Of a DNA stretch of 60,312 nucleotides, positions 1 through 60,312 are shown piece by piece; positions within the stretch are counted from its first letter, which is position 1, and each line of letters starts with the position of its first letter. This stretch comes from a virus, in the IMG/VR virus record IMGVR_UViG_3300043446_003285, positions 1 to 60,312 of that record. One strand, written 5' to 3'. A program made the translations under genes and the position numbers. Under the pieces are notes generated by a model. The model ran no database searches, was not told where the DNA came from, and saw nothing but the letters and a program-made list of their open reading frames with translations.

Positions 1-168
1 ACGGTCACGATCAAATCTACGATACTGATCACTGCGATAGAGATCACGCTCATTGAATTTTAGTCCATTGAATCTACAATAGTCACGATAAGCATCAAGA
101 TCATCAAAGATCTGATTCATTTCAGGAGTCATGCGTAGATATTTTTCAATGTATTTAGGCTGTGCCAT
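1..168 (-). CDS. Conserved phage hypothetical protein, cut by window edge
   Basis: An open frame starts at ATG 168 and runs off the left edge, so only the first 56 residues are visible (MAQPKYIEKYLRMTPEMNQ...). The protein is rich in Asp, Arg and Tyr and looks like a small soluble protein. A ribosome binding site (AAGAGGACA) precedes the start. It follows the QueD-like gene with an 11-base gap and is probably in the same transcription unit. Similar short proteins occur in T4-like phages, but I recall no function. Confidence 0.7.
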   Translation of the reverse strand, partial: MAQPKYIEKYLRMTPEMNQIFDDLDAYRDYCRFNGLKFNERDLYRSDQYRRFDRDR

Positions 169-179
169 TTTTGTCCTCT

Positions 180-662
180 TTAAATTTTAATTGTTAAGTT
201 AGGGTATTGAGTTTCGTATTTGATCAGTGCGCCATTTTCGCCATCTTCGGCTACTTCAATCCACACTGCACGATCAGGATAGCGAGATGAAATTTGATCA
301 TACAAATCATCAGCAATCATTTCGCAACTTTTATAATCCAAGCTTAAAACTGAGCTCTTATTATTGTTATCGGCGGAATTTCCCTTGGCATACAGGTTCT
401 CCAACCACCTTTTGAATTGGATGAACTCGATGTCTCGGTCGTTGTGCCACACATCGATCCACACCCTAAAATGGAAAATGTGACGATGAGGTACACCAAG
501 AAACGAAACATCATATTCATCACCAGTTGCTAGTGCAGGATCTGTTGCGGCTGCTGGGTATTTATGTATACCTTCTTTGCGAAAGGTAACCCAAATCTTA
601 CGCTCAGCGCGATCCTTAATTCGTTGTCTTTGTTCTTGTCTTGCTTGTTCTACTTGTTGCAT
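180..662 (-). CDS. QueD/6-pyruvoyl-tetrahydropterin synthase-like protein
   Basis: This 160-residue protein resembles the 6-pyruvoyl-tetrahydropterin synthase/QueD family, which makes carboxy-tetrahydropterin on the way to 7-deazaguanines. An H in EGIHKYP and the later pair in VPHRHIFHF fit the family's zinc-binding histidines (usually H...HGH). The C-terminal VAEDGENG resembles the conserved glutamate region. The first 25 residues are a charged helix not typical of QueD. The start overlaps the stop of the upstream gene (TAATG). A TGT/DpdA-like gene lies about 3 kb upstream in the same direction, which supports a deazaguanine role. The match is remote, so a different pterin-fold enzyme is possible. 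Confidence 0.5.
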   Translation of the reverse strand: MQQVEQARQEQRQRIKDRAERKIWVTFRKEGIHKYPAAATDPALATGDEYDVSFLGVPHRHIFHFRVWIDVWHNDRDIEFIQFKRWLENLYAKGNSADNNNKSSVLSLDYKSCEMIADDLYDQISSRYPDRAVWIEVAEDGENGALIKYETQYPNLTIKI

Positions 663-1192
663 TATTTGTCCTTGTCAGCGGGATATACAGTTTCATCACC
701 TACATAGTCTTTCCAGTCAGTATAGGTACTGCGAGTCAGCAGTTCATTTAAGGGATGACACCAAACCCCAGTATTGGTATCGCCCCATGTGTTGTCGTCG
801 ATTTTTAGTGTAGCGTGATAGTTGTAAAGCCTAATATTGGGCAGTTTAACACTGATCATGGGAATAAATGTTTTGTAATCACACCAGGATCGTTCATGTA
901 GATCTTTGGCATATTCTACACCAAAGTCCAGTGTAACCCAAAAGTCTCTAATCAGTAAGGGTTTGATCATGTCATCCCATGCTGCCCAGTCATAGGGACT
1001 CTGCGGATGGAAACTTTGACTGGTACCAAAGTACAAATGCCTAACATCATTTTCTAATGCCAGTTCTACAATTTCTTCAACTGGTTTAATACCTACCACA
1101 AAAAGTGTTCGTTCACCTTTCATGACAGTGTTTTCTACTTCAATGCCAACAAAGTAATCTACTTGTTGGCGACCATCTGTGTCAATTGCCAT
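662..1192 (-). CDS. Conserved phage hypothetical protein
   Basis: I place the start at ATG 1192, which has a GGGA ribosome binding site. A longer frame to 1312 would overlap the dehydrogenase gene by 130 bases. The resulting 176-residue protein begins MAIDTDGRQQVDYF and is rich in aromatic residues, with no signal peptide or membrane segment. I recognise no catalytic motif. It is translationally coupled to the dehydrogenase upstream (11-base overlap) and to the QueD-like gene downstream (TAATG). Confidence 0.65.
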   Translation of the reverse strand: MAIDTDGRQQVDYFVGIEVENTVMKGERTLFVVGIKPVEEIVELALENDVRHLYFGTSQSFHPQSPYDWAAWDDMIKPLLIRDFWVTLDFGVEYAKDLHERSWCDYKTFIPMISVKLPNIRLYNYHATLKIDDNTWGDTNTGVWCHPLNELLTRSTYTDWKDYVGDETVYPADKDK

Positions 1193-2114
1193 TATTTTCC
1201 CAATAAATGTAGCCCCTGCTGTAGTGCTGGGGACGGTTATGTGAATCACCAAAGGCTGATTGCCATTCAGTGTTTCTATTATAGCCCATAGTCCAAAAAC
1301 TGTCAACTTCAAGTTGGCCAGACTTAATCCATTCTACTGCTGTTTCCATGCAGGTATGGAATATGGCTTTTCGAGGACTTGGCCTTACAGTAGTAATGCT
1401 GCGCCACAAAAAGTTTTCACTTTCTCGTTTGCTGATAGATCTGCTAACAGCATCAATTAAACAGCCGTTGTTAGCAATAATGTCTGCTTGTTCTAACCAT
1501 GCGTGACTGTCTTTAAGATTGATAACAATATCATATTCTTTATCTGGCTGGTTTTTAAGCTCTACACCCGCTGCTTGCCACATGTGGCAATTACTGCTGC
1601 CAATAACATCTACTGGCACATTGATATTAAGATTTTTCAAAGTCTTGTAAGCAACATAAGCTAAAAATCCTGAGCCAATTAACAGAATCTTTGCATTGGC
1701 ATTGGCGTAAACTCTGCTGTCAATTTCAACAAGGTCACCCAATACTACATTAACACCACAGGCCACGGGTTCAATAATATATTTAGGTGCAGCTTCGGGC
1801 ACTACTACATATTCACCTTCACGCACTGGATACTGATCAGCATAGGCAGGTTCGCCTCTTGTGGCCACATAGTCCCCTACCTTTACTGCTGTTTTAACAT
1901 TTGCACCCACTGCAATTACTTGACCAAGTCCTTCGTGGCCTTGCATGTGTAGGGGTAATGGGCCAAACTCACCCTGCATCATTGCAACATCACTGGTACA
2001 GACACCAGTCATTACTGCTCGAACAATGATACCGTCATCAAATTGATCAGGGCAGTCGTATTCTGTTTCAGCAAAGCCGCCTTTACCAGTTGTCTGTAAA
2101 ATTCTTACTTTCAT
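1182..2114 (-). CDS. Zinc-dependent alcohol dehydrogenase-like (MDR family) protein
   Basis: A 310-residue medium-chain dehydrogenase/reductase. The N-terminal GroES-like domain carries the catalytic-zinc signature GHEGLGQV (about residues 59-66), a preceding cysteine in GVCTSD and a second in EPVACGVN. The Rossmann half has LLIGSGFLAYVAYK. The four-cysteine structural-zinc lobe is absent, so it is shorter than a typical 340-residue enzyme. It overlaps the next upstream oxidoreductase gene by ATGA and the downstream gene by 11 bases, so the three are probably co-translated. The substrate is unknown; with the GFO/IDH partner it may act on a sugar or polyol. Confidence 0.75.
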   Translation of the reverse strand: MKVRILQTTGKGGFAETEYDCPDQFDDGIIVRAVMTGVCTSDVAMMQGEFGPLPLHMQGHEGLGQVIAVGANVKTAVKVGDYVATRGEPAYADQYPVREGEYVVVPEAAPKYIIEPVACGVNVVLGDLVEIDSRVYANANAKILLIGSGFLAYVAYKTLKNLNINVPVDVIGSSNCHMWQAAGVELKNQPDKEYDIVINLKDSHAWLEQADIIANNGCLIDAVSRSISKRESENFLWRSITTVRPSPRKAIFHTCMETAVEWIKSGQLEVDSFWTMGYNRNTEWQSAFGDSHNRPQHYSRGYIYWENNGN

Positions 2115-2995
2115 AGTCGTTCAATTTGTTCGTGAATCCAAATATCTTGTGCCAACTGTTGATTCCAGTAGTCATTGTTATTTAGGTTTTCGACTGCTTG
2201 TTTGATCATTTGCTGATAAGCACTTTCAGGACAGAGACCTAATTCATATCTAACAGCACTGCTGGGCAAGTCAAAACTAATGCTGATATCTGATTCTTTT
2301 AGCGAACGCCAGTTAGCTGACAAAATATATTTGCAGTTGTTATTTTTATATTCTAATTCACAAAAGTCATCAACATCGTATGTGCCTGTTGGATCTACCG
2401 TGCCATATTCTGTGCTGTCAATATTGGATAATTCCCAACGCTGTTCTGCCAGTGCAAACAGTTTTGTGCCAGCTTTGTAATCTGTTAAAGCACAGTAATA
2501 GCTTAACATGTGAGGAATAAGATCTCTGCTGACTCCGCCAAATGACAGTTGTTTAGTGGTAAACCAACTGCCGGGTCTAGGAATACGATTATAGTTATTC
2601 CATGTTATTTTTACACGACTGCACTGTTTTGCAAGGCTTTTAAATTTTGTGATCTCGTCGCGATACTGATTGTTCTTAACCATCATAAATCTAGTATCGG
2701 GAAAATCTAAGACCATTTGCTTCCACAGTGTGTGATTTTCAACACCGGGCTTTTCAACAAATACTATTTTGGCGCCTAAGCCAGCAACATTTCTAGCAAT
2801 ACCTAAATGTGTAAAATTAGGAGTGCAGATATGCACAGTATCAAAGTTCTGATGATCGAAATAAGCCAGTGTGTAGTCACTGTAGTCGGCACCAGCATGT
2901 GGATTACTGTCTACTGTTACAACTTCATAGCCTAAATTTGTCAACACAGCCTTGTACAATTGGCCGATGCCCATACCTATTACGAGACTTTTCAT
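2111..2995 (-). CDS. GFO/IDH/MocA-family oxidoreductase
   Basis: A 294-residue NAD(P)-dependent oxidoreductase of the Gfo/Idh/MocA type. The nucleotide-binding motif GMGIGQLY is at residues 7-14, CTPNFTH follows, and the hallmark E-K-P appears in VFVEKPG. GGVSRDLIPHML fits the catalytic histidine region. Family members oxidise or reduce sugars and cyclitols. The stop overlaps the start of the dehydrogenase downstream and the start overlaps the DUF805 gene upstream, so it sits in a tight operon. The pair of redox enzymes suggests modification of a sugar nucleotide or metabolite, but nothing identifies which one. Confidence 0.8.
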   Translation of the reverse strand: MKSLVIGMGIGQLYKAVLTNLGYEVVTVDSNPHAGADYSDYTLAYFDHQNFDTVHICTPNFTHLGIARNVAGLGAKIVFVEKPGVENHTLWKQMVLDFPDTRFMMVKNNQYRDEITKFKSLAKQCSRVKITWNNYNRIPRPGSWFTTKQLSFGGVSRDLIPHMLSYYCALTDYKAGTKLFALAEQRWELSNIDSTEYGTVDPTGTYDVDDFCELEYKNNNCKYILSANWRSLKESDISISFDLPSSAVRYELGLCPESAYQQMIKQAVENLNNNDYWNQQLAQDIWIHEQIERL

Positions 2996-3318
2996 TCAGA
3001 TTCTTTTGTTTTGAGAAAACTAATAACTAGAACTACTAACAAACCAACATAGGGCAAAAATGTTGCCAATGTCCACCAAGTATCAATGCCAGCGTCCCTG
3101 CATCTTTTGATAACTGACATTAAATTGCCCCATGCCATTAAAACAAAACCAATGGCCATTATGGTCAGCGTAACAGGACTGCCTTCGCCTGCCTTGCCAG
3201 CAAAGAACAATGAAATAACGAATATTACAAGAAACATAATTAATAGCTTTGCCTGCGTAAGCCAAAACTCTCTTGTAGTCATTGTACCCTGTGGGAGAAA
3301 AATGTCAAGTTGTTTCAT
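2992..3318 (-). CDS. DUF805-type small membrane protein
   Basis: A 108-residue integral membrane protein with three or four hydrophobic segments. It shows the DUF805 signature: R-x-F-W near the N-terminus (TTREFWLT) and KRCRDAGIDTWW between helices. DUF805 proteins are widespread in bacteria, but their role is not known. Overlaps of 4 bases on both sides tie it to the oxidoreductase operon. It might alter the inner membrane during infection; this is only an inference. Confidence 0.75.
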   Translation of the reverse strand: MKQLDIFLPQGTMTTREFWLTQAKLLIMFLVIFVISLFFAGKAGEGSPVTLTIMAIGFVLMAWGNLMSVIKRCRDAGIDTWWTLATFLPYVGLLVVLVISFLKTKESE

Positions 3319-3581
3319 TTGTCTAGTTTAGGTTCTAGTTTAGGTGGTTCTTCACGATCACGAACAGCCAATTGCCTTTGGTATTCAGCAAATTCTTCTT
3401 CAGTCATAAATCTTGCGCCCTGCCGTTCCATCCATCTTGGACTCCAATAACCAAAGTTTACTGGTTTCCAATATTTGACAAAAATGTAATTTAAAAATAC
3501 CAGTAGTACGCCAATTACTGCCATTGACAAGCAGACCAAAATTGAGCCAATGAAAAAGGTTGCATATCCTTCAAGTGCCAT
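3315..3581 (-). CDS. Small membrane protein, unknown function
   Basis: An 88-residue protein with one strong hydrophobic helix at the N-terminus (about residues 9-35), then a charged cytoplasmic tail (MERQGARFMTEEEFAEYQRQL). I do not recognise a family. It is the first gene downstream of a good sigma70-like promoter at 3600-3628 and starts the unit that runs down to the QueD-like gene. Confidence 0.65.
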   Translation of the reverse strand: MALEGYATFFIGSILVCLSMAVIGVLLVFLNYIFVKYWKPVNFGYWSPRWMERQGARFMTEEEFAEYQRQLAVRDREEPPKLEPKLDK

Positions 3582-3599
3582 GTTATCTTTCTTTTTGTT

Positions 3600-3628
3600 A
3601 TTATATGATTAATGATCGTTAAAGTCAA
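3600..3628 (-). promoter_or_regulatory. sigma70-type promoter
   Basis: On the minus strand, TTGACT (3623-3628) is followed by a 17-base spacer and TATAAT (3600-3605). It lies at the end of the DUF465-like gene and would drive the 3581-to-1 gene run using host RNA polymerase. Confidence 0.65.
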
Positions 3629-3818
3629 CAGACTCGTGATCATGTTCCCACTGTAGTTTTTCCAAACGCCTAATTTCGTCTTTGAACTGAAGCTTTTGCT
3701 TTTTCCATTCTACTACTTGGGCGTGTTCTGTACCCGGATGTTGCCGTTCATGATTGGTAATTTTTTCGTCCAAAACACGATGCATTTCTTTTAAATGTTT
3801 GATTCGATTTTCATACAT
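3609..3818 (-). CDS. DUF465/YdcH-like small coiled-coil protein
   Basis: A 69-residue, highly charged helical protein. The pattern HLKEMHRVLDEKI...VVEWKKQKLQFKDEIRRLE matches the DUF465 (YdcH) family, in which LKK.KL.LKDEI is typical. These are short soluble helical-hairpin proteins of unknown role. Its start overlaps the end of the TGT-like gene by 8 bases. It ends inside the promoter region that serves the next gene. Confidence 0.65.
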   Translation of the reverse strand: MYENRIKHLKEMHRVLDEKITNHERQHPGTEHAQVVEWKKQKLQFKDEIRRLEKLQWEHDHESVDFNDH

Positions 3819-5379
3819 TTTGTGCCTCCAGTGCGTCTAGTTTAGTTTCGTCTAGACCCGAATCATCTATATGATGTTCTTCTGCTTCTTCAACTTCAAA
3901 CAAACTGTTGAACATAGTATTAGCATTAACGGTTTTCTTGCCAGTATATCCTCTAGTACCAACAATACTTAGCCAATATCTGTTATAATGTTCTACTAGC
4001 TGTTCTGCACGACCCCTGTCCGAAGTAGCAAAAATATCATCAACAATGTCCCTGAAGTAGCTACGGTCGTAGAGTCTAGTATTGCGTCTGTCTGTGCTGG
4101 TAGCCACCAACATATCTGGATATTTGCCTGCATCGCATTGACGATTAGCTTCTTGTACTGCGTGGATATGTGTCCATACATTATGACCCATTTGCAGTGT
4201 ATAACTAAAACTGTCCCAACTAGTTTTGCCTTCTTTGCCAATCTTATTTAGGTCTCCGGGCTTGTAGTAGCAGACATCATTAATTTGCAATCTTTCGCTG
4301 ACAGGACTTTCTAAGAAAGTGTCAAAGATTCGATCCTGTAGCACAGCATCTTTAAATTTGCGTGTATCTGTAGCGTACTTTTTATTATCAACGCTTGGTT
4401 GCATTTGATAGCTCCACTTGGCACGATCCGGAGTTACTACATCATAATAAATCTGTCCGTTGGCAGTAGCTAAAAATGGACTGGCACAGTCAAAGCTGAT
4501 AGTAAAGTTTTCGTTGTGATACTTGCGAACTGCTCTCTGAATGTCAGTAAGCAATAATGCCCATTCTAATTTACTGGTACCCAAGAAGTGCATCCAATCA
4601 TGTAGACCCGGCTCCAGTAAGCCATCAAACCTTAAAGCTACAATGCGCTTGAGTGTTAGATGCACATCACACATGTTTTGACCACCCATGGCCCAACCAT
4701 TAAAGTGATCATTAGGATATTGCTTTGGGTCACAATACTTTTTCATTTGATCATACCAAATGTCTGCTTCAGTATGATTTTCACCTTGCAGTACATTTAA
4801 GAACTTGCACTTGCCCTGTCGATTACGCATAAAGTAATCGTTGTTGATATAAGTTCCCTGTACAGCTTCTTGGAATGTGCTGATACCTGTGGCCTTTTGT
4901 CCAGCAGGACTGCGAGCTACCCACGCAGGGATATCAAGAATCATACCGCGATCCATATAAGCATCCATCCACTTCAGCACTTGCTCACGCTTTTTTTGTG
5001 CCTTAGGACAGTTGGGATCTTTCCAGTTGCCTTCCCATACACCCTTACCAATTTGGAAACCGCCTGAATCGCCTAGTACAAAGCTGTTAGGATCACGATT
5101 ACGAACCATGTCCTCTTTGGCATCAAACTTATTAGTATCTAAGTTAGCATGGCCTGCACTGTACAAGGCCCACTTATAGGGAAAGTATGCTTCATTGGGA
5201 TTAAGCCAGTTAAGACCTTCCATACCTCTATCAAACTTCTTAGGCATGCGAACACTGTCAATATAATTTGAATCGTGTCGTTGCTTGCCCACATAGGTAG
5301 CATAAAAGCCACTTAGTGCAGGCAAAAAAACTGCATAATCATTTTGTTTGGCAGTTAAATTATCTATGGTGCCAGTCAT
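3811..5379 (-). CDS. TGT/DpdA-like transglycosylase (7-deazaguanine insertion)
   Basis: A 522-residue protein with the order of motifs of tRNA-guanine transglycosylase: GDSGGFQ (residues 103-109), LDIP (149-151), NVLQGE (195-200), GWAMGGQ (228-234), HFLGTSK (264-270) and FDCAS (296-300). D297 would be the nucleophile and D104/Q109 would contact the base. The usual compact C-terminal zinc cluster is not obvious and the protein is longer than tRNA TGT (about 375). This fits phage DpdA-type enzymes, which exchange guanine in DNA for 7-deazaguanines. A QueD-like gene sits in the same strand run. It could still act on tRNA; the sequence alone does not settle this. Confidence 0.7.
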   Translation of the reverse strand: MTGTIDNLTAKQNDYAVFLPALSGFYATYVGKQRHDSNYIDSVRMPKKFDRGMEGLNWLNPNEAYFPYKWALYSAGHANLDTNKFDAKEDMVRNRDPNSFVLGDSGGFQIGKGVWEGNWKDPNCPKAQKKREQVLKWMDAYMDRGMILDIPAWVARSPAGQKATGISTFQEAVQGTYINNDYFMRNRQGKCKFLNVLQGENHTEADIWYDQMKKYCDPKQYPNDHFNGWAMGGQNMCDVHLTLKRIVALRFDGLLEPGLHDWMHFLGTSKLEWALLLTDIQRAVRKYHNENFTISFDCASPFLATANGQIYYDVVTPDRAKWSYQMQPSVDNKKYATDTRKFKDAVLQDRIFDTFLESPVSERLQINDVCYYKPGDLNKIGKEGKTSWDSFSYTLQMGHNVWTHIHAVQEANRQCDAGKYPDMLVATSTDRRNTRLYDRSYFRDIVDDIFATSDRGRAEQLVEHYNRYWLSIVGTRGYTGKKTVNANTMFNSLFEVEEAEEHHIDDSGLDETKLDALEAQNV

Positions 5380-5711
5380 TTATTTTCTTTTGTTAATATA
5401 TCAACTACTTGGAACTTTTCCCACGCTTCTTTTAATGCAGGAGATTTTTCCATGCGACTTTTTAGTTCAAGGTCTTCTTCGCGTTTTTTCCTAGCCCAGT
5501 CAATTAATGCTTGCATTTCGGCATCTAATTCAATATGAGCAGCATAGGAAGGCATGTTAACCCAATTGGAGCCATCATACACTTCCCAATAATTGGTAAG
5601 GCCGTTATATCGTGGCATACCTGCACTTGGCTGGTTCATATTGATATAAGGTTGTCCAGCGGATCCGCCGGTAACAACAAGACCTCTACCTCCAGTCAGT
5701 GATCTAATCAT
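5376..5711 (-). CDS. Phage hypothetical protein, unknown function
   Basis: A 111-residue protein with a glycine-rich N-terminal half (GGRGLVVTGGSAGQPYI, then YWEVYDGSNWVNM) and a charged helical C-terminal half. The N-terminal part resembles display or scaffold segments of phage virion proteins, but I do not recognise a family. It overlaps the TGT-like gene start by 4 bases and abuts the clamp gene. Confidence 0.6.
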   Translation of the reverse strand: MIRSLTGGRGLVVTGGSAGQPYINMNQPSAGMPRYNGLTNYWEVYDGSNWVNMPSYAAHIELDAEMQALIDWARKKREEDLELKSRMEKSPALKEAWEKFQVVDILTKENK

Positions 5712-6442
5712 TACTTGGTCTGTGCAGGAAGGATATAATTGTATTCAGCAATGCCACTGTCTACAGTAATCATTGCAGCACCTTCGTCGCTGATCTTAAA
5801 AGTCTTGTCGCCAGGCAAACTAAGAATACTGATAACAACAGCCACAGGCCACGCCCAAGATTTAGTAAGTTTACCGCTAACGCCCTGTGCAAACACAAAG
5901 TTACCAGCGTGACTGCTGTGATCACCAAAGTAAAACTTTAGGTCGCCGTTTTCAGTTTTGGCAATAAAGTTGTTTTCTTCGCTGTTGGCACTGGCCTGAA
6001 ATTTCAATCGCTGAATGTTAGCGTTGGCAGGCACAATGTCCACATTCCAGTTAACTGGTTTCATTTTTACAGTCTTAAGTTTGTCGTTGACAATTTCTGC
6101 ACTCATAAAACGATAGTCGTTTTTAAAGTCACCCACTTTATTTTCAAAGTGAACACCAACAGGAATTGATTCTTCATCTTTGGTTTGTTTGTTCACAGTA
6201 ATTGCCGCATCTTCTCTATATTCAGGAATGTTCAAAATAGTGTTCAATTTGTTCAAGTTAGGCATACCAAATGTGCCTACAAATTCTCCCACAACGCCTT
6301 TGAATTTGGCCTGTAGAATAACACTGCGATCTTCAGCAATGGCTTCCAATTTGGTTTCTGTGTCTGTGCCTACAATTTTAACAAGGTCGATTACGCCCAA
6401 GCCATGAGTATGTTGTACGATGTCTAATAGATGGTCTTTCAT
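5711..6442 (-). CDS. 45: Probable DNA polymerase sliding clamp (T4 gp45-like)
   Basis: I take ATG 6442 as the start: it has a GGAGA site and gives MKDHLLDIVQHTHG, while the frame upstream to 6571 overlaps the methyltransferase. The 243-residue product matches the size of T4-type processivity clamps. GEFVGTFGMPNLNKLNTILNI resembles the clamp motif in which a short loop is followed by a leucine-rich helix, and the C-terminus (ISDEGAAMITVDSGIAEYNY) fits the last beta strands. It would form a trimeric ring that tethers gp43, whose gene is nearby. Similarity is weak, so the call rests partly on position and size. Confidence 0.6.
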   Translation of the reverse strand: MKDHLLDIVQHTHGLGVIDLVKIVGTDTETKLEAIAEDRSVILQAKFKGVVGEFVGTFGMPNLNKLNTILNIPEYREDAAITVNKQTKDEESIPVGVHFENKVGDFKNDYRFMSAEIVNDKLKTVKMKPVNWNVDIVPANANIQRLKFQASANSEENNFIAKTENGDLKFYFGDHSSHAGNFVFAQGVSGKLTKSWAWPVAVVISILSLPGDKTFKISDEGAAMITVDSGIAEYNYILPAQTK

Positions 6443-6461
6443 AGTTTCTCCAATAAGGTTA

Positions 6462-6490
6462 AGTGTATAAGGTTTATTTAGATTTGTCAA
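6462..6490 (-). promoter_or_regulatory. sigma70-type promoter for the clamp gene
   Basis: TTGACA (6485-6490), a 17-base spacer and TACACT (6462-6467) on the minus strand, about 20 bases upstream of the clamp start. The perfect -35 hexamer lies in the last codons of the methyltransferase gene. Confidence 0.55.
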
Positions 6491-7452
6491 GCACCAACAG
6501 AACAAATTCTGCCTAATGTTTGATGTCGTTTTATAGTTGTAAGCACACCGGGTTTTCGTATTTCCACCCAATGCACATTGACGCTGGTTGATCTATAGTG
6601 TTTTACTACAAAGCCTAATTCTTGGAATATAGTATTCAAAAGTTTTGGTGTAAGGTAACTTTTAAATCCTGTTTCGGCATATTCAGCGCCTTGAACAACA
6701 TCGCAGTTATTAAAACTAAACATCATGGATCCACCGGGTCTTAGTAAATCGTAACACTGTTCTAAAACATATCGAGTTTCTTCATAGGGCCAAAAGTTCA
6801 CTACATTCCAAGCAAATATAAAGCCAAACTGATTTTTTGGCAGCATACCCAAGTAAAAAGTGGGTATCCCATGTGCATCAGTTTGGTAAGCTCTTACTCG
6901 TCGTCTATAAACTTCGTTAAATTTTGACAGTGTAGAATTTAAAAATTCTTCATGTCTATCTACAAGGTATAAAGGATCACTGGCTACAAGACTTTCTGTC
7001 CATTCACCATCGCCCGGCCCTATTTCTAATGTTGGATAATGCCAATCAGTGTAGGACCTTACAATTGTGCCTATTTCTCCTCGTTCATCGTCAGAAATTT
7101 CTAATTTTCTTTCTGTTCTTTCTTGTTCACAGTTTGATAAAGCTGAGCCATAAAATTCATTTATCTTATAACCTAATTTTCTCATAGGAAATGTTATTTC
7201 ATCAATTTCCTGTTCTATATTTTCTATTAGATCATTTAAATATTTTTGCTGTAAATTAATTTCTGTTTCTGTTTTATCTAAAAAATCAATTAGATTTGTT
7301 AAATTATTTTTATAATTTTCATGCAAAGGCATTGTAGTATTTTTACTAAGTGCGGCGTCTAACAACTCAACATTTTGATTTAAGATATCAAAGTTGATTT
7401 CTTTTAAATTATTTCTTAATCTAACTAATTCACTTAATTTCATTTTATTCAA
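6487..7452 (-). CDS. Class I SAM-dependent methyltransferase
   Basis: A 321-residue protein. Residues 1-120 are helical and probably coiled coil (NIEQEIDEITFPM...). The C-terminal half is a Rossmann methyltransferase: motif I is EIGPGDGEW, the acidic end of strand 2 is in YLVDRHEEF, and FAWNVVNFWPYEE and LLRPGGSMMFSFNN follow as motifs post-I to III. The substrate is unknown. It overlaps the DNA polymerase gene by 8 bases. No target-recognition domain or NPPY/DPPY motif is seen, so an N6-adenine or C5-cytosine DNA methylase is unlikely. Confidence 0.75.
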   Translation of the reverse strand: MNKMKLSELVRLRNNLKEINFDILNQNVELLDAALSKNTTMPLHENYKNNLTNLIDFLDKTETEINLQQKYLNDLIENIEQEIDEITFPMRKLGYKINEFYGSALSNCEQERTERKLEISDDERGEIGTIVRSYTDWHYPTLEIGPGDGEWTESLVASDPLYLVDRHEEFLNSTLSKFNEVYRRRVRAYQTDAHGIPTFYLGMLPKNQFGFIFAWNVVNFWPYEETRYVLEQCYDLLRPGGSMMFSFNNCDVVQGAEYAETGFKSYLTPKLLNTIFQELGFVVKHYRSTSVNVHWVEIRKPGVLTTIKRHQTLGRICSVGA

Positions 7453-10108
7453 AACTAAACAAGGAAGTAAAAGTAGATCTTATATCTGTGGCTTCGCTTA
7501 AGTTCCAAGACAGCACACCCAGCAAGTTATCAATCTTTTGATCAACAATGGTATCTTCCATGTCGTTGTCATCAAAGGGCAAGTCTTTGAACCACTGTGG
7601 AATATGTGTTTCGTCTGTGGGATAACCTACTGATGTGTAGCCCAGAGGATTATCTTTTAGTTTACACACAATGGTCTTCATACCATCTACAATGGCCATG
7701 CTGTAGTTGTCACTGTGCATACGGCGCAGATTATTCCAGTTCATGGCTGCGCGAACATGTCCAGGCATATTGGCTTTACCCAGTCTTGCTTCTTCTGCTG
7801 AATATTTGGTCAGGTTATTAACACGCTTGGGAGTACCTTTTTCCCATGGTGGACGCTCTTGAAACTTGTATTTGAATTCTTTTACTTTTTCTACAATAGC
7901 ATCACGGTCAGCACCCGTCAGTACATCTAACAAGATCTCACTTAAAAAGTCCTGAACAATCTTGGGAGTATCGCTGCGTTTGAGATCAAGTCCCATGGCC
8001 TTTACTTTACCAGGATTGCCTTTAGTATCTTGACGCTTGCCTTCTTTGTCATATATCAATACAGCATAGCGTTTCTTTTTAATGAATAGGCCTTTACTGG
8101 CTACGATTTCACGACCGCCTTTAATAATTGCGCCGTTTTCTCTGGGACAATGACAAGCCCGTTCCATGAATGCAGGAAAGCTTTCATTAACTTGATCAGC
8201 AATGTTGTCATAGACCTGCACAGCAATGTCTTTGTTCCATTCCATGCGACCAGCTTCAACATCTTCCCTTATAGCAGGCCATGCACTGAAGTACACACTG
8301 TCAGTGTCACCATATATCACTGCATCACCTACATGATCATACTTGCCAGTGATAGCTTCATTTACAAAACTGTCCATGTGCTTGGCGATAGTACGACCTG
8401 TCAATGTAGTACTTTGACCAATACGCTGATCAAAGAACCTACAGCCTGGATTCAAAATAGCACCATACAGACTGTTCAAGTTAATCTTTTTAACTAACTG
8501 ACGCTTGTCCCAGTATTCTTGATCTTCAGGTGTAGCAGCTTCTTTGAGCCTGGCCTGCATTTGTTTTCGTTCAGCATACCAACGCTCCAGCAAGCCTGGC
8601 ACAATACCTTTACGCTCATAGGTAAAGATAGTACCATTGGCGCTGATAGTCCAGGGCTTGTTGCTGTCAAATACCAGTCGCCAAACATCTGCTGCACTGA
8701 GAATATCACTTGTGCCGTCTTGTTCCCAGTCTATAGTAATTTCAACACTGGGATCGCCACGCATTACTGCTTCATATTCAAGACTGCCAAACAAGCCTTC
8801 CCAAGCTGCTGCAAAGCTACTGCCCGCGGCAATCTTGTCTTGAATATACTTTTCAGTCATTATCGGTCTTAGTTGTCCGACGATAGTCTCAGGTCCCATG
8901 TTGAGCGCTCTAATGGCTGAGGGGTAGAGACTGTTGATGTCGATGGCGCCAATCCATTCGTGCATGCCCGTTTTGGGATAAGCAACATAGGCACCTGCGG
9001 CCTGCGTTTCTCCATCTTCTTCTCGACCTTTCCGGTTAGGGACGACCAATCCTTGACTGTGTGCTTCATTAATAATTGCCTGTTCAGTAGTTGCTACGGC
9101 ACCCATTGTAGTCTGCAATAACACCGTGTTATCGTGAGCAATGGTATTTGCCAAATCTAGAAAACGAAGTTTTCTATCCAGTTTCGCCAGCAAGCGAGTG
9201 TCCTGCCTGTTGTAAGTAATGAAAGTTTCAAAGTCTTTGTTGTACAGTTGATCCAGTGTGCCTTCATAAGCAGTTTTGCGTTCTTCCAGCTCATATTCAC
9301 CAATGGCATCCAAACTGTAGCTGTGTCGTTCTTCATAGGTGTACTTGCGATACAGTTGCATGTAATCTAAATGTACACGACCAATTAAGTCAAAGGTTAC
9401 ATTGACTGCACCAAATCGTTCAAATTCACGCTGTTTGGGAAACTGTCCCCATAGGCACAGCCTACGAGTATCGTCTTTGCTCAGCACACGAGTAATGCGT
9501 CCTACAGTGTAAGGAATATCATAGCCCTCACTGTTCCAACCTGATAGTATGTCTGCGTCATCAATCAAGTTTAAGAAAGTGTCTAGTAGATCTTCTTCCC
9601 TCTCAAAAATGTAAGTGTCATCAAACTTGGCTGCAATTTCTTCGGCCGTCTGCCAGCTCATGTTCTTGGGAGGCAGCGCCAGTGTTACCAGCTTGTCCAT
9701 CCAATCCAAGTATACACTGATAGCAGTAATCTTATTAAATGGATCAGTAACAGGACTGAAACCCCGCTCAGGATCAAAGTCTACTTCAATGTCAAAGAAT
9801 GCTGTCTGTAGTTTAGGAGGTTCAGCATTGAGATAGTTTTCTTCAAGACATCTAAACACAGGCTTGAAGTCACTTTCCCATACCCGCTTACCGCTTTGTA
9901 TTTTAAGTTCTTTGTGAAACTCTTTGCCGTTACGACTGGCGAATCTAGTTACTGGAGTGCCGTAGATAGTACGATGCTTACCCTTTGGGTCGTCATAATA
10001 GAATATGTAATTGGCTGGATATTCTTGGTACTGTCTTTGACCATTTACCCGTTCAACTACATGAATTCTGTCACGCTGTTTGTCAAATAATGCGTCAATG
10101 TAGGACAT
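7445..10108 (-). CDS. 43: Family B DNA polymerase (T4 gp43-like)
   Basis: An 887-residue replicative polymerase with 3'-5' exonuclease. Exo I is FFDIEVDFD (near residue 105), with NSEGYDIPY and YNRQDTRLL as later exonuclease motifs. Polymerase motif A is DINSLYPSAIRALN, motif B is KKINLNSLYGA and motif C is YGDTDSVY. Length and order match T4-type enzymes, with no intein or split. It overlaps the methyltransferase downstream by 8 bases. Its expression probably starts at the strong promoter at 10708-10736, upstream of dsbA. Confidence 0.96.
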   Translation of the reverse strand: MSYIDALFDKQRDRIHVVERVNGQRQYQEYPANYIFYYDDPKGKHRTIYGTPVTRFASRNGKEFHKELKIQSGKRVWESDFKPVFRCLEENYLNAEPPKLQTAFFDIEVDFDPERGFSPVTDPFNKITAISVYLDWMDKLVTLALPPKNMSWQTAEEIAAKFDDTYIFEREEDLLDTFLNLIDDADILSGWNSEGYDIPYTVGRITRVLSKDDTRRLCLWGQFPKQREFERFGAVNVTFDLIGRVHLDYMQLYRKYTYEERHSYSLDAIGEYELEERKTAYEGTLDQLYNKDFETFITYNRQDTRLLAKLDRKLRFLDLANTIAHDNTVLLQTTMGAVATTEQAIINEAHSQGLVVPNRKGREEDGETQAAGAYVAYPKTGMHEWIGAIDINSLYPSAIRALNMGPETIVGQLRPIMTEKYIQDKIAAGSSFAAAWEGLFGSLEYEAVMRGDPSVEITIDWEQDGTSDILSAADVWRLVFDSNKPWTISANGTIFTYERKGIVPGLLERWYAERKQMQARLKEAATPEDQEYWDKRQLVKKINLNSLYGAILNPGCRFFDQRIGQSTTLTGRTIAKHMDSFVNEAITGKYDHVGDAVIYGDTDSVYFSAWPAIREDVEAGRMEWNKDIAVQVYDNIADQVNESFPAFMERACHCPRENGAIIKGGREIVASKGLFIKKKRYAVLIYDKEGKRQDTKGNPGKVKAMGLDLKRSDTPKIVQDFLSEILLDVLTGADRDAIVEKVKEFKYKFQERPPWEKGTPKRVNNLTKYSAEEARLGKANMPGHVRAAMNWNNLRRMHSDNYSMAIVDGMKTIVCKLKDNPLGYTSVGYPTDETHIPQWFKDLPFDDNDMEDTIVDQKIDNLLGVLSWNLSEATDIRSTFTSLFSFE

Positions 10109-10412
10109 AAGTCTGTAATAATAACTTAATTAGGCCCGCACTGTCAATGGTGGCCAACAATACATAATTACCAAAGATACCAAAACTGCCTCTGCTGTAA
10201 GCACAGCCTGCACTGATTACACAGCCTAAAATAAAAGCAGCATACAATGGTACAAATGGCAAGTTAGGTACTGTGATAGCGTAGGTTAGGCTACAGCCAA
10301 TGCTGATCGCCCATGCTATCATTTCAAATACAAAACGAACAGGGTTACTGTGCCAGTCGTTTACAATAAACTGACGAGCACCATACCACCAGTTAGTAAC
10401 CTTTTCACTCAA
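10095..10412 (-). CDS. Small phage membrane protein, TTG start
   Basis: A 105-residue protein with a hydrophilic amphipathic N-terminus (VTNWWYGARQFIVNDWHSNPVRF) followed by about three membrane helices. The best start is TTG at 10412, overlapping the dsbA stop codon; no upstream ATG exists in frame. Similar proteins accompany DNA polymerase genes in T4-like phages, but the function is unknown. It may anchor replication to the membrane; that is speculation. Confidence 0.65.
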   Translation of the reverse strand: MSEKVTNWWYGARQFIVNDWHSNPVRFVFEMIAWAISIGCSLTYAITVPNLPFVPLYAAFILGCVISAGCAYSRGSFGIFGNYVLLATIDSAGLIKLLLQTYVLH

Positions 10413-10675
10413 AGAGTTTTACCTACTGTTTCTAAAATGGTATTAAGCTCGTCGTGGTCACGATTAGTTTCGCCCAACTTGGCCTTGTGTGCAATCTTAA
10501 TTGCTTTTTTCAGTGTGGCTGGTTTAATTTCCAGTTCTTCAGCAATGGCTTTAATAGTTTCGTTAAGTCCAGTGTTCAAGTCTTCAACTTCTTGCAAAAC
10601 TTGCATACCTTCAGAAATCAATTGTGTAAGTTTGATTTTTGCTTCACCGTTAAAGCTGCGATTATAGTCACTCAT
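10409..10675 (-). CDS. dsbA: DsbA-like double-strand DNA binding protein (late transcription modulator)
   Basis: Start is ATG 10675, preceded by AGGAG; a TTG further out would add nine residues with a worse site. The 88-residue product has the DsbA pattern: IKLTQLISEGMQVLQEV, then ETIKAIAEELEIKPATLKKAIKIAHKA. T4 DsbA binds late-promoter DNA and modulates transcription. It is the first gene of a unit that continues into the membrane protein and gp43. A near-perfect sigma70 promoter lies just upstream. Confidence 0.8.
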   Translation of the reverse strand: MSDYNRSFNGEAKIKLTQLISEGMQVLQEVEDLNTGLNETIKAIAEELEIKPATLKKAIKIAHKAKLGETNRDHDELNTILETVGKTL

Positions 10676-10707
10676 GGATTCTCCTAATTGAAAAGTGCTC
10701 ACTCTAG

Positions 10708-10736
10708 ATTATACGGTAGCGAATCGTATAAGTCAA
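10708..10736 (-). promoter_or_regulatory. Strong sigma70-type promoter for dsbA-gp43
   Basis: TTGACT (10731-10736), 17-base spacer, TATAAT (10708-10713). It lies in the 96-base gap between the radical SAM gene and dsbA. This is one of the best host-type promoters in the window. Confidence 0.75.
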
Positions 10737-10771
10737 GGCAGCAGCCGCCTACCCGGTCCTAAGGCCAAGGT

Positions 10772-11890
10772 CTATTTGCTCAATATATTATTTAATTCAG
10801 GCCAAAGTTCTGCAAATGTGTGTTTTGGTTTAACAATTTGTTCACTGCGTTCAGTCCATGCTACGAATCTCGAACCTTTTGTCGCGTCTTCAACATCGTC
10901 CAATAAACTTTGTTTAACACCTGTTAAAAAATAATCATCAAATTCTAAACTGTCAATTTCTTGCAGAGCCAAATCAATTACTGATTTATTGTGGCCAAAT
11001 ACTAAAAAGCTGTCTGTGGCGTCATTCATATGATCTTCAGTAGCCAAACCCAACTGCCAATTGACTCTCATATTTCCTTTTAGATCTGCAAAATCATAAA
11101 GCTCACGCAGTCTTGTACTGTTCCATATTGTGTACACAGGATGGAGTGTTACATTGTTGGCTGTAAAATCTTTTTTCATAATTTCTATATTTTGATTTAG
11201 TAAATTCCAGTCTGCGCCTGCTCTTACATATTCAAATCTATCTTGAACATTATCAAAACTTAAATTCCAATAGGTGTTTTTAAACTGTTTTAATTTTTCA
11301 TAGACTTTGTTTTTATTTAGGTCTACACTGCCGTTAGTTAAAATATCTATTTTGACATGTTTGGGTAAAATATCTAGCAGTCTTATGTTATGTTTTTGTA
11401 GCAAAGGTTCCCCACCTAACAAATAAACACATTCAATAGTATCTAAGTTTTCTTCTATTAGATCGAATAATGTTTCTGTATAATCTCTGTTAACTGATTC
11501 AATTGGTAAATTTCTTAATCGACGCCATTCGCTGCTGTCATGCGTGTTGCAATATCGACATGTTAAGTTACAAACATTGCTCCATCTTATATCAATTAAT
11601 TTTAGTTTTCTTTGATTATTTGCTGAAGGAAATTGATCATTAAATGCTGACCATTGACTGCTGCCAGGAGCAGTATTTTCGATTTTATAGCAGCCATTAC
11701 AATAATTATTCGGTTTATTTGATCTTAAATCTTGTTGCAGTTGAATAAATTTGTTTTGTTGGAAAATATCTTTAACTGGTTGTTGTCTTACCGATCCGAA
11801 ATATCCATCGCCACTACAACAAACACCAACACCACCCTCAACAGACACAAATAGACCTGTGTCTACAGCACTGCAATAATAACTGTTCAT
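10772..11890 (-). CDS. Twitch-domain radical SAM protein
   Basis: A 372-residue radical SAM enzyme. The [4Fe-4S] cluster motif is CNLTCRYC (near residue 109-116), followed by LLGGEPLL, the SAM-binding GGE motif. Before the barrel there are further cysteines (GVCCSG near 23-26 and YCNGCYK near 59-64), which resemble an N-terminal auxiliary-cluster (SPASM/twitch) half. Such proteins modify peptides or other phage or host targets; the substrate is not known. No small Cys-rich precursor peptide is visible next to it. It is not QueE: the length and motif spacing differ. Confidence 0.8.
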   Translation of the reverse strand: MNSYYCSAVDTGLFVSVEGGVGVCCSGDGYFGSVRQQPVKDIFQQNKFIQLQQDLRSNKPNNYCNGCYKIENTAPGSSQWSAFNDQFPSANNQRKLKLIDIRWSNVCNLTCRYCNTHDSSEWRRLRNLPIESVNRDYTETLFDLIEENLDTIECVYLLGGEPLLQKHNIRLLDILPKHVKIDILTNGSVDLNKNKVYEKLKQFKNTYWNLSFDNVQDRFEYVRAGADWNLLNQNIEIMKKDFTANNVTLHPVYTIWNSTRLRELYDFADLKGNMRVNWQLGLATEDHMNDATDSFLVFGHNKSVIDLALQEIDSLEFDDYFLTGVKQSLLDDVEDATKGSRFVAWTERSEQIVKPKHTFAELWPELNNILSK

Positions 11891-11893
11891 TAA

Positions 11894-12328
11894 TTATTTA
11901 AGACTGGCTCTCAGCATCCAACCGTGCTTTTGGTGTGCATCTAGTCGTTCAGCCAGAAAGTTGCTGAGACCATGTTGGCCTTCGCGTTCTGCTAAGTCGT
12001 AGACCAGTTTGATTACTTTAAGGATTTTGTTGTTGTCTGCCAGCAATTCAGCAACCATTTGGTCCTTAGGCAATACTGTGGTTTCATCTTCAATTTGACT
12101 TAGCATACTGAATCGGGTGTAGCTGCCAGGTGTATAACTGCCTAGCTTACGAATGTTTTCAGCGAACGGATCAATACTGCCGTAGACTTCTTCGTAGATT
12201 TTTCCAAATAAATCGTGATATTCTAAAAAGTCTGAACCTTCAACGTTCCAGTGAAAGTAGTGTGCTTTTAAATAAAAACTAAATTCTGTGCTGAATGCAA
12301 TTTTCATTGCTTTAATTAATTCATCCAT
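11894..12328 (-). CDS. dps: Dps/ferritin-like DNA protection protein
   Basis: A 144-residue four-helix protein. It has the Dps ferroxidase signature: H26 in AHYFHWNVEG, H38 in YHDLF, D53 and E57 in SIDPFAENIRKLG. Dps proteins form 12-mers that oxidise and store iron and shield DNA. It lacks a long Lys-rich tail, so iron and peroxide handling seems more likely than DNA condensation. A late-promoter motif lies 18 bases upstream, suggesting late expression and possible packaging. Confidence 0.85.
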   Translation of the reverse strand: MDELIKAMKIAFSTEFSFYLKAHYFHWNVEGSDFLEYHDLFGKIYEEVYGSIDPFAENIRKLGSYTPGSYTRFSMLSQIEDETTVLPKDQMVAELLADNNKILKVIKLVYDLAEREGQHGLSNFLAERLDAHQKHGWMLRASLK

Positions 12329-12345
12329 TTTTCAATACCTTATTG

Positions 12346-12355
12346 TATATTTATG
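12346..12355 (-). promoter_or_regulatory. Candidate T4-type late promoter (CATAAATATA)
   Basis: Minus-strand CATAAATATA matches the late core (TATAAATA) with one change and sits 18 bases before the dps start. Confidence 0.4.
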
Positions 12356-15300
12356 CGGGTCTGCGTCCTTGGTGTGGTAAACTGCCTATTGGACTAGTAG
12401 CGTTTTCATCACCTATTGTACTGGCACGACCTGTGTAGTCCGAAATTCTAACTTCTTTTAGTTTAACTTGTTTTACCTTAGGTATACCAAATGCTCGTTG
12501 TGCTTCTAGAAATTTAGTAGAACCTTGAGCTGCTGTTAAATACCAACCCTCGCTGTCTTGCGTCATTGCGAAATCTCCGCGTAGTGTTTCAGCTAGTGTG
12601 GCTTTTGCATTGAAGTAGAATCTTGTTTCAGTAACTGATTGATCTACAGGAAGATCCAGTTGCATTTGAGGATTCTGCACAATAGGTTTTTGATTGGTTG
12701 TACGCAATTGTTTTTTGGCAACATCTGCCAAATTTCTAGCATAGTCTGGTGCATTCTTAATGTTAGCTGGAACATTCGTTTTTTGTATTACTTGGTTTAA
12801 TAAATTACCCTGAGTAAAAACTTGCTTATCAAGTTTATCTACTTCAGGTTTTAAAGTGCCTGCAACAGCTTTTTCTAAATTATCAACTTCTGCATTTAAC
12901 TTAGCAATTTGACTTTCATAGTCTTTTACTTGTCCAAGTTTAGCTTGTGCAGTCTGTGCAGCAGTTTCTGCAGCTTTGAACTCTTGTTCTAATCGCTCGA
13001 TAGCTGAAGCATCAACAGTTTCGCCTTTTTGTACATCAGCAATAGCTCGTTCCAGTTCTGCAATTTTATCAGCTGCAACGCCTGTGCCTTGACGGTCCTG
13101 CATTTTTTGTTCAAGCTCAGCAATTTGTCTTTCCAACGCAGCTGTGGCCGCAGGATCAATGCCAGGTTTTGCTTTTAACTGTTCTAGCTTTTGGGTCAAG
13201 CCCTGTAGTTGTCTATTGCTGGCCTGTTCACGCGCATAACTTACTTTTTCAAAGTCGCCCATTGCAGCACGCTGTTTAGCACTAGCTGCTTTTTCTTTTT
13301 CTAACTCGCCGCGATGCTTAGATAGTTCTTGACCAGTTAGTTCTCCTTGTTTAGCACTAACGCCCAATCTTTCTTCTGCTGCCTTAAGTTCAGCATCTAA
13401 CTCCTTATTGAACGCTTTGGTTTTTTCTAACTCTTTGAACAGTGCTACAGCCACTTGTTGTTCGGGAGGTACACCAGACAGTCTCTGTGCCTGCACAAAG
13501 TTCATCATTTTTTGATAGTCTTGTGTGGGTGATTCTTTGGCTTCGTTAGTCTTTTTTTTACCCCAGTTAGCAGCACCTTTTTTGCGACACTGTACTAGCG
13601 CACCCGATGCATAAGCACTGGGCCATACTTTATAACGACTCTTTACTTTGTGATAGCAAGCGTCTTGTTTTTCTGCTAGCATAAGGTCACTGAATGCAGG
13701 ACCACCACACTCGGGGCACATAGTTTTTTCCTGCATTGTAGATTGTTCATTTTCTGTTACAGCCGGTTGCCCGCTTAATAAATCCATTACCTTTTTAGTA
13801 AAGGTCGAAGCATCAAATACTGCACGATATTGCCACATTAGGCCAATTGGAATGTATAAAATATCATTTTTTAACTGTAGATCAGATTTAATATCAAAAG
13901 CAATTGTAATTGGAGCTCCGTCTGCTGTTTTAAGTAAATTAGTAAGACGTTTATCTACATATGGTTTTTTGTAATGATCGTATTGAAAACTTGCATCACT
14001 TGTTAGGTCGTATAAATTTCTTTTGATGAATTGCCAAAGTTTTTTAACATTTGCCAATGTATCTTCAGTTGGGATTACACTTTTATTTTCCGCTACAGAT
14101 TCACTGGGTAAAATTCTTATTCTATAGGTAGATAAATTTCCTCTGTCCTTGAACGGGCCTAAGATTTTGGTTTGATATCCAGCTTTGGCCAGTGCTTTTT
14201 CTGCTGCTTTGTAATGGTCTAGGGTCCAACCGATGACATTGTATTGTCTTTGACCACTGCCCTTTTTATCATTGTAAATTGGAACTTCGGGACCTGCCAA
14301 TTGTCGAATTATCTTTGAACTGTCAAGTTGACCTTCAGCCACACCTTGCTTCTTGAGAATATTAAGTGCGTCCTTGCTGGTTTGTTTAGCAGTAACAGCC
14401 TTAGCCGTGTGTTCTTCGCCGCCGGCATTACTTTGCTTGTCTCTTGAACCGTAGGTGCTGTGGCTTACTTTACCATCACGACCAGGTTGTGGTGCTGATT
14501 TATCCATTTCATTCAAGCCTTCCGCCACACCTTGCTCTCCACCTTGCAGTTTCTTTAGATATTGCGGGAACAATTTATCAAAGTCTTGCTGTGCTTGTTT
14601 GGGATCTACTCCGAACATTTCACTTTCAAAGTTGCTAGCACCATATAAGTGAGCATTGCCACCGCCTAAATAGTCATTAGCAACTCGTTGTGTATATTTG
14701 CGAATAGCCTGTTGATATAGTTCATCGGAGCCTTCGGCCACACCTTTCTTATCCTTAGCAGCCTTAGCAGCATTAGCAGCAGCATCCTTGTGTTTCAGGT
14801 ACTGTTTAAGATAGTGAGCTGCCATTGGACCATTGCCTTTGCGACTTGCTGCCACATACGCATCGTGCGCCAACTTAGCTAGTTCTGCGTGACTGGTAGA
14901 GCCTTCCGTCACACCTTCATTTGTCTTTTTCTTTGTAGCAACATTCTTAGCAGGGCCTCTGCGCTCGGGATTGGGATCTTCTCTACGCTTTTTAGCAGCC
15001 GCATACTTGCGACCTTTCTTACCTAGTGCGTGTGCCTTAGCCTGTGGCAAACACTTTGGCTTACCTTCACTATCATCGCCTCTGGCACATGCACCACGAA
15101 TTTTGCCATCAGGTCCAAAACGAACCCACTTTTCTTTAAACCACTTGCGTAGATCTTCTTGTAAGGGCAGTTCACCGTCAGGCTCGAGTTCATTAGTTCT
15201 GTCACCACGGTAGTTGGCCAAGTCATCCATGATTTCCTGTATAGCAATGTCAACATCACTCATACTGCGAATGTCTTCAGCATCTTCCGCATAGTTCATG

Positions 15301-15446
15301 ACAGCATCGCCAACAACTTCGTGACCATATCGTTTTACAGCTTCGGGATACTGTTGCATCAAACCATTAAATAACATCTCAGCCAAGTCAATGGGACTAA
15401 TATTTTCCGATAGTCGCTTGTTGTTATATAAATCCGCTAAAAACAT
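12351..15446 (-). CDS. Giant polyvalent, probably virion-packaged protein (DUF5872-like domain)
   Basis: A 1031-residue multidomain protein. Residues 1-95 form a helical domain. About 100-172 is a basic domain (KWFKEKWVRFGPDGKIRG...KCLPQAKAHALGKKGRK...RREDPNPERRG) that I associate with DUF5872. About 577-630 is a Cys-containing domain (MCPECGG, then CYHKVKSRYKVWPSAYASG). About 640-900 is a long coiled coil. Linkers carry V-x-E motifs at 179-181, 236-238, 307-309, 369-371 (each followed by G), and 451-453 and 563-565 (followed by N). These look like prohead-protease sites, so the chain may be cut into pieces in the head. No enzyme is recognised. Confidence 0.7.
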   Translation of the reverse strand: MFLADLYNNKRLSENISPIDLAEMLFNGLMQQYPEAVKRYGHEVVGDAVMNYAEDAEDIRSMSDVDIAIQEIMDDLANYRGDRTNELEPDGELPLQEDLRKWFKEKWVRFGPDGKIRGACARGDDSEGKPKCLPQAKAHALGKKGRKYAAAKKRREDPNPERRGPAKNVATKKKTNEGVTEGSTSHAELAKLAHDAYVAASRKGNGPMAAHYLKQYLKHKDAAANAAKAAKDKKGVAEGSDELYQQAIRKYTQRVANDYLGGGNAHLYGASNFESEMFGVDPKQAQQDFDKLFPQYLKKLQGGEQGVAEGLNEMDKSAPQPGRDGKVSHSTYGSRDKQSNAGGEEHTAKAVTAKQTSKDALNILKKQGVAEGQLDSSKIIRQLAGPEVPIYNDKKGSGQRQYNVIGWTLDHYKAAEKALAKAGYQTKILGPFKDRGNLSTYRIRILPSESVAENKSVIPTEDTLANVKKLWQFIKRNLYDLTSDASFQYDHYKKPYVDKRLTNLLKTADGAPITIAFDIKSDLQLKNDILYIPIGLMWQYRAVFDASTFTKKVMDLLSGQPAVTENEQSTMQEKTMCPECGGPAFSDLMLAEKQDACYHKVKSRYKVWPSAYASGALVQCRKKGAANWGKKKTNEAKESPTQDYQKMMNFVQAQRLSGVPPEQQVAVALFKELEKTKAFNKELDAELKAAEERLGVSAKQGELTGQELSKHRGELEKEKAASAKQRAAMGDFEKVSYAREQASNRQLQGLTQKLEQLKAKPGIDPAATAALERQIAELEQKMQDRQGTGVAADKIAELERAIADVQKGETVDASAIERLEQEFKAAETAAQTAQAKLGQVKDYESQIAKLNAEVDNLEKAVAGTLKPEVDKLDKQVFTQGNLLNQVIQKTNVPANIKNAPDYARNLADVAKKQLRTTNQKPIVQNPQMQLDLPVDQSVTETRFYFNAKATLAETLRGDFAMTQDSEGWYLTAAQGSTKFLEAQRAFGIPKVKQVKLKEVRISDYTGRASTIGDENATSPIGSLPHQGRRPA

Positions 15447-15447
15447 T

Positions 15448-18432
15448 TTACTTTCCTTGCTTGGCTAATATACCTGCTTGTTGCAGTGCTGTCTTAAGTG
15501 CTCCTGCAGCCACTGGAGTTTCTGCTGCTTTCAGTACTAATGGTGTTATTGTACTCATAGCCTTTTGTTGTTGAATATTTAATGGCTTGCCATCGTTGGC
15601 ATTTACTATGCCCTGTGCAAGTACATCTGGATTAGTTCCAGGAGGAGCAACACTGGCAATAGTATCTGCAACACCTCTTGCTGTACTAGTGTCAATGGCT
15701 TGGTCTCGCCTCTGTTGCTGCTGTTGTACTGTGCCTGCTTGACTGGTGGCCTGCATACCTGCCTGTGTATCTTGTAGTGCAGGGTTTGTGGCTTGTCTTG
15801 CCGCAGCTGTTGCTTGCATTGTTGGATTAGTAGCAATATTGGGCGATTCTTCTTCTTTTACATTTTTGTCTTTGTCGTCAATGTCACGCAAACGTTGCAT
15901 TAACTTGCCGAGATCGACTGGTCCATGTTTCTTTTCTTGTTCTTTTGCTTTAACTCGCAGTCTATCAATCATGTCATCAAACTCGTCATAACTGTAACGA
16001 CCAGCAACTTTTTTATTGTCGGATTCTCTCATAGCTACTTGTGTTCCTTGTTGTGCTTGTTTTTGCTGAGCTGTCATTTGCCCTCGTGCTACTCTATTTG
16101 CCAAAACTGTCTCAAAATCACCAGCTTTAATTTTTCCCAGTTCTGGATTTCTCAGTAAGATTTTATTTCTTTCTGCTTGGTAAGTTTCAGGATTTGATTT
16201 ATACTTTGGATCAATCATAGCATCAACTACTGTTTGATTTGGGTCTGCGTTTTTCATTACCCTTACTGCACCCTGTGATCCTAGATAGTGTGCCATATAC
16301 ATAGTGCCTGCATTGATTGGAACATCATTTTGTTGTAGTGTATTGTATTGATCTGCCATGATAGCACTTTGGATTTTTTCTTGTGCTTCTTTATTAAATA
16401 TGTCTGTTGGTTTTAATCCAGCTTTTTTACTGTATTCATCTATAGTACTGGGCATAAAACCATACATACCCACTGCGCCAGTGCCTTTGTCTTTAGCACT
16501 GCGTTCTTTTTGCCATGCTTGCAATTCTTGAATGGTCATGTCGGTAATTGGTTTTGGTGGCGGCATATACTTATGCACTAAATTGCCATCTTTGTCTATA
16601 GTATCACCAAAAGTTGTGTCATAACGGCCTAGTCCTTCTCTTTGACCCATGCCTTTTCTATATTCTTTATCTTGTTCTGGATTGAATGCAGTTTGTTTTT
16701 GTGGTTTAGCTGCAAACGCTGGCGGCAATTGGATTGGCCTGCCATCTGCATCTGTCGTTCCACCAGATGTAACGGGTCTACCTTGTGTATCTGTAACAGG
16801 TTGTCCTGATCCTGAAACTACAGCATTGGAAGGAGTAGTCTGAATTCTAGCACTAGATCCTATTGCAGGTTGAGCAGGTGTTGGTGCAGGTTTACCTGAC
16901 TGTTTTTGATATTTGTCTAGCAATGCTAAATTTGCTTCTGCACTACCTGCTTTGTAGCCTGCGCCCAATTCTTTGTCTACAAATGATTGATCTCGTCTGG
17001 CTGTTCTGCTTATACCATACTGTGCTAGTTCTTTGCCTACAAGTCCTTCACCGGCAGGTGGTGTCACAGGTTGTCTTGCTACTGCAGGTGCAGCTGATGC
17101 TGCAGACTTAGGTTCAGGCACAGCAGTTGGTGCAGTAGTACCATATGTACTCGATCTTGGATCAGTTGCTCCAGTTTTTCTTCCGCTGACATCTAGTCCT
17201 TGCAGTTCTGCTGGACTTTGACTTGCTGGTGGCGCTGTCTTTACTTCAGGTTCTGTTTTAGCACTTGCGCCTGTACTGGCAGCAACATCTGCACTTTTAG
17301 TCAACGGACCGCTAGCAGCTATTTTAGCTCCGGGCGGTGTCATACTATATGGATCTGCTTCTGCTTTGCGAATAGCCGCAATGTGATCAGCAGCGGTTGC
17401 TGGTTTTGGTTCAGGAATACCAGCCTGTTGACGAATTTTTCTAAGTGCTTCCTCTTCGCCTTTATTCAACTCTGGAGATATGGTTGCTAACTGAGCTGCT
17501 AGACCAACTGAGCCGGGAACTGCCATAGCAATAGCTGAAGGATCAATATCTTTCGGATCCATAGTTGTTGGTGTTGCTGGTTTTTTAGAAATAGCTTGTG
17601 GATAAACTCCAAATGCTGCTCCTCCAGGTCCTTCTACTGGTTTAGTTGCTGTGTCTTGTTCTTTGAAAGCTTTAAATTTTTCTTCCAGTGTACGGCGAAT
17701 GACGGAATCTTTTGCGGCCTTGTCTAGTTCACCTAGTACACTTTCTTGTTGTTCTTCGCTGCCGCCTACCATTTTATTTTTTGCAGCACTGGCAGGGTCT
17801 GTGCCTTTCCAGTAACCAGGAAACTTTGGACCAGTTGGTTTCTTTTCTGCTGTGGACATAGTTTCGATTATGAACAAACTTTTTTGTATGTCGCTCATGT
17901 ATGTAAAATCACTTTCTTTTAGGTCAGAGTCAATTACTTTGTCTGACCATTTGGTACCACCTGGTTGCCATATAGTTCCTTTATACCAACGCCAAGGTTT
18001 GTCATCTGCCCCAGTGGGAATTGGTATCGGCTTTTGGCTTGGTTCTTTAGGTGTAACTTCGTCGGGCTTAGGTTTCGGAACTACTTGGGGTTCGGGCATA
18101 GTGCCAAGCTCTTCAGGACTATGTGGCACAGGCACTGGAGTAGGTTTAATACTTGAAGGTTCCGTTGGTTTAGGTTCTGCAGGTTTAGGTTCTGCAGGTT
18201 TAGGTTCTGCAGGTCTCGGTGGAATAGGTTCACCGGGTACGGGTTCTGTAGGTCTTGTAGGAGCTTCACCTGGTTTTGGTTGATCAATTTTAGGTTTGGG
18301 TTCAACAGGCCTTGGTTCAACCGGCCTTGGCCCGGGTCGTGGGATAGGTCTTGGAATTGGCTTAGGCATAACTAGTTCAGCTAGTTTTGTCTCGGCTTCT
18401 TTCAAATAATCCAAAAACCCTTTGTAAGACAT
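15448..18432 (-). CDS. Large proline-rich polyvalent protein with lysozyme-like domain
   Basis: A 994-residue protein. The N-terminal 130 residues are Pro-rich (PKPAEPKPAEPKP), typical of an extended linker. The middle is low-complexity and Ala/Pro/Thr-rich. Around residues 600-780 is a region with GTGAVGMYGFMPSTIDEYSKKAG...QNDVPINAGTMYMAHYLGSQGA, which resembles transglycosylase or lysozyme-like folds. The C-terminal 130 residues are Gln/Ala-rich. It lies two bases from the 1031-residue gene and probably shares its late expression. It may be packaged and help peptidoglycan passage during DNA entry; a tail-lysozyme role is an alternative. Confidence 0.65.
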   Translation of the reverse strand: MSYKGFLDYLKEAETKLAELVMPKPIPRPIPRPGPRPVEPRPVEPKPKIDQPKPGEAPTRPTEPVPGEPIPPRPAEPKPAEPKPAEPKPTEPSSIKPTPVPVPHSPEELGTMPEPQVVPKPKPDEVTPKEPSQKPIPIPTGADDKPWRWYKGTIWQPGGTKWSDKVIDSDLKESDFTYMSDIQKSLFIIETMSTAEKKPTGPKFPGYWKGTDPASAAKNKMVGGSEEQQESVLGELDKAAKDSVIRRTLEEKFKAFKEQDTATKPVEGPGGAAFGVYPQAISKKPATPTTMDPKDIDPSAIAMAVPGSVGLAAQLATISPELNKGEEEALRKIRQQAGIPEPKPATAADHIAAIRKAEADPYSMTPPGAKIAASGPLTKSADVAASTGASAKTEPEVKTAPPASQSPAELQGLDVSGRKTGATDPRSSTYGTTAPTAVPEPKSAASAAPAVARQPVTPPAGEGLVGKELAQYGISRTARRDQSFVDKELGAGYKAGSAEANLALLDKYQKQSGKPAPTPAQPAIGSSARIQTTPSNAVVSGSGQPVTDTQGRPVTSGGTTDADGRPIQLPPAFAAKPQKQTAFNPEQDKEYRKGMGQREGLGRYDTTFGDTIDKDGNLVHKYMPPPKPITDMTIQELQAWQKERSAKDKGTGAVGMYGFMPSTIDEYSKKAGLKPTDIFNKEAQEKIQSAIMADQYNTLQQNDVPINAGTMYMAHYLGSQGAVRVMKNADPNQTVVDAMIDPKYKSNPETYQAERNKILLRNPELGKIKAGDFETVLANRVARGQMTAQQKQAQQGTQVAMRESDNKKVAGRYSYDEFDDMIDRLRVKAKEQEKKHGPVDLGKLMQRLRDIDDKDKNVKEEESPNIATNPTMQATAAARQATNPALQDTQAGMQATSQAGTVQQQQQRRDQAIDTSTARGVADTIASVAPPGTNPDVLAQGIVNANDGKPLNIQQQKAMSTITPLVLKAAETPVAAGALKTALQQAGILAKQGK
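18169..18213 (-). repeat. Three tandem 15-bp repeats inside the proline-rich gene
   Basis: The unit TTTAGGTTCTGCAGG (plus-strand reading) occurs three times in a row, in frame, and encodes three copies of a five-residue A-E-P-K-P repeat. It is a protein-level spacer repeat, not a CRISPR or attachment site. Confidence 0.9.
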
Positions 18433-18851
18433 TACTTTTTACCTTTATGCTTTTTTTGCTGATAAGTTCCACCGAACAGTGTACCTGTTTTAGCTTTATT
18501 TTTTGGTGTAGGATTTACTACAGTGGCAACACTGCCTGCTGTCATTTCTTGTAGTTGGCTGTCTTCTGCCACAGCTAATACTTGTTCACTGCCCGCATCT
18601 TGTGCAGTCATTAGTTCATATTCCATGTATTCTAAAACTGTCTTAAGATAGTCATTGGCCAATGTAATTTTGCTGCTGACCCAACCTTCTAGACCCTGTG
18701 ATTCATCTACATTGCGTAAAAGTTTGTGCAGTCTTAGCGCATATTCTGCTGCATGATAAAGCTCTTCGCGAGCCATTTGCACTTCGTGGTCTTGATGCAC
18801 AGAATGTGCGTCTTCAACAAAGTTTTCGCCTAAAAAATGTGAACTTTTCAT
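18432..18851 (-). CDS. Phage hypothetical protein (late, helical)
   Basis: A 139-residue protein with a mostly helical N-terminal 90 residues (EVQMAREELYHAAEYALRLHKLLRNVDESQGLEGW at about 23-57) and a basic C-terminus ending KKHKGKK. The helical part resembles small proteins found beside structural genes in T4-like phages, but I recall no function. Its stop overlaps the next start. A late-promoter motif is 19 bases upstream. Confidence 0.65.
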   Translation of the reverse strand: MKSSHFLGENFVEDAHSVHQDHEVQMAREELYHAAEYALRLHKLLRNVDESQGLEGWVSSKITLANDYLKTVLEYMEYELMTAQDAGSEQVLAVAEDSQLQEMTAGSVATVVNPTPKNKAKTGTLFGGTYQQKKHKGKK

Positions 18852-18869
18852 AATAATATCCCGGATATT

Positions 18870-18879
18870 GTATATTTAG
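18870..18879 (-). promoter_or_regulatory. Candidate late promoter (CTAAATATAC)
   Basis: Minus-strand CTAAATATAC lies 19 bases before the start at 18851, in a 29-base gap. Confidence 0.4.
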
Positions 18880-18880
18880 T

Positions 18881-19171
18881 TTAGACTGTAAACTTACCAT
18901 TTTCTAAATGTTGAAGCTTGTTGTTGACAGAAAAATTTGCCAGGATAAAAGTATGAACAAATTGAGGATCTTGATTTATTACTGGTTCTACTTTAATTGT
19001 GTGTGTTCCGGGCGCCAATTCTGCTACCAATATTTCTCTTACCCATTGGTTGGGATTACCCCATATGTACGTTCGCTCAGTAAATAATTCGTTGTTTATA
19101 TAAAGTCGATATGCGGGTGGTTCAGACCGCCAGTCGCATAAAACATCAACTTCAATTCTTAGATCCTGCAC
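18881..19171 (-). CDS. Small beta-rich, carbohydrate-binding-like phage protein
   Basis: A 96-residue, all-beta-looking protein. YRLYINNELFTERTYIWGN and LAPGTHTIKVEPV resemble the jelly-roll pattern of small CBM-like proteins that phages carry near structural genes. Its start overlaps the HAD-domain gene by 20 bases. It may be a decoration or receptor-contact protein. The family assignment is tentative. Confidence 0.55.
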   Translation of the reverse strand: MQDLRIEVDVLCDWRSEPPAYRLYINNELFTERTYIWGNPNQWVREILVAELAPGTHTIKVEPVINQDPQFVHTFILANFSVNNKLQHLENGKFTV

Positions 19172-20252
19172 GTTTCTTACCTCTACGCATATTTAACTGC
19201 CACCGTGCCATGCGACCTTTTTCCCCAGATGATGATTTTAATTTTTCTAATTGTGCAATTGAAGCACCTTTAGGAATGCCAACTCTTTGGCTTAATCCCT
19301 TGCGTCCTGGATTTTTACCATCTGCAAAGTTTTCTCCAACATTGTAAGTAGGATCTACTTTTTGACGGGGCATACCCTTGGGTTGTTTAGGATCAACGGG
19401 ATCTATATCTGTTGTAGTAAGTCCAGTTTTTTCTAAGTCTTTAATATACTTGTGTTCTTCGTCCTCACTACCAAAACTAAAGATAGTGCTGGGAGGTCCC
19501 TGTCCAAAATCATGATGTCCTAAACCTTTAAGGTTGCTGATATGTTGTCCTAGTTTATACCAGTCATATACATCACTAACATCTACCCTTACAGTGCCCG
19601 CAGGCATTGTGGGCTTAAATTCAGGTCCAGGTGGAGTATCATTGGGATGCCAATCTTCTTCTACTTCTGTAGCTGAACCTTTTGATCCTATGTAATAAGC
19701 ATTAAACTTAACATCGGGATATTCTGCTGCCAACTCTTTGAACACACGAAGATTAGTCATGCTGTCATCGTACAAACTTACTTGACGATACTTACCTGTG
19801 TCCAAGTATCTGCGAACCCAAACTGCCTTTTTGTAAGCAGGATTGCTATTGCCTGGTAAGTTACCAGCACGATGCACATGCACACGGCTCATATCAATGC
19901 CCAGTCGTTTAAAAGTATCTAAAAAAGTATCGCGGTCATCAAAGTCTGCTCTTGCTGTCAACATGATAACACGGCCACGAGTATAAGCCAGTATCGCCTT
20001 TAACTCGCGAATCATTGGTTTGATTGGTGTGCTTTCTCTTGAAAACTTTTCTGCATCTTCAAATTCACTGAAGTCAAATTGTTCGCCTGGTTCTAACTTG
20101 TAATTGTTGAACTGTTGATTGGTTAATTCTTTAACAATTTTGCCGTCTTTTACCACACGGATTTTTGCTGTAGTATGCAACAGCGTATCGTCTATATCAA
20201 ATATAGTCAGTGTACCCTGTGGTTGAACTCTAACAAATTCACTGGCTCTCAT
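19152..20252 (-). CDS. HAD-family phosphatase domain fused to basic C-terminal domain
   Basis: A 366-residue protein. The N-terminus has HAD motif I (FDIDDTLLHT, near residues 18-27), motif II in VIMLTARADF and a motif III/IV region in SLYDDSMTNL. The last 60 residues form a separate basic module (GKNPGRKGLSQRVGIPK...SSGEKGRMARWQLNMRRGKK) that recurs in phage polyvalent proteins. The phosphatase part may act as polynucleotide or nucleotide phosphatase. Neighbouring giant proteins suggest this too is packaged in the head. It overlaps the 794-residue gene by 4 bases. Confidence 0.7.
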   Translation of the reverse strand: MRASEFVRVQPQGTLTIFDIDDTLLHTTAKIRVVKDGKIVKELTNQQFNNYKLEPGEQFDFSEFEDAEKFSRESTPIKPMIRELKAILAYTRGRVIMLTARADFDDRDTFLDTFKRLGIDMSRVHVHRAGNLPGNSNPAYKKAVWVRRYLDTGKYRQVSLYDDSMTNLRVFKELAAEYPDVKFNAYYIGSKGSATEVEEDWHPNDTPPGPEFKPTMPAGTVRVDVSDVYDWYKLGQHISNLKGLGHHDFGQGPPSTIFSFGSEDEEHKYIKDLEKTGLTTTDIDPVDPKQPKGMPRQKVDPTYNVGENFADGKNPGRKGLSQRVGIPKGASIAQLEKLKSSSGEKGRMARWQLNMRRGKKRAGSKN

Positions 20253-22633
20253 TGTAACTCCAATGGCTTGCTTTTAATAGCATCGGGATATTTTTTATTA
20301 AAGTGACGCATGATCACGCCTGCTACTGCATTAGCTTCATTTTCGATTGGACTGCCTGTATCTCCAGCACCGTGATACATTTCGCCATTTAAAAATTGTT
20401 TGAAGTGTACCAATTCATGAGCCAATGTACGCAGTATGTCTACAGGATGTCTATTGGCTATGCCCAAATAAATGCGTTCTTCTTTATCAACAAAACGGCC
20501 AAAAGTTGCTTGTCCGTCGTGTGGTGTTAATTCTTTTTGTAGTATAACGTGTGGCAGTTTTTCTATAGCTAGTTCTTTGGCTGCTAAGGGCAAAAACTTT
20601 TCAATCATGTCTTCCATTTCTTCAGCAGTGATGCTAGTGTCTTGGTCTTCAGTTATCTTGTCAAGGAAAGTATCTGCAAATTTTTTGCAGAGTGCTTGAA
20701 TTTTATTATTTCTTGTAATTTCTAAATGCCAAGTTTTAAAACTATATTCCTGACTAAGATCTCTATAGCCTGCATAGACTTTGTGGCAATCTGTTTGATT
20801 AATTAAATCTGTACAACTGGCACCATCTCGTTCACTCATTGGTTCACTGCAAGGACTTAGAGTAGTAACAATAATACTACCATCTGGTATAGTACCATAC
20901 TTGCTGGTATAACGATCCATTGCATCGTGTTCTGCATGAATGCGTTTACCATCTTGACCTGGTACATTGATACCAAACACAATGTTGTCATCGGGATCGA
21001 TTACACAAGCTGCTACCATACCATAGTCTTTGCCGGACTGTTGTCCTTGTATAACCATTTCACACAATTTAACTAGCACATTGTCTAGTTTTTTATAATT
21101 ATGTATTTCAAAATCACCTAGGTTTTCACTGATACTGTGACTTTTAGTTTTTTTGCCTGCTTGTCTTGCACGACGGCCAGCACAGTGCGCCTTTTGGCTA
21201 AAGCCTTTGGGATTACTACAGTTGATGCTTTTCTTATATTTCTTAGTCCACTTTTCTTGTAGTTCTTCTTCCTCGCCATAACCTAACTGGGCTGCTGCTT
21301 GTTGTTGCGGTGATTTAATACCAGGCGGAGTAAACATTGGTATTCTGCCTGCCACGGGCGGCACTTGTTCAACTACTGCGGCTATGCCTGTGCCTATACC
21401 AGCACTGGCCAAGGTATACTTGATAGTGTCTAACCAACTCTTACCATTAATTTTAGATATTAGAGTGGGCACTATGGTATTCATAATGGCCTGCAACAAA
21501 ATATTAGTTTGTGTTGGATTTAACTGCATGTGTTGAGCACTTGCAATAACACCACCTGCTATTAATGATGCTACTGTGGTAATGATACCGCCTTGAAGAT
21601 AAGGATTTTCCTTGCCCTTTTTAAGTGCATCTAATACCTGTGCCTTAATGCTGGGGTCTGCTTTGGCCAGCAACTGCTTTGCTTTGTCGTTATAGTTTTC
21701 GACTTTTTCAGGCTCTACGGATCCAACTTGATGTTTATAAAAGTCTAATGCAGCTAGGGCAATTTGGTTGTCGCTGTCATCTTCGGCCAGTCTAAGAGCT
21801 CTTAGACTTTTTTGTACTGCGCCAGGCCTTACATCTCTTGTAAGACTCATGCTGTATCTTGGATCTTTAGCTTGTCGTTTACTGGCTATAACACCCACGC
21901 CGCCCATTTCATTTATGTTACCGTGAATGGGGCTAGTAGTGCTGGCATTGTCGGGCAGTATATCTTCTTTGGCAGTTTCGGGAATTTTGTCATAGATAGC
22001 AGCAATTTCTGCACTGGGTCTTGCATACATCTGACCGAGAAATTCTTGTCTAGCCTTGGCATTTTTTCTAATATGATTCCAAAGCATTCTACATTCTGTA
22101 CCATGGCTAACATCATAGTTCTTGCCTTTGATTTTGATTGATTTTTTAATTTCGGGTATTACAACTACATAACCGTGTTTGTCTGCGGTCACTGCGTCTT
22201 TAACACCATTCCATACTTTATAGTAGCTGGGACTGCCTGCAGGTTTGACTATGTTACCGTCTTTGTCTTTTTGATCTCGTTTTGTAACTGTGTCTGGATT
22301 TAGTCTGTCAGCATCTGGTGCGCCCACGGCCGTGACAAAAATTGTTTTGACAGGATCAAACGCTTCGGGCAACGCATACATTTTATTTGTTTCAATGATA
22401 TGATTGCCGGGCACTCCTGCTGCTGTAATAAGCTGATATTTGTCGGAAAAGTTAAACGGGCTTTTAGCTGAGCTAGTATCATTGCTGGTTAAAACAAAAA
22501 CATTCTCGGCGCCGAACTTCTTTTGCAGTTGTGCAAAAACCCCTGCGTGTCCTTGGTGAAAGGGCTGAAAACGCCCTGGGTAAGTGACAACAACACGGGG
22601 TTTATTTTGTTCGTATAATTCGTGTGCAAACAT
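20249..22633 (-). CDS. Polyvalent protein: nucleotidyltransferase + deaminase + zinc metallopeptidase
   Basis: A 794-residue fusion. Residues 1-220 are a nucleotidyltransferase (PGRFQPFHQGHA; H-x-G-H at 26-29). About 345-425 holds hydrophobic segments. About 460-497 is a Cys/Lys-rich module (KKSINCSNPKGFSQKAHC). Residues 510-650 are a cytidine/pterin deaminase-type domain: H566-A-E568, SPCSEPM with C595, then C607. Residues 690-794 carry HELVH (739-743) and a downstream glutamate cluster (ENEANA), typical of zinc metallopeptidases. Motifs such as ISE-N (501-504) and ITE-D between domains could be prohead-protease sites. It is probably injected with DNA, supplying several activities at once. 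Confidence 0.75.
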   Translation of the reverse strand: MFAHELYEQNKPRVVVTYPGRFQPFHQGHAGVFAQLQKKFGAENVFVLTSNDTSSAKSPFNFSDKYQLITAAGVPGNHIIETNKMYALPEAFDPVKTIFVTAVGAPDADRLNPDTVTKRDQKDKDGNIVKPAGSPSYYKVWNGVKDAVTADKHGYVVVIPEIKKSIKIKGKNYDVSHGTECRMLWNHIRKNAKARQEFLGQMYARPSAEIAAIYDKIPETAKEDILPDNASTTSPIHGNINEMGGVGVIASKRQAKDPRYSMSLTRDVRPGAVQKSLRALRLAEDDSDNQIALAALDFYKHQVGSVEPEKVENYNDKAKQLLAKADPSIKAQVLDALKKGKENPYLQGGIITTVASLIAGGVIASAQHMQLNPTQTNILLQAIMNTIVPTLISKINGKSWLDTIKYTLASAGIGTGIAAVVEQVPPVAGRIPMFTPPGIKSPQQQAAAQLGYGEEEELQEKWTKKYKKSINCSNPKGFSQKAHCAGRRARQAGKKTKSHSISENLGDFEIHNYKKLDNVLVKLCEMVIQGQQSGKDYGMVAACVIDPDDNIVFGINVPGQDGKRIHAEHDAMDRYTSKYGTIPDGSIIVTTLSPCSEPMSERDGASCTDLINQTDCHKVYAGYRDLSQEYSFKTWHLEITRNNKIQALCKKFADTFLDKITEDQDTSITAEEMEDMIEKFLPLAAKELAIEKLPHVILQKELTPHDGQATFGRFVDKEERIYLGIANRHPVDILRTLAHELVHFKQFLNGEMYHGAGDTGSPIENEANAVAGVIMRHFNKKYPDAIKSKPLELQ

Positions 22634-22651
22634 ACTGTACTAATTCTAATA

Positions 22652-22661
22652 CAGTATTTAG
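22652..22661 (-). promoter_or_regulatory. Candidate late promoter (CTAAATACTG)
   Basis: Minus-strand CTAAATACTG, 19 bases before the start of the 794-residue polyvalent gene. Confidence 0.45.
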
Positions 22662-22663
22662 CT

Positions 22664-23110
22664 TTACATGTTTTCTAATAGCCAAAGGTAAAACGGACTT
22701 GAAAATTCTAATTTATAACTACCATTCCACCCTAAGTTAATGCAGTTTTTCAGAACAGGTTTATTAGGATCATCAGCCACAAATTCGCTAATTGACCACT
22801 TTAATCCTTCTAACTCTGTTTCATCAATTTCTATACTGTCTATGTTAAGTAACATATCCTTTATGATTGTTTTATTATCTTCACTTAGTACAGTATCGCT
22901 GTCTGTTTTATTTTCGAGCCTTATTTCCAATAAATGTTGTTTGTCTTCTTCTAAATCAGCCGCAAATTGATAATATGCAGTTTCTTTAGTAGATACAAAG
23001 CCTGCAATTAACTCTATTCCATCAATTCTAATAGAAAAAAGCGGTACTTTATTCCAAAAAGTACCGCTTAGACCGATGCGAAACTTAAGTGTTTCTTTAT
23101 ACTGACTCAT
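22664..23110 (-). CDS. Carbohydrate-binding-like phage protein
   Basis: A 148-residue beta-rich protein. The line IDETELEGLKWSISEF and the preceding ADLEEDKQHLLEIRLENK resemble calcium-dependent CBM-like proteins carried by marine phages. It has no signal peptide. It overlaps the glycosyltransferase gene by 14 bases. It may decorate the capsid or bind surface glycans; this is inferred. Confidence 0.55.
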   Translation of the reverse strand: MSQYKETLKFRIGLSGTFWNKVPLFSIRIDGIELIAGFVSTKETAYYQFAADLEEDKQHLLEIRLENKTDSDTVLSEDNKTIIKDMLLNIDSIEIDETELEGLKWSISEFVADDPNKPVLKNCINLGWNGSYKLEFSSPFYLWLLENM

Positions 23111-24032
23111 TGGCAGTTTCTTTAGCTGCTGCTAAAGCGGCAGCAGCCGCTGCCTTTTGTGCTTCAATTGCGGCTTTGCCTTCTTCGCTATTAGCATCAA
23201 CACGCTTCAATCCTTTGCGTTCCAGTGCAGCCAAGTCGCCCTTGAATTCATAGTGTCCAATGTGGTTCAACAGTACACGACTATCGGCCCAAATATCTCC
23301 ACCTAATGCTTGCCAACGACGGCAGAATGTCCAGTCTTCGCTCAAGTAGTGACCGCGCTCGTCAATTACCGTGTCAAAAATACTGTACATGAAAGGCTCA
23401 TACTGCTTGCCTAGTCCAATATCGTCCACATACTTGCACTCTGGATGTGCTTTGATCAACTGTTGGTAAACACTCTTTCTAAACAACAAGAAACCTGTAC
23501 CTTGTGTATCTACTTGGAAGATAGGACCCTCAATGCGGCCGCCGTTTTTTAAGTTAATAACATAGTCAATGGGCAGGCTTTTCTTAGGATATAGTCCGCC
23601 AATAACATCCTTGTCTGCGGCAATCATACCAAAAATAGCATCTGGTTCAAAACGAATGTCTGCGTCAATAAACATAAAGTGAGTGGCAGCATCGTTGGTC
23701 ATCATCTTGGCGCACAAGTTATTTCTTGCTCGTGTAACCAATGATTCATTGACCATGGTGTCCAAACTCCAGTTAAGGCCTACTCTCTGCGCTAACAGTG
23801 TAAAACGCAAAAAGCTGGTCATAGTTGGTTCACTGACCATGCCGCCATAACAAGGAACAGCAAAGTGTACATGAACTTTGCTAAAATCAAATTGATTACC
23901 CTGTGGCATCTGTGGTGCAGTTTTAGCCAAGTCAGGAACTGGCATAATTGCTTTGGTCAGCTTGGGCACTGGCGTTGCAGTTGCTTTGCCAGTGATTTCT
24001 TTTGCTTCGACTTTTTTGTTTGAATCGCTCAT
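23097..24032 (-). CDS. GT-A-fold glycosyltransferase
   Basis: A 311-residue protein. After an Ala/Pro/Lys-rich N-terminal 40 residues, the catalytic domain shows a DxD-type metal site in FMFIDADIRFEPD and an acceptor-side EDWTFCRRWQALGGDIW. FLLFRKSVYQQL fits the fold. The C-terminus is an Ala/Lys/Glu-rich helix. Phage enzymes of this type may glycosylate DNA bases or virion proteins. The sugar and acceptor cannot be read from the sequence. Confidence 0.75.
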   Translation of the reverse strand: MSDSNKKVEAKEITGKATATPVPKLTKAIMPVPDLAKTAPQMPQGNQFDFSKVHVHFAVPCYGGMVSEPTMTSFLRFTLLAQRVGLNWSLDTMVNESLVTRARNNLCAKMMTNDAATHFMFIDADIRFEPDAIFGMIAADKDVIGGLYPKKSLPIDYVINLKNGGRIEGPIFQVDTQGTGFLLFRKSVYQQLIKAHPECKYVDDIGLGKQYEPFMYSIFDTVIDERGHYLSEDWTFCRRWQALGGDIWADSRVLLNHIGHYEFKGDLAALERKGLKRVDANSEEGKAAIEAQKAAAAAALAAAKETANESV

Positions 24033-24055
24033 GAGTTTCTTTCTTAAGTAGTTGA

Positions 24056-24220
24056 TTAAGCTATATTAACTTCGACAACAACACCGTTGCCAAGTAATTC
24101 TTCTGCTACAGATGCCAGTGCATCTGCCACATCCTGTGTGATTGTCATTTTATCTTCTTCGTCGTTTTTGACTAGTTTGCTGACAGTAATCACAATATTT
24201 TGTTCTTGAATTTTAGCCAT
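24056..24220 (-). CDS. Small acidic phage protein (54 aa)
   Basis: A complete frame from ATG 24220, preceded by AAGGACA. It encodes 54 residues (MAKIQEQNIVITVSKLVK...), acidic with one probable beta strand and a helix; it ends EVNIA. It fills the gap between the glycosyltransferase gene and the 247-residue gene, and a late-promoter motif is 23 bases upstream. The function is unknown. Confidence 0.6.
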   Translation of the reverse strand: MAKIQEQNIVITVSKLVKNDEEDKMTITQDVADALASVAEELLGNGVVVEVNIA

Positions 24221-24242
24221 AGTGCTGTCCTTGGATTATATG

Positions 24243-24252
24243 GATATTTATG
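24243..24252 (-). promoter_or_regulatory. Candidate late promoter (CATAAATATC)
   Basis: Minus-strand CATAAATATC at the 3' end of the 247-residue gene, 23 bases before the 54-residue gene; it would serve the glycosyltransferase as well. Confidence 0.4.
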
Positions 24253-24991
24253 AAGGCTGGTAAACCAACGGAAAAATTCCTGAAATAAATCCCGGAGCCA
24301 TTAGGCTTAAAAATGTTGCTATTTTATCATCTTTGGAATAAAAATATCCACCTGTAAACCAAAGTTTTCTAATAAACAAATTATGATACACAGATTTTGT
24401 AAGTTTAACATCGTCACCCAAACTATCAAAATACTGTGCAAGACTATTTCTCAAATCTGTTGATAAATCATATCCTTCTTTAAGATAAATTTTATATAGA
24501 TAGTCTGTTGGTTTTTTAACAATAATTTGATTTGATTGTAAAATTTGTCTAGAATCATCATTTTTTGGTCTATAAAATTCCATTAAACAATTTTTATTGT
24601 GTTTAATTAAATCAAACATTAACTGCTCATCATTGCCATAAACCTGAATCCAGGGTTCTTCAATTCTGTGTTTAATTTGATCTTTATGGTCTACAAACGC
24701 TTGTTGCCAATATTTTAATTGATCAATATCTACTTCTGCATACTGACTTTTACGCTCAATGGTGCTTCTTGAGATCCAACTTGAATGAAAATTAAATTTT
24801 TGATAATTTGTTTTTCTTATGTCTACCAACGATTCGATACTTAGCTTGCTATTTTTATCCTGTCTAATTACGCCAGCCAATGGAATACGCAGCACAGCCT
24901 TGTACAAGTACTGGCCGTAAAACAGTTTCACTGTATCCCTAACCTTACAGGTTGGCGTTAACTTCGTCCAAGACAACATATCCATTTTCAT
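24248..24991 (-). CDS. Phage hypothetical protein, unknown function
   Basis: A 247-residue soluble protein rich in Lys, Tyr and Trp. I recognise no motif. It overlaps the ClpA-like gene by 47 bases if the first ATG (24991) is used. A shorter start at ATG 24985 (residue 3, MDMLSW) is equally possible and does not remove the overlap. The overlap suggests co-expression with the unfoldase gene. Confidence 0.6.
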   Translation of the reverse strand: MKMDMLSWTKLTPTCKVRDTVKLFYGQYLYKAVLRIPLAGVIRQDKNSKLSIESLVDIRKTNYQKFNFHSSWISRSTIERKSQYAEVDIDQLKYWQQAFVDHKDQIKHRIEEPWIQVYGNDEQLMFDLIKHNKNCLMEFYRPKNDDSRQILQSNQIIVKKPTDYLYKIYLKEGYDLSTDLRNSLAQYFDSLGDDVKLTKSVYHNLFIRKLWFTGGYFYSKDDKIATFLSLMAPGFISGIFPLVYQPS

Positions 24992-27239
24992 CTATAGCTT
25001 TGTTAGTAGGATAAAGAATATACTCATTTTCCCTAACATTAAAATCAAACTCACCGTCAACATAATCAATGTCTACTGTGCAGTTTTGTAGATTTTCAAA
25101 AAGTATCTTTTTACTTAAAGGAGTTTTTATCAATTCATTGATCTTACGGGACAAGGGTCGTGCGCCCATTTTATTGTCGTAGCCCTTGTCAATAATTTCA
25201 TCAATGGCCGCTGGCCTTACTCTAATACTGATGTGTTTGTCACTGAGTAAGTCGTTAATTTCTTTAATAAACTTGTCCACAATTCGTTCAATATGTTGTT
25301 TGCTGAGTTTATTGAACTTGACAACACCATCTAAACGATTACGGAATTCAGGTTTAAAGAAGTCTTTAACAGCCTTGTCATCTTCGCCTTCTCTGTCCAG
25401 GCTAGTAAAGCCAATACTGTTGCGCTCATTGTCTTGAGCACCAAGGTTACTAGTTAAGATAACAATACTGTTTCTACAGTCGGCTTTCTTTCCATTACTG
25501 CTGGTAACAATGCCTTCGTCCATTAAACTTAGCAGAAGATTACTGACATCTGGATGTGCTTTTTCAATTTCATCAAATAGGATAATACAATTAGGATTCT
25601 TTTCAACTTCGCTGATAAGCAGACCGCCTCCAAGATTACCATCATCATAGCCTACATACCCGGGGGGAGCTCCAATCAGTTTTGCAACCGAATGTTTCTC
25701 TTGGTATTCACTCATATCATATCTAAGTAGTTTCATCCCGAGATTTTCAGCCAATAATTTTGCCAGTTCTGTTTTACCTGTGCCTGTTGGACCCAGGAAC
25801 AGGAACGAACCTACAGGTTTGTTGAGTGCTTTCAAACCTGCTCGGCTTACATAAATTTTATCTAATACATTTTCAACAGCAGTATCTTGACCAAACAGTC
25901 TCGATTTGATATTAGGTTCGAGATTTTCTAAGTTCTTAGTAGTTTCATTATCTAATTGATGAACAGGAATCTTAGTAAACTTGCTGAGACTATCAATAAT
26001 GTGACTCTTGCGTAGTACAAAGTTTGCGGAAGCAATTTTTAATCTTGCCATACTAGCATCAATCAAATCAATTGCTTTATCAGGCAGTCTTTTATCTGTT
26101 TGGTATCTAACACTTAGATCTACTGCGGCTTCAATGGCTTCGTCACTGACAGTGCCATTATGGAATTCTTCAAAATATTCCTTAAGTCCATGAAGAATAT
26201 CTTTGGCAATAGTGGGTGTAGGTTCTTCCACAGTCATTCTATAAAAGCGACGCATCAGTGCGCGATCTTTTTCAAAGCTTTGGCTGTATTCTTCCCAAGT
26301 AGTGCTGGCAATTACTTTAATATTACCTTTTGTCAGTGCAGGTTTAATCATGTTACTGAAATCAAGACTGCTGTTACTGCCTGAACCAGCACCACGCATA
26401 GTATGCGCTTCATCAATAAACAAAATACACTTGCCTTTTAAGGCCAGAGCTTTCATTACATCTTTAAACTTTTCCTCAAATTCGCCGCGATACTTACTAC
26501 CAGCCAACAAACTGCCGATATCTAAATTATAAACAACATGCTCTAACAAATATTCTGGCACTTCCTGTTCAACAATCTTTCTAGCTAGGCCTTCGGCAAT
26601 AGCAGTTTTACCTACGCCGGGATCGCCTACCATTAGAATGTTGCTTTTATTTCTCTTGGCCAAAACTTCTACAATTTCTTGAATTTCTGTTTCACGGCCA
26701 ATTACAGGATCAATTTCATTCTTTTCTGCTTTGACATTTAAGTTAGTGCAGTATTCATTCAAGATAGCATCAACTTGATTACCGGATTTCTTTTTACTGG
26801 TTTTGCTGAATGTTTTATTCCAATAAGTTACAACTTTGTCTTTTTCAAATCCGTATTTTTTAAAGAAATACGAAGCATGACTGGCTTCTTCGTCCATTAC
26901 GCTTAAAAACAAATCAATTACTTGTAGATTGTTTCTACCGCTAAACAGAACCTGTGTAAATGCGCGATTAAACACACGCTCCAGTGTTCTTGTTTTTCTA
27001 GGAGTACCAGTTTTATTTTTGTCTAATAGAACCTGTGTTTGGTCAGTTAAAAATTTGTCTAAGTCAGCAGCCAGTGCATCAACATCGGCGCCATAGTCTT
27101 TACAAAATTGTCCAAATGCTTCGTCTTGAACCATGGCCAATGCCAAATGCTCCAGTGTGCTGTACTGGTGATTTTTAGCCACGGCAATTGCTGTTGCGGC
27201 TGCGATGATTTTGTCAATTTCTGGGGATGATTCAAGCAT
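24945..27239 (-). CDS. clpA: ClpA-type AAA+ unfoldase with ClpP-docking IGF loop
   Basis: A 764-residue two-ring AAA+ protein of ClpA size. The N-domain (about 1-140) begins SSPEIDKIIAAATAIA. Ring 1 has Walker A GDPGVGKT (205-212) and Walker B LFIDEAH (273-279). Ring 2 has Walker A GPTGTGKT (483-490) and Walker B ILFDEIE (553-559). There is no long middle coiled coil, so it is not ClpB. The tripeptide I-G-F at 609-611 matches the loop that docks ClpA/ClpX onto ClpP. No ClpP gene is seen here, so it probably works with host ClpP. Confidence 0.92.
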   Translation of the reverse strand: MLESSPEIDKIIAAATAIAVAKNHQYSTLEHLALAMVQDEAFGQFCKDYGADVDALAADLDKFLTDQTQVLLDKNKTGTPRKTRTLERVFNRAFTQVLFSGRNNLQVIDLFLSVMDEEASHASYFFKKYGFEKDKVVTYWNKTFSKTSKKKSGNQVDAILNEYCTNLNVKAEKNEIDPVIGRETEIQEIVEVLAKRNKSNILMVGDPGVGKTAIAEGLARKIVEQEVPEYLLEHVVYNLDIGSLLAGSKYRGEFEEKFKDVMKALALKGKCILFIDEAHTMRGAGSGSNSSLDFSNMIKPALTKGNIKVIASTTWEEYSQSFEKDRALMRRFYRMTVEEPTPTIAKDILHGLKEYFEEFHNGTVSDEAIEAAVDLSVRYQTDKRLPDKAIDLIDASMARLKIASANFVLRKSHIIDSLSKFTKIPVHQLDNETTKNLENLEPNIKSRLFGQDTAVENVLDKIYVSRAGLKALNKPVGSFLFLGPTGTGKTELAKLLAENLGMKLLRYDMSEYQEKHSVAKLIGAPPGYVGYDDGNLGGGLLISEVEKNPNCIILFDEIEKAHPDVSNLLLSLMDEGIVTSSNGKKADCRNSIVILTSNLGAQDNERNSIGFTSLDREGEDDKAVKDFFKPEFRNRLDGVVKFNKLSKQHIERIVDKFIKEINDLLSDKHISIRVRPAAIDEIIDKGYDNKMGARPLSRKINELIKTPLSKKILFENLQNCTVDIDYVDGEFDFNVRENEYILYPTNKAIDENGYVVLDEVNANL

Positions 27240-27247
27240 AAAAATAT

Positions 27248-28075
27248 TTATTGGTTATATTTGAGTTTTTGAATTTGTTCAAGAGCAGAGTCGCTGAGAT
27301 CTGTCGGAATTTGAACTTTGATGCGTACAAACAAGTGGCCTTTGATATCTTTCTGAAATGCCGGTAAACCTTCTCCAGCAATTTTTAGTTTGGTATCGGG
27401 TTGGCAACCTGGATGTGTCCTTATCAAAAATTGTTTTCCATCTAAGCCTACAACTGTTTGCTCACTGCCTAGTATAGCATCAAAGCAGCTGATAGTCAAC
27501 GTTGTTAACAAATCTAATCCACTGACTTCGAAGGCACTGTTGTTAATTACATGAACATTGATATACAGGTCACCGCGAGTTAGATTGGTAAACATGTTAT
27601 CGCCCAAACCTGGATACTTGATTGTGGTGCCCGAAGTTATACCTGCCGGGATAGTTATGTCCACAGTGTGAACTTGATCGTTGCTGGTTTTGATTCTAAG
27701 TGTTTTGGACTGTGGATTAAGTGTTTCGTGAAGCTGGCACTGTATATCTGCTCTAATGTCTTTGTTTCGTCGTTCCTGTTGTCTAAAGTGCGGGTGATTA
27801 GCAAAAGGATTACCAAAACCAAATCTGCTAAAAATATCATCTAAATTAATATCACCGTGATTAAAATTAAAGTGAATATTATTTGGTTGTAGATTATCGT
27901 ACTGTGCTCGTTTTTCGGGATCACTTAGTACTCGATAAGCTTCTTCAATTTCCTGAAATTTGGCCGTGTCTCCGCCTTTGTCAGGATGATGCTGACTGGC
28001 TAACTTTCTGTATGCTCTTTTTATTTCTTCGGGTGTGGCTGTTTTGGTTATGCCTAAAGTGTCGTAATGACTCAT
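27248..28075 (-). CDS. DnaJ/CbpA-type co-chaperone
   Basis: A 275-residue Hsp40. The J domain (1-65) carries HHPDKGG at about 28-34. A short G/F region follows ([13 protein letters not shown]). Two C-terminal substrate domains include [23 protein letters not shown]. The zinc finger of DnaJ is missing, so it is CbpA-like. It would stimulate host DnaK. It lies 8 bases upstream of the ClpA-like gene, forming a chaperone/unfoldase pair. Confidence 0.92.
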
Positions 28076-28091
28076 TGATCTAGTATAAAAG

Positions 28092-28122
28092 AAAAACCGG
28101 CTAGAGTCAACTAGTCCGGTTT
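28092..28122 (-). terminator. Rho-independent terminator
   Basis: On the minus strand an 11-bp stem (AAACCGG plus CTAG pairing, one bulge) is followed by TTTTT. It lies just after the small secreted-protein gene. Confidence 0.7.
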
Positions 28123-28135
28123 GCCAGTAATTAAA

Positions 28136-28354
28136 TTACTTCTTTTTACCGTCAGGTACTTTTTCGCCTTCAACCTTTTTGTGTACTTTAACTTTGCTGC
28201 ATTTTTGAACGGGATTTCCCTTGCCGTCCTTAACAGTCTTTCCATCTTTGCCTACTACATCTTTACAGACTTCTTTTACTTCTGCTTCGGCATGTGCAGG
28301 TGTTGCTAGGCCAAAACCTAGTGCTAAACTTACGATAATTGCTGATAATTTCAT
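28136..28354 (-). CDS. Small exported protein, Lys-rich
   Basis: A 72-residue protein with a clear signal peptide (MKLSAIIVSLALGFGLATPAHA, cut after AHA). The mature part has two cysteines (VCKDVV and QKCSKV) and many lysines, so it is probably a small basic periplasmic protein with a disulfide. It ends at a terminator and has an AAGGAA site upstream of the start. It lies next to lysis genes; its role is unknown. Confidence 0.65.
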   Translation of the reverse strand: MKLSAIIVSLALGFGLATPAHAEAEVKEVCKDVVGKDGKTVKDGKGNPVQKCSKVKVHKKVEGEKVPDGKKK

Positions 28355-28390
28355 ATTTTGTTCCTTTTAATAGGCACTGAGCCCTTATAA

Positions 28391-28549
28391 TTACTTAGCT
28401 TTTTTGTCTTTACGAAGGTGTGCTTCCAGTGCTGCTTGTAATAACGCCGCTTTGTGCTGATTAGTTGAATCTCGTTTAATAAATTCCTGCACAACCTGTG
28501 CTATATCTTTAGGGCTTATCTGTTGAAGCCACGCTAGACGATAGTTCAT
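28391..28549 (-). CDS. Small helical protein (52 aa)
   Basis: A 52-residue frame (MNYRLAWLQQISPKDIAQ...) rich in Gln, Ala and Lys, ending RKDKKAK. Its start lies inside the last 41 bases of the holin-like gene. A weak AAGGAA site precedes it. The function is unknown and the overlap lowers my confidence. Confidence 0.5.
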   Translation of the reverse strand: MNYRLAWLQQISPKDIAQVVQEFIKRDSTNQHKAALLQAALEAHLRKDKKAK

Positions 28550-28805
28550 TTTGCATTCCTTGTATTTTTTCCCTACCTCTACTCCAAGATGTCACGCCTA
28601 TAACAGCACCCATAGCTATATGAAACAGACCTGCACCTTTGAGTGTTAAAGGATCCCATTGGTTAGTTACTTCTCCTCGATAGTAGGCCTGTAGTATACT
28701 CCATAGTACAGGGAAAACAGCAAAGTCTAGTAGGCAGACAATCATGTACATCCATGCCATATATGGACGCCATTTTTTATCTGTCCAATGTTCGTGTTTG
28801 TTCAT
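28509..28805 (-). CDS. Holin (3TM-type)
   Basis: I take ATG 28805, which overlaps the upstream stop as ATGA; this gives 98 residues. Two or three membrane helices are visible (WMYMIVCLLDFAVFPVLWSIL, GLFHIAMGAVIGVTSW), with WRPYMAWMYM and LTLKGAGLFHIAMGA typical of the phage 3TM holin family. Holins make holes in the inner membrane that release endolysin. It sits in a lysis group with lipoproteins, a spanin-like protein and a GH19 endolysin. Confidence 0.75.
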   Translation of the reverse strand: MNKHEHWTDKKWRPYMAWMYMIVCLLDFAVFPVLWSILQAYYRGEVTNQWDPLTLKGAGLFHIAMGAVIGVTSWSRGREKIQGMQNELSSSVASTDKP

Positions 28806-28990
28806 ACCACAGCCATAGCTACATTGCAACACTGCACCACGTATCTAAACATTTCTTCATTGCCAGCACATTCTTGTGCAGCTCTAATATCCCTAATTTC
28901 TTGTAGCAGGTAATTCTTTTCTTCTACACTGATATTACCTAGTTGGTATTGCTCAGTGATAGCTTGTATTTCATGTTCTAGTGTGTTCAT
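28802..28990 (-). CDS. Small helical phage protein (62 aa)
   Basis: Start chosen at ATG 28990, with GGAAG upstream and TAATG overlap with the preceding lipoprotein stop. The 62 residues form two predicted helices and end in a Cys-containing hydrophobic stretch (VVQCCNVAMAVV). No family is recognised. Position between lipoprotein and holin suggests a lysis accessory, which I cannot confirm. Confidence 0.55.
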   Translation of the reverse strand: MNTLEHEIQAITEQYQLGNISVEEKNYLLQEIRDIRAAQECAGNEEMFRYVVQCCNVAMAVV

Positions 28991-29355
28991 TATCTTCCTT
29001 TCCAAGCATTTAAAGTTGCGTCTATTCTCTGTTTGCCAGTCTTTTTACCTAGATCACAAAATACAGGATTTTTATTTGAACTCAATTTTTCTAGATGCTT
29101 ATTGAGACCTTGTAAATTTTCTCGTTGTGGATCATTACGCAGTGTAGCATAACGATCTAATTTTTTAGCTTCGTATTGGACTTTAGTCCAGTCTGGGTTT
29201 TTACAGTCAATTGCATCCAGTTCCTGTTCAATTACAACTAATGTTTCAAACATTACTGGATCATGATCTCTGGGCCAATATTTTTGTACAGTGGCTACTA
29301 CAGCACATGAACTTAATGTTAAACTAAAACCAATAACTAATAAGATATTTTTCAT
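28990..29355 (-). CDS. Lipoprotein, lysis region
   Basis: A 121-residue protein with a lipoprotein signal (MKNILLVIGFSLTLSSC; lipobox LSSC, Cys17). The mature part is charged with a second and third Cys (DCKNPD, VFCDLG). It overlaps the next lipoprotein by 4 bases. It may be an outer-membrane lysis component, but no spanin motif is evident. Confidence 0.6.
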   Translation of the reverse strand: MKNILLVIGFSLTLSSCAVVATVQKYWPRDHDPVMFETLVVIEQELDAIDCKNPDWTKVQYEAKKLDRYATLRNDPQRENLQGLNKHLEKLSSNKNPVFCDLGKKTGKQRIDATLNAWKGR

Positions 29356-29657
29356 TTATAAGTGCCTTCGTAAATTGATTTTTGTATTTTGTACCATTCA
29401 ATCCAAGCGTCATTTTTTACTGCACACTCATAATAAGTTGAATAGTTAATTGTTACTGTTTTTGCTACATCACTGAGCTGTGCGCCTTCTTTAAGTTTTT
29501 CCAGCTGTGGGCAAGTCTGTTCACTGAACTTAGGAGCATCAGGCCACTTTTGACGCACAGGAGGTGTTGTGCAACCTGCACACATAGCAACAATAGCGGC
29601 CAAAAACAACAGTGTTACTATCAATGAACTGCGACGATTTTGTTCTTGATCCATCAT
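29352..29657 (-). CDS. Lipoprotein, candidate outer-membrane spanin (Rz1-like)
   Basis: A 101-residue lipoprotein with a membrane-like signal (LIVTLLFLAAIVAMCAGC, lipobox around AGC). The mature part begins CTTPPVRQKWPDAP, Pro-rich as in o-spanins. It overlaps the Rz-like gene by 4 bases. The pairing suggests a two-component spanin that fuses inner and outer membranes at lysis. It is longer than classical Rz1. Confidence 0.6.
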   Translation of the reverse strand: MMDQEQNRRSSLIVTLLFLAAIVAMCAGCTTPPVRQKWPDAPKFSEQTCPQLEKLKEGAQLSDVAKTVTINYSTYYECAVKNDAWIEWYKIQKSIYEGTYK

Positions 29658-30127
29658 TTCTTTTCCTTGTCAAACTGTGGAGGCTCAGCAGCTTGATTGT
29701 GCAGTTCAATAAATTTTGGGGGAATAACACAAGTATTATTATACTTGACTATTTCTCGTTCCACATCTCTAATGATAGTTTCACCACGCACTTTGATAAA
29801 TTTTGTTTTTTCTACAACTTTAGTTTCTACCTTTGCTGTAGCTTCAGCGGCCTGTTGTTCTGCAATGCGAACTTGTTCTTCTGCTGCTTTAACTTTGGCA
29901 CGCCATTCTGCTTCGGTGGCATAACTGCCCTTAAAATACACACCTGCTATTAACAGCACTGCGCTTACTAATTGCAGTAAGTGATAGTAAGGACTCATGC
30001 CGGGCCATCTGTTTAAGATCTTGTTAATAACAAAGAAACTTAAAAAGCTCAAGACAATGCCAGCAACTAGAATGGCATTGACTACCATTTCTAAAAAACT
30101 GTCAGGCAAGAAACTTAGTAGAAACAT
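29654..30127 (-). CDS. Inner-membrane spanin-like protein (Rz-like)
   Basis: A 157-residue protein with two hydrophobic segments (about 13-35 and 48-66) and a long coiled coil (EEQVRIAEQQAAEATAKVETKVVEKTK) pointing to the periplasm, ending in a Pro- and Cys-containing tail. It overlaps the endolysin gene by one base and the lipoprotein gene by 4. Rz-type i-spanins have one helix, so this is a variant. Confidence 0.6.
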   Translation of the reverse strand: MFLLSFLPDSFLEMVVNAILVAGIVLSFLSFFVINKILNRWPGMSPYYHLLQLVSAVLLIAGVYFKGSYATEAEWRAKVKAAEEQVRIAEQQAAEATAKVETKVVEKTKFIKVRGETIIRDVEREIVKYNNTCVIPPKFIELHNQAAEPPQFDKEKK

Positions 30128-30759
30128 TATCCACCAAATACTTCCATTGCGTGTTTATAGTGCTTGATTCGGTCTTCCAATCCCAGTGTACCACCATTTA
30201 TGCGTTTTGTTAGAGTTAACATATCACCTTTGTCAGCCCACTGGTTCAAGTTGTTGGCTTCCCAAAACCAGCAAGCACTTTGTACGCAACCTTCAAAGGT
30301 CAGTAAATGTTCTGCTGCTTCTTCTACGGAAATTTCTAAACTTTCGGCATAGCGAGTATAGTTGTCTTTGCCGGTAAGTTGGATTAGTCCCTTACCACGA
30401 TAACGCCAACCGTCACCTGACTCTTCGGGACCATTCCCCATTCTGCCACCATAAGCACGGTTAGCAATCATTTCTGGTTTGTTAGCGTATCTTGCCGCAG
30501 TGGCATCATCAGGAAAGTACTTGGGCCATACTTTACGAAGACTTGCAGCCTTGTAGTTAAGGTTTTCTGTAATAAATTTAAATCCACCAGATTCGTGTGC
30601 TGTCTGTGCTACAAATGCAGCCACACGAGGAATAGTGTGTATTTCATAATCTGGTAATATTTTGCAAAATGCGCTGTACCACTGTTGAATATAAGGGTTA
30701 CCGTGTACGCATTCGTCTAGTTTTTCTACTGTAAAATCAAATTGGAATCCATCAGCCAT
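30127..30759 (-). CDS. GH19 chitinase-type endolysin
   Basis: A 210-residue glycoside hydrolase family 19-type muramidase. Catalytic Glu is in FVAQTAHESGGF; the rest of the site shows in GDGWRYRGKGLIQLTGKDNYTRYA and CVQSACWFWEANNLNQWAD. No signal peptide is present, so holin release is needed. It starts after a late-promoter motif and heads the lysis group. Confidence 0.9.
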   Translation of the reverse strand: MADGFQFDFTVEKLDECVHGNPYIQQWYSAFCKILPDYEIHTIPRVAAFVAQTAHESGGFKFITENLNYKAASLRKVWPKYFPDDATAARYANKPEMIANRAYGGRMGNGPEESGDGWRYRGKGLIQLTGKDNYTRYAESLEISVEEAAEHLLTFEGCVQSACWFWEANNLNQWADKGDMLTLTKRINGGTLGLEDRIKHYKHAMEVFGG

Positions 30760-30785
30760 TGCTTTGTCCTTGAAAAGTTATCTCA

Positions 30786-30795
30786 AAGTATTTAG
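30786..30795 (-). promoter_or_regulatory. Candidate late promoter (CTAAATACTT)
   Basis: Minus-strand CTAAATACTT, 27 bases before the endolysin start, in the 64-base gap. Confidence 0.5.
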
Positions 30796-30823
30796 CTTTT
30801 TGGCTGGTGGTTTTAGGTTTGGA

Positions 30824-31384
30824 TTATTTTAAGCCTGCTGCTACTCGCAGCTGCTCAGTCCAATCATTTACAGGAGCAGTTCTGCGGATAGGAACTCTTG
30901 CAGCTTCCTGCATAGCAGTGATTTCTTCGTCAGAATCTTTATACTGTTTGCTGTAAAATTCAGGAGTTAAAGGTACAATATTAGCTACATTATCTAAGCT
31001 TAAATCATACTGTTTACTGTTTTTGCGATACTGAAACTTCCAGTCAGCTATGTCTTGATCTGTAAGATTAAGTAAGTCATCTACTAACTGCATAATGCGA
31101 TCAGCTGCATCAACTGAACGCTCTATTTCAACAAACACAATGTATTCGCCGTCATCCATAACGCCTGAACTGACATCACTGTCTAGCACAAAGTCATATC
31201 CGGTTTCAAAGAATGACATAAGAGAGTTAGCAGGTTCCTTTTCACGAACTTTAAAGCTTAGTACAATGATATCCTCGTCGGTGCCCATTTTGCTTTTGAA
31301 TTCATCAATGTGCAATTCGGATTTTACTAGTCTTTTTAGATCGCCCTGTTCTAGGCCTTCGAATATATTAGACTGCTGGTGCAT
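30824..31384 (-). CDS. Conserved phage structural-type protein, unknown
   Basis: Start taken at ATG 31384 (GGAG eight bases upstream), giving 186 residues; a longer frame overlaps the neighbour more. It is acidic and mixed alpha/beta (FEGLEQGDLKRLVKSELHIDEF). No enzyme motif. It overlaps the next gene by 17 bases; the pair recurs in T4-like phages, possibly as virion or assembly proteins. Confidence 0.65.
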   Translation of the reverse strand: MHQQSNIFEGLEQGDLKRLVKSELHIDEFKSKMGTDEDIIVLSFKVREKEPANSLMSFFETGYDFVLDSDVSSGVMDDGEYIVFVEIERSVDAADRIMQLVDDLLNLTDQDIADWKFQYRKNSKQYDLSLDNVANIVPLTPEFYSKQYKDSDEEITAMQEAARVPIRRTAPVNDWTEQLRVAAGLK

Positions 31385-31898
31385 TTTGTTGCTCCATGTC
31401 TTGTTGGAATACATCATCTGTTTGACCTTCTTCTGCGGCCTGCTCGATGTCTTCCTGATCTAACAGTCCGTTTTCAAGTTCAATACTGCCCTGCTCAATA
31501 TCGCTCATTAACTGCTTGGGCATGGTTATAGTAACTAACCAAATAGGCTTGCTGACCATTCTGGGCATTTTTGTGCCTGGTTTGAAATCGTCGTAGCTTT
31601 TAACTGCAATAGGATATTCTAATATATCTTTTTTGTAAGTAATTTCGCAGCCATAATTAAGCAAACGCTCACCACCTGCAGGATCTGGCATATTTTTGTA
31701 ATCGTACATAAAAGTGCAGGTTACAAAATACTTTTCATAAACTGGACCTTCGACTAGTTCGCCTTTTTTCCAGTTATCAAAAGCATATAAATCCAAGTCA
31801 TCTAGCACACGCTCGTAGTCCAACAAAGTTTCTAAACTACTGTCAGTCATGTAGATATCTTTTGTGTTATCTAGTATTTTTTTAATATTCGCGGCCAT
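31368..31898 (-). CDS. Conserved phage structural-type protein, unknown
   Basis: A 176-residue protein, acidic, with an acidic tail (IEQAAEEGQTDDVFQQDMEQQ). It has no signal or membrane segment. A late-promoter motif ends 14 bases upstream, suggesting late expression. I recognise no family. Confidence 0.6.
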   Translation of the reverse strand: MAANIKKILDNTKDIYMTDSSLETLLDYERVLDDLDLYAFDNWKKGELVEGPVYEKYFVTCTFMYDYKNMPDPAGGERLLNYGCEITYKKDILEYPIAVKSYDDFKPGTKMPRMVSKPIWLVTITMPKQLMSDIEQGSIELENGLLDQEDIEQAAEEGQTDDVFQQDMEQQNAPAV

Positions 31899-31911
31899 AA
31901 TATTATTTATG

Positions 31912-31921
31912 CGCTATTATT
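31912..31921 (-). promoter_or_regulatory. Candidate late promoter (CATAAATAAT)
   Basis: Minus-strand CATAAATAAT at the end of the small membrane gene, 14 bases before the 31898 start. Confidence 0.35.
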
Positions 31922-32054
31922 ATTCTTTTGGCTCTTCTTTTTGTTCTATTTTTCGCTCTATTGGGGCGGGAAAGTAAGGTTCAATCACATAGTGATTTGC
32001 ACCCCACCAGCCAATGGCTGTAAAAAATCCAGCTACTAGTAATTCAATTATCAT
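31920..32054 (-). CDS. Small single-helix membrane protein (44 aa)
   Basis: Start at ATG 32054, overlapping the upstream stop (TAATG). The product is 44 residues: one hydrophobic helix (LLVAGFFTAIGWWGANHYV) and a charged tail (RKIEQKEEPKE). A longer frame would only extend into the upstream gene. The role is unknown. Confidence 0.55.
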   Translation of the reverse strand: MIIELLVAGFFTAIGWWGANHYVIEPYFPAPIERKIEQKEEPKE

Positions 32055-32698
32055 TATTTTTCCAATAACTGTTTGACAAAATCTTGCAGAAGTTTGTGAT
32101 GACGACCTTTGTGCCAATAGGGTTTAGTGTAGCTTTTATTGTACCAAGATTCTAAGCTGTCTGGGCAAGCTCCCATTACACCTACTTTACCCTGGACTAT
32201 ACACATTGGATCACCATTCGCATAGGTTGCAGTAACTGTATAACTTTTTGGGTTACCAGTAAAAGTACAGCCATCTCTAAAAAACATTTTTTCTTCTTGT
32301 CCTAGCCAAGTTACATCTGCGGCTATGTCATAGCATCTGCGAATATCTGCTGTAGGTCTTTTAATGTATTGTACTGCATCAACTTGGTCTAGTATATCAA
32401 AGTAATGTTTTCCTGCCCAGTACGCACCTACACAAATGCCTAGATAAGCACCACCTTGGGCTACAAAATCTGCTACCGCATTGGCTCTTTTTCTTAAAAA
32501 CATAGCGTCATAGTCATCAGCATCTCCCACGCCTCCGGGAAATGCTAACATATCCACCCCCTTGAAAGTTTCAGATGTACATTGTTGTTCTGTAAAAATT
32601 TTTATGTTATAGAAAGGACTAAGTGCAGCAATAACACCATCACCACATTCTGCTGCTTGTTTGGAAGATTTGTCTCTAAATAGTGCTATGGTTTTCAT
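32054..32698 (-). CDS. BPL_N/class I glutamine amidotransferase-like protein
   Basis: Start taken at ATG 32698 (MKTIALFRD); upstream ATG/TTG starts are possible but lack a good ribosome site. The 214-residue protein has a GATase-like nucleophile elbow, GGAYLGICVGAYWAG, where C is the likely catalytic residue, and FPGGVGDADDYD. This fits the BPL_N domain found at the N-terminus of biotin ligase and as stand-alone proteins. The reaction is unknown. A good -10 lies about 55 bases upstream. Confidence 0.7.
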   Translation of the reverse strand: MKTIALFRDKSSKQAAECGDGVIAALSPFYNIKIFTEQQCTSETFKGVDMLAFPGGVGDADDYDAMFLRKRANAVADFVAQGGAYLGICVGAYWAGKHYFDILDQVDAVQYIKRPTADIRRCYDIAADVTWLGQEEKMFFRDGCTFTGNPKSYTVTATYANGDPMCIVQGKVGVMGACPDSLESWYNKSYTKPYWHKGRHHKLLQDFVKQLLEK

Positions 32699-32753
32699 AT
32701 TATTGATCAACATATTTACCAACAGCCTAATACTTAGTCTAAAATACAGATTT

Positions 32754-32783
32754 ATTATAACAGCGGTTTGCTATTACAGTCTA
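32754..32783 (-). promoter_or_regulatory. Promoter for the BPL_N-like gene
   Basis: TAGACT (32778-32783), 18-base spacer, TATAAT (32754-32759) on the minus strand. The 158-base gap between this gene and phoH holds this promoter and the phoH leader; I see no other gene in it. Confidence 0.5.
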
Positions 32784-32856
32784 TTTTTAAATATTAAGTG
32801 GACACTGAGTTTAGAGTCCGCTGCTTAGTTCCACACTTACACATTTGGAGGATATA

Positions 32857-33597
32857 TTGTCAAAGCGTAAGAGTAGGTTGCTCTACCAACCTGAACAAAA
32901 AGTAGAAAACAATATAGTCAGTATCAACACTTATTATAATACACGCAAACGAGCTGTTCAATTACTACCCAAAACACTCAATCAAGAAACTTATATAAAT
33001 CTTCTAACAGATCCCAACAAGCTAATAATTTTTGCCACAGGACCTGCGGGTACAGGCAAAACCATGTTGGCCATGTTAGCAGGTATAAGAGCCTTGAGAG
33101 AGGGCAGTATAACTAAGATCATTCTTACAAGACCCGCTGTGGGAGTAGATGATGAACAGCATGGATTCTTGCCCGGGGATCTAAATCAAAAAATGGAACC
33201 TTGGACAAGACCTTTGTTTGATGTATTATTAGAGTACTACGACAAAAAAGAAGTAGCCCGAATGCTAGACGAACAAATAATAGAGATATCTCCACTAGCA
33301 TTCATGCGAGGACGGACATTTAAAAATGCGTGGATAATTGCAGACGAAATGCAGAACGCTACACCAAATCAGATGAAAATGCTGTTAACTCGTTTAGGCG
33401 AAAATAGTAAAATGGTTGTCACCGGGGACACCCGTCAAGCGGACCGCCAAGACCCTGACAATGGTCTATTAGACTTTAAGGCACTGGTCGAAGACTATAA
33501 AAATTGTCAGTACATAGCAGGAGTAGAATTAACCGGAAGAGATATCCAAAGGCATCCTGCTGTTAAGGAAGTGTTAAGAGTATATCGGGAGATATAA
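32857..33597 (+). CDS. phoH: PhoH-like P-loop ATPase, TTG start
   Basis: The only plus-strand gene in the window. A GGAGG site five bases before TTG 32857 sets the start, giving 246 residues; an in-frame TTG at 32845 would lie in front of that site. It has Walker A (GPAGTGKTM), LTRPAV, the acidic DEMQNA Walker B region and TGDTRQAD. PhoH proteins are ATPases with likely RNA-related roles and are very common in phages. No nuclease domain is fused. It ends at a strong hairpin facing the HAD gene. Confidence 0.93.
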   Translation: MSKRKSRLLYQPEQKVENNIVSINTYYNTRKRAVQLLPKTLNQETYINLLTDPNKLIIFATGPAGTGKTMLAMLAGIRALREGSITKIILTRPAVGVDDEQHGFLPGDLNQKMEPWTRPLFDVLLEYYDKKEVARMLDEQIIEISPLAFMRGRTFKNAWIIADEMQNATPNQMKMLLTRLGENSKMVVTGDTRQADRQDPDNGLLDFKALVEDYKNCQYIAGVELTGRDIQRHPAVKEVLRVYREI

Positions 33598-33604
33598 ACT
33601 CTGG

Positions 33605-33626
33605 GTAGTCGGCTTCGGCCGACTAC
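33605..33626. terminator. Hairpin with UUCG tetraloop between convergent genes
   Basis: A perfect 9-bp stem (GTAGTCGGC/GCCGACTAC) closes a TTCG loop. It lies between the phoH stop and the stop of the minus-strand HAD gene. The U-run is weak on both sides, so it may stop transcription partly or block 3' exonucleases. Confidence 0.7.
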
Positions 33627-34217
33627 TTATTTCAAATTATGTACAACGATGTTGTAGATGTCACGCCAATTTTTAACTTTGGCGAATGGAAGCACAGCAT
33701 CCATGTTATGTCCATGTTCCATTAGAATACTTCTTAATCCAAGATTGTAACCAACCTGAGCATTAATAATTTTGTCTTCTATCCAGTAATAGCCGCTGTT
33801 TCTGTAAGGATCTAATGCATCGTCTTTGTCTGCACTGGTTTCAAGGAAAATAAACTTCTCAAATGCAGTTTCACCGAACAATTTACGAAGATTCATTCTG
33901 CGGAGTTCGCAGGCATTTTCATCTTTACTTAGACTAGTAATACAGTGAAATACATAACCGTGTTCTTCGTGTAGTCGTTTTACATAATACATGGCATCAC
34001 GCAGGGGAGGTAAAAAACCTATGTGTGCTGATTCGTTAAAAATCTTGACTAGTTTAGTAGCTTGTTCACCGTCAATACCGTATCTACTGCCAGTTTTATA
34101 TTTTAGATGTCCGCCTTCAACTTTGTTAAAGCCGTGTTGTCGCATCCAAACATCAAAACTATACTCCCAGTCCAACAAGACGCCGTCGGCATCTGTCAGT
34201 ATGATTTTGTTTTTCAT
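33627..34217 (-). CDS. HAD-like phosphatase
   Basis: A 196-residue HAD-fold protein. Motif I is TDADGVLLDW, motif II lies in HCITSLSKD and an acidic motif IV in YYWIEDKIINAQ. It could be a 5'(3')-deoxyribonucleotidase-like phosphatase of nucleotide metabolism. Its start overlaps the upstream stop by one base. It is the last gene of the 38.6-33.6 kb operon and ends at the hairpin. Confidence 0.75.
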   Translation of the reverse strand: MKNKIILTDADGVLLDWEYSFDVWMRQHGFNKVEGGHLKYKTGSRYGIDGEQATKLVKIFNESAHIGFLPPLRDAMYYVKRLHEEHGYVFHCITSLSKDENACELRRMNLRKLFGETAFEKFIFLETSADKDDALDPYRNSGYYWIEDKIINAQVGYNLGLRSILMEHGHNMDAVLPFAKVKNWRDIYNIVVHNLK

Positions 34218-34459
34218 TATTTTCTCTGTTGAAGTCGTTGTACAACGCCAATTGTTGCTTCCAATTGGCTTTCAAGTCTGTTGATTTTTCTACGAAGGTA
34301 TGCCAGTTCTAGGGCTTGGTCGGTGTTAGTTTCAGCTAATTTTTTAAACTGATCACGCCAAGTTTTCATTTCTTTTTCATGTCCTAATAGTGTAGGACGC
34401 GGAGGTGCGTTGGGATCAACTACCTTTTTCTTTTTCTGGGTAAACATTCCTGGAATCAT
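34217..34459 (-). CDS. Small coiled-coil phage protein
   Basis: An 80-residue, strongly charged protein: a basic N-terminus (TQKKKKVVDPN) followed by a helix with coiled-coil character (LAYLRRKINRLESQLEATIGVVQRLQQ). It lies between clamp loader and HAD genes. It might act as a small replication accessory, but no gp62 signature is seen. An ATAAATA motif sits a few bases before the start, too close to be a convincing promoter. Confidence 0.6.
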   Translation of the reverse strand: MIPGMFTQKKKKVVDPNAPPRPTLLGHEKEMKTWRDQFKKLAETNTDQALELAYLRRKINRLESQLEATIGVVQRLQQRK

Positions 34460-34466
34460 ACAGTAT

Positions 34467-35390
34467 TTATTTGTCGATTCCTGCTAGCTCTGTGATAGTA
34501 GCACTCAAGTTGATTTCAGGATCACCGCACTGACTGTGCCACACAATACCTTTGCGAATAATCATAATAGCTTCGTCTCGTCCTTCATCGCTTTTGCTCC
34601 ACAAATCCAAGTTGTCATACATCCAGCGGAAGATTTCTTCCATTTCTTCAGGGCGAGCTTGTTCGCACAACAGTTTTCTAGCTTCACGAATCTTTCGCTG
34701 TTTGAACAGTTCTACCATTGTGAGTCTATAGTCTGCGGTACTGCTTTGTTCTTCTCGGGGACTTAACAGTTTACCAGTACTGCTGTTTTGTTGAATCAAC
34801 TTTAAACAATTACGAAGATCAGGATAAGTTGCTTTGACATAGCTGTCCAGTGTGTCTAAGTCAAATTCTACTTCTTCAGTGACCAGTACTGTAGCTGCTC
34901 TTGCCGTAAATTCTGTTTGATCTGTTTTGTTAATCTGTAGATCTACGCAGCGACTTTTGATTGGCGTAATGATCTTGTGTACCAAATTACAAGTTAGGAT
35001 AAATCTAGCCTGTGCTTGATAAGTTTCCATTAAGCCACGCAACAGTCCCTGTGCATTAGGACTCAAATAGTCTGCTTCATCTAATAACACAATTTTTAAG
35101 TGTCCAAAGGGCAGTGTACTGACAAAGCCTTCTATCTTTGTTTTAAGAAAGTCTACACCGTTGTCTCGACTGGCGTTGACTTGTAAAAAGTCATAGTCGT
35201 CAATGCCTAACTGATTGACCAAGACTTTGGCCAGTGTAGTCTTGCCAGTGCCTGCTGGTCCATGCAGCAGTAGATGTGGACAAGCACCTTCTTCAATCCA
35301 ACCTTCTACTTGTTCTTTAACTGCTTGATCAGTAAACACATATTCGTCTACTGTTTTGGGTCTGTATGTTTCTGTCCAAAGTTCTTTCAT
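34467..35390 (-). CDS. 44: Clamp-loader large subunit (T4 gp44-like AAA+ ATPase)
   Basis: A 307-residue AAA+ protein: LWTETYRPKTVDEYV at the start, Walker A HGPAGTGKTTL (about residues 43-53), Walker B IVLLDEADYLS, sensor 1 FILTCN, and the SRC arginine-finger motif in IKSRCVDLQ. It loads the sliding clamp. The small subunit gp62 gene is not identified in the window. It overlaps the zinc-ribbon gene by one base. Confidence 0.93.
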   Translation of the reverse strand: MKELWTETYRPKTVDEYVFTDQAVKEQVEGWIEEGACPHLLLHGPAGTGKTTLAKVLVNQLGIDDYDFLQVNASRDNGVDFLKTKIEGFVSTLPFGHLKIVLLDEADYLSPNAQGLLRGLMETYQAQARFILTCNLVHKIITPIKSRCVDLQINKTDQTEFTARAATVLVTEEVEFDLDTLDSYVKATYPDLRNCLKLIQQNSSTGKLLSPREEQSSTADYRLTMVELFKQRKIREARKLLCEQARPEEMEEIFRWMYDNLDLWSKSDEGRDEAIMIIRKGIVWHSQCGDPEINLSATITELAGIDK

Positions 35391-35662
35391 TAGTATCTAC
35401 TTCCTGGTTGACCCGGCTCGTTTGAACCGGTGCATTCATATCTATGATCAGTTGATCGGGGACAACGCTTGTTGCCGCATTCTGGACACACAATCATGTG
35501 TGTGATTGTGTACTGGGGATCTTTGTCCTTCATGCAATTATAACATCTGCAGGGTCGTTGTGAGACTTTCTTCTTGCCGAAGATAGCGTCCCAATTATTG
35601 CTGAAAGTATTATGGTCTACACTGAATGGTCTTGGTGCAGAACCTTTGCCGCCGTCGCTCAT
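35390..35662 (-). CDS. Zinc-ribbon phage protein, conserved
   Basis: A 90-residue protein with the conserved phage start MSDGGKGSAPRPFSVDHNTFSNNWDAIF (only first residues are characteristic) and Cys pairs: CRCYNC, then CPECGNKRC, then EC. These look like two zinc sites. It ends GQPGSRY. Its function is unknown; proteins of this type are common in T4-like phages. It overlaps both neighbours by 1 to 4 bases. Confidence 0.7.
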   Translation of the reverse strand: MSDGGKGSAPRPFSVDHNTFSNNWDAIFGKKKVSQRPCRCYNCMKDKDPQYTITHMIVCPECGNKRCPRSTDHRYECTGSNEPGQPGSRY

Positions 35663-36120
35663 TTTCTTGTCTGTGCCTCTGCTACTCGTTTACGCAGACT
35701 ACTGCTGCTAAAACTGTGATCACGCTTATTATACACAAGTTCAATGCCTCTGTCAAAACAAATTTCTTTACCTGTGAAATCTCTGTCAGCATATTCTACA
35801 CCCAAAATTCTAACATCAATTGGCAGTGTCAGCAGAATATCTTCCAAATCTTTTTCAGTTTGGTAAACAACAATTTCATCTACATATCTAGTAGCACTTA
35901 ATTGAATCTGTCGTTCCACAATGCTCTGTACTGGGGGATTTTTGCTGTCGGGTCTATCAATGGTTGGATCAGTCTGTAAGCCTGCAATCAAATAATCACA
36001 GTGATTTTTACATTCACTCAACATGGCGATGTGTCCAGCGTGTAGCAAATCGAATGTGCTAAAAGTTATACCAATCTTAAGACCTTTGTCTTTGAGTTCT
36101 CTTACTTTATTGAATATCAT
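35659..36120 (-). CDS. Cytidylyltransferase-type nucleotidyltransferase
   Basis: A 153-residue single-domain enzyme. It has the HxGH motif in FDLLHAGHIAML and the second-site motif in SFSSSSLRKR. It is of the TagD/RfaE2/FAD-synthetase type: it activates a phosphorylated substrate with a nucleoside triphosphate. The substrate is unknown. It overlaps its neighbours by 4 bases. Confidence 0.8.
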   Translation of the reverse strand: MIFNKVRELKDKGLKIGITFSTFDLLHAGHIAMLSECKNHCDYLIAGLQTDPTIDRPDSKNPPVQSIVERQIQLSATRYVDEIVVYQTEKDLEDILLTLPIDVRILGVEYADRDFTGKEICFDRGIELVYNKRDHSFSSSSLRKRVAEAQTRK

Positions 36121-36320
36121 ACAATCTTACCAATGGTTGAATAAATTAATTCATCTAGTTCACGCTGATAGTCTTGTCCTGATCTACGCTTTAAATAAAT
36201 TGCAGTGACAATATCAGTGGGCAATTGCAAGCCCCGGCTTTCTATTTCTTCGATTAAATCGTCGTCGCTAAAGTCTGTTAATTCTACATCAACTTCTACA
36301 CAAGTTTCTACGGTTGGCAT
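36117..36320 (-). CDS. Small acidic protein, unknown
   Basis: A 67-residue protein with many acidic residues (FSDDDLIEEIESRG), then a helix that contains basic residues. It overlaps neighbours by 4 and 1 bases, a typical co-translated early gene. No family known to me. Confidence 0.55.
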   Translation of the reverse strand: MPTVETCVEVDVELTDFSDDDLIEEIESRGLQLPTDIVTAIYLKRRSGQDYQRELDELIYSTIGKIV

Positions 36321-36523
36321 TATACTAACTCCTCTACTACACCTAAAATTTCAGCCAATATTAGCAAGGCTCCTGTGCCTGCAATGGCGTATTTAAATCC
36401 TGCCGGTTCAACAATAGAACCTACAATTAATAATGTACCTGCACTAATTCGAATAGCACTTTTTACAATGCTGACATAAAAGTGTCCGCGGCTGGTATCT
36501 CGGGGTTGAATATCAAACTGCAT
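36320..36523 (-). CDS. Small two-helix membrane protein
   Basis: A 67-residue protein with a short polar N-terminus, then two hydrophobic helices (SAIRISAGTLLIVGSIV and YAIAGTGALLILAEILGVV). It overlaps the upstream gene by 11 bases. The role is unknown. Confidence 0.55.
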   Translation of the reverse strand: MQFDIQPRDTSRGHFYVSIVKSAIRISAGTLLIVGSIVEPAGFKYAIAGTGALLILAEILGVVEELV

Positions 36524-36722
36524 TGATTAATTCCTTTAAATTTTTGACAGCTTCGGGATCTAAACAGACATCGTATTTGACATGTTCTTCTAAAGGATTC
36601 TTACTGTCTGTGTAAGTTGTGGTAATTCTAAAGTTTAACCACCCTTGGTGGGTGGTGTCGTTAAATTGTTTAAGTTCCATATGGGTCACATGCCCACCGT
36701 TATCGACTATTTGTTTTTTCAT
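36513..36722 (-). CDS. Small phage protein, unknown
   Basis: A 69-residue protein, probably beta-rich (HQGWLNFRITTTYTDS). It overlaps the 83-residue gene by 23 bases and the two-helix membrane gene by 11. No family is recognised. Confidence 0.5.
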   Translation of the reverse strand: MKKQIVDNGGHVTHMELKQFNDTTHQGWLNFRITTTYTDSKNPLEEHVKYDVCLDPEAVKNLKELINAV

Positions 36723-36951
36723 TTAAAATTTTCCAAGTTTTTCGTTTGGCTTGTAGTTCAAAATATTCTGGTTCCCCACTAAATGTGGGACTGGTTTCGA
36801 GAATTTCATCTAATAGATATTTTATCTCTAGTAGATCTTTTTTGATTTCCCATTGGGTAAATCCATCATTGTAGTGATTGTTAACTTGTGCGGACATAGC
36901 TCTTAGTTGATTTTCAATCAACTTTCTGTCCCAAGTAATTCTAAAGCTCAT
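36700..36951 (-). CDS. Small phage protein, unknown
   Basis: An 83-residue protein with a helix-rich, charged sequence (IKKDLLEIKYLLDEILE). It lies one base from the AbrB-like gene. It has no membrane segment. Confidence 0.5.
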   Translation of the reverse strand: MSFRITWDRKLIENQLRAMSAQVNNHYNDGFTQWEIKKDLLEIKYLLDEILETSPTFSGEPEYFELQAKRKTWKILNEKTNSR

Positions 36952-36952
36952 G

Positions 36953-37126
36953 TTATTTTTGTTTTTTCGTTAATGTCCAAGTACCGTCTTGGTTATCTTG
37001 CCATGTAATAACATCGCCAGGTTGCCATCCTGTGGACTCCATTAAGTCATCGGGAAATGTCAGTATCATGTCTTCGGGGCTTTCAGGATCTGCTTCGACT
37101 GTCAGTGTCCAAGTTTTATTCTCCAT
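36953..37126 (-). CDS. AbrB/SpoVT-like small DNA-binding-type protein
   Basis: Start at ATG 37126, preceded by GAGAG; an upstream frame overlaps GroES fully. The 57-residue product (MENKTWTLTVEADPE...) has the swapped-hairpin pattern ending LMESTGWQPGDVITWQDNQDGTWTL... seen in AbrB-like regulators and small phage proteins. It could regulate transcription, but it may have lost DNA binding. Confidence 0.55.
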   Translation of the reverse strand: MENKTWTLTVEADPESPEDMILTFPDDLMESTGWQPGDVITWQDNQDGTWTLTKKQK

Positions 37127-37538
37127 AATATTCTCTCGACTTTCTTTCTGCATGAACTGCTGTGCTGATGTTATCATCTGTGCTGGGCTCTTCGTCACTG
37201 ACCATCATAATAGCGGCTGCGTCAATTCTGCGTACTGTAAATTGTACGCCGTCAATTTCAACTTCAATACCACGAGTCCAACGGCCGTGTTCTACTAAAA
37301 TCCACTGTCCTGGTACTACATCTTCTTGTTTGGGACCAACAGCATAAACTCTGCACCAACGAGGTCTAATACCGTCTGTTTTAGCATCATCGCCCATTAA
37401 AATAATACCACTGCTCAGTGTTCTTTGTCCAAAGTTCATGTCTGTGGCCAAGACATGATCATTTAAGGGAATTAACTTTTTTACTTTATTAGTGAATTTA
37501 AAACCAATCTTTTGGTCAAATGGATTTGGCATTGCCAT
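37116..37538 (-). CDS. groES: GroES/gp31-like co-chaperonin
   Basis: A 140-residue Cpn10. The mobile loop and core are visible: LIPLNDHVLATDMNFGQRTLSSGIILMGDD, then VYAVGPKQEDVVPGQWILVEHGRW. It is longer than cellular GroES (about 97) with extra C-terminal and N-terminal residues, as in T4 gp31. It would cap host GroEL and help fold a phage capsid protein. It has an AGAGGT site upstream. Confidence 0.88.
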   Translation of the reverse strand: MAMPNPFDQKIGFKFTNKVKKLIPLNDHVLATDMNFGQRTLSSGIILMGDDAKTDGIRPRWCRVYAVGPKQEDVVPGQWILVEHGRWTRGIEVEIDGVQFTVRRIDAAAIMMVSDEEPSTDDNISTAVHAERKSREYYGE

Positions 37539-37544
37539 ATTTGT

Positions 37545-37766
37545 TTACCTCTTACGAATTTTTGTTAAGTCAACAGGTGCGCGATGCTGATAGTGTTCTT
37601 GCATTCTTTGGTTACGCCCTTTTACCACTGTGCCATCGGGAGCAACAATATCGCCCCTTGCATTTGCGTTCATGTTACCAACAGCACGATCCTTTTCATG
37701 TTGAAGCCTAAGCTGATCCATGTTAACGGTTTTGCCTAATGCTGTTCTATAAATGCCTTTAGCCAT
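37545..37766 (-). CDS. Conserved small phage protein, unknown
   Basis: A 73-residue protein (MAKGIYRTALGKTVNMDQLRLQHEK...) with the pattern VGNMNANARGDIV seen in T4-like phages; function unknown. It is basic and probably soluble. It lies 6 bases from groES. Confidence 0.65.
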   Translation of the reverse strand: MAKGIYRTALGKTVNMDQLRLQHEKDRAVGNMNANARGDIVAPDGTVVKGRNQRMQEHYQHRAPVDLTKIRKR

Positions 37767-37786
37767 AATTTTATCCTTGTGTGCTA

Positions 37787-38302
37787 TTATTTAAGAAATT
37801 CTTCTATGTCTAATTGATAATATATACTGTCAATTTTGTGTACACCTATCAAATATAAAACATAACTGGCCACACTAGATCCACGACCCACGCCCCAAAC
37901 AATATTATTTTTACGCATAGTATCCACCAAATACTTCATAAACTTTAACAAATCAAACAAGTTACGATCTTGAAACATCAATAGCTCTTGTCCTGTTCGT
38001 TGCAGTTGTTCTTCTGTAGTACACTGAGCCAATACCCACTCTGCAATGTCCATGTTTTTGTATTCTTCAGGCATAGACCATTTACTTTGATGAGTTCGAT
38101 CAAAATCTTCTAAACCGGCATAGTCTACTGGCGTGTATGTGTTTAGTTTTTCAAATTCTGCGTGTAAATTTTTTATTGCTAAATTAAACTGTGTGGGGTC
38201 TTGCACTTGAAATCTTGTCAAATCTAGATCAGGATTTGTGTATAACAAATCAAACAGGTCATGCTCGTCAACAATTAATTCGCCGTAGCTGTTGTATTTC
38301 AC
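37787..38302 (-). CDS. DnaE (DNA polymerase III alpha)-like fragment
   Basis: A 171-residue protein. Its C-terminal part has WGVGRGSSVASYVLYLIGVHKID, which matches the C-family polymerase palm motif (GPGRGSAAGSLVAY...). The remaining 130 residues also resemble the adjacent alpha-subunit region. The full polymerase is about 1160 residues, so this is a domain-sized piece, not a polymerase. It may be a captured fragment with a new role. It overlaps the next gene by 4 bases. Confidence 0.65.
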   Translation of the reverse strand: MKYNSYGELIVDEHDLFDLLYTNPDLDLTRFQVQDPTQFNLAIKNLHAEFEKLNTYTPVDYAGLEDFDRTHQSKWSMPEEYKNMDIAEWVLAQCTTEEQLQRTGQELLMFQDRNLFDLLKFMKYLVDTMRKNNIVWGVGRGSSVASYVLYLIGVHKIDSIYYQLDIEEFLK

Positions 38303-38535
38303 TTTATATCGATTATATTATCAAACTTATCGTTTTTCTTGAGAATGTCATCAAGTTGTTTTTGTTGTCTGCGACTGATTTCTTGAGTAAAGTCTTCTAA
38401 AATCATTTGCAGTTGTTGTACAAGTTGACCACTGTTCATTCTATAAGCAGTGTTTAATTTTGTCATTAGTTCGCCGTGCTTCTTTTGCAGATCAGCGTCT
38501 GACATTTGACTTAAATCTGGACTTAATGGATGCAT
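38299..38535 (-). CDS. Small helical phage protein (78 aa)
   Basis: Start at ATG 38535, overlapping the stop of the 40-residue gene (TAATG) and preceded by AAGGA. The 78 residues are helical and Gln-rich (LVQQLQMILEDFTQEISRRQQKQL). Such proteins recur in T4-like phages. The function is unknown. Confidence 0.6.
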   Translation of the reverse strand: MHPLSPDLSQMSDADLQKKHGELMTKLNTAYRMNSGQLVQQLQMILEDFTQEISRRQQKQLDDILKKNDKFDNIIDIK

Positions 38536-38657
38536 TATGCTCGATCCTTGTGGTCGTGACCTAACAGTTTTTCTAGTAGCTCTCGAGCAGCATAAATTCT
38601 GCCCGAAGCCATCAGTTGCCAAACTTTGGTTAATTGTAAGTAAAGTTCTTCGCTCAT
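38535..38657 (-). CDS. Tiny helical protein (40 aa)
   Basis: A 40-residue frame (MSEELYLQLTKVWQLM..., ending LLGHDHKDRA) starting at ATG 38657. It is the first gene after a promoter at 38676-38704 and is coupled to the next gene by TAATG. It is helical and charged; no function is known. Confidence 0.5.
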   Translation of the reverse strand: MSEELYLQLTKVWQLMASGRIYAARELLEKLLGHDHKDRA

Positions 38658-38675
38658 ATGTTAGACTTCACATAT

Positions 38676-38704
38676 ATTATAAAGTCTATACCAGTTAAAA
38701 TCAA
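38676..38704 (-). promoter_or_regulatory. sigma70-type promoter for the 38.6-33.6 kb operon
   Basis: TTGATT (38699-38704), 17-base spacer, TATAAT (38676-38681), in the 56-base gap after the fibre gene. The TAGACTT/AAGTCTA pair flanks the -10 and could form a hairpin around it. Confidence 0.65.
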
Positions 38705-38713
38705 ACAGTTTGG

Positions 38714-39916
38714 TTAACCAACTCTGTACCAAGCATTCGTACTTGTGTGATAGATCCAAGTTCCACCAAAAGTAGTATTACCTGTGCTGAATGCACCGTT
38801 CACTGTTTGGCCGCCGGATCCACTTTGAGTCAAAGTTGTAATTGTATTGGCAAATGCAATCCTAATTGATTGCCCATTAACTGGAGTTGCAGGCATTATA
38901 ATTGTATGTGTGGAAATAGTTCCAGCATTTGGATTTAAAAGTGCAAAACCAATATTACTATAAATTTGGGTAGATCCGCCATTTGTGACATTAGCGTATT
39001 GAACACCATAAGTTGTTCCGCCGCACATGTCGGTCATACCAGTTACAGTAGCATTACCAACGTTGGCATTACCGCTTACTGACAAACTTGTCAAAGTACC
39101 AACTAGGGTAATGCCAGATTGTACAGCAGTTTGAATATTGCCGTAGATGCCTGTATTAGCAATTAAATTATTAGCAGTTAAATTACCTGTGTAAGTGGCA
39201 CTGTTACCACTGCTGACTAAAGTATCTACAATAATGTTATTAGCGTAGATATTGCCTTTAACAACTCCACCAACATTGGCTACTGTAATAGTTACACCAG
39301 TAGCTGTAGTGTTACTAATTGTGGTATAAAAGTTAACATTACCTTGGAACTCATTGCGATTGCGAGTAGCTTCACTTATGCTCCAACTTGTACCACCGTC
39401 TGTTGTCACAAGTTCAAACACATAATACCCAGTGTTTGCAAATCTTGTGACTTGTCCAGACTGGCGATCTAATGTGCTGATATTTTGGCTAACACTGGCT
39501 GGCCAAGTAATGGTGTAGGCAACATTTGGTACCACAACACCTAATCTAATACTGATTGTTTTATCTGTTACACTGCTGAAATTAGAAAATGTAACTGTTA
39601 AACTTGCGCCCAAATTTACCAATTGGTAACTGCCATTGTACCAGTTGTAAGTTAGTGTACCCGAGCTAACTGTGCCGTGATCATAATATACTTCTCTCAA
39701 TCCCAGTACACTAGCGTTGGCTAGCAGTGAACCTGCCAAATTATTACTTTGACCTGCTATAACAGCATTAGCTTGAAGTGCTGAAATTTCAGTGGCAGCA
39801 TATTGGAAGTTAGTTTTAATATTTTGAAAGTTATCTCTAAAACCCTGGCTGCTGTTATCTTGTCCAGCTACTGGAAAAGTTGCGTCTATGTTGGTATAAT
39901 TAATACTGCTGGTCAT
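38714..39916 (-). CDS. Phage tail fibre/baseplate-type protein
   Basis: A 400-residue, Asn/Thr/Gly-rich protein with repetitive beta-helix-like sequence. The N-terminus contains DNSSQGFRDNFQNIKTNF, also seen (as DTIRNAFIKVNENFQ) in the 42735 gene, suggesting a shared virion attachment domain. It abuts the 938-residue gene. The tail-fibre call is inferred from composition and neighbours. Confidence 0.65.
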   Translation of the reverse strand: MTSSINYTNIDATFPVAGQDNSSQGFRDNFQNIKTNFQYAATEISALQANAVIAGQSNNLAGSLLANASVLGLREVYYDHGTVSSGTLTYNWYNGSYQLVNLGASLTVTFSNFSSVTDKTISIRLGVVVPNVAYTITWPASVSQNISTLDRQSGQVTRFANTGYYVFELVTTDGGTSWSISEATRNRNEFQGNVNFYTTISNTTATGVTITVANVGGVVKGNIYANNIIVDTLVSSGNSATYTGNLTANNLIANTGIYGNIQTAVQSGITLVGTLTSLSVSGNANVGNATVTGMTDMCGGTTYGVQYANVTNGGSTQIYSNIGFALLNPNAGTISTHTIIMPATPVNGQSIRIAFANTITTLTQSGSGGQTVNGAFSTGNTTFGGTWIYHTSTNAWYRVG

Positions 39917-42733
39917 TTATGACAATACTCCGATTTGGGGAAACTTAAGATATTTATCTCCTTGACTTGGGGTAGTATAACTATCTCGAGCTGTGTGACT
40001 ATAACTAAGGTTGCTTACTGTGGTTAGACTATTACTGTAAAGTTCTACATTTGTATTGCTGTGAATTGTTTTTACAGTGCCCAAACGAACATTGGTATTT
40101 ACTAAAATGGTATCATTTATATGTAAATCATTCATGAACAATGTAGTAGTTCCGTCCGCAGTAAATGCAATATTTGCTAAATTGGATGTTGCAGGATTAT
40201 CAATAGTTAAGGTTACTGCACTAGAAATGCTAGTTATAGTTCCTAAACTATTTCCTGAATAATATATTTGCTTGCCAACTGATAATTCTGTGTTAAAACT
40301 GGTACCGTATCCAGTAATTATTGGGCTGTTAACAGTAGCAGAAATTAGTCCTGTGCCAGAAATATTAGTAACGATTCCTTGTATGTAAGGACTAGATGTA
40401 TTAGCAGAAATATTACCTGTTCCGGAAACAAAATTGTTTATTATAAACGAATTTGTGCTATAGGTAAAAGCAGTGGCTGTAACATTTGAATTTGCATTTG
40501 CCGTTAAAATTAACGCTGTTGCGTTACTTACTGTATCAATTATTCCTAAACTAACATTGCTAACATATAAAGTTTTGCCAGGCCATAATTCACTAGTAAA
40601 CATGGTTCCCGATCCTGTAACCAAATTACTAGCAGTATTTGCTGTAATTGTGCCAGTGCCTGTGTTTGGATCTTTATCAAAATTATCACTTAGTACACTG
40701 TCATATTCATATCTGTCAATTGTAAATTCTATGTATTCAAAATCTTCAATAACTTCACTTATTCTATAAGCTACTTCCAGAGCCTTGCCGGGCTGGACAT
40801 AGCAAAGAACAAATGCTCTTGTAAATCCTAAAACTGTACCGTCTGTTTGTGTGCTGGTCATCCACTTTGGTAAAATACTTCTATTTTCATAACCTATATT
40901 GTCGCCTATTCTTTCATACATGTTAGGAAAACTGTTAGGATATACTGTGCTAACACCTGCTATGTTTGTAGGCCAAGTAACAGATAAGTTTGGACCTAGA
41001 CCTTGATTATTAACTACTTCATCTATCAGTTCCAAATATACTACTTCATATATGGTATTTAGGTTATCGTCTTGCGCCCTTGCAGTCTTTACATTTGCAA
41101 AAGGTAGTCGCTTCCAATAATGATTGTATGTCATTGCAGATACATAGTCTGCAATCTGTTGAGGATTTAACCCCGTTTGTAATAAAACTCTACGCAAATT
41201 ATTTTTTCCAAACCAAGGATCCCATTGTCTATATAGGTAACTAATTGGAATAATATCTGAATTATTTAAAATGCCATAGAATAAATCTCGTTGGCTTCTG
41301 GTTGGTAATAATTGGCAATATAAGTTTTCGTAAGGTTGCTTGTCTCTTTCAACTACGGTAATTGTGAATTCTTTTTCATCATAAACATAGCCGCCACTGT
41401 CACTTACTGCCACAGTAAATGTATATTTTTGATCCCATGTTGTAGCATTGTTGTCAAATGTAATAGTTCCGCCGTCTAATTGAAAAACTTCGAAACTTAC
41501 ACGACCTGCTATAGTACCATCTGCTTGTAGCTCTAGTCCAATTGGCAATCCGCCTGTCGTTAATAAACTATATTGTATAAACCTATTACTTGCTGTACTG
41601 GCACTGATATAAAGTTCACTTATATCACCATTGTATATTGTTCCCAGGTCTGAATCTGTATTCCAAACAACAGTATCACTGATTTGGCCCAATATTTTAA
41701 GACTGAAATTTTTTGTTTCACTTACATAAGTTGGGTTACCAGTTTTGTAAACTCTAATACTAAAATTAAATACATTGCTACTTAAAGAAGAATAAGGAAC
41801 AAATCCAGTGATCCAACCGCTGTTTGGATCTAATGTAAGACCTGTGGGCAATGATCCAGACACTAACTCGTATGTAATTGCATCTGCATCAAAATCTTCT
41901 GCTTCAATTTGATATGCAAATTTTGTATTTTGTCTTATAGTACCTAAACTCCCTGCTTCTGTATATAATACTGGACTGTACAAAGTTGTAACGTCTGCTG
42001 TAATATAACTTGAATCTACAGTTTGTATGTCGTTGTCTGTAGTAAGACTTTGTCTCGCAAGTACATATAAGTTATAAATCTGTGTGTCTACATTTACTGA
42101 ATCATCTGCTTGTACAGTAAATTGAAAATTTCTGCTGACATTAACACCCGAAAAATCAAATCCATAAAAATCAAACGCACTTGCATCAAACCCTTGATTA
42201 TCAGTTGTTTGATCGCTGGTTATTGGTCTTATGTAACCTTTTATTAAGCCTGTTTGACTTAGGGTTAATCCTGTGGGCAAAGACCCAGCAATGATACTAA
42301 ACACAGGTGTTAGCAAATTATTGGGTTCGATGGCTTCAAGTTGAATTTCAACATAATTGCCGTCCAAATATGTGCCCAGGTTTTCTGTTGTTGGAATTAT
42401 AACAGGAGGAATAATTCCTGCTACAGTAATTGTAAAGGTTCGGTCCGCTACTTGATTAAGATAATTTTTGCATCTAACTGTAAATGTGCTGGTAGTTACT
42501 TTGCTAACTGCCGATGGTACACCTCTAATTTGTCCTAGTACCGGTATGCCTAAAATTCTACCATCGTCGTATAATTGTAATCCATCTGGTAAGGCCCCCG
42601 ACACTAATTGAAATGTAACAGCAGCACCGCCCGCTGGATTATAAGCATCTAAAGGCAGTTCATAATATTCCAATTCAGGAATAATTCCTAGATCTCCTGC
42701 GGGGGTAATCCAAATAGGTGCGGTGTTGGCCAT
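39917..42733 (-). CDS. Large virion protein with Ig-like (He_PIG-type) repeats
   Basis: A 938-residue protein. The first 450 residues carry at least four repeats with the pattern VSGALPDGLQL...G.I.G and SGSLPTGLTLDPNSGWITG, typical of He_PIG/cadherin-like domains. The middle (about 460-640) is a different domain with Trp and Arg (LYRQWDPWFGKNNLRRVLL). The C-terminal 300 residues are repetitive beta (GTGTITANTASNLVTGSGT repeated). It probably forms a baseplate or fibre that contacts the cell surface. Confidence 0.75.
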   Translation of the reverse strand: MANTAPIWITPAGDLGIIPELEYYELPLDAYNPAGGAAVTFQLVSGALPDGLQLYDDGRILGIPVLGQIRGVPSAVSKVTTSTFTVRCKNYLNQVADRTFTITVAGIIPPVIIPTTENLGTYLDGNYVEIQLEAIEPNNLLTPVFSIIAGSLPTGLTLSQTGLIKGYIRPITSDQTTDNQGFDASAFDFYGFDFSGVNVSRNFQFTVQADDSVNVDTQIYNLYVLARQSLTTDNDIQTVDSSYITADVTTLYSPVLYTEAGSLGTIRQNTKFAYQIEAEDFDADAITYELVSGSLPTGLTLDPNSGWITGFVPYSSLSSNVFNFSIRVYKTGNPTYVSETKNFSLKILGQISDTVVWNTDSDLGTIYNGDISELYISASTASNRFIQYSLLTTGGLPIGLELQADGTIAGRVSFEVFQLDGGTITFDNNATTWDQKYTFTVAVSDSGGYVYDEKEFTITVVERDKQPYENLYCQLLPTRSQRDLFYGILNNSDIIPISYLYRQWDPWFGKNNLRRVLLQTGLNPQQIADYVSAMTYNHYWKRLPFANVKTARAQDDNLNTIYEVVYLELIDEVVNNQGLGPNLSVTWPTNIAGVSTVYPNSFPNMYERIGDNIGYENRSILPKWMTSTQTDGTVLGFTRAFVLCYVQPGKALEVAYRISEVIEDFEYIEFTIDRYEYDSVLSDNFDKDPNTGTGTITANTASNLVTGSGTMFTSELWPGKTLYVSNVSLGIIDTVSNATALILTANANSNVTATAFTYSTNSFIINNFVSGTGNISANTSSPYIQGIVTNISGTGLISATVNSPIITGYGTSFNTELSVGKQIYYSGNSLGTITSISSAVTLTIDNPATSNLANIAFTADGTTTLFMNDLHINDTILVNTNVRLGTVKTIHSNTNVELYSNSLTTVSNLSYSHTARDSYTTPSQGDKYLKFPQIGVLS

Positions 42734-42734
42734 A

Positions 42735-43532
42735 TTATGTATTAGCTACCATTGCAAAAATATTTGCAGAGGTGGTATCAGTTGATATCATTGATATGGT
42801 TGCAACAGTACCATTAGCTACTGCAATATTAGCGTTTCCTTTATTATTATTGCTGTTTATTAGTGTTACTATTCTAGTAGACCCTGTGTTGTTAAAAAAT
42901 ATGTAATCTTTGCGTATTCCTGATTCAGGTGTTCCAACAAGTGTAAATGCTACATTAGAACTCATATGAAAAGCTACTTGTGAAACATTGGTTAAGTTAA
43001 AAATAAGATTATAAGTGCCGTTAGCGGATGGCGCAGTTAATGTTTGATACTGTAAAGATTTTACTAAAGAAATAGAAGTGCTGTTTAAAATTAAATTGCC
43101 AACAACTGACACATTTGAAGTAACAGATGAACCAATACTATTAATACTTGCTTGATTTGCTGTGGTTAAAGTACCAGTTAAACTAGTACCACTGTTTCCA
43201 ATAGTTGCGGCACTTACCGTGCTGGCAATAACTGATGTTACATTGACTGCGGATCCTGTTAGTGTAGCGCCCGAATTACCAATAGTGGCAGCACTGACTG
43301 TAGCACCCAAAAAAGCCGTGCCTGCATTTCCTATAGTGCCGCCGTTTATAATGTTAAAAGTGCTGGTACCTGAACTAGTAATATTAGCAGTTAAGTTAGC
43401 TACATCTGTGTTAGGGAAGAAAGCTTCAATAAATTGAAAGTTTTCATTTACTTTGATGAACGCATTCCTAATGGTATCCCCGGTACCGTCGTTAGGCGCT
43501 GATCCTACATTGATATTTGGTAATAAAGGCAT
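42735..43532 (-). CDS. Fibre-like virion protein
   Basis: A 265-residue protein with the attachment-like start VGSAPNDGTGDTIRNAF and two imperfect copies of a repeat (VSAATIGNSGATLTGS, VSAATIGNSGTSLTGT). The C-terminus is beta-rich. It is the first gene after the late-promoter hairpin at 43542-43569 and heads the three-gene structural block. Confidence 0.7.
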   Translation of the reverse strand: MPLLPNINVGSAPNDGTGDTIRNAFIKVNENFQFIEAFFPNTDVANLTANITSSGTSTFNIINGGTIGNAGTAFLGATVSAATIGNSGATLTGSAVNVTSVIASTVSAATIGNSGTSLTGTLTTANQASINSIGSSVTSNVSVVGNLILNSTSISLVKSLQYQTLTAPSANGTYNLIFNLTNVSQVAFHMSSNVAFTLVGTPESGIRKDYIFFNNTGSTRIVTLINSNNNKGNANIAVANGTVATISMISTDTTSANIFAMVANT

Positions 43533-43541
43533 AGTCGTTTT

Positions 43542-43569
43542 AAACCCGTTTTACTTATTTAGCGGGTTT
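43542..43569 (-). promoter_or_regulatory. Inverted repeat with late-promoter motif in its loop
   Basis: AAACCCG and CGGGTTT pair (7 bp, extending with one mismatch) around a 14-base loop. On the minus strand the loop holds CTAAATAAGT (43553-43562), a late-promoter match, 21 bases before the fibre gene. It may also end erpA transcription. Confidence 0.5.
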
Positions 43570-43575
43570 TAAACT

Positions 43576-43902
43576 TTAATAAGGTGCGAAACTGCTGCCG
43601 CAACCGCAGGTTGTTTGAGCATTTGGATTATTAATAGTGAAACTGTTGCCCATGACATCTTCTTTATAATCAATACTTGCACCGTCCAAGTACATCATAC
43701 TGGCGCTGTCTATTAACACCGTGATTCCATCTTCTTCTATGGCAAAATCATCTTCATTTTGACTTTCGTCAAATGTAAATCCATACTGCATACCACTACA
43801 GCCGCCGCCCTGCACAAAAGTGCGAAGTTTTAAAGATGGGTTATTTTCCTCTGCTAACAAATCTTTAATTTTATTAACAGCACTATCGGTTAATGTTAGC
43901 AT
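43576..43902 (-). CDS. erpA: ErpA/IscA-type iron-sulfur carrier
   Basis: Start at ATG 43902, just after the SOD stop; a longer frame is possible. The 108-residue product has the A-type carrier signature: C35 in [13 protein letters not shown] and C99/C101 in [10 protein letters not shown]. This is close to bacterial ErpA. It would deliver Fe-S clusters to client enzymes, here perhaps the radical SAM protein. It follows the superoxide dismutase gene. Confidence 0.9.
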
Positions 43903-43903
43903 A

Positions 43904-44464
43904 TTATTTTCCTGCGTAAATTCGAATATTGACACGATCCCAATTAATCAATTGCCAAATTCTCTCTAAGTAGCGTTTTTTGTCAGCACCGTAGTCCAGA
44001 GCCCAGGCATGCTCCCACCAATCAATTAACAATGCAATGTCGTTTTTAATTTGGTGATTTTTAATAGTTTTAATTTCGCCTGTGCGACTTAGATAAATCC
44101 AACCCGAGCCTTGTATTTTCATAGCTTCAGTTTGAAACTTTTCTTTGAAGTCTTTAAAACTACCGTATTTTTTATTAATTAGAGTTAAACTAGCACCGCG
44201 TGGTTGATTGCTGGGGCGGGGATGTTGAAATTGACTAAACAGGATATTGTGTAAAAAAGCGCCTGCTTCGTTAAAAGTGGGATCGCCTTCGCCTTTGTTA
44301 AAACGGTCAACATAGCCCTGTGCCAGTTTACCATAATGGTAGTCAATGGTCTTTTTGCTCATCACAGGCTCAAGAGCACTACGCCCATAGGGCAGTTTAT
44401 TAAGCTCTAACTGTTTACCTTTGGATTCTACTAGATCTATAAAGTGTTTAATATCTTGCGTCAT
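43904..44464 (-). CDS. Fe/Mn superoxide dismutase
   Basis: A 186-residue dismutase. The metal ligands are present: H43 (YHYGK), H72 (FLHN), D148 and H152 (DWWEHAW); the gateway Tyr is Y51. The usual H-H pair after the first ligand (GKHHQ) is L-A here. Gly at the fourth position before H72 is more typical of Mn enzymes, but the metal cannot be decided. It removes superoxide in the cytoplasm. It sits between infA and erpA. Confidence 0.9.
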
Positions 44465-44472
44465 GCAAGTAT

Positions 44473-44691
44473 TTATTGCCTATACATGATGCGCCCTTTA
44501 GTAAGATCATAGGGGCTCATTTCTAATGTTACACGATCTCCGGCAATAATTTTGATATCGTGTTTTCGCATTTTCCCGCCTACATAAGCTGTGACGGTGT
44601 GTTCTGTGCTGTCTAACTTAACTCTAAACATGGCGTTTCCTAGTACTTCTATTACTTTGCCCTGCATTTTCATCGCTTCTTCTTTAGCCAA
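44473..44691 (-). CDS. infA: Translation initiation factor IF-1
   Basis: A 72-residue S1-domain protein that matches IF-1 along its whole length ([26 protein letters not shown] at the start; [11 protein letters not shown] at the end). The start is TTG at 44691: a stop codon precedes it and the next ATG (44673) would cut into the conserved domain. The AAGGAG site lies 12 bases away, farther than usual. It would bind the ribosomal A site at initiation. A phage copy may adjust start-site choice on phage messages. Confidence 0.92.
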
Positions 44692-44715
44692 TTTGGTTTC
44701 ACGCTCCTTAAACTA

Positions 44716-44997
44716 TTATTTAACTGTTAGATTCCGGGCACGAAGTTTTACCCAGGCAAATTCTTCCATAGCCGTTTTGTTGTTGGTGATGTACCCCTGC
44801 TTGCGGAATTTGAAATCAACAACTTGCGCCCAACTTTGGTGGACAAGCCTCACACCGCCTCGGGGGCCCTGGCACCATGCTAAATCACTTTCTTCAATAA
44901 TTTTTGGTTCATACCAACTTAACTGTATGGGCGAAGAGTCTGACGGAAAGCACCAAGCATAGTCGCCCTTGATGCCATAATAATGATACTTAGCCAC
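44716..44997 (-). CDS. Conserved phage hypothetical, GTG start
   Basis: I set the start at GTG 44997, which has AAGGA eight bases upstream and overlaps the previous stop. A longer frame overlaps that gene by 89 bases. The 93-residue product (VAKYHYYGIKGDYAW...) is Trp/Tyr-rich. No family known. Confidence 0.55.
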   Translation of the reverse strand: MAKYHYYGIKGDYAWCFPSDSSPIQLSWYEPKIIEESDLAWCQGPRGGVRLVHQSWAQVVDFKFRKQGYITNNKTAMEEFAWVKLRARNLTVK

Positions 44998-45388
44998 GAC
45001 GCATCCTTGCCTGTTCTTTAGCTTCTTCGTCACTAAAGATAGGCACAGCATTGCTCTTGTGCAGTGTACCAATACCAATCATTTTGTCACCAGTATATTG
45101 CTGACGAGGCTTACTGGACACTGCACCTAAATGGTCGTCGGGCACACTGCGGCCAATACGGGCAGTTTCGCGTCCCGGAGGAGCAGTCAGTTTATAAGCG
45201 GTATGCAGGGGTTCAAAAATTTTAGCCACTCGTTTCTCCTTAGTGGGCACGCCATGTCGTTGTTTAAGAGCTTCCCAATCTTCAGCAAGTTTTCTTGCTC
45301 GTTGCGCTTCTTCAGCTGAACGAAACTTTTGCTTGCCTTTTTTCTTACCACCAAGGCTAAGACTGGGATGATGCAAGTGCATTGACAT
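44990..45388 (-). CDS. Conserved T4-like phage protein, unknown
   Basis: A 132-residue protein that starts MSMHLHHPSLSLGGKKKGKQKF and ends SNAVPIFSDEEAKEQARMRRG, a pattern I recognise from T4-like phages. It is basic at the N-terminus. A strong promoter lies 30 bases upstream, so it heads the unit through infA and erpA. Confidence 0.7.
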   Translation of the reverse strand: MSMHLHHPSLSLGGKKKGKQKFRSAEEAQRARKLAEDWEALKQRHGVPTKEKRVAKIFEPLHTAYKLTAPPGRETARIGRSVPDDHLGAVSSKPRQQYTGDKMIGIGTLHKSNAVPIFSDEEAKEQARMRRG

Positions 45389-45417
45389 AGGGCACCTATA
45401 TTTGTTGCAAGGCTTTA

Positions 45418-45446
45418 ATTATAGCACAATTGGCAATTTTGCACAA
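45418..45446 (-). promoter_or_regulatory. Early promoter
   Basis: TTGTGC (45441-45446), 17-base spacer, TATAAT (45418-45423) with extended -10 (TGCTATAAT). The spacer and flank resemble the promoters at 52548 and 56275. Confidence 0.65.
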
Positions 45447-45460
45447 GTAATACCGAAGTA

Positions 45461-45838
45461 CTAGTTTTCCTGCACTGTGTACTTTTTGAACTGCCAGTCG
45501 GGGGCTTTGATATATTCGTTGTTGGTAAACAAAAACAAGTGGTTAGGATAACGGCGTTTAACATGATCGATTAGCTCTTGGTCAGTGCGTCCTTGACCTA
45601 AAAATTCGCCGTCATCATTGTCGTACCAGTAGTAGATATCACCGTGTTTTTCTACTGTGACACGATGCACGATTTCGTCAACCTTTTTATAAAAGTCATC
45701 TAGTCTTTCCTGCTCCTGCGGCCTTTGTACAGCAAAGTATCTAAATACACTCAAACACAAGCTGATGATAAAAATCCACCATACCATGTTTAGGAAAAAC
45801 ACAAAGAATTCTACTACAAGGTCGTTGCTAATATCCAT
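45461..45838 (-). CDS. Membrane-anchored phage protein, unknown
   Basis: Start taken at ATG 45838, next to the upstream stop, giving 125 residues. One N-terminal hydrophobic helix (VVEFFVFFLNMVWWIFIISLCLS) is followed by a soluble domain (YYWYDNDDGEFLGQGRTDQELIDHVKRRYPNH). The soluble part may bind a ligand, but I know no family. Confidence 0.6.
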   Translation of the reverse strand: MDISNDLVVEFFVFFLNMVWWIFIISLCLSVFRYFAVQRPQEQERLDDFYKKVDEIVHRVTVEKHGDIYYWYDNDDGEFLGQGRTDQELIDHVKRRYPNHLFLFTNNEYIKAPDWQFKKYTVQEN

Positions 45839-45839
45839 A

Positions 45840-46679
45840 TCAAGTCCACAGGCTTTCACGAATTTTAATTAGACGAATCATCATTGCTTCATCTTCTTTT
45901 TCATACTGCTGTTCAATTTTGCGACTGAGTTTGAGAGCCTTACGACCCAGTGCCTCAGTTTCTTTATTTTTAGATTGAACGCCAATCCAACGCAGGCCTT
46001 CGCCCTTTTCTTCTCGCATGCGATTGCAGTATTCTGTCCAACCACTGGCATCCATTGGATCAGGACGATTAGGGTAAACTTCAGTCCACCACTTATACAG
46101 TTCCAAAATTTCTTTTGCAGCTTTAGCTTGGTGAGTGGGCTTACCAATGTTAGCACTGCCGGGCTCGCACTCGTCTTCTTTCCAAACTAATTCACTTTGC
46201 CATTTTAGATTGTCAAGTCCTGCCTGCGGACATCGCCAAGCACGAACATTCCACCAACCAAAACGCCACCATGGAGCATTGTACTGTTTACGCTTTTCTT
46301 CTGTTTCCCATGTTAGGTGCCACCAAGCTAGTTCTACTTCAACATAATTAACAAGTTCATTGAATAAGCAAGGTAAAAAGCGATTGCCCACATCACGCCA
46401 CTGACCACGAGGAATATCCCTAGCACTAGCGGTAAGAGCATGAGTCCTAGTAAGCCAGCGATTATTGATGTAATACTTGACAACATAAATTTTATCAGGA
46501 ATGTACAGCAAAACATCTTGAATGCGATCCAGACCTTCTTCGGCAATCCACCAACGAACAGGGTGGGCTTCGCGGGCTTTGGTTTCCCATTCCTGCCACT
46601 GTTCGCCAGTGCCAAATTTAAGTTTGCTGGATCCTCGCACCCAGTCTGCAAAAGGTGTACAACTCCAATAATTTCTCAT
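45840..46679 (-). CDS. Trp-rich conserved phage protein
   Basis: A 279-residue protein very rich in tryptophan (WWHLTWETEEKRKQYNAPWWRFGWWNVRAW). It has no signal peptide; the Trp-rich middle may form a compact domain. The C-terminus is a charged helix. Function unknown. It overlaps the Bax inhibitor-like gene by 4 bases. Confidence 0.65.
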   Translation of the reverse strand: MRNYWSCTPFADWVRGSSKLKFGTGEQWQEWETKAREAHPVRWWIAEEGLDRIQDVLLYIPDKIYVVKYYINNRWLTRTHALTASARDIPRGQWRDVGNRFLPCLFNELVNYVEVELAWWHLTWETEEKRKQYNAPWWRFGWWNVRAWRCPQAGLDNLKWQSELVWKEDECEPGSANIGKPTHQAKAAKEILELYKWWTEVYPNRPDPMDASGWTEYCNRMREEKGEGLRWIGVQSKNKETEALGRKALKLSRKIEQQYEKEDEAMMIRLIKIRESLWT

Positions 46680-47350
46680 TCTTTCTTTCCGCCAAACAGT
46701 TGAAGTAGGCTTAAAAACAAGTTAATAAAATCTAGGTACAGCGTCAGCGCACCTATTACTTCTTCGCGGCCAGTTTCGGTATCGCGGCTTACCAGTTCCC
46801 TGATAGTCTGTGTGTCATATGCAGTCAGTCCCAAAAAGATAATGATAGCCAAAGCACTGATCACCATCTGCATCACAGTACTGCCAATAAAGATATTGAC
46901 AATGCTAGCAAGGCAAATTGAAATCAAACCCACAAACAAGAACTGTCCCATGCTGGTTAGATCTCGTTTAGTGAAATATCCATAAAAGCTCATAGTGCCA
47001 AACAAAATTGCCCCACCCATGAATGCCGACACAATTGATCCCATGGTGTAGACCGCAAAGATAGTACTGAAACTCAGGCCCATCAATGCAGCGAATCCAT
47101 GCAAGAACAGTTGCAGTGCTGGTGTACTGAATCGCTCCTGTGCAAAACTAAAGGCCAAAATTGCCACAAGGGGAGAAAAAATCACAATCCACTTCATTGC
47201 GCCTGTGAAGAAAAACTCCAGGAGTTCGGGCGTAGTGCCAACAATGAAACTGATGATCATGCTGGTAATCACAGCTAAACTCATATGCCTGTAAACACGA
47301 GCCATTGCTTCGTTAATTTGACTTGCTGAACGATAAATTGCTAAATCCAT
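46676..47350 (-). CDS. Bax inhibitor-1/YccA-family membrane protein
   Basis: A 224-residue protein with about seven membrane helices. It matches the Bax inhibitor-1 (TMBIM/YccA) family: YRHMSLAVITSMIISFIVG at the start, a FAYTM-like stretch, and the C-terminal GLTAYDTQTIRELV. YccA interacts with and limits the FtsH protease in E. coli, so a phage copy might protect membrane proteins from degradation; this is an inference. Confidence 0.85.
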   Translation of the reverse strand: MDLAIYRSASQINEAMARVYRHMSLAVITSMIISFIVGTTPELLEFFFTGAMKWIVIFSPLVAILAFSFAQERFSTPALQLFLHGFAALMGLSFSTIFAVYTMGSIVSAFMGGAILFGTMSFYGYFTKRDLTSMGQFLFVGLISICLASIVNIFIGSTVMQMVISALAIIIFLGLTAYDTQTIRELVSRDTETGREEVIGALTLYLDFINLFLSLLQLFGGKKE

Positions 47351-47360
47351 TTTTTACTCC

Positions 47361-47762
47361 TTAAAAAAATTCTGGAACAAAACCATTGCCCATGCCCTTG
47401 TCAGTATAGGGTTTTAAGTTGGGTGGTTGCCAACCTTCGGGCTTCAACACTTTGCCATCCTCACGCTTACGAACCTTGCCAGTTTCTTTATCGATCTTGG
47501 CAAGGTTAGTACGCATAACTTCTTTCCACGCACCTTCTATATCACAGCCCATGCTATGTGCAGCACCAATAGTGACTACCAATATATCAGTTAATGCGTC
47601 CACAATTTCTTCAGGGTTGCAATCTTTGACAGCAACTTTCAGTTCACTAAATTCTTCCTCAATCAAATTAACATATAGATTGAATTGTTCAACATTCCAG
47701 TTGTCTGTGGTTTGATCACAGGCCTGCATGAATTTTTCTTGATCTTTAAAGGGATTAGTCAC
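47361..47762 (-). CDS. MazG-like nucleotide pyrophosphohydrolase
   Basis: A 133-residue all-alpha protein. The acidic EEEFSEL and EIVDALTDILVV segments match the E-E-x-x-E...D-x-x-x-D metal site of MazG/HisE-type NTP pyrophosphohydrolases. The C-terminal NLAKIDKETGKVRKREDGKVLKP... part is typical of phage MazG-like enzymes. It probably hydrolyses a nucleotide and may lower an alarmone or modified dNTP. Confidence 0.8.
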   Translation of the reverse strand: MTNPFKDQEKFMQACDQTTDNWNVEQFNLYVNLIEEEFSELKVAVKDCNPEEIVDALTDILVVTIGAAHSMGCDIEGAWKEVMRTNLAKIDKETGKVRKREDGKVLKPEGWQPPNLKPYTDKGMGNGFVPEFF

Positions 47763-48330
47763 CGTGAATTACCTTCCATCCTAGTTTGTTTAAATCTTGT
47801 TCAATTTCTTCTGTTACTGTGCTTTCACTTACAAACTTCAGAGAGTCTGTGTAGTAAACTTTTTGTTCGTCGGTTAAACTGTCGTACTCTGCTTGGTCAA
47901 ATGTTTCAGGACCATTTCTGATACCACTACAGTACCAGTCAATGTAGTCACCTTCTTGTCGCATGTCAGCTATAATTCCACCTGCACTGCGCCAACTGCA
48001 TGACCAGTATTCATCTTTGAGAATAGGCCAAACATCCAACCGTTGAAAACTGTTATTACACATGGCCGCATACAGATTTTGACTGTAGACTCTGCTGGCA
48101 CGAACTTTGGCAAGAATCCACTCTGTAGTACAGAGATCATAGCTCATGTTATTTTTCTGCCACTCAGTGCTTTCTTCTAATTCCATGTCTACTTGTTCCC
48201 AGGTTTTCATAACTTCCAGCATTTCTTTAGCTGCTTTAACATCTTCCGGTGATTTTGCTTCGGCTATTTTCCGTTCATAGCTGCGCTTTCGAAAACTGTG
48301 TCTGTCCGGACTGCGACTCATCTTATTCAT
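47755..48330 (-). CDS. Conserved phage protein, unknown
   Basis: A 191-residue protein (188 if ATG 48321 is used). The N-terminal 60 residues are a charged helix; the rest has SWRSAGGIIADMRQEGDYIDWYCSG, a pattern I recall from T4-like phages. No catalytic motif. A -10 element ends only a few bases before the start. Confidence 0.65.
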   Translation of the reverse strand: MNKMSRSPDRHSFRKRSYERKIAEAKSPEDVKAAKEMLEVMKTWEQVDMELEESTEWQKNNMSYDLCTTEWILAKVRASRVYSQNLYAAMCNNSFQRLDVWPILKDEYWSCSWRSAGGIIADMRQEGDYIDWYCSGIRNGPETFDQAEYDSLTDEQKVYYTDSLKFVSESTVTEEIEQDLNKLGWKVIHGD

Positions 48331-48333
48331 GAA

Positions 48334-48339
48334 GTATTA
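48334..48339 (-). promoter_or_regulatory. Extended -10 promoter element (TGTTATAAT)
   Basis: Minus-strand TATAAT preceded by TG-N. No convincing -35 is present. Transcription would begin near 48327, close to the ATG at 48321, so the message may have almost no leader. Confidence 0.45.
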
Positions 48340-48347
48340 TAACATGA

Positions 48348-49094
48348 TTACGAATTTTGTGCTATCAGCTGTCTTGCCAAATTATCACGCTGTTGTTTGG
48401 TAGGTTCGCCCAAAATAACAATAGCTTGCATTTGACCAGCTTTTTCAACCATTAAAATTATGCACCTGCCTGCGTGGCTAGTATAACCAGTTTTGGTAAG
48501 CACAATGTTATCGAATTCGGACAGCAGTGCCTTACTGGTACTAGTATACACAGGCCGTTCTTTATATCCATATTTAGTTTTTACGACGGTGTAGATTTCA
48601 GGTTGGTTAGCCACAGTTCTTATAAAGTTATAACGATAAGCATTAACCAATAGTTCTACCAATTCGTTGGCAGTGCTGAGATTAAACACGCCCAAGCCAC
48701 TGGGATCAATGAATTTTGTATGTTCTAAATTTAGTTGAGCTGCTTTGACATTCATGGCCGAAATAAAAGCAGTTCTTCCACCAGGATAATTTTTAGCTAA
48801 AACTTCGGCGGCTGAGTTGTCACTGCGTACCAATAAACTGGTCAACAGTACACTGACCTGTTCTGTTTGTTTTTTATTAGTTTTTAATTTTTGATCTAAG
48901 TTATAGTGATCCAGGGCCACCATGGCAGTCATAAGTTTAGTAATACTGGCAATGGGCCTTACTACATTGGCATTGAACTGTTCTACCACAGTGTCTGTAG
49001 TGACATTATAAACTAGCACACTAGGCGACTGCGCGGCCTGTGCCTTAGAAAAAATAAACAAAGATAAAATAGTTACAAGAATTTTTCGCATCAA
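48348..49094 (-). CDS. D-alanyl-D-alanine carboxypeptidase/endopeptidase (S11)
   Basis: A 248-residue penicillin-binding protein. Signal peptide ends ...SKAQA (residues 1-20). Active-site motifs are S50-I-T-K53, S91-D-N93 and K201-T-G203. The C-terminal domain and membrane helix of PBP5 are missing, so it resembles PBP7-type endopeptidases. It would trim peptidoglycan crosslinks in the periplasm. A phage gene of this kind may remodel the wall during infection, block superinfection or aid lysis. Confidence 0.9.
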   Translation of the reverse strand: MMRKILVTILSLFIFSKAQAAQSPSVLVYNVTTDTVVEQFNANVVRPIASITKLMTAMVALDHYNLDQKLKTNKKQTEQVSVLLTSLLVRSDNSAAEVLAKNYPGGRTAFISAMNVKAAQLNLEHTKFIDPSGLGVFNLSTANELVELLVNAYRYNFIRTVANQPEIYTVVKTKYGYKERPVYTSTSKALLSEFDNIVLTKTGYTSHAGRCIILMVEKAGQMQAIVILGEPTKQQRDNLARQLIAQNS

Positions 49095-49098
49095 TTAT

Positions 49099-49374
49099 TT
49101 ACTTTGACCTACTTTTCTCTTGCTCAAGATCAAGGTTTTTCAGCAGTTTTATATCTTTGTGTGCTACTATAATTACATTATAATACTTGCCGTTGTGCTG
49201 CAAAGGCAAGTCTAAAATAATGCTGACTTGGGGTCTGTGGTCAGCAGTAATGATGGTGTCTACACCAACTTTGCCTACAAAAGGAATTTTATTCCAATGA
49301 CCATATACACGGTCACCTAAAAAATATTTAGGCTTATAAGAATTGCGTTCGAAGTAGTCTGTTAAATTAGCCAT
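49099..49374 (-). CDS. Conserved phage protein, unknown
   Basis: A 91-residue beta-rich protein (FLGDRVYGHWNKIPFVGKVGVDTIITADHRP), resembling small KOW/SH3-like folds. It overlaps the 83-residue gene by 8 bases. Function unknown. Confidence 0.55.
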   Translation of the reverse strand: MANLTDYFERNSYKPKYFLGDRVYGHWNKIPFVGKVGVDTIITADHRPQVSIILDLPLQHNGKYYNVIIVAHKDIKLLKNLDLEQEKSRSK

Positions 49375-49618
49375 TTAAGTACTCTGAATATTTTAGTCTA
49401 AAAAGTGTTTCAAGTTGATCATCATAAAAATCTAAAAATATAACTTCTATATATCCGTGGTCTTTGGACCATTCGCGATGAAGCCTTGGTGTAAAACCTA
49501 ATTCTCTCTGCATGGTTGATCTAATCATCCATAAACTAGGCTTCAATTCATATTCTTGTTTAATATGCCGTCTTAACTTGGCCCAGTGCTCAGTACTGAG
49601 TTTTATACTGCCAGCCAT
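49367..49618 (-). CDS. Small phage protein, unknown
   Basis: An 83-residue protein rich in aromatic and charged residues (IKQEYELKPSLWMIRSTMQRELGF). Its ATG overlaps the end of the next gene. No family known. Confidence 0.5.
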   Translation of the reverse strand: MAGSIKLSTEHWAKLRRHIKQEYELKPSLWMIRSTMQRELGFTPRLHREWSKDHGYIEVIFLDFYDDQLETLFRLKYSEYLNG

Positions 49619-49798
49619 TTAGTGTGCCCATTTTAAGGCAAATAGTGTTGCTTGGATTTCGTCTTTGAATTTGAACTGCCAGAGCTGGCCTGGGAATGGA
49701 CTGGTCACGCTGAATGAATCAGAACCAAATTCATTACTAGCCCAAAGTATTGCACGAAAAGTGCTGATTTTTGTACCGTCAACAGTGATTGTAGTCAT
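49619..49798 (-). CDS. Small phage protein (59 aa)
   Basis: A 59-residue frame starting at ATG 49798 (MTTITVDGTKISTFRAILWASNEFG). It ends IQATLFALKWAH, like the end of the 73-residue neighbour (YHAQWFMLRWAELV), so the two may be related. A -10 element ends 6 bases before the ATG and no ribosome site is visible, so the message may be leaderless. Confidence 0.55.
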   Translation of the reverse strand: MTTITVDGTKISTFRAILWASNEFGSDSFSVTSPFPGQLWQFKFKDEIQATLFALKWAH

Positions 49799-49803
49799 AC
49801 TGT

Positions 49804-49809
49804 ATTATA
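49804..49809 (-). promoter_or_regulatory. -10 element next to start codon
   Basis: TATAAT with extended TGTG. It would place the start site at or near the ATG at 49798. No clear -35. Confidence 0.4.
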
Positions 49810-49824
49810 ACACAACTTTGAATT

Positions 49825-50046
49825 TTATACTAGTTCTGCCCACCGTAACATAAACCATTGTGCGTGATATAGTCGTTTAAATGTGAATCGCCAATATGCA
49901 ACACCAGATGCGCCAGGACCAGTAACAAAGACTTCACCCCAACCCGGATCAAACTGTTCATTACACCACTGTTTGGCTTTGTAGCCTCGTGACGCATGAC
50001 CTGTCCAAGTTACTACATAATCACCTTTGATGCACTCTAGTTTCAT
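49825..50046 (-). CDS. Small phage protein, unknown
   Basis: A 73-residue protein (MKLECIKGDYVVTWTGHASRGYKAKQW) with many aromatic residues and two cysteines. Its C-terminus resembles that of the 59-residue gene just downstream. It overlaps the next gene by one base. Confidence 0.5.
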   Translation of the reverse strand: MKLECIKGDYVVTWTGHASRGYKAKQWCNEQFDPGWGEVFVTGPGASGVAYWRFTFKRLYHAQWFMLRWAELV

Positions 50047-50495
50047 TATGGTTTTTTAAGTATATCCCAAGTTGTCATTTTATCTTTGATTTCTTGTTCT
50101 AACTCTCGATACCTGTCACCCAACTCTTTGAGTTCAGCCCACTCAGCTTCCAATTCGACATTAGGTTGCAGAATGGCCAATCGTTGTTCAACTGCTTCCA
50201 TCCAAGTTCTTAGACTTTTACCATTCATGTTGATGTCAGCGTCTGCACCCATAATGTTTATTTTACCGTTTTGGTTCATTACATAAGGTGCATGAGGTGA
50301 AGATGCTGTCCAAATAGCAGTGGTACCCGTAGCGCCAGTGCCAGAAATAACTCCCGTAGTGCCATTAAATCCTGCTGTGGTATGACCAGCAATGCTATAG
50401 GTGTAACTTGAGCTAGTTGCATTATATGCTGTGCCACCAATTGTAACATTGGGATTTGTTTTCATAGTTTTCCATATGTAATCATCATCTTCCAT
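50046..50495 (-). CDS. Phage protein with beta N-terminus and coiled-coil C-terminus
   Basis: Start at ATG 50495 (MEDDDYIW) with a GGAG site; 149 residues. The N-terminal part is Gly/Thr-rich and beta-like. The C-terminal 60 residues (INMNGKSLRTWMEAVEQRLAIL, LKELGDRYRELEQEI) match a conserved tail module of T4-like cyanophage proteins. The function is unknown. Confidence 0.6.
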   Translation of the reverse strand: MEDDDYIWKTMKTNPNVTIGGTAYNATSSSYTYSIAGHTTAGFNGTTGVISGTGATGTTAIWTASSPHAPYVMNQNGKINIMGADADINMNGKSLRTWMEAVEQRLAILQPNVELEAEWAELKELGDRYRELEQEIKDKMTTWDILKKP

Positions 50496-50958
50496 CTGCT
50501 TCTCTCCAAGTATGGTCACCTAACCATTGTATGCGTTGTAGATATTGATAGTGTTGTGGTGGTGCTGTGGCCCAATCCTCTGGACCCAGTGATGACAGTC
50601 TTGTTAAATTCTTCTCGCTGTCCCACAATAGCCAATAATACTGCCCAGGATACAATTTAAAATCATACACCGCAGCATGTACCGCATCGGTTAAGTCTAG
50701 GCGTTTTTTTATGTCTGCGGCCTGTTGTTGAAGTATGGTAACCAACTGCATGATACGATCGTATTCCTGTTTGGCATGCATACGAGCCGCATTGACCATT
50801 ATGTCCTTTTGTTTAGTTACAGGCACAAGATCAAAGTTGGGTCCCGAGGATTCGGTGGCATAAGGTGTGACATTGCGATTGATAAAATGCACAAGGTCAC
50901 CGCCGACATTAGCGTCAAAGCTTGTTCTGCCTTTAGCAGTGTTAGTAGGTTCAGTCAT
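50485..50958 (-). CDS. DUF2452-type phage protein
   Basis: A 157-residue protein matching DUF2452: FDLVPVTKQKDIMVNAARMHA then a helix (YDRIMQLVTILQQQAADIKKRL), YPGQYYWLLWD. The start ATG directly follows the U-run of a terminator (50959-50964), and a weak AGG is the only ribosome site, buried in that hairpin. Thus its expression may depend on read-through or on the hairpin opening. Confidence 0.7.
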   Translation of the reverse strand: MTEPTNTAKGRTSFDANVGGDLVHFINRNVTPYATESSGPNFDLVPVTKQKDIMVNAARMHAKQEYDRIMQLVTILQQQAADIKKRLDLTDAVHAAVYDFKLYPGQYYWLLWDSEKNLTRLSSLGPEDWATAPPQHYQYLQRIQWLGDHTWREADGR

Positions 50959-50964
50959 AAAAAA

Positions 50965-50984
50965 AGCCTATACAAGTATAGGCT
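50965..50984 (-). terminator. Terminator after the beta-barrel gene
   Basis: A perfect 9-bp stem (AGCCTATAC/GTATAGGCT) with a 2-base loop, followed on the minus strand by TTTTTT. It ends the outer-membrane-type gene. Confidence 0.85.
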
Positions 50985-51007
50985 CTTTTGTAGTCTTTGT
51001 CAACAGT

Positions 51008-51535
51008 TTAGAAACTAAAACCAAGACCTAGACCAACTGCGTTTTCTTTGATGTCTTGAATGCTTTTGCTGACATTCAAATTAACGCTGACATTCTTGGC
51101 AACTGGAATGCTGTAAGTAGCAAAACCAACTGTCTGTTTGGTGCGAGTGACTTCGGAGCTGCCAACACGGGTCTTAACACCGGCTAGAGCAAAACCTGGA
51201 CCAACTGGCATGCCAGCAGTAGCACCTAGCAAACCGTAGTTGTAAGGTGTAGTACCGTTGTCATGGCCAACACCAACAAAAGGAGTTACCATACCAAATG
51301 CTTTACCGCCAGTTACTTCTAGGCTGCTTAGAACACCACCACCATCCAAACGAGCTGTACGGCTTTGTAGTCCCAACTGAATGCCACTGACTTCGGTGCC
51401 AGCGCGAACATATTGAGCAACACTATTGGTGCCACCTTTACCTGCGCTGACTTTGTCAACATCAACGCTGACATAGTTAGCGGCAAAAGCAGAACTGCCA
51501 ATGCTAAGAGCTAGAATAGCAAGAATTTTTTTCAT
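51008..51535 (-). CDS. Outer-membrane beta-barrel protein
   Basis: A 175-residue protein with a signal peptide (MKKILAILALSIGSSAFA). The mature part has alternating residues typical of eight beta strands and ends in GLGFSF, the aromatic C-terminus recognised by the BAM complex. It resembles opacity/OmpX-type small barrels. A phage copy might alter the host surface and block other phages, or carry receptors. It has its own terminator and a late-promoter motif upstream. Confidence 0.75.
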   Translation of the reverse strand: MKKILAILALSIGSSAFAANYVSVDVDKVSAGKGGTNSVAQYVRAGTEVSGIQLGLQSRTARLDGGGVLSSLEVTGGKAFGMVTPFVGVGHDNGTTPYNYGLLGATAGMPVGPGFALAGVKTRVGSSEVTRTKQTVGFATYSIPVAKNVSVNLNVSKSIQDIKENAVGLGLGFSF

Positions 51536-51552
51536 TGTTTTTCCTTAAAAAA

Positions 51553-51562
51553 GTTATTTATT
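51553..51562 (-). promoter_or_regulatory. Candidate late promoter (AATAAATAAC)
   Basis: Minus-strand AATAAATAAC, 18 bases before the beta-barrel gene, with an AAGGAA site following. Confidence 0.4.
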
Positions 51563-51597
51563 AGTATTTTTACTGATCATAAAAATATCAGTTATCT

Positions 51598-51672
51598 TGG
51601 TCCGGCGTGCAGGAATCGAACCCACATTCATCGGGTAGAAGCCGATTGTATTATCCATTATACTAACGCCAG
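51598..51672 (-). tRNA. tRNA-Arg (anticodon UCU)
   Basis: The 75-base gene folds as a cloverleaf: acceptor stem CTGGCGT/ACGCCGG, D stem GTAT/ATAC, anticodon stem ATCGG/CCGAT with loop CTTCTAC, T arm with TTCGATT. The anticodon TCT reads AGA. The discriminator A is followed by an encoded CCA. It has its own promoter. It may offset a codon-use gap for AGA codons in the phage. Confidence 0.92.
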
Positions 51673-51679
51673 ATAATCT

Positions 51680-51709
51680 ATTATAACACAAAACCTACTG
51701 TTGGGTCAA
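51680..51709 (-). promoter_or_regulatory. Promoter for tRNA-Arg
   Basis: TTGACC (51704-51709), 18-base spacer, TATAAT (51680-51685), in the end of the phosphoesterase gene. The start would fall near the tRNA 5' end. Confidence 0.65.
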
Positions 51710-52517
51710 AGGATTTTGGTCTTTCTTCGTAGCCAACATAGCCTCTTGGGTTACAAATAACGGTACACTGATACACAGGATACTCGAAAGTGTCATGTGT
51801 ATGTCCGTGTGTCCAGTATTTAATGTTTGTATTGCGCTCAATCAAGTCTTCCAAACTACTGCTATAACCACCATTCATATGGAAGTCATCTTGATACTTG
51901 GGTTTGGTACTGAGTCTGCTGGGACTGTGATGTGTGACCACAACCACGGGACGATCCGCAAATTGTTTAGCAATATCACTGATGTACTGTCGAGCCGCCA
52001 TGTGATCTGCTTTAGTTGCTTCAGGCGTCAACTTGTAGTATAGATTTTTTTCCGGATAGAAATTTTGAACAACACGATAATCGTTCATGTAGGATTTTAA
52101 AGTCCAAGCAGTGATGGGATCACCTTTATTCAAATCCGTCCACAGTGTAGCACCTACGACAACAACATCGCCAATTTCAGTATAAGACTTTTCCAACAGT
52201 TCAATGTTCTTAGGCAGCACACTTGCGAGATAGTCGCGGGTTTTATCAAACCTACCACCATAGTGCTCGTGATTGCCCATAACATAAATTACTCTATCAT
52301 ACTTTGAACATTCTTCATGAAAGAAACGAGTATAACGATCCGACCGTTTGAAATTGCCGTTGGCAGGCCCGCCTTCGTTCATGATGTTTTGAACATCATA
52401 ATCGGCTTTGACATGTTTAGCTTCACAGACATCGCCTGAGAGAATTAGGACTTCTCCGCCAGGTAGTTCAAGGTCTGCAAACTCTAAATGGAGATCGCTG
52501 ATAACAGAAAATTTCAT
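51681..52517 (-). CDS. Calcineurin-type metallophosphoesterase
   Basis: A 278-residue two-metal phosphoesterase with the usual order: DLHLEF (residues 8-13), GDVCEA, GNHEH, VTHHSPS and GHTHD. No signal peptide. The substrate may be a nucleotide or a modified end. The promoter lies about 30 bases upstream. It is unrelated in detail to the PlcP-like gene at the right end. Confidence 0.88.
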   Translation of the reverse strand: MKFSVISDLHLEFADLELPGGEVLILSGDVCEAKHVKADYDVQNIMNEGGPANGNFKRSDRYTRFFHEECSKYDRVIYVMGNHEHYGGRFDKTRDYLASVLPKNIELLEKSYTEIGDVVVVGATLWTDLNKGDPITAWTLKSYMNDYRVVQNFYPEKNLYYKLTPEATKADHMAARQYISDIAKQFADRPVVVVTHHSPSRLSTKPKYQDDFHMNGGYSSSLEDLIERNTNIKYWTHGHTHDTFEYPVYQCTVICNPRGYVGYEERPKSFDPTVGFVL

Positions 52518-52547
52518 TGGTCCGACTCAATTTCTATCTATGTCAAT

Positions 52548-52576
52548 ATTATAGCAGAATTGAGATTTTAGTGCAA
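52548..52576 (-). promoter_or_regulatory. Early promoter for the phosphoesterase
   Basis: TTGCAC (52571-52576), 17-base spacer, TATAAT (52548-52553) with TGC before the -10. A T4 late-type TATAAATA lies at 52589-52596, so both phases may use this gene. Confidence 0.7.
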
Positions 52577-52588
52577 TTGGGTATCTAG

Positions 52589-52596
52589 TATTTATA
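52589..52596 (-). promoter_or_regulatory. Perfect late-promoter core (TATAAATA)
   Basis: Exact match to the T4 late core on the minus strand, between a terminator and the early promoter. Confidence 0.5.
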
Positions 52597-52600
52597 GATT

Positions 52601-52623
52601 AAAAAAGGCACCGAAGTGCCTTT
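52601..52623 (-). terminator. Terminator after the winged-helix gene
   Basis: On the minus strand an 8-bp stem (AAAGGCAC/GTGCCTTT) closes a TTCG loop and is followed by a U-run. Confidence 0.85.
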
Positions 52624-52642
52624 GCGTCGGATACTTACAGTA

Positions 52643-52903
52643 TCACAGGCCCAAGGCCAAAGCACGATAGCCAGCGGCTACAACTTCGCGGCTAGGAGTG
52701 CCCAAACGGTACTCGGTAACCATAACATTGTTGCCTGCCTTACGCTGGTTAGCATAGACAGCAAAGCCAGCATGACGAATGCGGCTAACTTCAGCGCGGG
52801 GATTACCGATGCTGAAACGCTTGCTAATTTGGCTAGCAGTCATAACTTCGCCGTTTTGCAAAGCATTAAGAAGTTTGTGAGTTTTAGATTGTTTTGAAAA
52901 CAT
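52643..52903 (-). CDS. Helix-turn-helix phage protein
   Basis: An 86-residue protein with a helix-turn-helix core (MTASQISKRFSIGNPRAEVSRIRHAGF) and a basic, conserved tail (YRLGTPSREVVAAGYRALA). It probably binds nucleic acid. It has its own strong promoter and terminator, so it is a single-gene unit, perhaps highly expressed. Confidence 0.75.
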   Translation of the reverse strand: MFSKQSKTHKLLNALQNGEVMTASQISKRFSIGNPRAEVSRIRHAGFAVYANQRKAGNNVMVTEYRLGTPSREVVAAGYRALALGL

Positions 52904-52951
52904 AATTTAAGTTCCTTTTAAAAGTTACTGCTTACTAGCAGTTAAGATCTA

Positions 52952-52980
52952 TTGTAATGGAAGTTTTGATTAAGGTCAAT
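52952..52980 (-). promoter_or_regulatory. Strong promoter for the winged-helix gene
   Basis: TTGACC (52975-52980), 17-base spacer, TACAAT (52952-52957). The leader then holds a GCTAGTAAGC-like short hairpin and an AAAGGAAC site. Confidence 0.65.
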
Positions 52981-52988
52981 GACTTTGA

Positions 52989-53276
52989 TTAAAAAGCCAC
53001 AAGTTTATTAACCGAAACAACATTCATTACTCTAAATGAACGCCACTCGCCTTTGTCCAAACACCAAACCGACAGTGTTTCGGGTTTGTGAGCTTTTGGT
53101 TGTTTGTTCTCCACAATGGGCTGTGGGGGCAGTGCGTCTGGCCTAAGTGTGCAGGGCATAGTGCGTTCAGTGCCATCTACTTTTGTAAAAGTTACGCTGA
53201 GATCTTCTTGCAGTGCTTGGCGCAACCATGCATTGCGTTGATCCGCAGTAAATTCATTCCATTTGTCGGGCAACAT
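52989..53276 (-). CDS. DUF2693-like small phage protein
   Basis: A 95-residue protein: a helical N-terminus (WNEFTADQRNAWLRQALQED) then a beta-rich SH3-like half (LSVTFTKVDGTERTMPCTL; LSVWCLDKGEWRSFRVMNV). This fits the DUF2693 family in phages. Function unknown. Confidence 0.65.
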   Translation of the reverse strand: MLPDKWNEFTADQRNAWLRQALQEDLSVTFTKVDGTERTMPCTLRPDALPPQPIVENKQPKAHKPETLSVWCLDKGEWRSFRVMNVVSVNKLVAF

Positions 53277-53379
53277 TATTTTTTCCTTTAAGTAATTTTT
53301 TTAGAGTATCAAATTCCACATAAGCAACTGTCACAAAGACTAAAATTAAAATCAGTGTTAATTGATCAAAAGCATCCAT
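53254..53379 (-). CDS. Tiny membrane protein (41 aa)
   Basis: A 41-residue frame (MDAFDQLTLILILVFVTVAYVEF...) with one membrane helix and a basic tail. It starts at ATG 53379 in a TAATG overlap with the upstream stop. Its last 23 bases overlap the next gene. Confidence 0.5.
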   Translation of the reverse strand: MDAFDQLTLILILVFVTVAYVEFDTLKKLLKGKNNVARQME

Positions 53380-53606
53380 TACAAGTACTCTACATTATAT
53401 TTGATTTGTGGGTAGTGTTTTTTGAAATCTTTTATTTTTGTACACAGATAGATGGTATCATTTACTTCATAAATTCTAGCCAGTTCGGGAGTTTTGATTG
53501 ACAAGTTAATGCAACTGTCTTTGGACATGGGTCCCATAGCATATCTTGGACGCATGTCGGTATAATCAGCAGAAATCAAATAAAATACCAATAGGTATTC
53601 AGTCAT
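53379..53606 (-). CDS. Small phage protein, unknown
   Basis: Start at ATG 53606 in an ATGACTGA overlap; 75 residues (MTEYLLVFYLISADYTDMRPRY). Mixed alpha/beta, no known family. Confidence 0.55.
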   Translation of the reverse strand: MTEYLLVFYLISADYTDMRPRYAMGPMSKDSCINLSIKTPELARIYEVNDTIYLCTKIKDFKKHYPQIKYNVEYL

Positions 53607-53766
53607 TTCTTTTAACCCCAAATTCTTGTAACATAAGGGCCGCAACACGCCCATACCATTGTCTAGCTGATTCTTCGTCGTCAAATTCGGGACTTAGTTC
53701 AATGTCATGGTCTGTGGTTTCAACCCATACATATACTTCATCAAAGTCATCGTAGATCAGTGTCAT
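53599..53766 (-). CDS. Small acidic phage protein (55 aa)
   Basis: A frame from ATG 53766 encodes 55 residues (MTLIYDDFDEVYVWVE...), acidic with a helical end (WYGRVAALMLQEF). It is coupled to both neighbours by short overlaps. Function unknown. Confidence 0.6.
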   Translation of the reverse strand: MTLIYDDFDEVYVWVETTDHDIELSPEFDDEESARQWYGRVAALMLQEFGVKRND

Positions 53767-53975
53767 TATTTTAATCCAAAATGTTGTTTGATAATTCGTG
53801 CGGCACTGTCAGCATCTAAGGGAAAAGGTTCTTGACGCCACTTTAGTAATTCATTCGCACAATCTTTCACAATCAACTCGGCGAACTTTTCTGGATTCAA
53901 CTCTGGACAATCTACATATCCATTGCTGTAGTAATCCATAGCCTGATTCATAAGTTCTCGAATTCGTTCGTTCAT
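53766..53975 (-). CDS. Small conserved phage protein (69 aa)
   Basis: Start at ATG 53975 (MNERIRELMNQAMDYY). The pattern PEKFAELIVKDCANELL is common in small early genes of T4-like phages. Helical; function unknown. Confidence 0.65.
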   Translation of the reverse strand: MNERIRELMNQAMDYYSNGYVDCPELNPEKFAELIVKDCANELLKWRQEPFPLDADSAARIIKQHFGLK

Positions 53976-53976
53976 A

Positions 53977-54147
53977 TTACATCTGCTTTGCGTCAACAAT
54001 AATCATAATGCCAACCAGCAACCATAGCACACCAACAATAGGATCACCTGCCACAATGTCTGACACGGCTGACACCAAACAAAGTGCTCCGACCACAAAG
54101 CCAATTGTTTTACGGTTACGATCAAACCAAGTAATAAATTTATCCAT
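53977..54147 (-). CDS. Small two-helix membrane protein
   Basis: Start at ATG 54147 (MDKFITWFDRNRKTIG); 56 residues with two hydrophobic helices. It overlaps the upstream gene by 8 bases. Role unknown. Confidence 0.55.
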   Translation of the reverse strand: MDKFITWFDRNRKTIGFVVGALCLVSAVSDIVAGDPIVGVLWLLVGIMIIVDAKQM

Positions 54148-54301
54148 GATAGTCTCCCAAAGTCTCAATATTATTTGCCCAAATTTGATACCAACTGCAA
54201 TACCAAGTGATAAGAACTTGATTCATTTCTACCCATTTGTTCAAGTTTTCAATATAATCAGCCACATACATGGGCATGGGGCTACAGTTACAACCTGTCA
54301 T
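54140..54301 (-). CDS. Small Cys/Trp-rich protein (53 aa)
   Basis: A 53-residue frame (MTGCNCSPMPMYVADYIENL...) with the strongest ribosome site in this area (AAAGGAG). It starts 19 bases from the -10 of a strong promoter, so it is likely abundant early. The N-terminal CNC could bind metal. Function unknown. Confidence 0.6.
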   Translation of the reverse strand: MTGCNCSPMPMYVADYIENLNKWVEMNQVLITWYCSWYQIWANNIETLGDYHG

Positions 54302-54319
54302 CGCAGTCTCCTTTAAGCA

Positions 54320-54348
54320 ATTATAAACGAAATGACTATTACAGTCAA
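54320..54348 (-). promoter_or_regulatory. Very strong early promoter
   Basis: TTGACT (54343-54348), 17-base spacer, TATAAT (54320-54325). It would drive the run of six small genes down to 52989. Confidence 0.8.
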
Positions 54349-54350
54349 TA

Positions 54351-54584
54351 CTAGGATTTGAGAGCTGCCAGTGTCTGCTCTTGTGCTCGTTTTTCCAAAT
54401 CCGCTTCTTCAGCTTGTCGAATTTTGTAAGCCATGTTATTCATGAATTCCAAAACTGCTGCCTGGCCTGCTTCTGTAAAATGACTGTATTGTTCGCCAAT
54501 TTTACTATAGTAGTAATACCTAGGATCTCTAATAATTTCTTCTATGCCGCCGTAGATAAAATGTTTAAGTGCTGTTTTTTCCAT
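54351..54584 (-). CDS. Conserved small phage protein (77 aa)
   Basis: Start at ATG 54584 (MEKTALKHFIYGGIEEII), directly after the ligase stop. 77 residues, with an aromatic patch (RYYYYSKIGEQYSHF) and a helical charged end. This type follows DNA ligase in related phages. Function unknown. Confidence 0.6.
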   Translation of the reverse strand: MEKTALKHFIYGGIEEIIRDPRYYYYSKIGEQYSHFTEAGQAAVLEFMNNMAYKIRQAEEADLEKRAQEQTLAALKS

Positions 54585-54585
54585 A

Positions 54586-55899
54586 TTAAATTTTCTCACC
54601 AACTTCAAAGCCACGGAATCTGAGGAACCTCGGAAAACGAAGCGAATAAGTGCCATCTTGATTTTGTGTAACCGCATCTGCTCTTACCTCAATGATTTGA
54701 CCAATGAGATCACTACGACAGCGCCAAAACTCAATTCGATCACTATCGCTAAGACCACTACCAACATTGACTTGGATACTGCGTCCGTCGTCGACCCCTG
54801 AAGCCACCAAAGCCCCAAGCCTTCCCAAGTTTCTACCAGTGCCTTCTTCAACATCTGTGACCTCCAGACTTACTTCAATAAAAGGTTTCAATTTAAGCCA
54901 ATTAACTGATCGCTTGCACTCATAAGTGCCGTGAGGATCTTTGATCATAATGCCTTCATAGCCACCTGCAATAGCTCTAGCATTGATCTCTTTAAACTTT
55001 TCTTGTCCTTTTTTGGTATCAAGGTCAATGTCTTCCCAATCCAACACACGCACATTGGGCAGTTTGTCCTTGTAAAAACCATACCACATTTTCAATGCTT
55101 TACTGCGTTCAAGTTGGCTCTTGTCCCAACCACCCTGTTCAAACTGTGCAAGAGGCAACCAGTCAAACAAGTTCAATACAGCATCTCCTGCGGCCACATC
55201 ACTTTTACGATGCACCTGTGTCATCAAGTCTTGAAAGCTACTGCTCATAACTTCCCCGTCTAAGACCCAGGGTTCAGTCATTGCGGCGGCAGTGGCCTTT
55301 AATTGTTCTTTAATGTGTTCAAAGTTTACCAGCTCTTTGCCGTTGCGGCTGAACTGATCAACACGCCCATCAGGATATACAATGCTAATGACACGCACTC
55401 CATCAAGTTTAACTTCGATGAGTTTTCGGCCGCTAACTTTGCTCTCATGATTAGCACTGTCGTGAGCAAGCTGAACAGTAAAAACAGGGATAAGATAACG
55501 AGCATAATTTTCTCCTACTACATTGTTAATGGTTTTTTCCGACACTCCACAGCGAAGGTCTTTAATAAGGATACGACGATACCATCCATTCCATTCAGCT
55601 TTGGTGGCTGACTGCATCATTTTGGCAACGGTATCGCGAGCAAGGTTGCCTGTGACTTGACGATTAACGAAGCCAGTAATAATGATAGTAAAACTATCCC
55701 AAGATAAGCCAGGGCCGTCCGCATCTTTTTTCTCCGGTATTTGTTTAAGTCCAAAAGTCACAGTACTGTCTAAGGCCAGCCTGCAACCTTCAAAAAATTC
55801 ATTGTTGCCTGCTTCAGCCTGAGCAAGAATGATTGCTTCTTTATTTAAGCGACTACTATGACGCTCAAGATCGGCAATTACTTGATATGGTTTGTCCAT
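54586..55899 (-). CDS. 30: ATP-dependent DNA ligase (T4 gp30-like)
   Basis: A 437-residue ligase. The nucleotidyl-transfer motif is IEVKLDGVRV (Lys is the adenylated residue), with DQFSRNGKEL, WVLDGEVM, GGYEGIMIKDPHG and NWLKLKPF as later motifs. An OB-type C-terminus follows. It seals nicks in replication. It overlaps the SWIM-domain gene by one base. Its promoter is at 56275-56303. Confidence 0.93.
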   Translation of the reverse strand: MDKPYQVIADLERHSSRLNKEAIILAQAEAGNNEFFEGCRLALDSTVTFGLKQIPEKKDADGPGLSWDSFTIIITGFVNRQVTGNLARDTVAKMMQSATKAEWNGWYRRILIKDLRCGVSEKTINNVVGENYARYLIPVFTVQLAHDSANHESKVSGRKLIEVKLDGVRVISIVYPDGRVDQFSRNGKELVNFEHIKEQLKATAAAMTEPWVLDGEVMSSSFQDLMTQVHRKSDVAAGDAVLNLFDWLPLAQFEQGGWDKSQLERSKALKMWYGFYKDKLPNVRVLDWEDIDLDTKKGQEKFKEINARAIAGGYEGIMIKDPHGTYECKRSVNWLKLKPFIEVSLEVTDVEEGTGRNLGRLGALVASGVDDGRSIQVNVGSGLSDSDRIEFWRCRSDLIGQIIEVRADAVTQNQDGTYSLRFPRFLRFRGFEVGEKI

Positions 55900-56246
55900 T
55901 ATTCAAAGTCCTTGATGTGTTTGCATTGTCCACGGAATTTAAAACCTGCACAGGTACAGCTAAGACCGTTTTCACTGCGTTCAACAATGTAAACATCGCC
56001 CTTGCTGCCTTTTACTTCCCAACGGGGATTTTTAATCACTTCACCAGGAATGGTATATTTGAAAGTGTTTTTGACTTCTTTAAACTGCCTACCCCGGATA
56101 TCGATCCTAATGGGATTTTTAAATTCTTTAACCGTTTTGGTGCCGGGTGCCACAAAAGCATACATAAGACTCTTGCTGTCATTCAGCAGGTAAACACCGT
56201 TGGCAATGTCGTCTTTGTAGTCAGTTGTTTCTTGATAGAATTTCAT
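55899..56246 (-). CDS. SWIM zinc-finger protein
   Basis: A 115-residue protein with a C-terminal SWIM motif (CTCAGFKFRGQCKHI: C-x-C...C-x-H). The N-terminal 80 residues are beta-rich. It probably binds nucleic acid or protein. It lies directly upstream of DNA ligase, so it may be a ligase or repair accessory. Confidence 0.75.
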   Translation of the reverse strand: MKFYQETTDYKDDIANGVYLLNDSKSLMYAFVAPGTKTVKEFKNPIRIDIRGRQFKEVKNTFKYTIPGEVIKNPRWEVKGSKGDVYIVERSENGLSCTCAGFKFRGQCKHIKDFE

Positions 56247-56274
56247 TCCAACCCCAATTTGTTTTTACAGCCAT

Positions 56275-56303
56275 ATTATAGCATAACTGGGATTTATTTG
56301 CAA
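56275..56303 (-). promoter_or_regulatory. Early promoter for SWIM-ligase unit
   Basis: TTGCAA (56298-56303), 17-base spacer, TATAAT (56275-56280) with TGC before the -10. The upstream GTATTACTTG block also occurs before the 45418 promoter. Confidence 0.75.
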
Positions 56304-56317
56304 GTAATACTTTGGTA

Positions 56318-56638
56318 TTATTTTAGATCTTCGGGTTTGAGTCCCTGAATATTGAATTTTAACTTTTTTCCAACGCTGATAAAACAACCAACTTCTTTAT
56401 TGAACTGTACAATGCTGAATGAATCTTCTTGTCTATTGTACAACACACTGATTACCACTTGTTGTTCGTCTTTGGCTGTTTCTTTTAGACCTATCATTAT
56501 GGGAACTTCTTGAAATTTATCAACTTCTTTTAGGAAATCTTTATAGATAAAACAGTAGGCAGGAAAATCAACTAGTCTACCATCTTGGGCCCAGGACAGC
56601 GCAGGTACTAACAGCAGGAGCATTAAAAGTTTTTTCAT
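56318..56638 (-). CDS. Small secreted phage protein
   Basis: A 106-residue protein with a signal peptide (MKKLLMLLLLVPALSWAQ). The mature part is beta-rich with two cysteines (AYCFIY, VGCFIS). It may act in the periplasm. It lies after the pstS terminator. Family unknown. Confidence 0.65.
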   Translation of the reverse strand: MKKLLMLLLLVPALSWAQDGRLVDFPAYCFIYKDFLKEVDKFQEVPIMIGLKETAKDEQQVVISVLYNRQEDSFSIVQFNKEVGCFISVGKKLKFNIQGLKPEDLK

Positions 56639-56649
56639 ATAGTACTTAT

Positions 56650-56673
56650 AAAAATAGGGCCCGGGGGGCCCTA
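56650..56673 (-). terminator. Terminator after pstS
   Basis: A perfect 8-bp GC-rich stem (TAGGGCCC/GGGCCCTA) followed on the minus strand by TTTTT. It lies in the 101-base gap after pstS. Confidence 0.85.
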
Positions 56674-56739
56674 GTACTGGTTACGGATTCCAGTGATAGC
56701 TTATCTTCTACCCGATTTATTAAATGCTCAGTTTATTTA

Positions 56740-57747
56740 TCACTGCTTGATTTGACTCCAAACTTTTTGCCTAATTTGGTTTTGCAGTGATTCTGGCAAA
56801 TGTACATAGTCGAGATCTTCACTCATTTTCTTACCATTCTTGAATGCCCAATCAAAAAACTTGATAACTTCTGTGCTGGCTGCTTTATCCGTGGGATCCT
56901 TGTACATGATGATAAAACTGGCAGTTGAAATAGGCCAAACATCTTTACCTGTTTGGTTTACAATGCTGATACCCATGCCTGGCACACTGAACCAATCTGC
57001 TTTGGCCGCAGCGGCTGCAAAGGTAGTGTCATCGGGATCAACATAAGCACCTGATTTATTTTGTAGTTTCAAATAAGTCATGTTGTTTTTCTTAACATAA
57101 GCATATTCAACATAACCAATACTGCCACGCACTCTTGTAACATTGGCTGCTACACCTTCATTGCCCTTGCCACCAACTGAACTGTCAGCAGGCCATTTGA
57201 CGGCTGCTCCTTTGCCAACCTTTTTAGCCCATTCTTCACTGACACTGCTTAAGTAATCAGTAAAGTTAAAAGTTGTGCCTGAGCCATCTGCACGATGTAT
57301 CACTGTGATATTTGTGTCTGGTAATCGTTTACCAGGATTTAACTGTTGTAGTTTTGTGTCATTCCACTTGGTAATGTTGCCCAAGTAAATGTCTGCCAGT
57401 ACAGGACCTGTGATCTGTAGTTCGCCTGGTTTAAAACCTTCTAAGTTAATAACTGGAACAGTGCCGCCGATAATAGCTGGAAACTGTACCTGTTCTAATT
57501 TATCTAAGTCTTCGCCTTTTACTGGAGCGTCAGTTGCTCCGAAAGTCACAGTTTTGGCATTGATCTGTTTGATGCCACCACTGCTGCCAATGCTTTGATA
57601 ATTAAGGTTATTGCCTGTTTGTTTTTGATAAGCTTCAGCCCATTTAGCATAAATGGGATAGGGAAAGGTTGCTCCTGCCCCTGTGATTGTACCTGCTTGT
57701 GCTGTAACAGCCAGTGCTGTCAGTAGTGTCAGTATTAGTTTTTTCAT
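56740..57747 (-). CDS. pstS: PstS phosphate-binding protein
   Basis: Start at ATG 57747 (MKKLILTLLTALAVTAQA signal peptide), giving 335 residues. The phosphate-binding core is clear: GAGATFPYPIYAKW, YQSIGSSGGIKQI, FGATDAPV, RADGSGTTFNF and SSVGGKGNEGVAANV. PstS captures phosphate in the periplasm for the PstABC transporter; no transporter genes are seen here, so it would supply host PstABC. Upstream are a late motif and tandem repeats resembling a PhoB box. It follows agt in the same run. Confidence 0.95.
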   Translation of the reverse strand: MKKLILTLLTALAVTAQAGTITGAGATFPYPIYAKWAEAYQKQTGNNLNYQSIGSSGGIKQINAKTVTFGATDAPVKGEDLDKLEQVQFPAIIGGTVPVINLEGFKPGELQITGPVLADIYLGNITKWNDTKLQQLNPGKRLPDTNITVIHRADGSGTTFNFTDYLSSVSEEWAKKVGKGAAVKWPADSSVGGKGNEGVAANVTRVRGSIGYVEYAYVKKNNMTYLKLQNKSGAYVDPDDTTFAAAAAKADWFSVPGMGISIVNQTGKDVWPISTASFIIMYKDPTDKAASTEVIKFFDWAFKNGKKMSEDLDYVHLPESLQNQIRQKVWSQIKQ

Positions 57748-57771
57748 TTTTGCATTAACTCCTTGATTGCA

Positions 57772-57783
57772 CAAGTATTTAAG
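57772..57783 (-). promoter_or_regulatory. Candidate late promoter before pstS
   Basis: Minus-strand CTTAAATACTTG, 25 bases before the pstS start. Confidence 0.4.
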
Positions 57784-57788
57784 GTCAA

Positions 57789-57810
57789 AAAGATTACAGA
57801 AATATTACAA
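57789..57810 (-). promoter_or_regulatory. Pho-box-like direct repeats before pstS
   Basis: On the minus strand TTGTAAT (57804-57810) and CTGTAAT (57793-57799) are 11 bases apart, the spacing of PhoB half-sites (CTGTCAT). They lie about 45 bases before the pstS start, overlapping the end of the agt gene. A third, weaker site TTGACCT follows. Confidence 0.5.
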
Positions 57811-58821
57811 TCGTTTTTTAGCTTCTACTAAGTTATCTCTAAAGATTTCCCATGCTTTTTGCCAAGACCATCTATAACTATTGACATAGACTGTTTGTCT
57901 ATTCAGCATTAAAGTATCCATTACTGCCTGTTTTAAATCATCATTTAGACAGCCCGTTATTCCTTCGTCTATAACATCCAAGGGTCCTTGACAGGGGTAA
58001 GCAGCTACCGGTGTGCCGCAGGCCATGGCTTCTATCATAACTATACCAAAAGTTTCCCAACGACTGGGAAAAACAAATACATCAGCTGCCCTGTAGTAGT
58101 CAGCCAGTTCCTTTCCAGTTTTAAATCCTACAAACAAAACATCTGGATATTTTTGTTTGTATTCTTCTAACATAGGGCCATCGCCTACCATTATTTTTTT
58201 AAAGTTTTTTAACTTTAAATTAAAAAAATCTTCTAAATTTTTCTCCTTTGATACTCTACTAACGCACAACAAAATGCCATGCTGCCTGCCAACAAAGTTA
58301 TTGTTACTGCTAGGATAAAAAATACTTCGGTCAACACCTCTAGTCCACGAAATAATATTACCATCAAATCCATGATCTTTTAGTTCCTTTACCATAGAGT
58401 CTGTAGTAGTCAAAACTTTGCCGCTGTGTTTATGAAACCAACGAATTAAAGGCCAAGTAAAATTCTCAGGTATTCCAAACAATTTTCTAAGTCCTTCTGG
58501 AAACTTAGTATGATAAGCAGTATTGTAGCAATAATTGTGTTTGTCAAGATATTGTCTAAAACGCAGACCAATAGGACCCTCTGTGGCGATATGGATATAA
58601 TCCGGACAGATCTCCTCAAGTATCTTGCCCACCTTCCTGGGAAAGGCAATCTTGACTTCGTTGTAGCCAGGGCAATTAACATAGCGGAACCGCCCGGGAT
58701 CAATATATACAACACGATAGTTGTCGCGAACCGCACACGCCTCAATATTTTTATAGGTTGTAACCACGCCATTGATCTGCTCCGGTAAATTATCAGTTAT
58801 GATCAATATAGTTTTTTGCAT
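57805..58821 (-). CDS. GT4-family glycosyltransferase, Agt-like
   Basis: A 338-residue GT-B fold enzyme. N-domain: ITDNLPEQINGVVTTYKNIE and HIATEGPIGLRFR. C-domain: SWTRGVDRSIFYPS, LLCVSRVSKEKN, FVFPSRWETFGIVMIEAMACGTPVAAYP (E-x7-E region) and GPLDVI. It closely resembles Agt/SqdX-type enzymes that add a sugar to diacylglycerol. It follows the PlcP-like gene, which would make diacylglycerol. This pairing is the known lipid-remodelling arrangement; the sugar donor is not known. Confidence 0.85.
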   Translation of the reverse strand: MQKTILIITDNLPEQINGVVTTYKNIEACAVRDNYRVVYIDPGRFRYVNCPGYNEVKIAFPRKVGKILEEICPDYIHIATEGPIGLRFRQYLDKHNYCYNTAYHTKFPEGLRKLFGIPENFTWPLIRWFHKHSGKVLTTTDSMVKELKDHGFDGNIISWTRGVDRSIFYPSSNNNFVGRQHGILLCVSRVSKEKNLEDFFNLKLKNFKKIMVGDGPMLEEYKQKYPDVLFVGFKTGKELADYYRAADVFVFPSRWETFGIVMIEAMACGTPVAAYPCQGPLDVIDEGITGCLNDDLKQAVMDTLMLNRQTVYVNSYRWSWQKAWEIFRDNLVEAKKRL

Positions 58822-58842
58822 TCGGCCACTACCTTAAAACTG

Positions 58843-59727
58843 TCAAATTTTATCCATGTTTTCATTGATTGAGCTGCCTGTTGGCAAGTCTGCTGATCCG
58901 GTAATTGAATTTCTATTCTTGCTGGAACGTCTCGAGGATCGTTTAAGTGTACCGCTATTAATATCAGTATCCACATCGTCGTGCTCCTTGGTCCAAGTTA
59001 CTATATGCCATGATCCGTCGTACTGCTCCACCAATGCAGTACAACTTTCTACCCAGTCACCGTCATTCATATAAGTGACTTCGTTTATTGTTTTAATTTC
59101 TGCGTGATGTATGTGTCCACAAATAACTCCATCAAATCCGCGTTTTTTACAATAGTTTGCCAGGTTTAATTCAAATTGAAAAATAAAGTCCACTGCTCGT
59201 TTGACTTTTACTTTTAGAAATTTTGATAGACTCCAGTATCCAAAACCCAACCTATGACGAATCCAGTTAAAACGATTATTAAGGGCCAAAACCATGTCAT
59301 ACGCATTGTCTCCTAAAAAACTTAACCAAGGGGCTAATCTTGTGATGCCATCAAACATATCGCCATGAACAACAAGATAATGTTTTTTGTCTAAGCCTAT
59401 ATGTTCAATTTGATTGCAGACTTCTATATTACCGAAACCTATACCGTAGGGCATAAGGGGTCTTAGAAATTCATCGTGATTGCCAGCTATATAGATAACT
59501 CTTGTGCCGCGTTTGGCATGACCTAGTATTCGTCTTATTACATTGCTATGCGATTGTTTCCAACGCCATTTGTTGCGTTGTATTTTCCAACCGTCAATTA
59601 TATCGCCTACTAGGTAAAGTGTTTCGCAGGTATTATGTTTGAGAAAATTGCTTAAATGATCGGCCTTGCAGTCTTTGGTGCCAAGATGTACATCGCTTAT
59701 AAAAATACTGCGGTAAGTTTTTTGCAT
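58843..59727 (-). CDS. PlcP-like phospholipase C (UDP-diacylglucosamine diphosphatase family)
   Basis: Start at ATG 59727 (MQKTYRSIFISDVHLG), giving 294 residues. Metal-site motifs: D12/H14 (SDVHLG), D42 (VGDIIDGW), N83/H84 (AGNHDEF), H121 (VVHGDMFD), H205/H207 (CGHIHH), then GDWVESCTALVE. This is the LpxH-like family that includes PlcP, which splits phospholipids to diacylglycerol in phosphate-starved bacteria. It is followed by the GT4 gene after 21 bases. A Ser/Arg/Asn-rich tail of about 40 residues is an addition. A true LpxH role is possible but the neighbours argue for PlcP. Confidence 0.85.
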   Translation of the reverse strand: MQKTYRSIFISDVHLGTKDCKADHLSNFLKHNTCETLYLVGDIIDGWKIQRNKWRWKQSHSNVIRRILGHAKRGTRVIYIAGNHDEFLRPLMPYGIGFGNIEVCNQIEHIGLDKKHYLVVHGDMFDGITRLAPWLSFLGDNAYDMVLALNNRFNWIRHRLGFGYWSLSKFLKVKVKRAVDFIFQFELNLANYCKKRGFDGVICGHIHHAEIKTINEVTYMNDGDWVESCTALVEQYDGSWHIVTWTKEHDDVDTDINSGTLKRSSRRSSKNRNSITGSADLPTGSSINENMDKI

Positions 59728-59759
59728 TGTAACAATATTTAAGAACAATATTGTTACAA
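59727..59759 (-). promoter_or_regulatory. 13-bp inverted repeat at the plcP start codon
   Basis: TTGTAACAATATT and its exact complement AATATTGTTACAA are separated by 7 bases. The repeat ends at the A of the plcP ATG. It contains a late-type CTTAAATATTG (59733-59743). No ribosome site is visible, so the structure may control translation or bind a regulator. Confidence 0.6.
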
Positions 59760-59770
59760 TTCAGTTACAA
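59753..59770 (-). promoter_or_regulatory. Pho-box-like direct repeats before plcP
   Basis: TTGTAAC at 59764-59770 and at 59753-59759, 11 bases apart on the minus strand, like PhoB half-sites. The same repeat type precedes pstS. Confidence 0.5.
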
Positions 59771-59941
59771 AGTGATAATTTTCATTTTACTTGCACAGGT
59801 CAAGCAAGGCCCCATGCGTTTTTTATCACAGTCCGGACAGAGTTTAATGGTTTGAGTAGTAATGTGACGAGGGAATAGTATTTCCTGCTCATACTTGCCA
59901 GGTTTACTGGTGTCTCCGCAGAGTGTTTTTGGTTCGGACAT
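59765..59941 (-). CDS. Small zinc-finger-like protein (58 aa)
   Basis: Frame from ATG 59941 (MSEPKTLCGDTSKPGKYEQE...), preceded by AAAGG. Two Cys pairs, CPDC and CLTC, could bind zinc. It ends inside the plcP upstream region. Function unknown; it lies between tmRNA and plcP. Confidence 0.65.
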   Translation of the reverse strand: MSEPKTLCGDTSKPGKYEQEILFPRHITTQTIKLCPDCDKKRMGPCLTCASKMKIITL

Positions 59942-59995
59942 AGATCAATACCTTTATATATGTTTAACGCCTGCGGTTCAAAAAAGTTTACAAAC

Positions 59996-60017
59996 AAAAA
60001 GGCCTTGCGGCCTTTTT
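59996..60017 (-). terminator. Terminator after tmRNA
   Basis: On the minus strand AAAAAGGCC-GCAA-GGCCTTTTT: a 9-bp stem with GCAA loop and U-run. It ends the tmRNA transcript. Confidence 0.85.
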
Positions 60018-60312
60018 GGTTATTTTGGGTAAAAAGGCATAACTGCCCCTGGTATGGCTATCAGGCCATTACAGCTTCACGAGCTGCAGAAGCAAGCTTA
60101 ACGCCTTTTCCGCTGAACTTGAAGCTACCTTTTGTAGATGCTGTTGCATTTACTGAATGTATGCGATTTACGGTCGTCATCTACCGTGCTGTCCACTCTG
60201 TTACTCTTTGCCCTGTCGAAACCATTTCATCCCCAGCAACAACACACTATTTCTAATATGCTCTTGGTGGAGATGGGGGCTTCGAAGCCCCGTCCAAGAC
60301 TCATTTCTCGTT
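60018..60312 (-). ncRNA. ssrA: tmRNA, circularly permuted (two-piece), cut by window edge
   Basis: The order on the minus strand is acceptor piece first: T arm with GGGGCTTCGAAGCCCC, acceptor strand CATCTCC, discriminator A, and CCA ending at 60265. Then a 30-base intervening segment (60235-60264), then the coding piece starting GGGGATG at 60234 (followed by AAATGGTTTCGACAGGG). The acceptor halves pair 7 bp with one G-U. The tag frame is 60147 to 60061: resume codon GCA, 28 codons (ATASTKG...AREAVMA), then TGA TAG. No T arm or CCA follows the tag; a terminator does. The 5' end of the acceptor piece is off the window. The T loop seems one base short. Tag end AVMA resembles ClpXP degrons. Confidence 0.88.

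Follow-up and report, generated by a model that had tools for sequence, protein, structure and literature searches.

Does the phage represented by a linear IMG/VR virus record of 60,312 bases (the window, which here means the whole stretch of DNA analysed) carry its own circularly permuted tmRNA gene, and from which source did it obtain it? tmRNA rescues stuck ribosomes and is usually viewed as a host housekeeping RNA. The candidate gene is located at the right end of the window, on the minus strand. ARAGORN reports a tmRNA* (permuted) at 59970..60356, running past the window edge, and a single line naming a tmRNA was obtained from 500 dinucleotide shuffles of the region. The Rfam model RF04321 (tmRNA_permuted) matches the window with 80.8 bits (E 6.5e-14, cut-off 47), clipped on its 5' side by the contig end only. 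A standard, non-permuted tmRNA was rejected, as no RF00023 match was listed at the window end. The sequence-only reading, which had proposed a phage-encoded circularly permuted tmRNA gene of the two-piece type and suggested an Infernal search with permuted models, is thus borne out by both ARAGORN and RF04321. The beta_tmRNA model RF01850 gives 70.7 bits on the clipped window copy, below its cut-off of 84.

The visible part of the acceptor piece (60265..60312, minus strand; RF04321) contains the T arm and the 3' acceptor strand CATCTCC-ACCA. Its 3' end reads ...GGGGCTTCGAAGCCCC-CATCTCC-ACCA, with the CCA ending at 60265. An intervening segment of exactly 30 nt, read from the sequence (60235..60264, minus strand), leads from the CCA to the coding piece (60018..60234, minus strand; ARAGORN, RF04321 and alignment). 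The coding piece starts with GGGGATGAAATGGTTTCGACAG at 60234 and shows, in this order, the 5' acceptor strand GGGGATG, GGTTTCGAC, the P2 3' strand ACAGCA, a pseudoknot region, the tag frame and a 3' pseudoknot region. The acceptor stem GGGGATG/CATCTCC has seven pairs, among them the alanine determinant G3-U70. The tag reading frame (60058..60147, minus strand; ARAGORN) encodes the 28 residues ATASTKGSFKFSGKGVKLASAAREAVMA, running from GCA to GCC and followed by the tandem stops TGA TAG. An intrinsic-terminator-like hairpin, AAAAAGGCC-GCAA-GGCCTTTTT, can be read from the sequence at about 59996..60017 (minus strand). This anatomy is exactly the one described beforehand: acceptor piece before coding piece, CATCTCC-A-CCA, and a 30-base segment between them. 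With a tRNA-like domain whose acceptor stem is of alanine type, the permuted order, a 28-codon tag frame and a terminator-like hairpin, the window gene is an authentic ssrA gene of the permuted kind. In L140, L155 and L033 (Phosso) the two pieces are separated by very long intervening segments (up to about 410 nt), and the Phosso tmRNA was found by Rfam and missed by ARAGORN.

The T arm GGGGC-TTCGAA-GCCCC (60276..60291, minus strand) is a perfect palindrome, with a T-loop of 6 nt and a C-G closing pair, whereas the usual loop has 7 nt and is closed by G-C. Among 33 T-arm classes surveyed, the palindromic 6-nt-loop arm is present only in the window, its overlapping contig L046 and the contig L127. 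A permuted tmRNA with a T-loop lacking the TTCGA motif (CCGGCTAGCATATGCCGG) is located in L108 (4428-4687).

The part of the gene cut off by the window edge is provided by contig IMGVR_UViG_3300043395_003672 (L046; 4,874 bp), which shows 100% identity to the window over 4,806 bp and reaches 68 nt past window position 60312, completing the tmRNA gene. RF04321 matches L046 end to end (model positions 1-213, 80.4 bits), and beta_tmRNA RF01850 is not listed for the complete gene in L046 at the gathering threshold. The 5' end of the acceptor piece, with the P2 strand UUGCUGU, is located in L046 about 22-28 nt outside the window edge, and the coding piece supplies its pairing partner, ACAGCA. It had been considered that the acceptor sequence beyond the edge might break the fold; in L046 it completes it. 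Of the 1347 cells that an alignment of 55 distinct permuted tmRNAs from phages gives for acceptor stem, T stem and P2, 1308 (97%) contain a standard pair; this percentage leans upward, as the alignment also served to predict the consensus structure. The same helices show many two-sided changes, which are stronger evidence of pairing than the percentage of paired cells. In the window, one of these helix pairs fails and there is a gap at a second.

The window probably represents part of a jumbo myophage genome. Its T4-type DNA polymerase has its best isolate matches in the jumbo phages Phosso, Atu_ph07 and Rak2-like phages, and a clamp loader and a DNA ligase are also encoded. A metallophosphoesterase gene (58843..59748, minus strand; profile match) is a marker of the tmRNA-carrying phage group. 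The window also contains a phage iron/manganese superoxide dismutase gene (43904-44464). Permuted tmRNAs had been thought rare in phages, a view that does not hold: 402 phages were reported to carry 133 unique tmRNA structures, of which 53, from isolate phages, were two-piece and nearly all aquatic (PMC9004378), and the phage permuted tmRNA as such is already known (PMC9004378); 79 phage tmRNAs are included in PMC11915505. In the viral collection, a loose DNA pattern retrieved 23 contigs of permuted type (22 confirmed by ARAGORN), permuted tmRNAs were found in 33 of the 42 viral records selected, and the tag pattern gave roughly 100 contigs with a permuted tmRNA; these fractions are not prevalence estimates, because the records were picked by pattern or marker-protein match, and gene absences are weak, because most records are fragments. 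The permuted tmRNA is of beta type in most group members tested, and most pass the RF01850 cut-off. A tRNA with anticodon CUA, a possible amber suppressor, is located near the permuted tmRNA in L055-L058 (1169-1243) and in L127 (5325-5399).

The origin of the gene differs between its two halves. Over positions 1-197, L046 shares 99.0% identity with contig G041 (87.5 kb), and the odd 6-nt T-loop is part of this front block; outside it, matches at DNA level between G041 and the window are limited to stretches of 24-34 bp. Positions 153-588 of L046 are 88.6% identical to L388/L389, two contigs with the same tag family as L046. L388 and the window phage have a PstS and DNA ligase gene neighbourhood in common, and L388 therefore stands for the recipient lineage. 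The putative recombination breakpoint, GGACAGCACGG (60184..60195, minus strand), separates an upstream side with 99% identity to the HNH-type G041 from an L388-like downstream side, and the similarity switch falls directly after the P2 helix. On this comparison, the tmRNA gene is very likely a phage-phage recombinant, formed by a G041-like tRNA-like half and an L388-like tag half. Because the gene is permuted, the tRNA-like half is one contiguous block; the acceptor piece and the intervening segment, together with ~50 nt from the start of the coding piece, would have arrived as a unit from the HNH-bearing lineage, and the tag half and the downstream DNA would belong to the window phage's own lineage. 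Among the short DNA matches to G041, a small window ORF (53766-53999) was located that belongs to a set of small repeated ORFs (MNKRIQEL...FAELIVRECL...HFGVEE), also found in L127 (2616-3730, several copies) and L388 (6444-6689); PHROG gave no match for the window ORF or for one L388 copy.

The sequence-only reading had seen in the permuted organisation a hint of host origin. The beta-type organisation does resemble the ssrA of Betaproteobacteria (RF01850 gives the 70.7 bits mentioned here and exceeds the cut-off in relatives), but the nearest sequences are phage contigs, with 99% and 89% identity, no closer bacterial sequence appeared in the searches made, and no tmRNA carrying the related inner-motif tag came out of a scan of 84,980 genomes. 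Direct capture of the gene from the ssrA of the present host is thus highly improbable, and the hint gives way to a probable phage-phage hybrid whose closest sequences found are other phage tmRNAs.

The hybrid might instead be an error of metagenome assembly that joined the front half to the tag half. The only sequences across the junction, the window and L046, are both metagenome assemblies and may represent the same population or data, because they are identical over 4,806 bp. However, donor-type and recipient-type sequences have only seven exact bases in common at the join (GGACAGC), or 14 on the assumption of an L170-like donor, which is shorter than the usual assembly k-mers, and the junction of HNH gene and tmRNA is repeated in contigs from several other metagenomes. 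An assembly error is accordingly very unlikely, and the recombinant gene is retained as the preferred reading.

The gene directly upstream of the tmRNA in G041 encodes a HNH homing endonuclease and ends at the tmRNA. In relatives, this gene matches the PHROG 655 homing endonuclease (51 bits) and the Pfam HNH family PF01844 (24.7 bits, cut-off 21.4). It is present in nine contigs of the viral collection, G041 included, and in all seven HNH loci whose downstream side can be read it directly abuts a permuted tmRNA, either beta or alpha-like in type. Between L169 and L170-L172, the similar tract opens at the start codon of the HNH gene and closes where the tmRNA ends; the immediate flanks show little or no similarity. 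Across L169-L177, the HNH family ends at permuted tmRNAs of several types, in differing contexts. For the window phage only part of the gene is visible, as the start of L046 corresponds to the last 10 codons of the HNH gene; L388 shows no HNH gene upstream of its tmRNA. The exchange most likely took place by homing in which the adjoining half of the tmRNA was co-converted. This is also the simplest reading of these loci, with a presumed enzyme activity and a presumed cleavage site. Taken as a whole, the explanation that a jumbo myophage carries a mosaic permuted tmRNA, with a front half derived from a HNH-linked lineage probably via homing, is held with high confidence.

The window tag is identical to that of L388/L389 in 27 of 28 residues, L108 and L390 carry the same tag family, and its end is AVMA, not ALAA. 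This small family (window/L046, L388/L389, L108/L390) is distinct from the family with the inner motif FDFSAMSFTGNTV. In the related jumbo phage group, gathered via the metallophosphoesterase and then via the tag pattern, 98 contigs encode tags that follow the type ANADTFDFSAMSFTGNTVRGAANESRFALAA and are 26-31 residues long. The inner motif FDFSAMSFTGN[TS]V, common to the large phage tag family and under strong purifying selection, was observed in L132-L156 and L178-L292. Among 48-49 distinct tag sequences, S12, F13, G15, N16 and V18 are invariant; because the search pattern contained S-F-[T/S]-G-[N/K], the lack of variation at S, F and G is to some extent a product of the search. For these distinct tags, pN/pS amounts to 0.10 over codons 10-16 and to 0.17 over codons 6-18, and variation is four to six times higher at third codon positions than at the first and second. 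The synonymous excess and the flanking conservation (D7, F8, A10 and V18) are not products of the search pattern. Codon variation thus points to purifying selection on the inner motif FDFSAMSFTGNTV of the long phage tags. In the scan of 84,980 prokaryote genomes, with loci fetched by the same pattern, no tmRNA with the inner-motif tag was found; all 95 genome matches were other than tmRNAs, and a host origin of this tag was rejected. A derivation of the inner motif as a copy of a window protein was also rejected, since the window scan matched the tag itself only.

The odd T-loop and the tag raise the question of activity. Function could be weakened by the 6-nt T-loop, closed by C-G, and by a tag that ends in AVMA in place of ALAA; together with the lower score of the window (80.8 bits, against 100-163 bits in most relatives), these features fit a decaying or non-functional passenger, or a decoy for SmpB, AlaRS or ribosomes that acts without productive tagging. 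A precedent is the DS6A phage tmRNA, which has no coding sequence and inhibits the endogenous tmRNA in E. coli, as cited in PMC11915505. Against this, the tag frame is open, closed by tandem stops and 27/28 identical in L388, the same T arm is intact in L127, whose tag looks normal (ANDESFRIAA), and the helices are almost fully paired in the alignment. A passenger or decoy is considered unlikely, and a functional phage tmRNA is preferred.

Cutting of a permuted tmRNA transcript into two pieces by host enzymes is expected from known biology. By analogy with known tmRNAs, the precursor would be cleaved by host tRNA-processing enzymes into two pieces that stay base-paired; host AlaRS would charge the tmRNA and host SmpB would bring it to stalled ribosomes. 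The tmRNA would then add the tag ATASTKGSFKFSGKGVKLASAAREAVMA, ribosomes would be recycled during infection, and the tagged products would go to host Clp proteases, or to a phage ClpAP, for degradation. SmpB (PF01668) is absent from the window and from 16 records tested.

The window encodes a ClpA unfoldase (24945..27239, minus strand; PHROG 4871, 827 bits) with a ClpP-docking IGF loop (ERNSIGFTS). It matches E. coli ClpA 1ksf with 607 bits, the loop SIGF being aligned to SIGLIH. An adjoining gene encodes a DnaJ co-chaperone (27248..28075, minus strand), and the same pair is present in Phosso, Atu_ph07 and PA5oct. No ClpP was found in the window, which is a 60-kb fragment, and the phrog_5304 'peptidase' (48348-49094) was rejected as ClpP, being a D-Ala-D-Ala carboxypeptidase S11. 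Most of the long relatives have genes for both ClpA and ClpP. ClpA and a permuted tmRNA are found together in nine long records: G012, G029, G037, G038, G042, G043, G044, G046 and Phosso. G042 and G043, with 99.98% identity across the 6.7 kb compared, probably represent one phage, and the G038 tmRNA, with 47.4 bits, is barely over the cut-off. ClpP is present in eight of these nine jumbo records, and the catalytic triad is intact in the single ClpP inspected. In Atu_ph07, PA5oct and G022, ClpA is present and no tmRNA was detected, and ClpA is missing from other permuted-tmRNA phages; a strict pairing rule was rejected, and the link may reflect shared ancestry only, because counter-examples exist both ways. 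A ClpA match in the Acinetobacter 'phage' MD-2021a was set aside, since its clpS-clpA and metabolic neighbourhood looks like a bacterial chromosome. The co-occurrence of ClpA/ClpP and tmRNA is a suggestive genomic association inside one phage lineage, from which we infer that the phage may tag proteins for its own ClpAP. More tentatively, and with considerable doubt, jumbo phages may run a trans-translation of their own, in which permuted tmRNAs are mobile and spread by endonucleases, the tag half is exchangeable separately from the tRNA-like half, and the long phage-specific tags (FDFSAMSFTGNTV, or KGSFKFSGKGVKLAS in the window's relatives) direct products to phage ClpAP or another phage partner, not simply to host ClpXP.

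The new elements are the apparently recombinant gene, the adjacency of HNH gene and tmRNA in 7/7 loci, the long inner-motif tags and the co-occurrence of ClpA/ClpP without SmpB. The tmRNA here seems to behave as mobile phage cargo, with a homing endonuclease at the gene, and donor, recipient and recombinant can be compared base by base. Permutation would make the tRNA-like domain swappable as one block with the tag left in place. The conserved long tags raise the question of what a phage gains from a tag signal of its own and whether its own ClpAP reads that signal.

Among known systems, the window fits RF04321 and RF01850 in gene order, acceptor stem, GGTTTCGAC and P2, and departs from them by its 6-nt T-loop, its long AVMA-ending tag and its sub-cut-off beta_tmRNA score. 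Methylophilales phage Melnitz and the pelagimyophages (PMC9004378) likewise are large aquatic myophages with a permuted two-piece tmRNA that presumably depends on host SmpB. However, the Melnitz ssrA is of alphaproteobacterial type with a glutamine riboswitch link, whereas that of the window is mostly beta-like, HNH-linked and apparently mosaic, with a 28-residue tag. Sinorhizobium phage Phosso and Stenotrophomonas phage DLP6 are isolated phages with a permuted tmRNA, like the window. Phosso also shows ClpA, DnaJ and ClpP, and its tmRNA is of alpha type with an intervening segment of ~410 nt, in contrast to the 30 nt of the window. DLP6 shows no ClpP match, and neither phage came up in the HNH family search. 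SegB biases the inheritance of the T4 tRNA region. The closest likeness to the HNH-linked tmRNA lies in this linkage of a homing endonuclease to phage translation RNA genes, T4 SegB being linked to the tRNA gene region (PMC13096335, PMC2988022), whereas here a HNH-type enzyme gene ends at the tmRNA gene itself and the exchanged tract would stop inside the gene, past the P2 helix.
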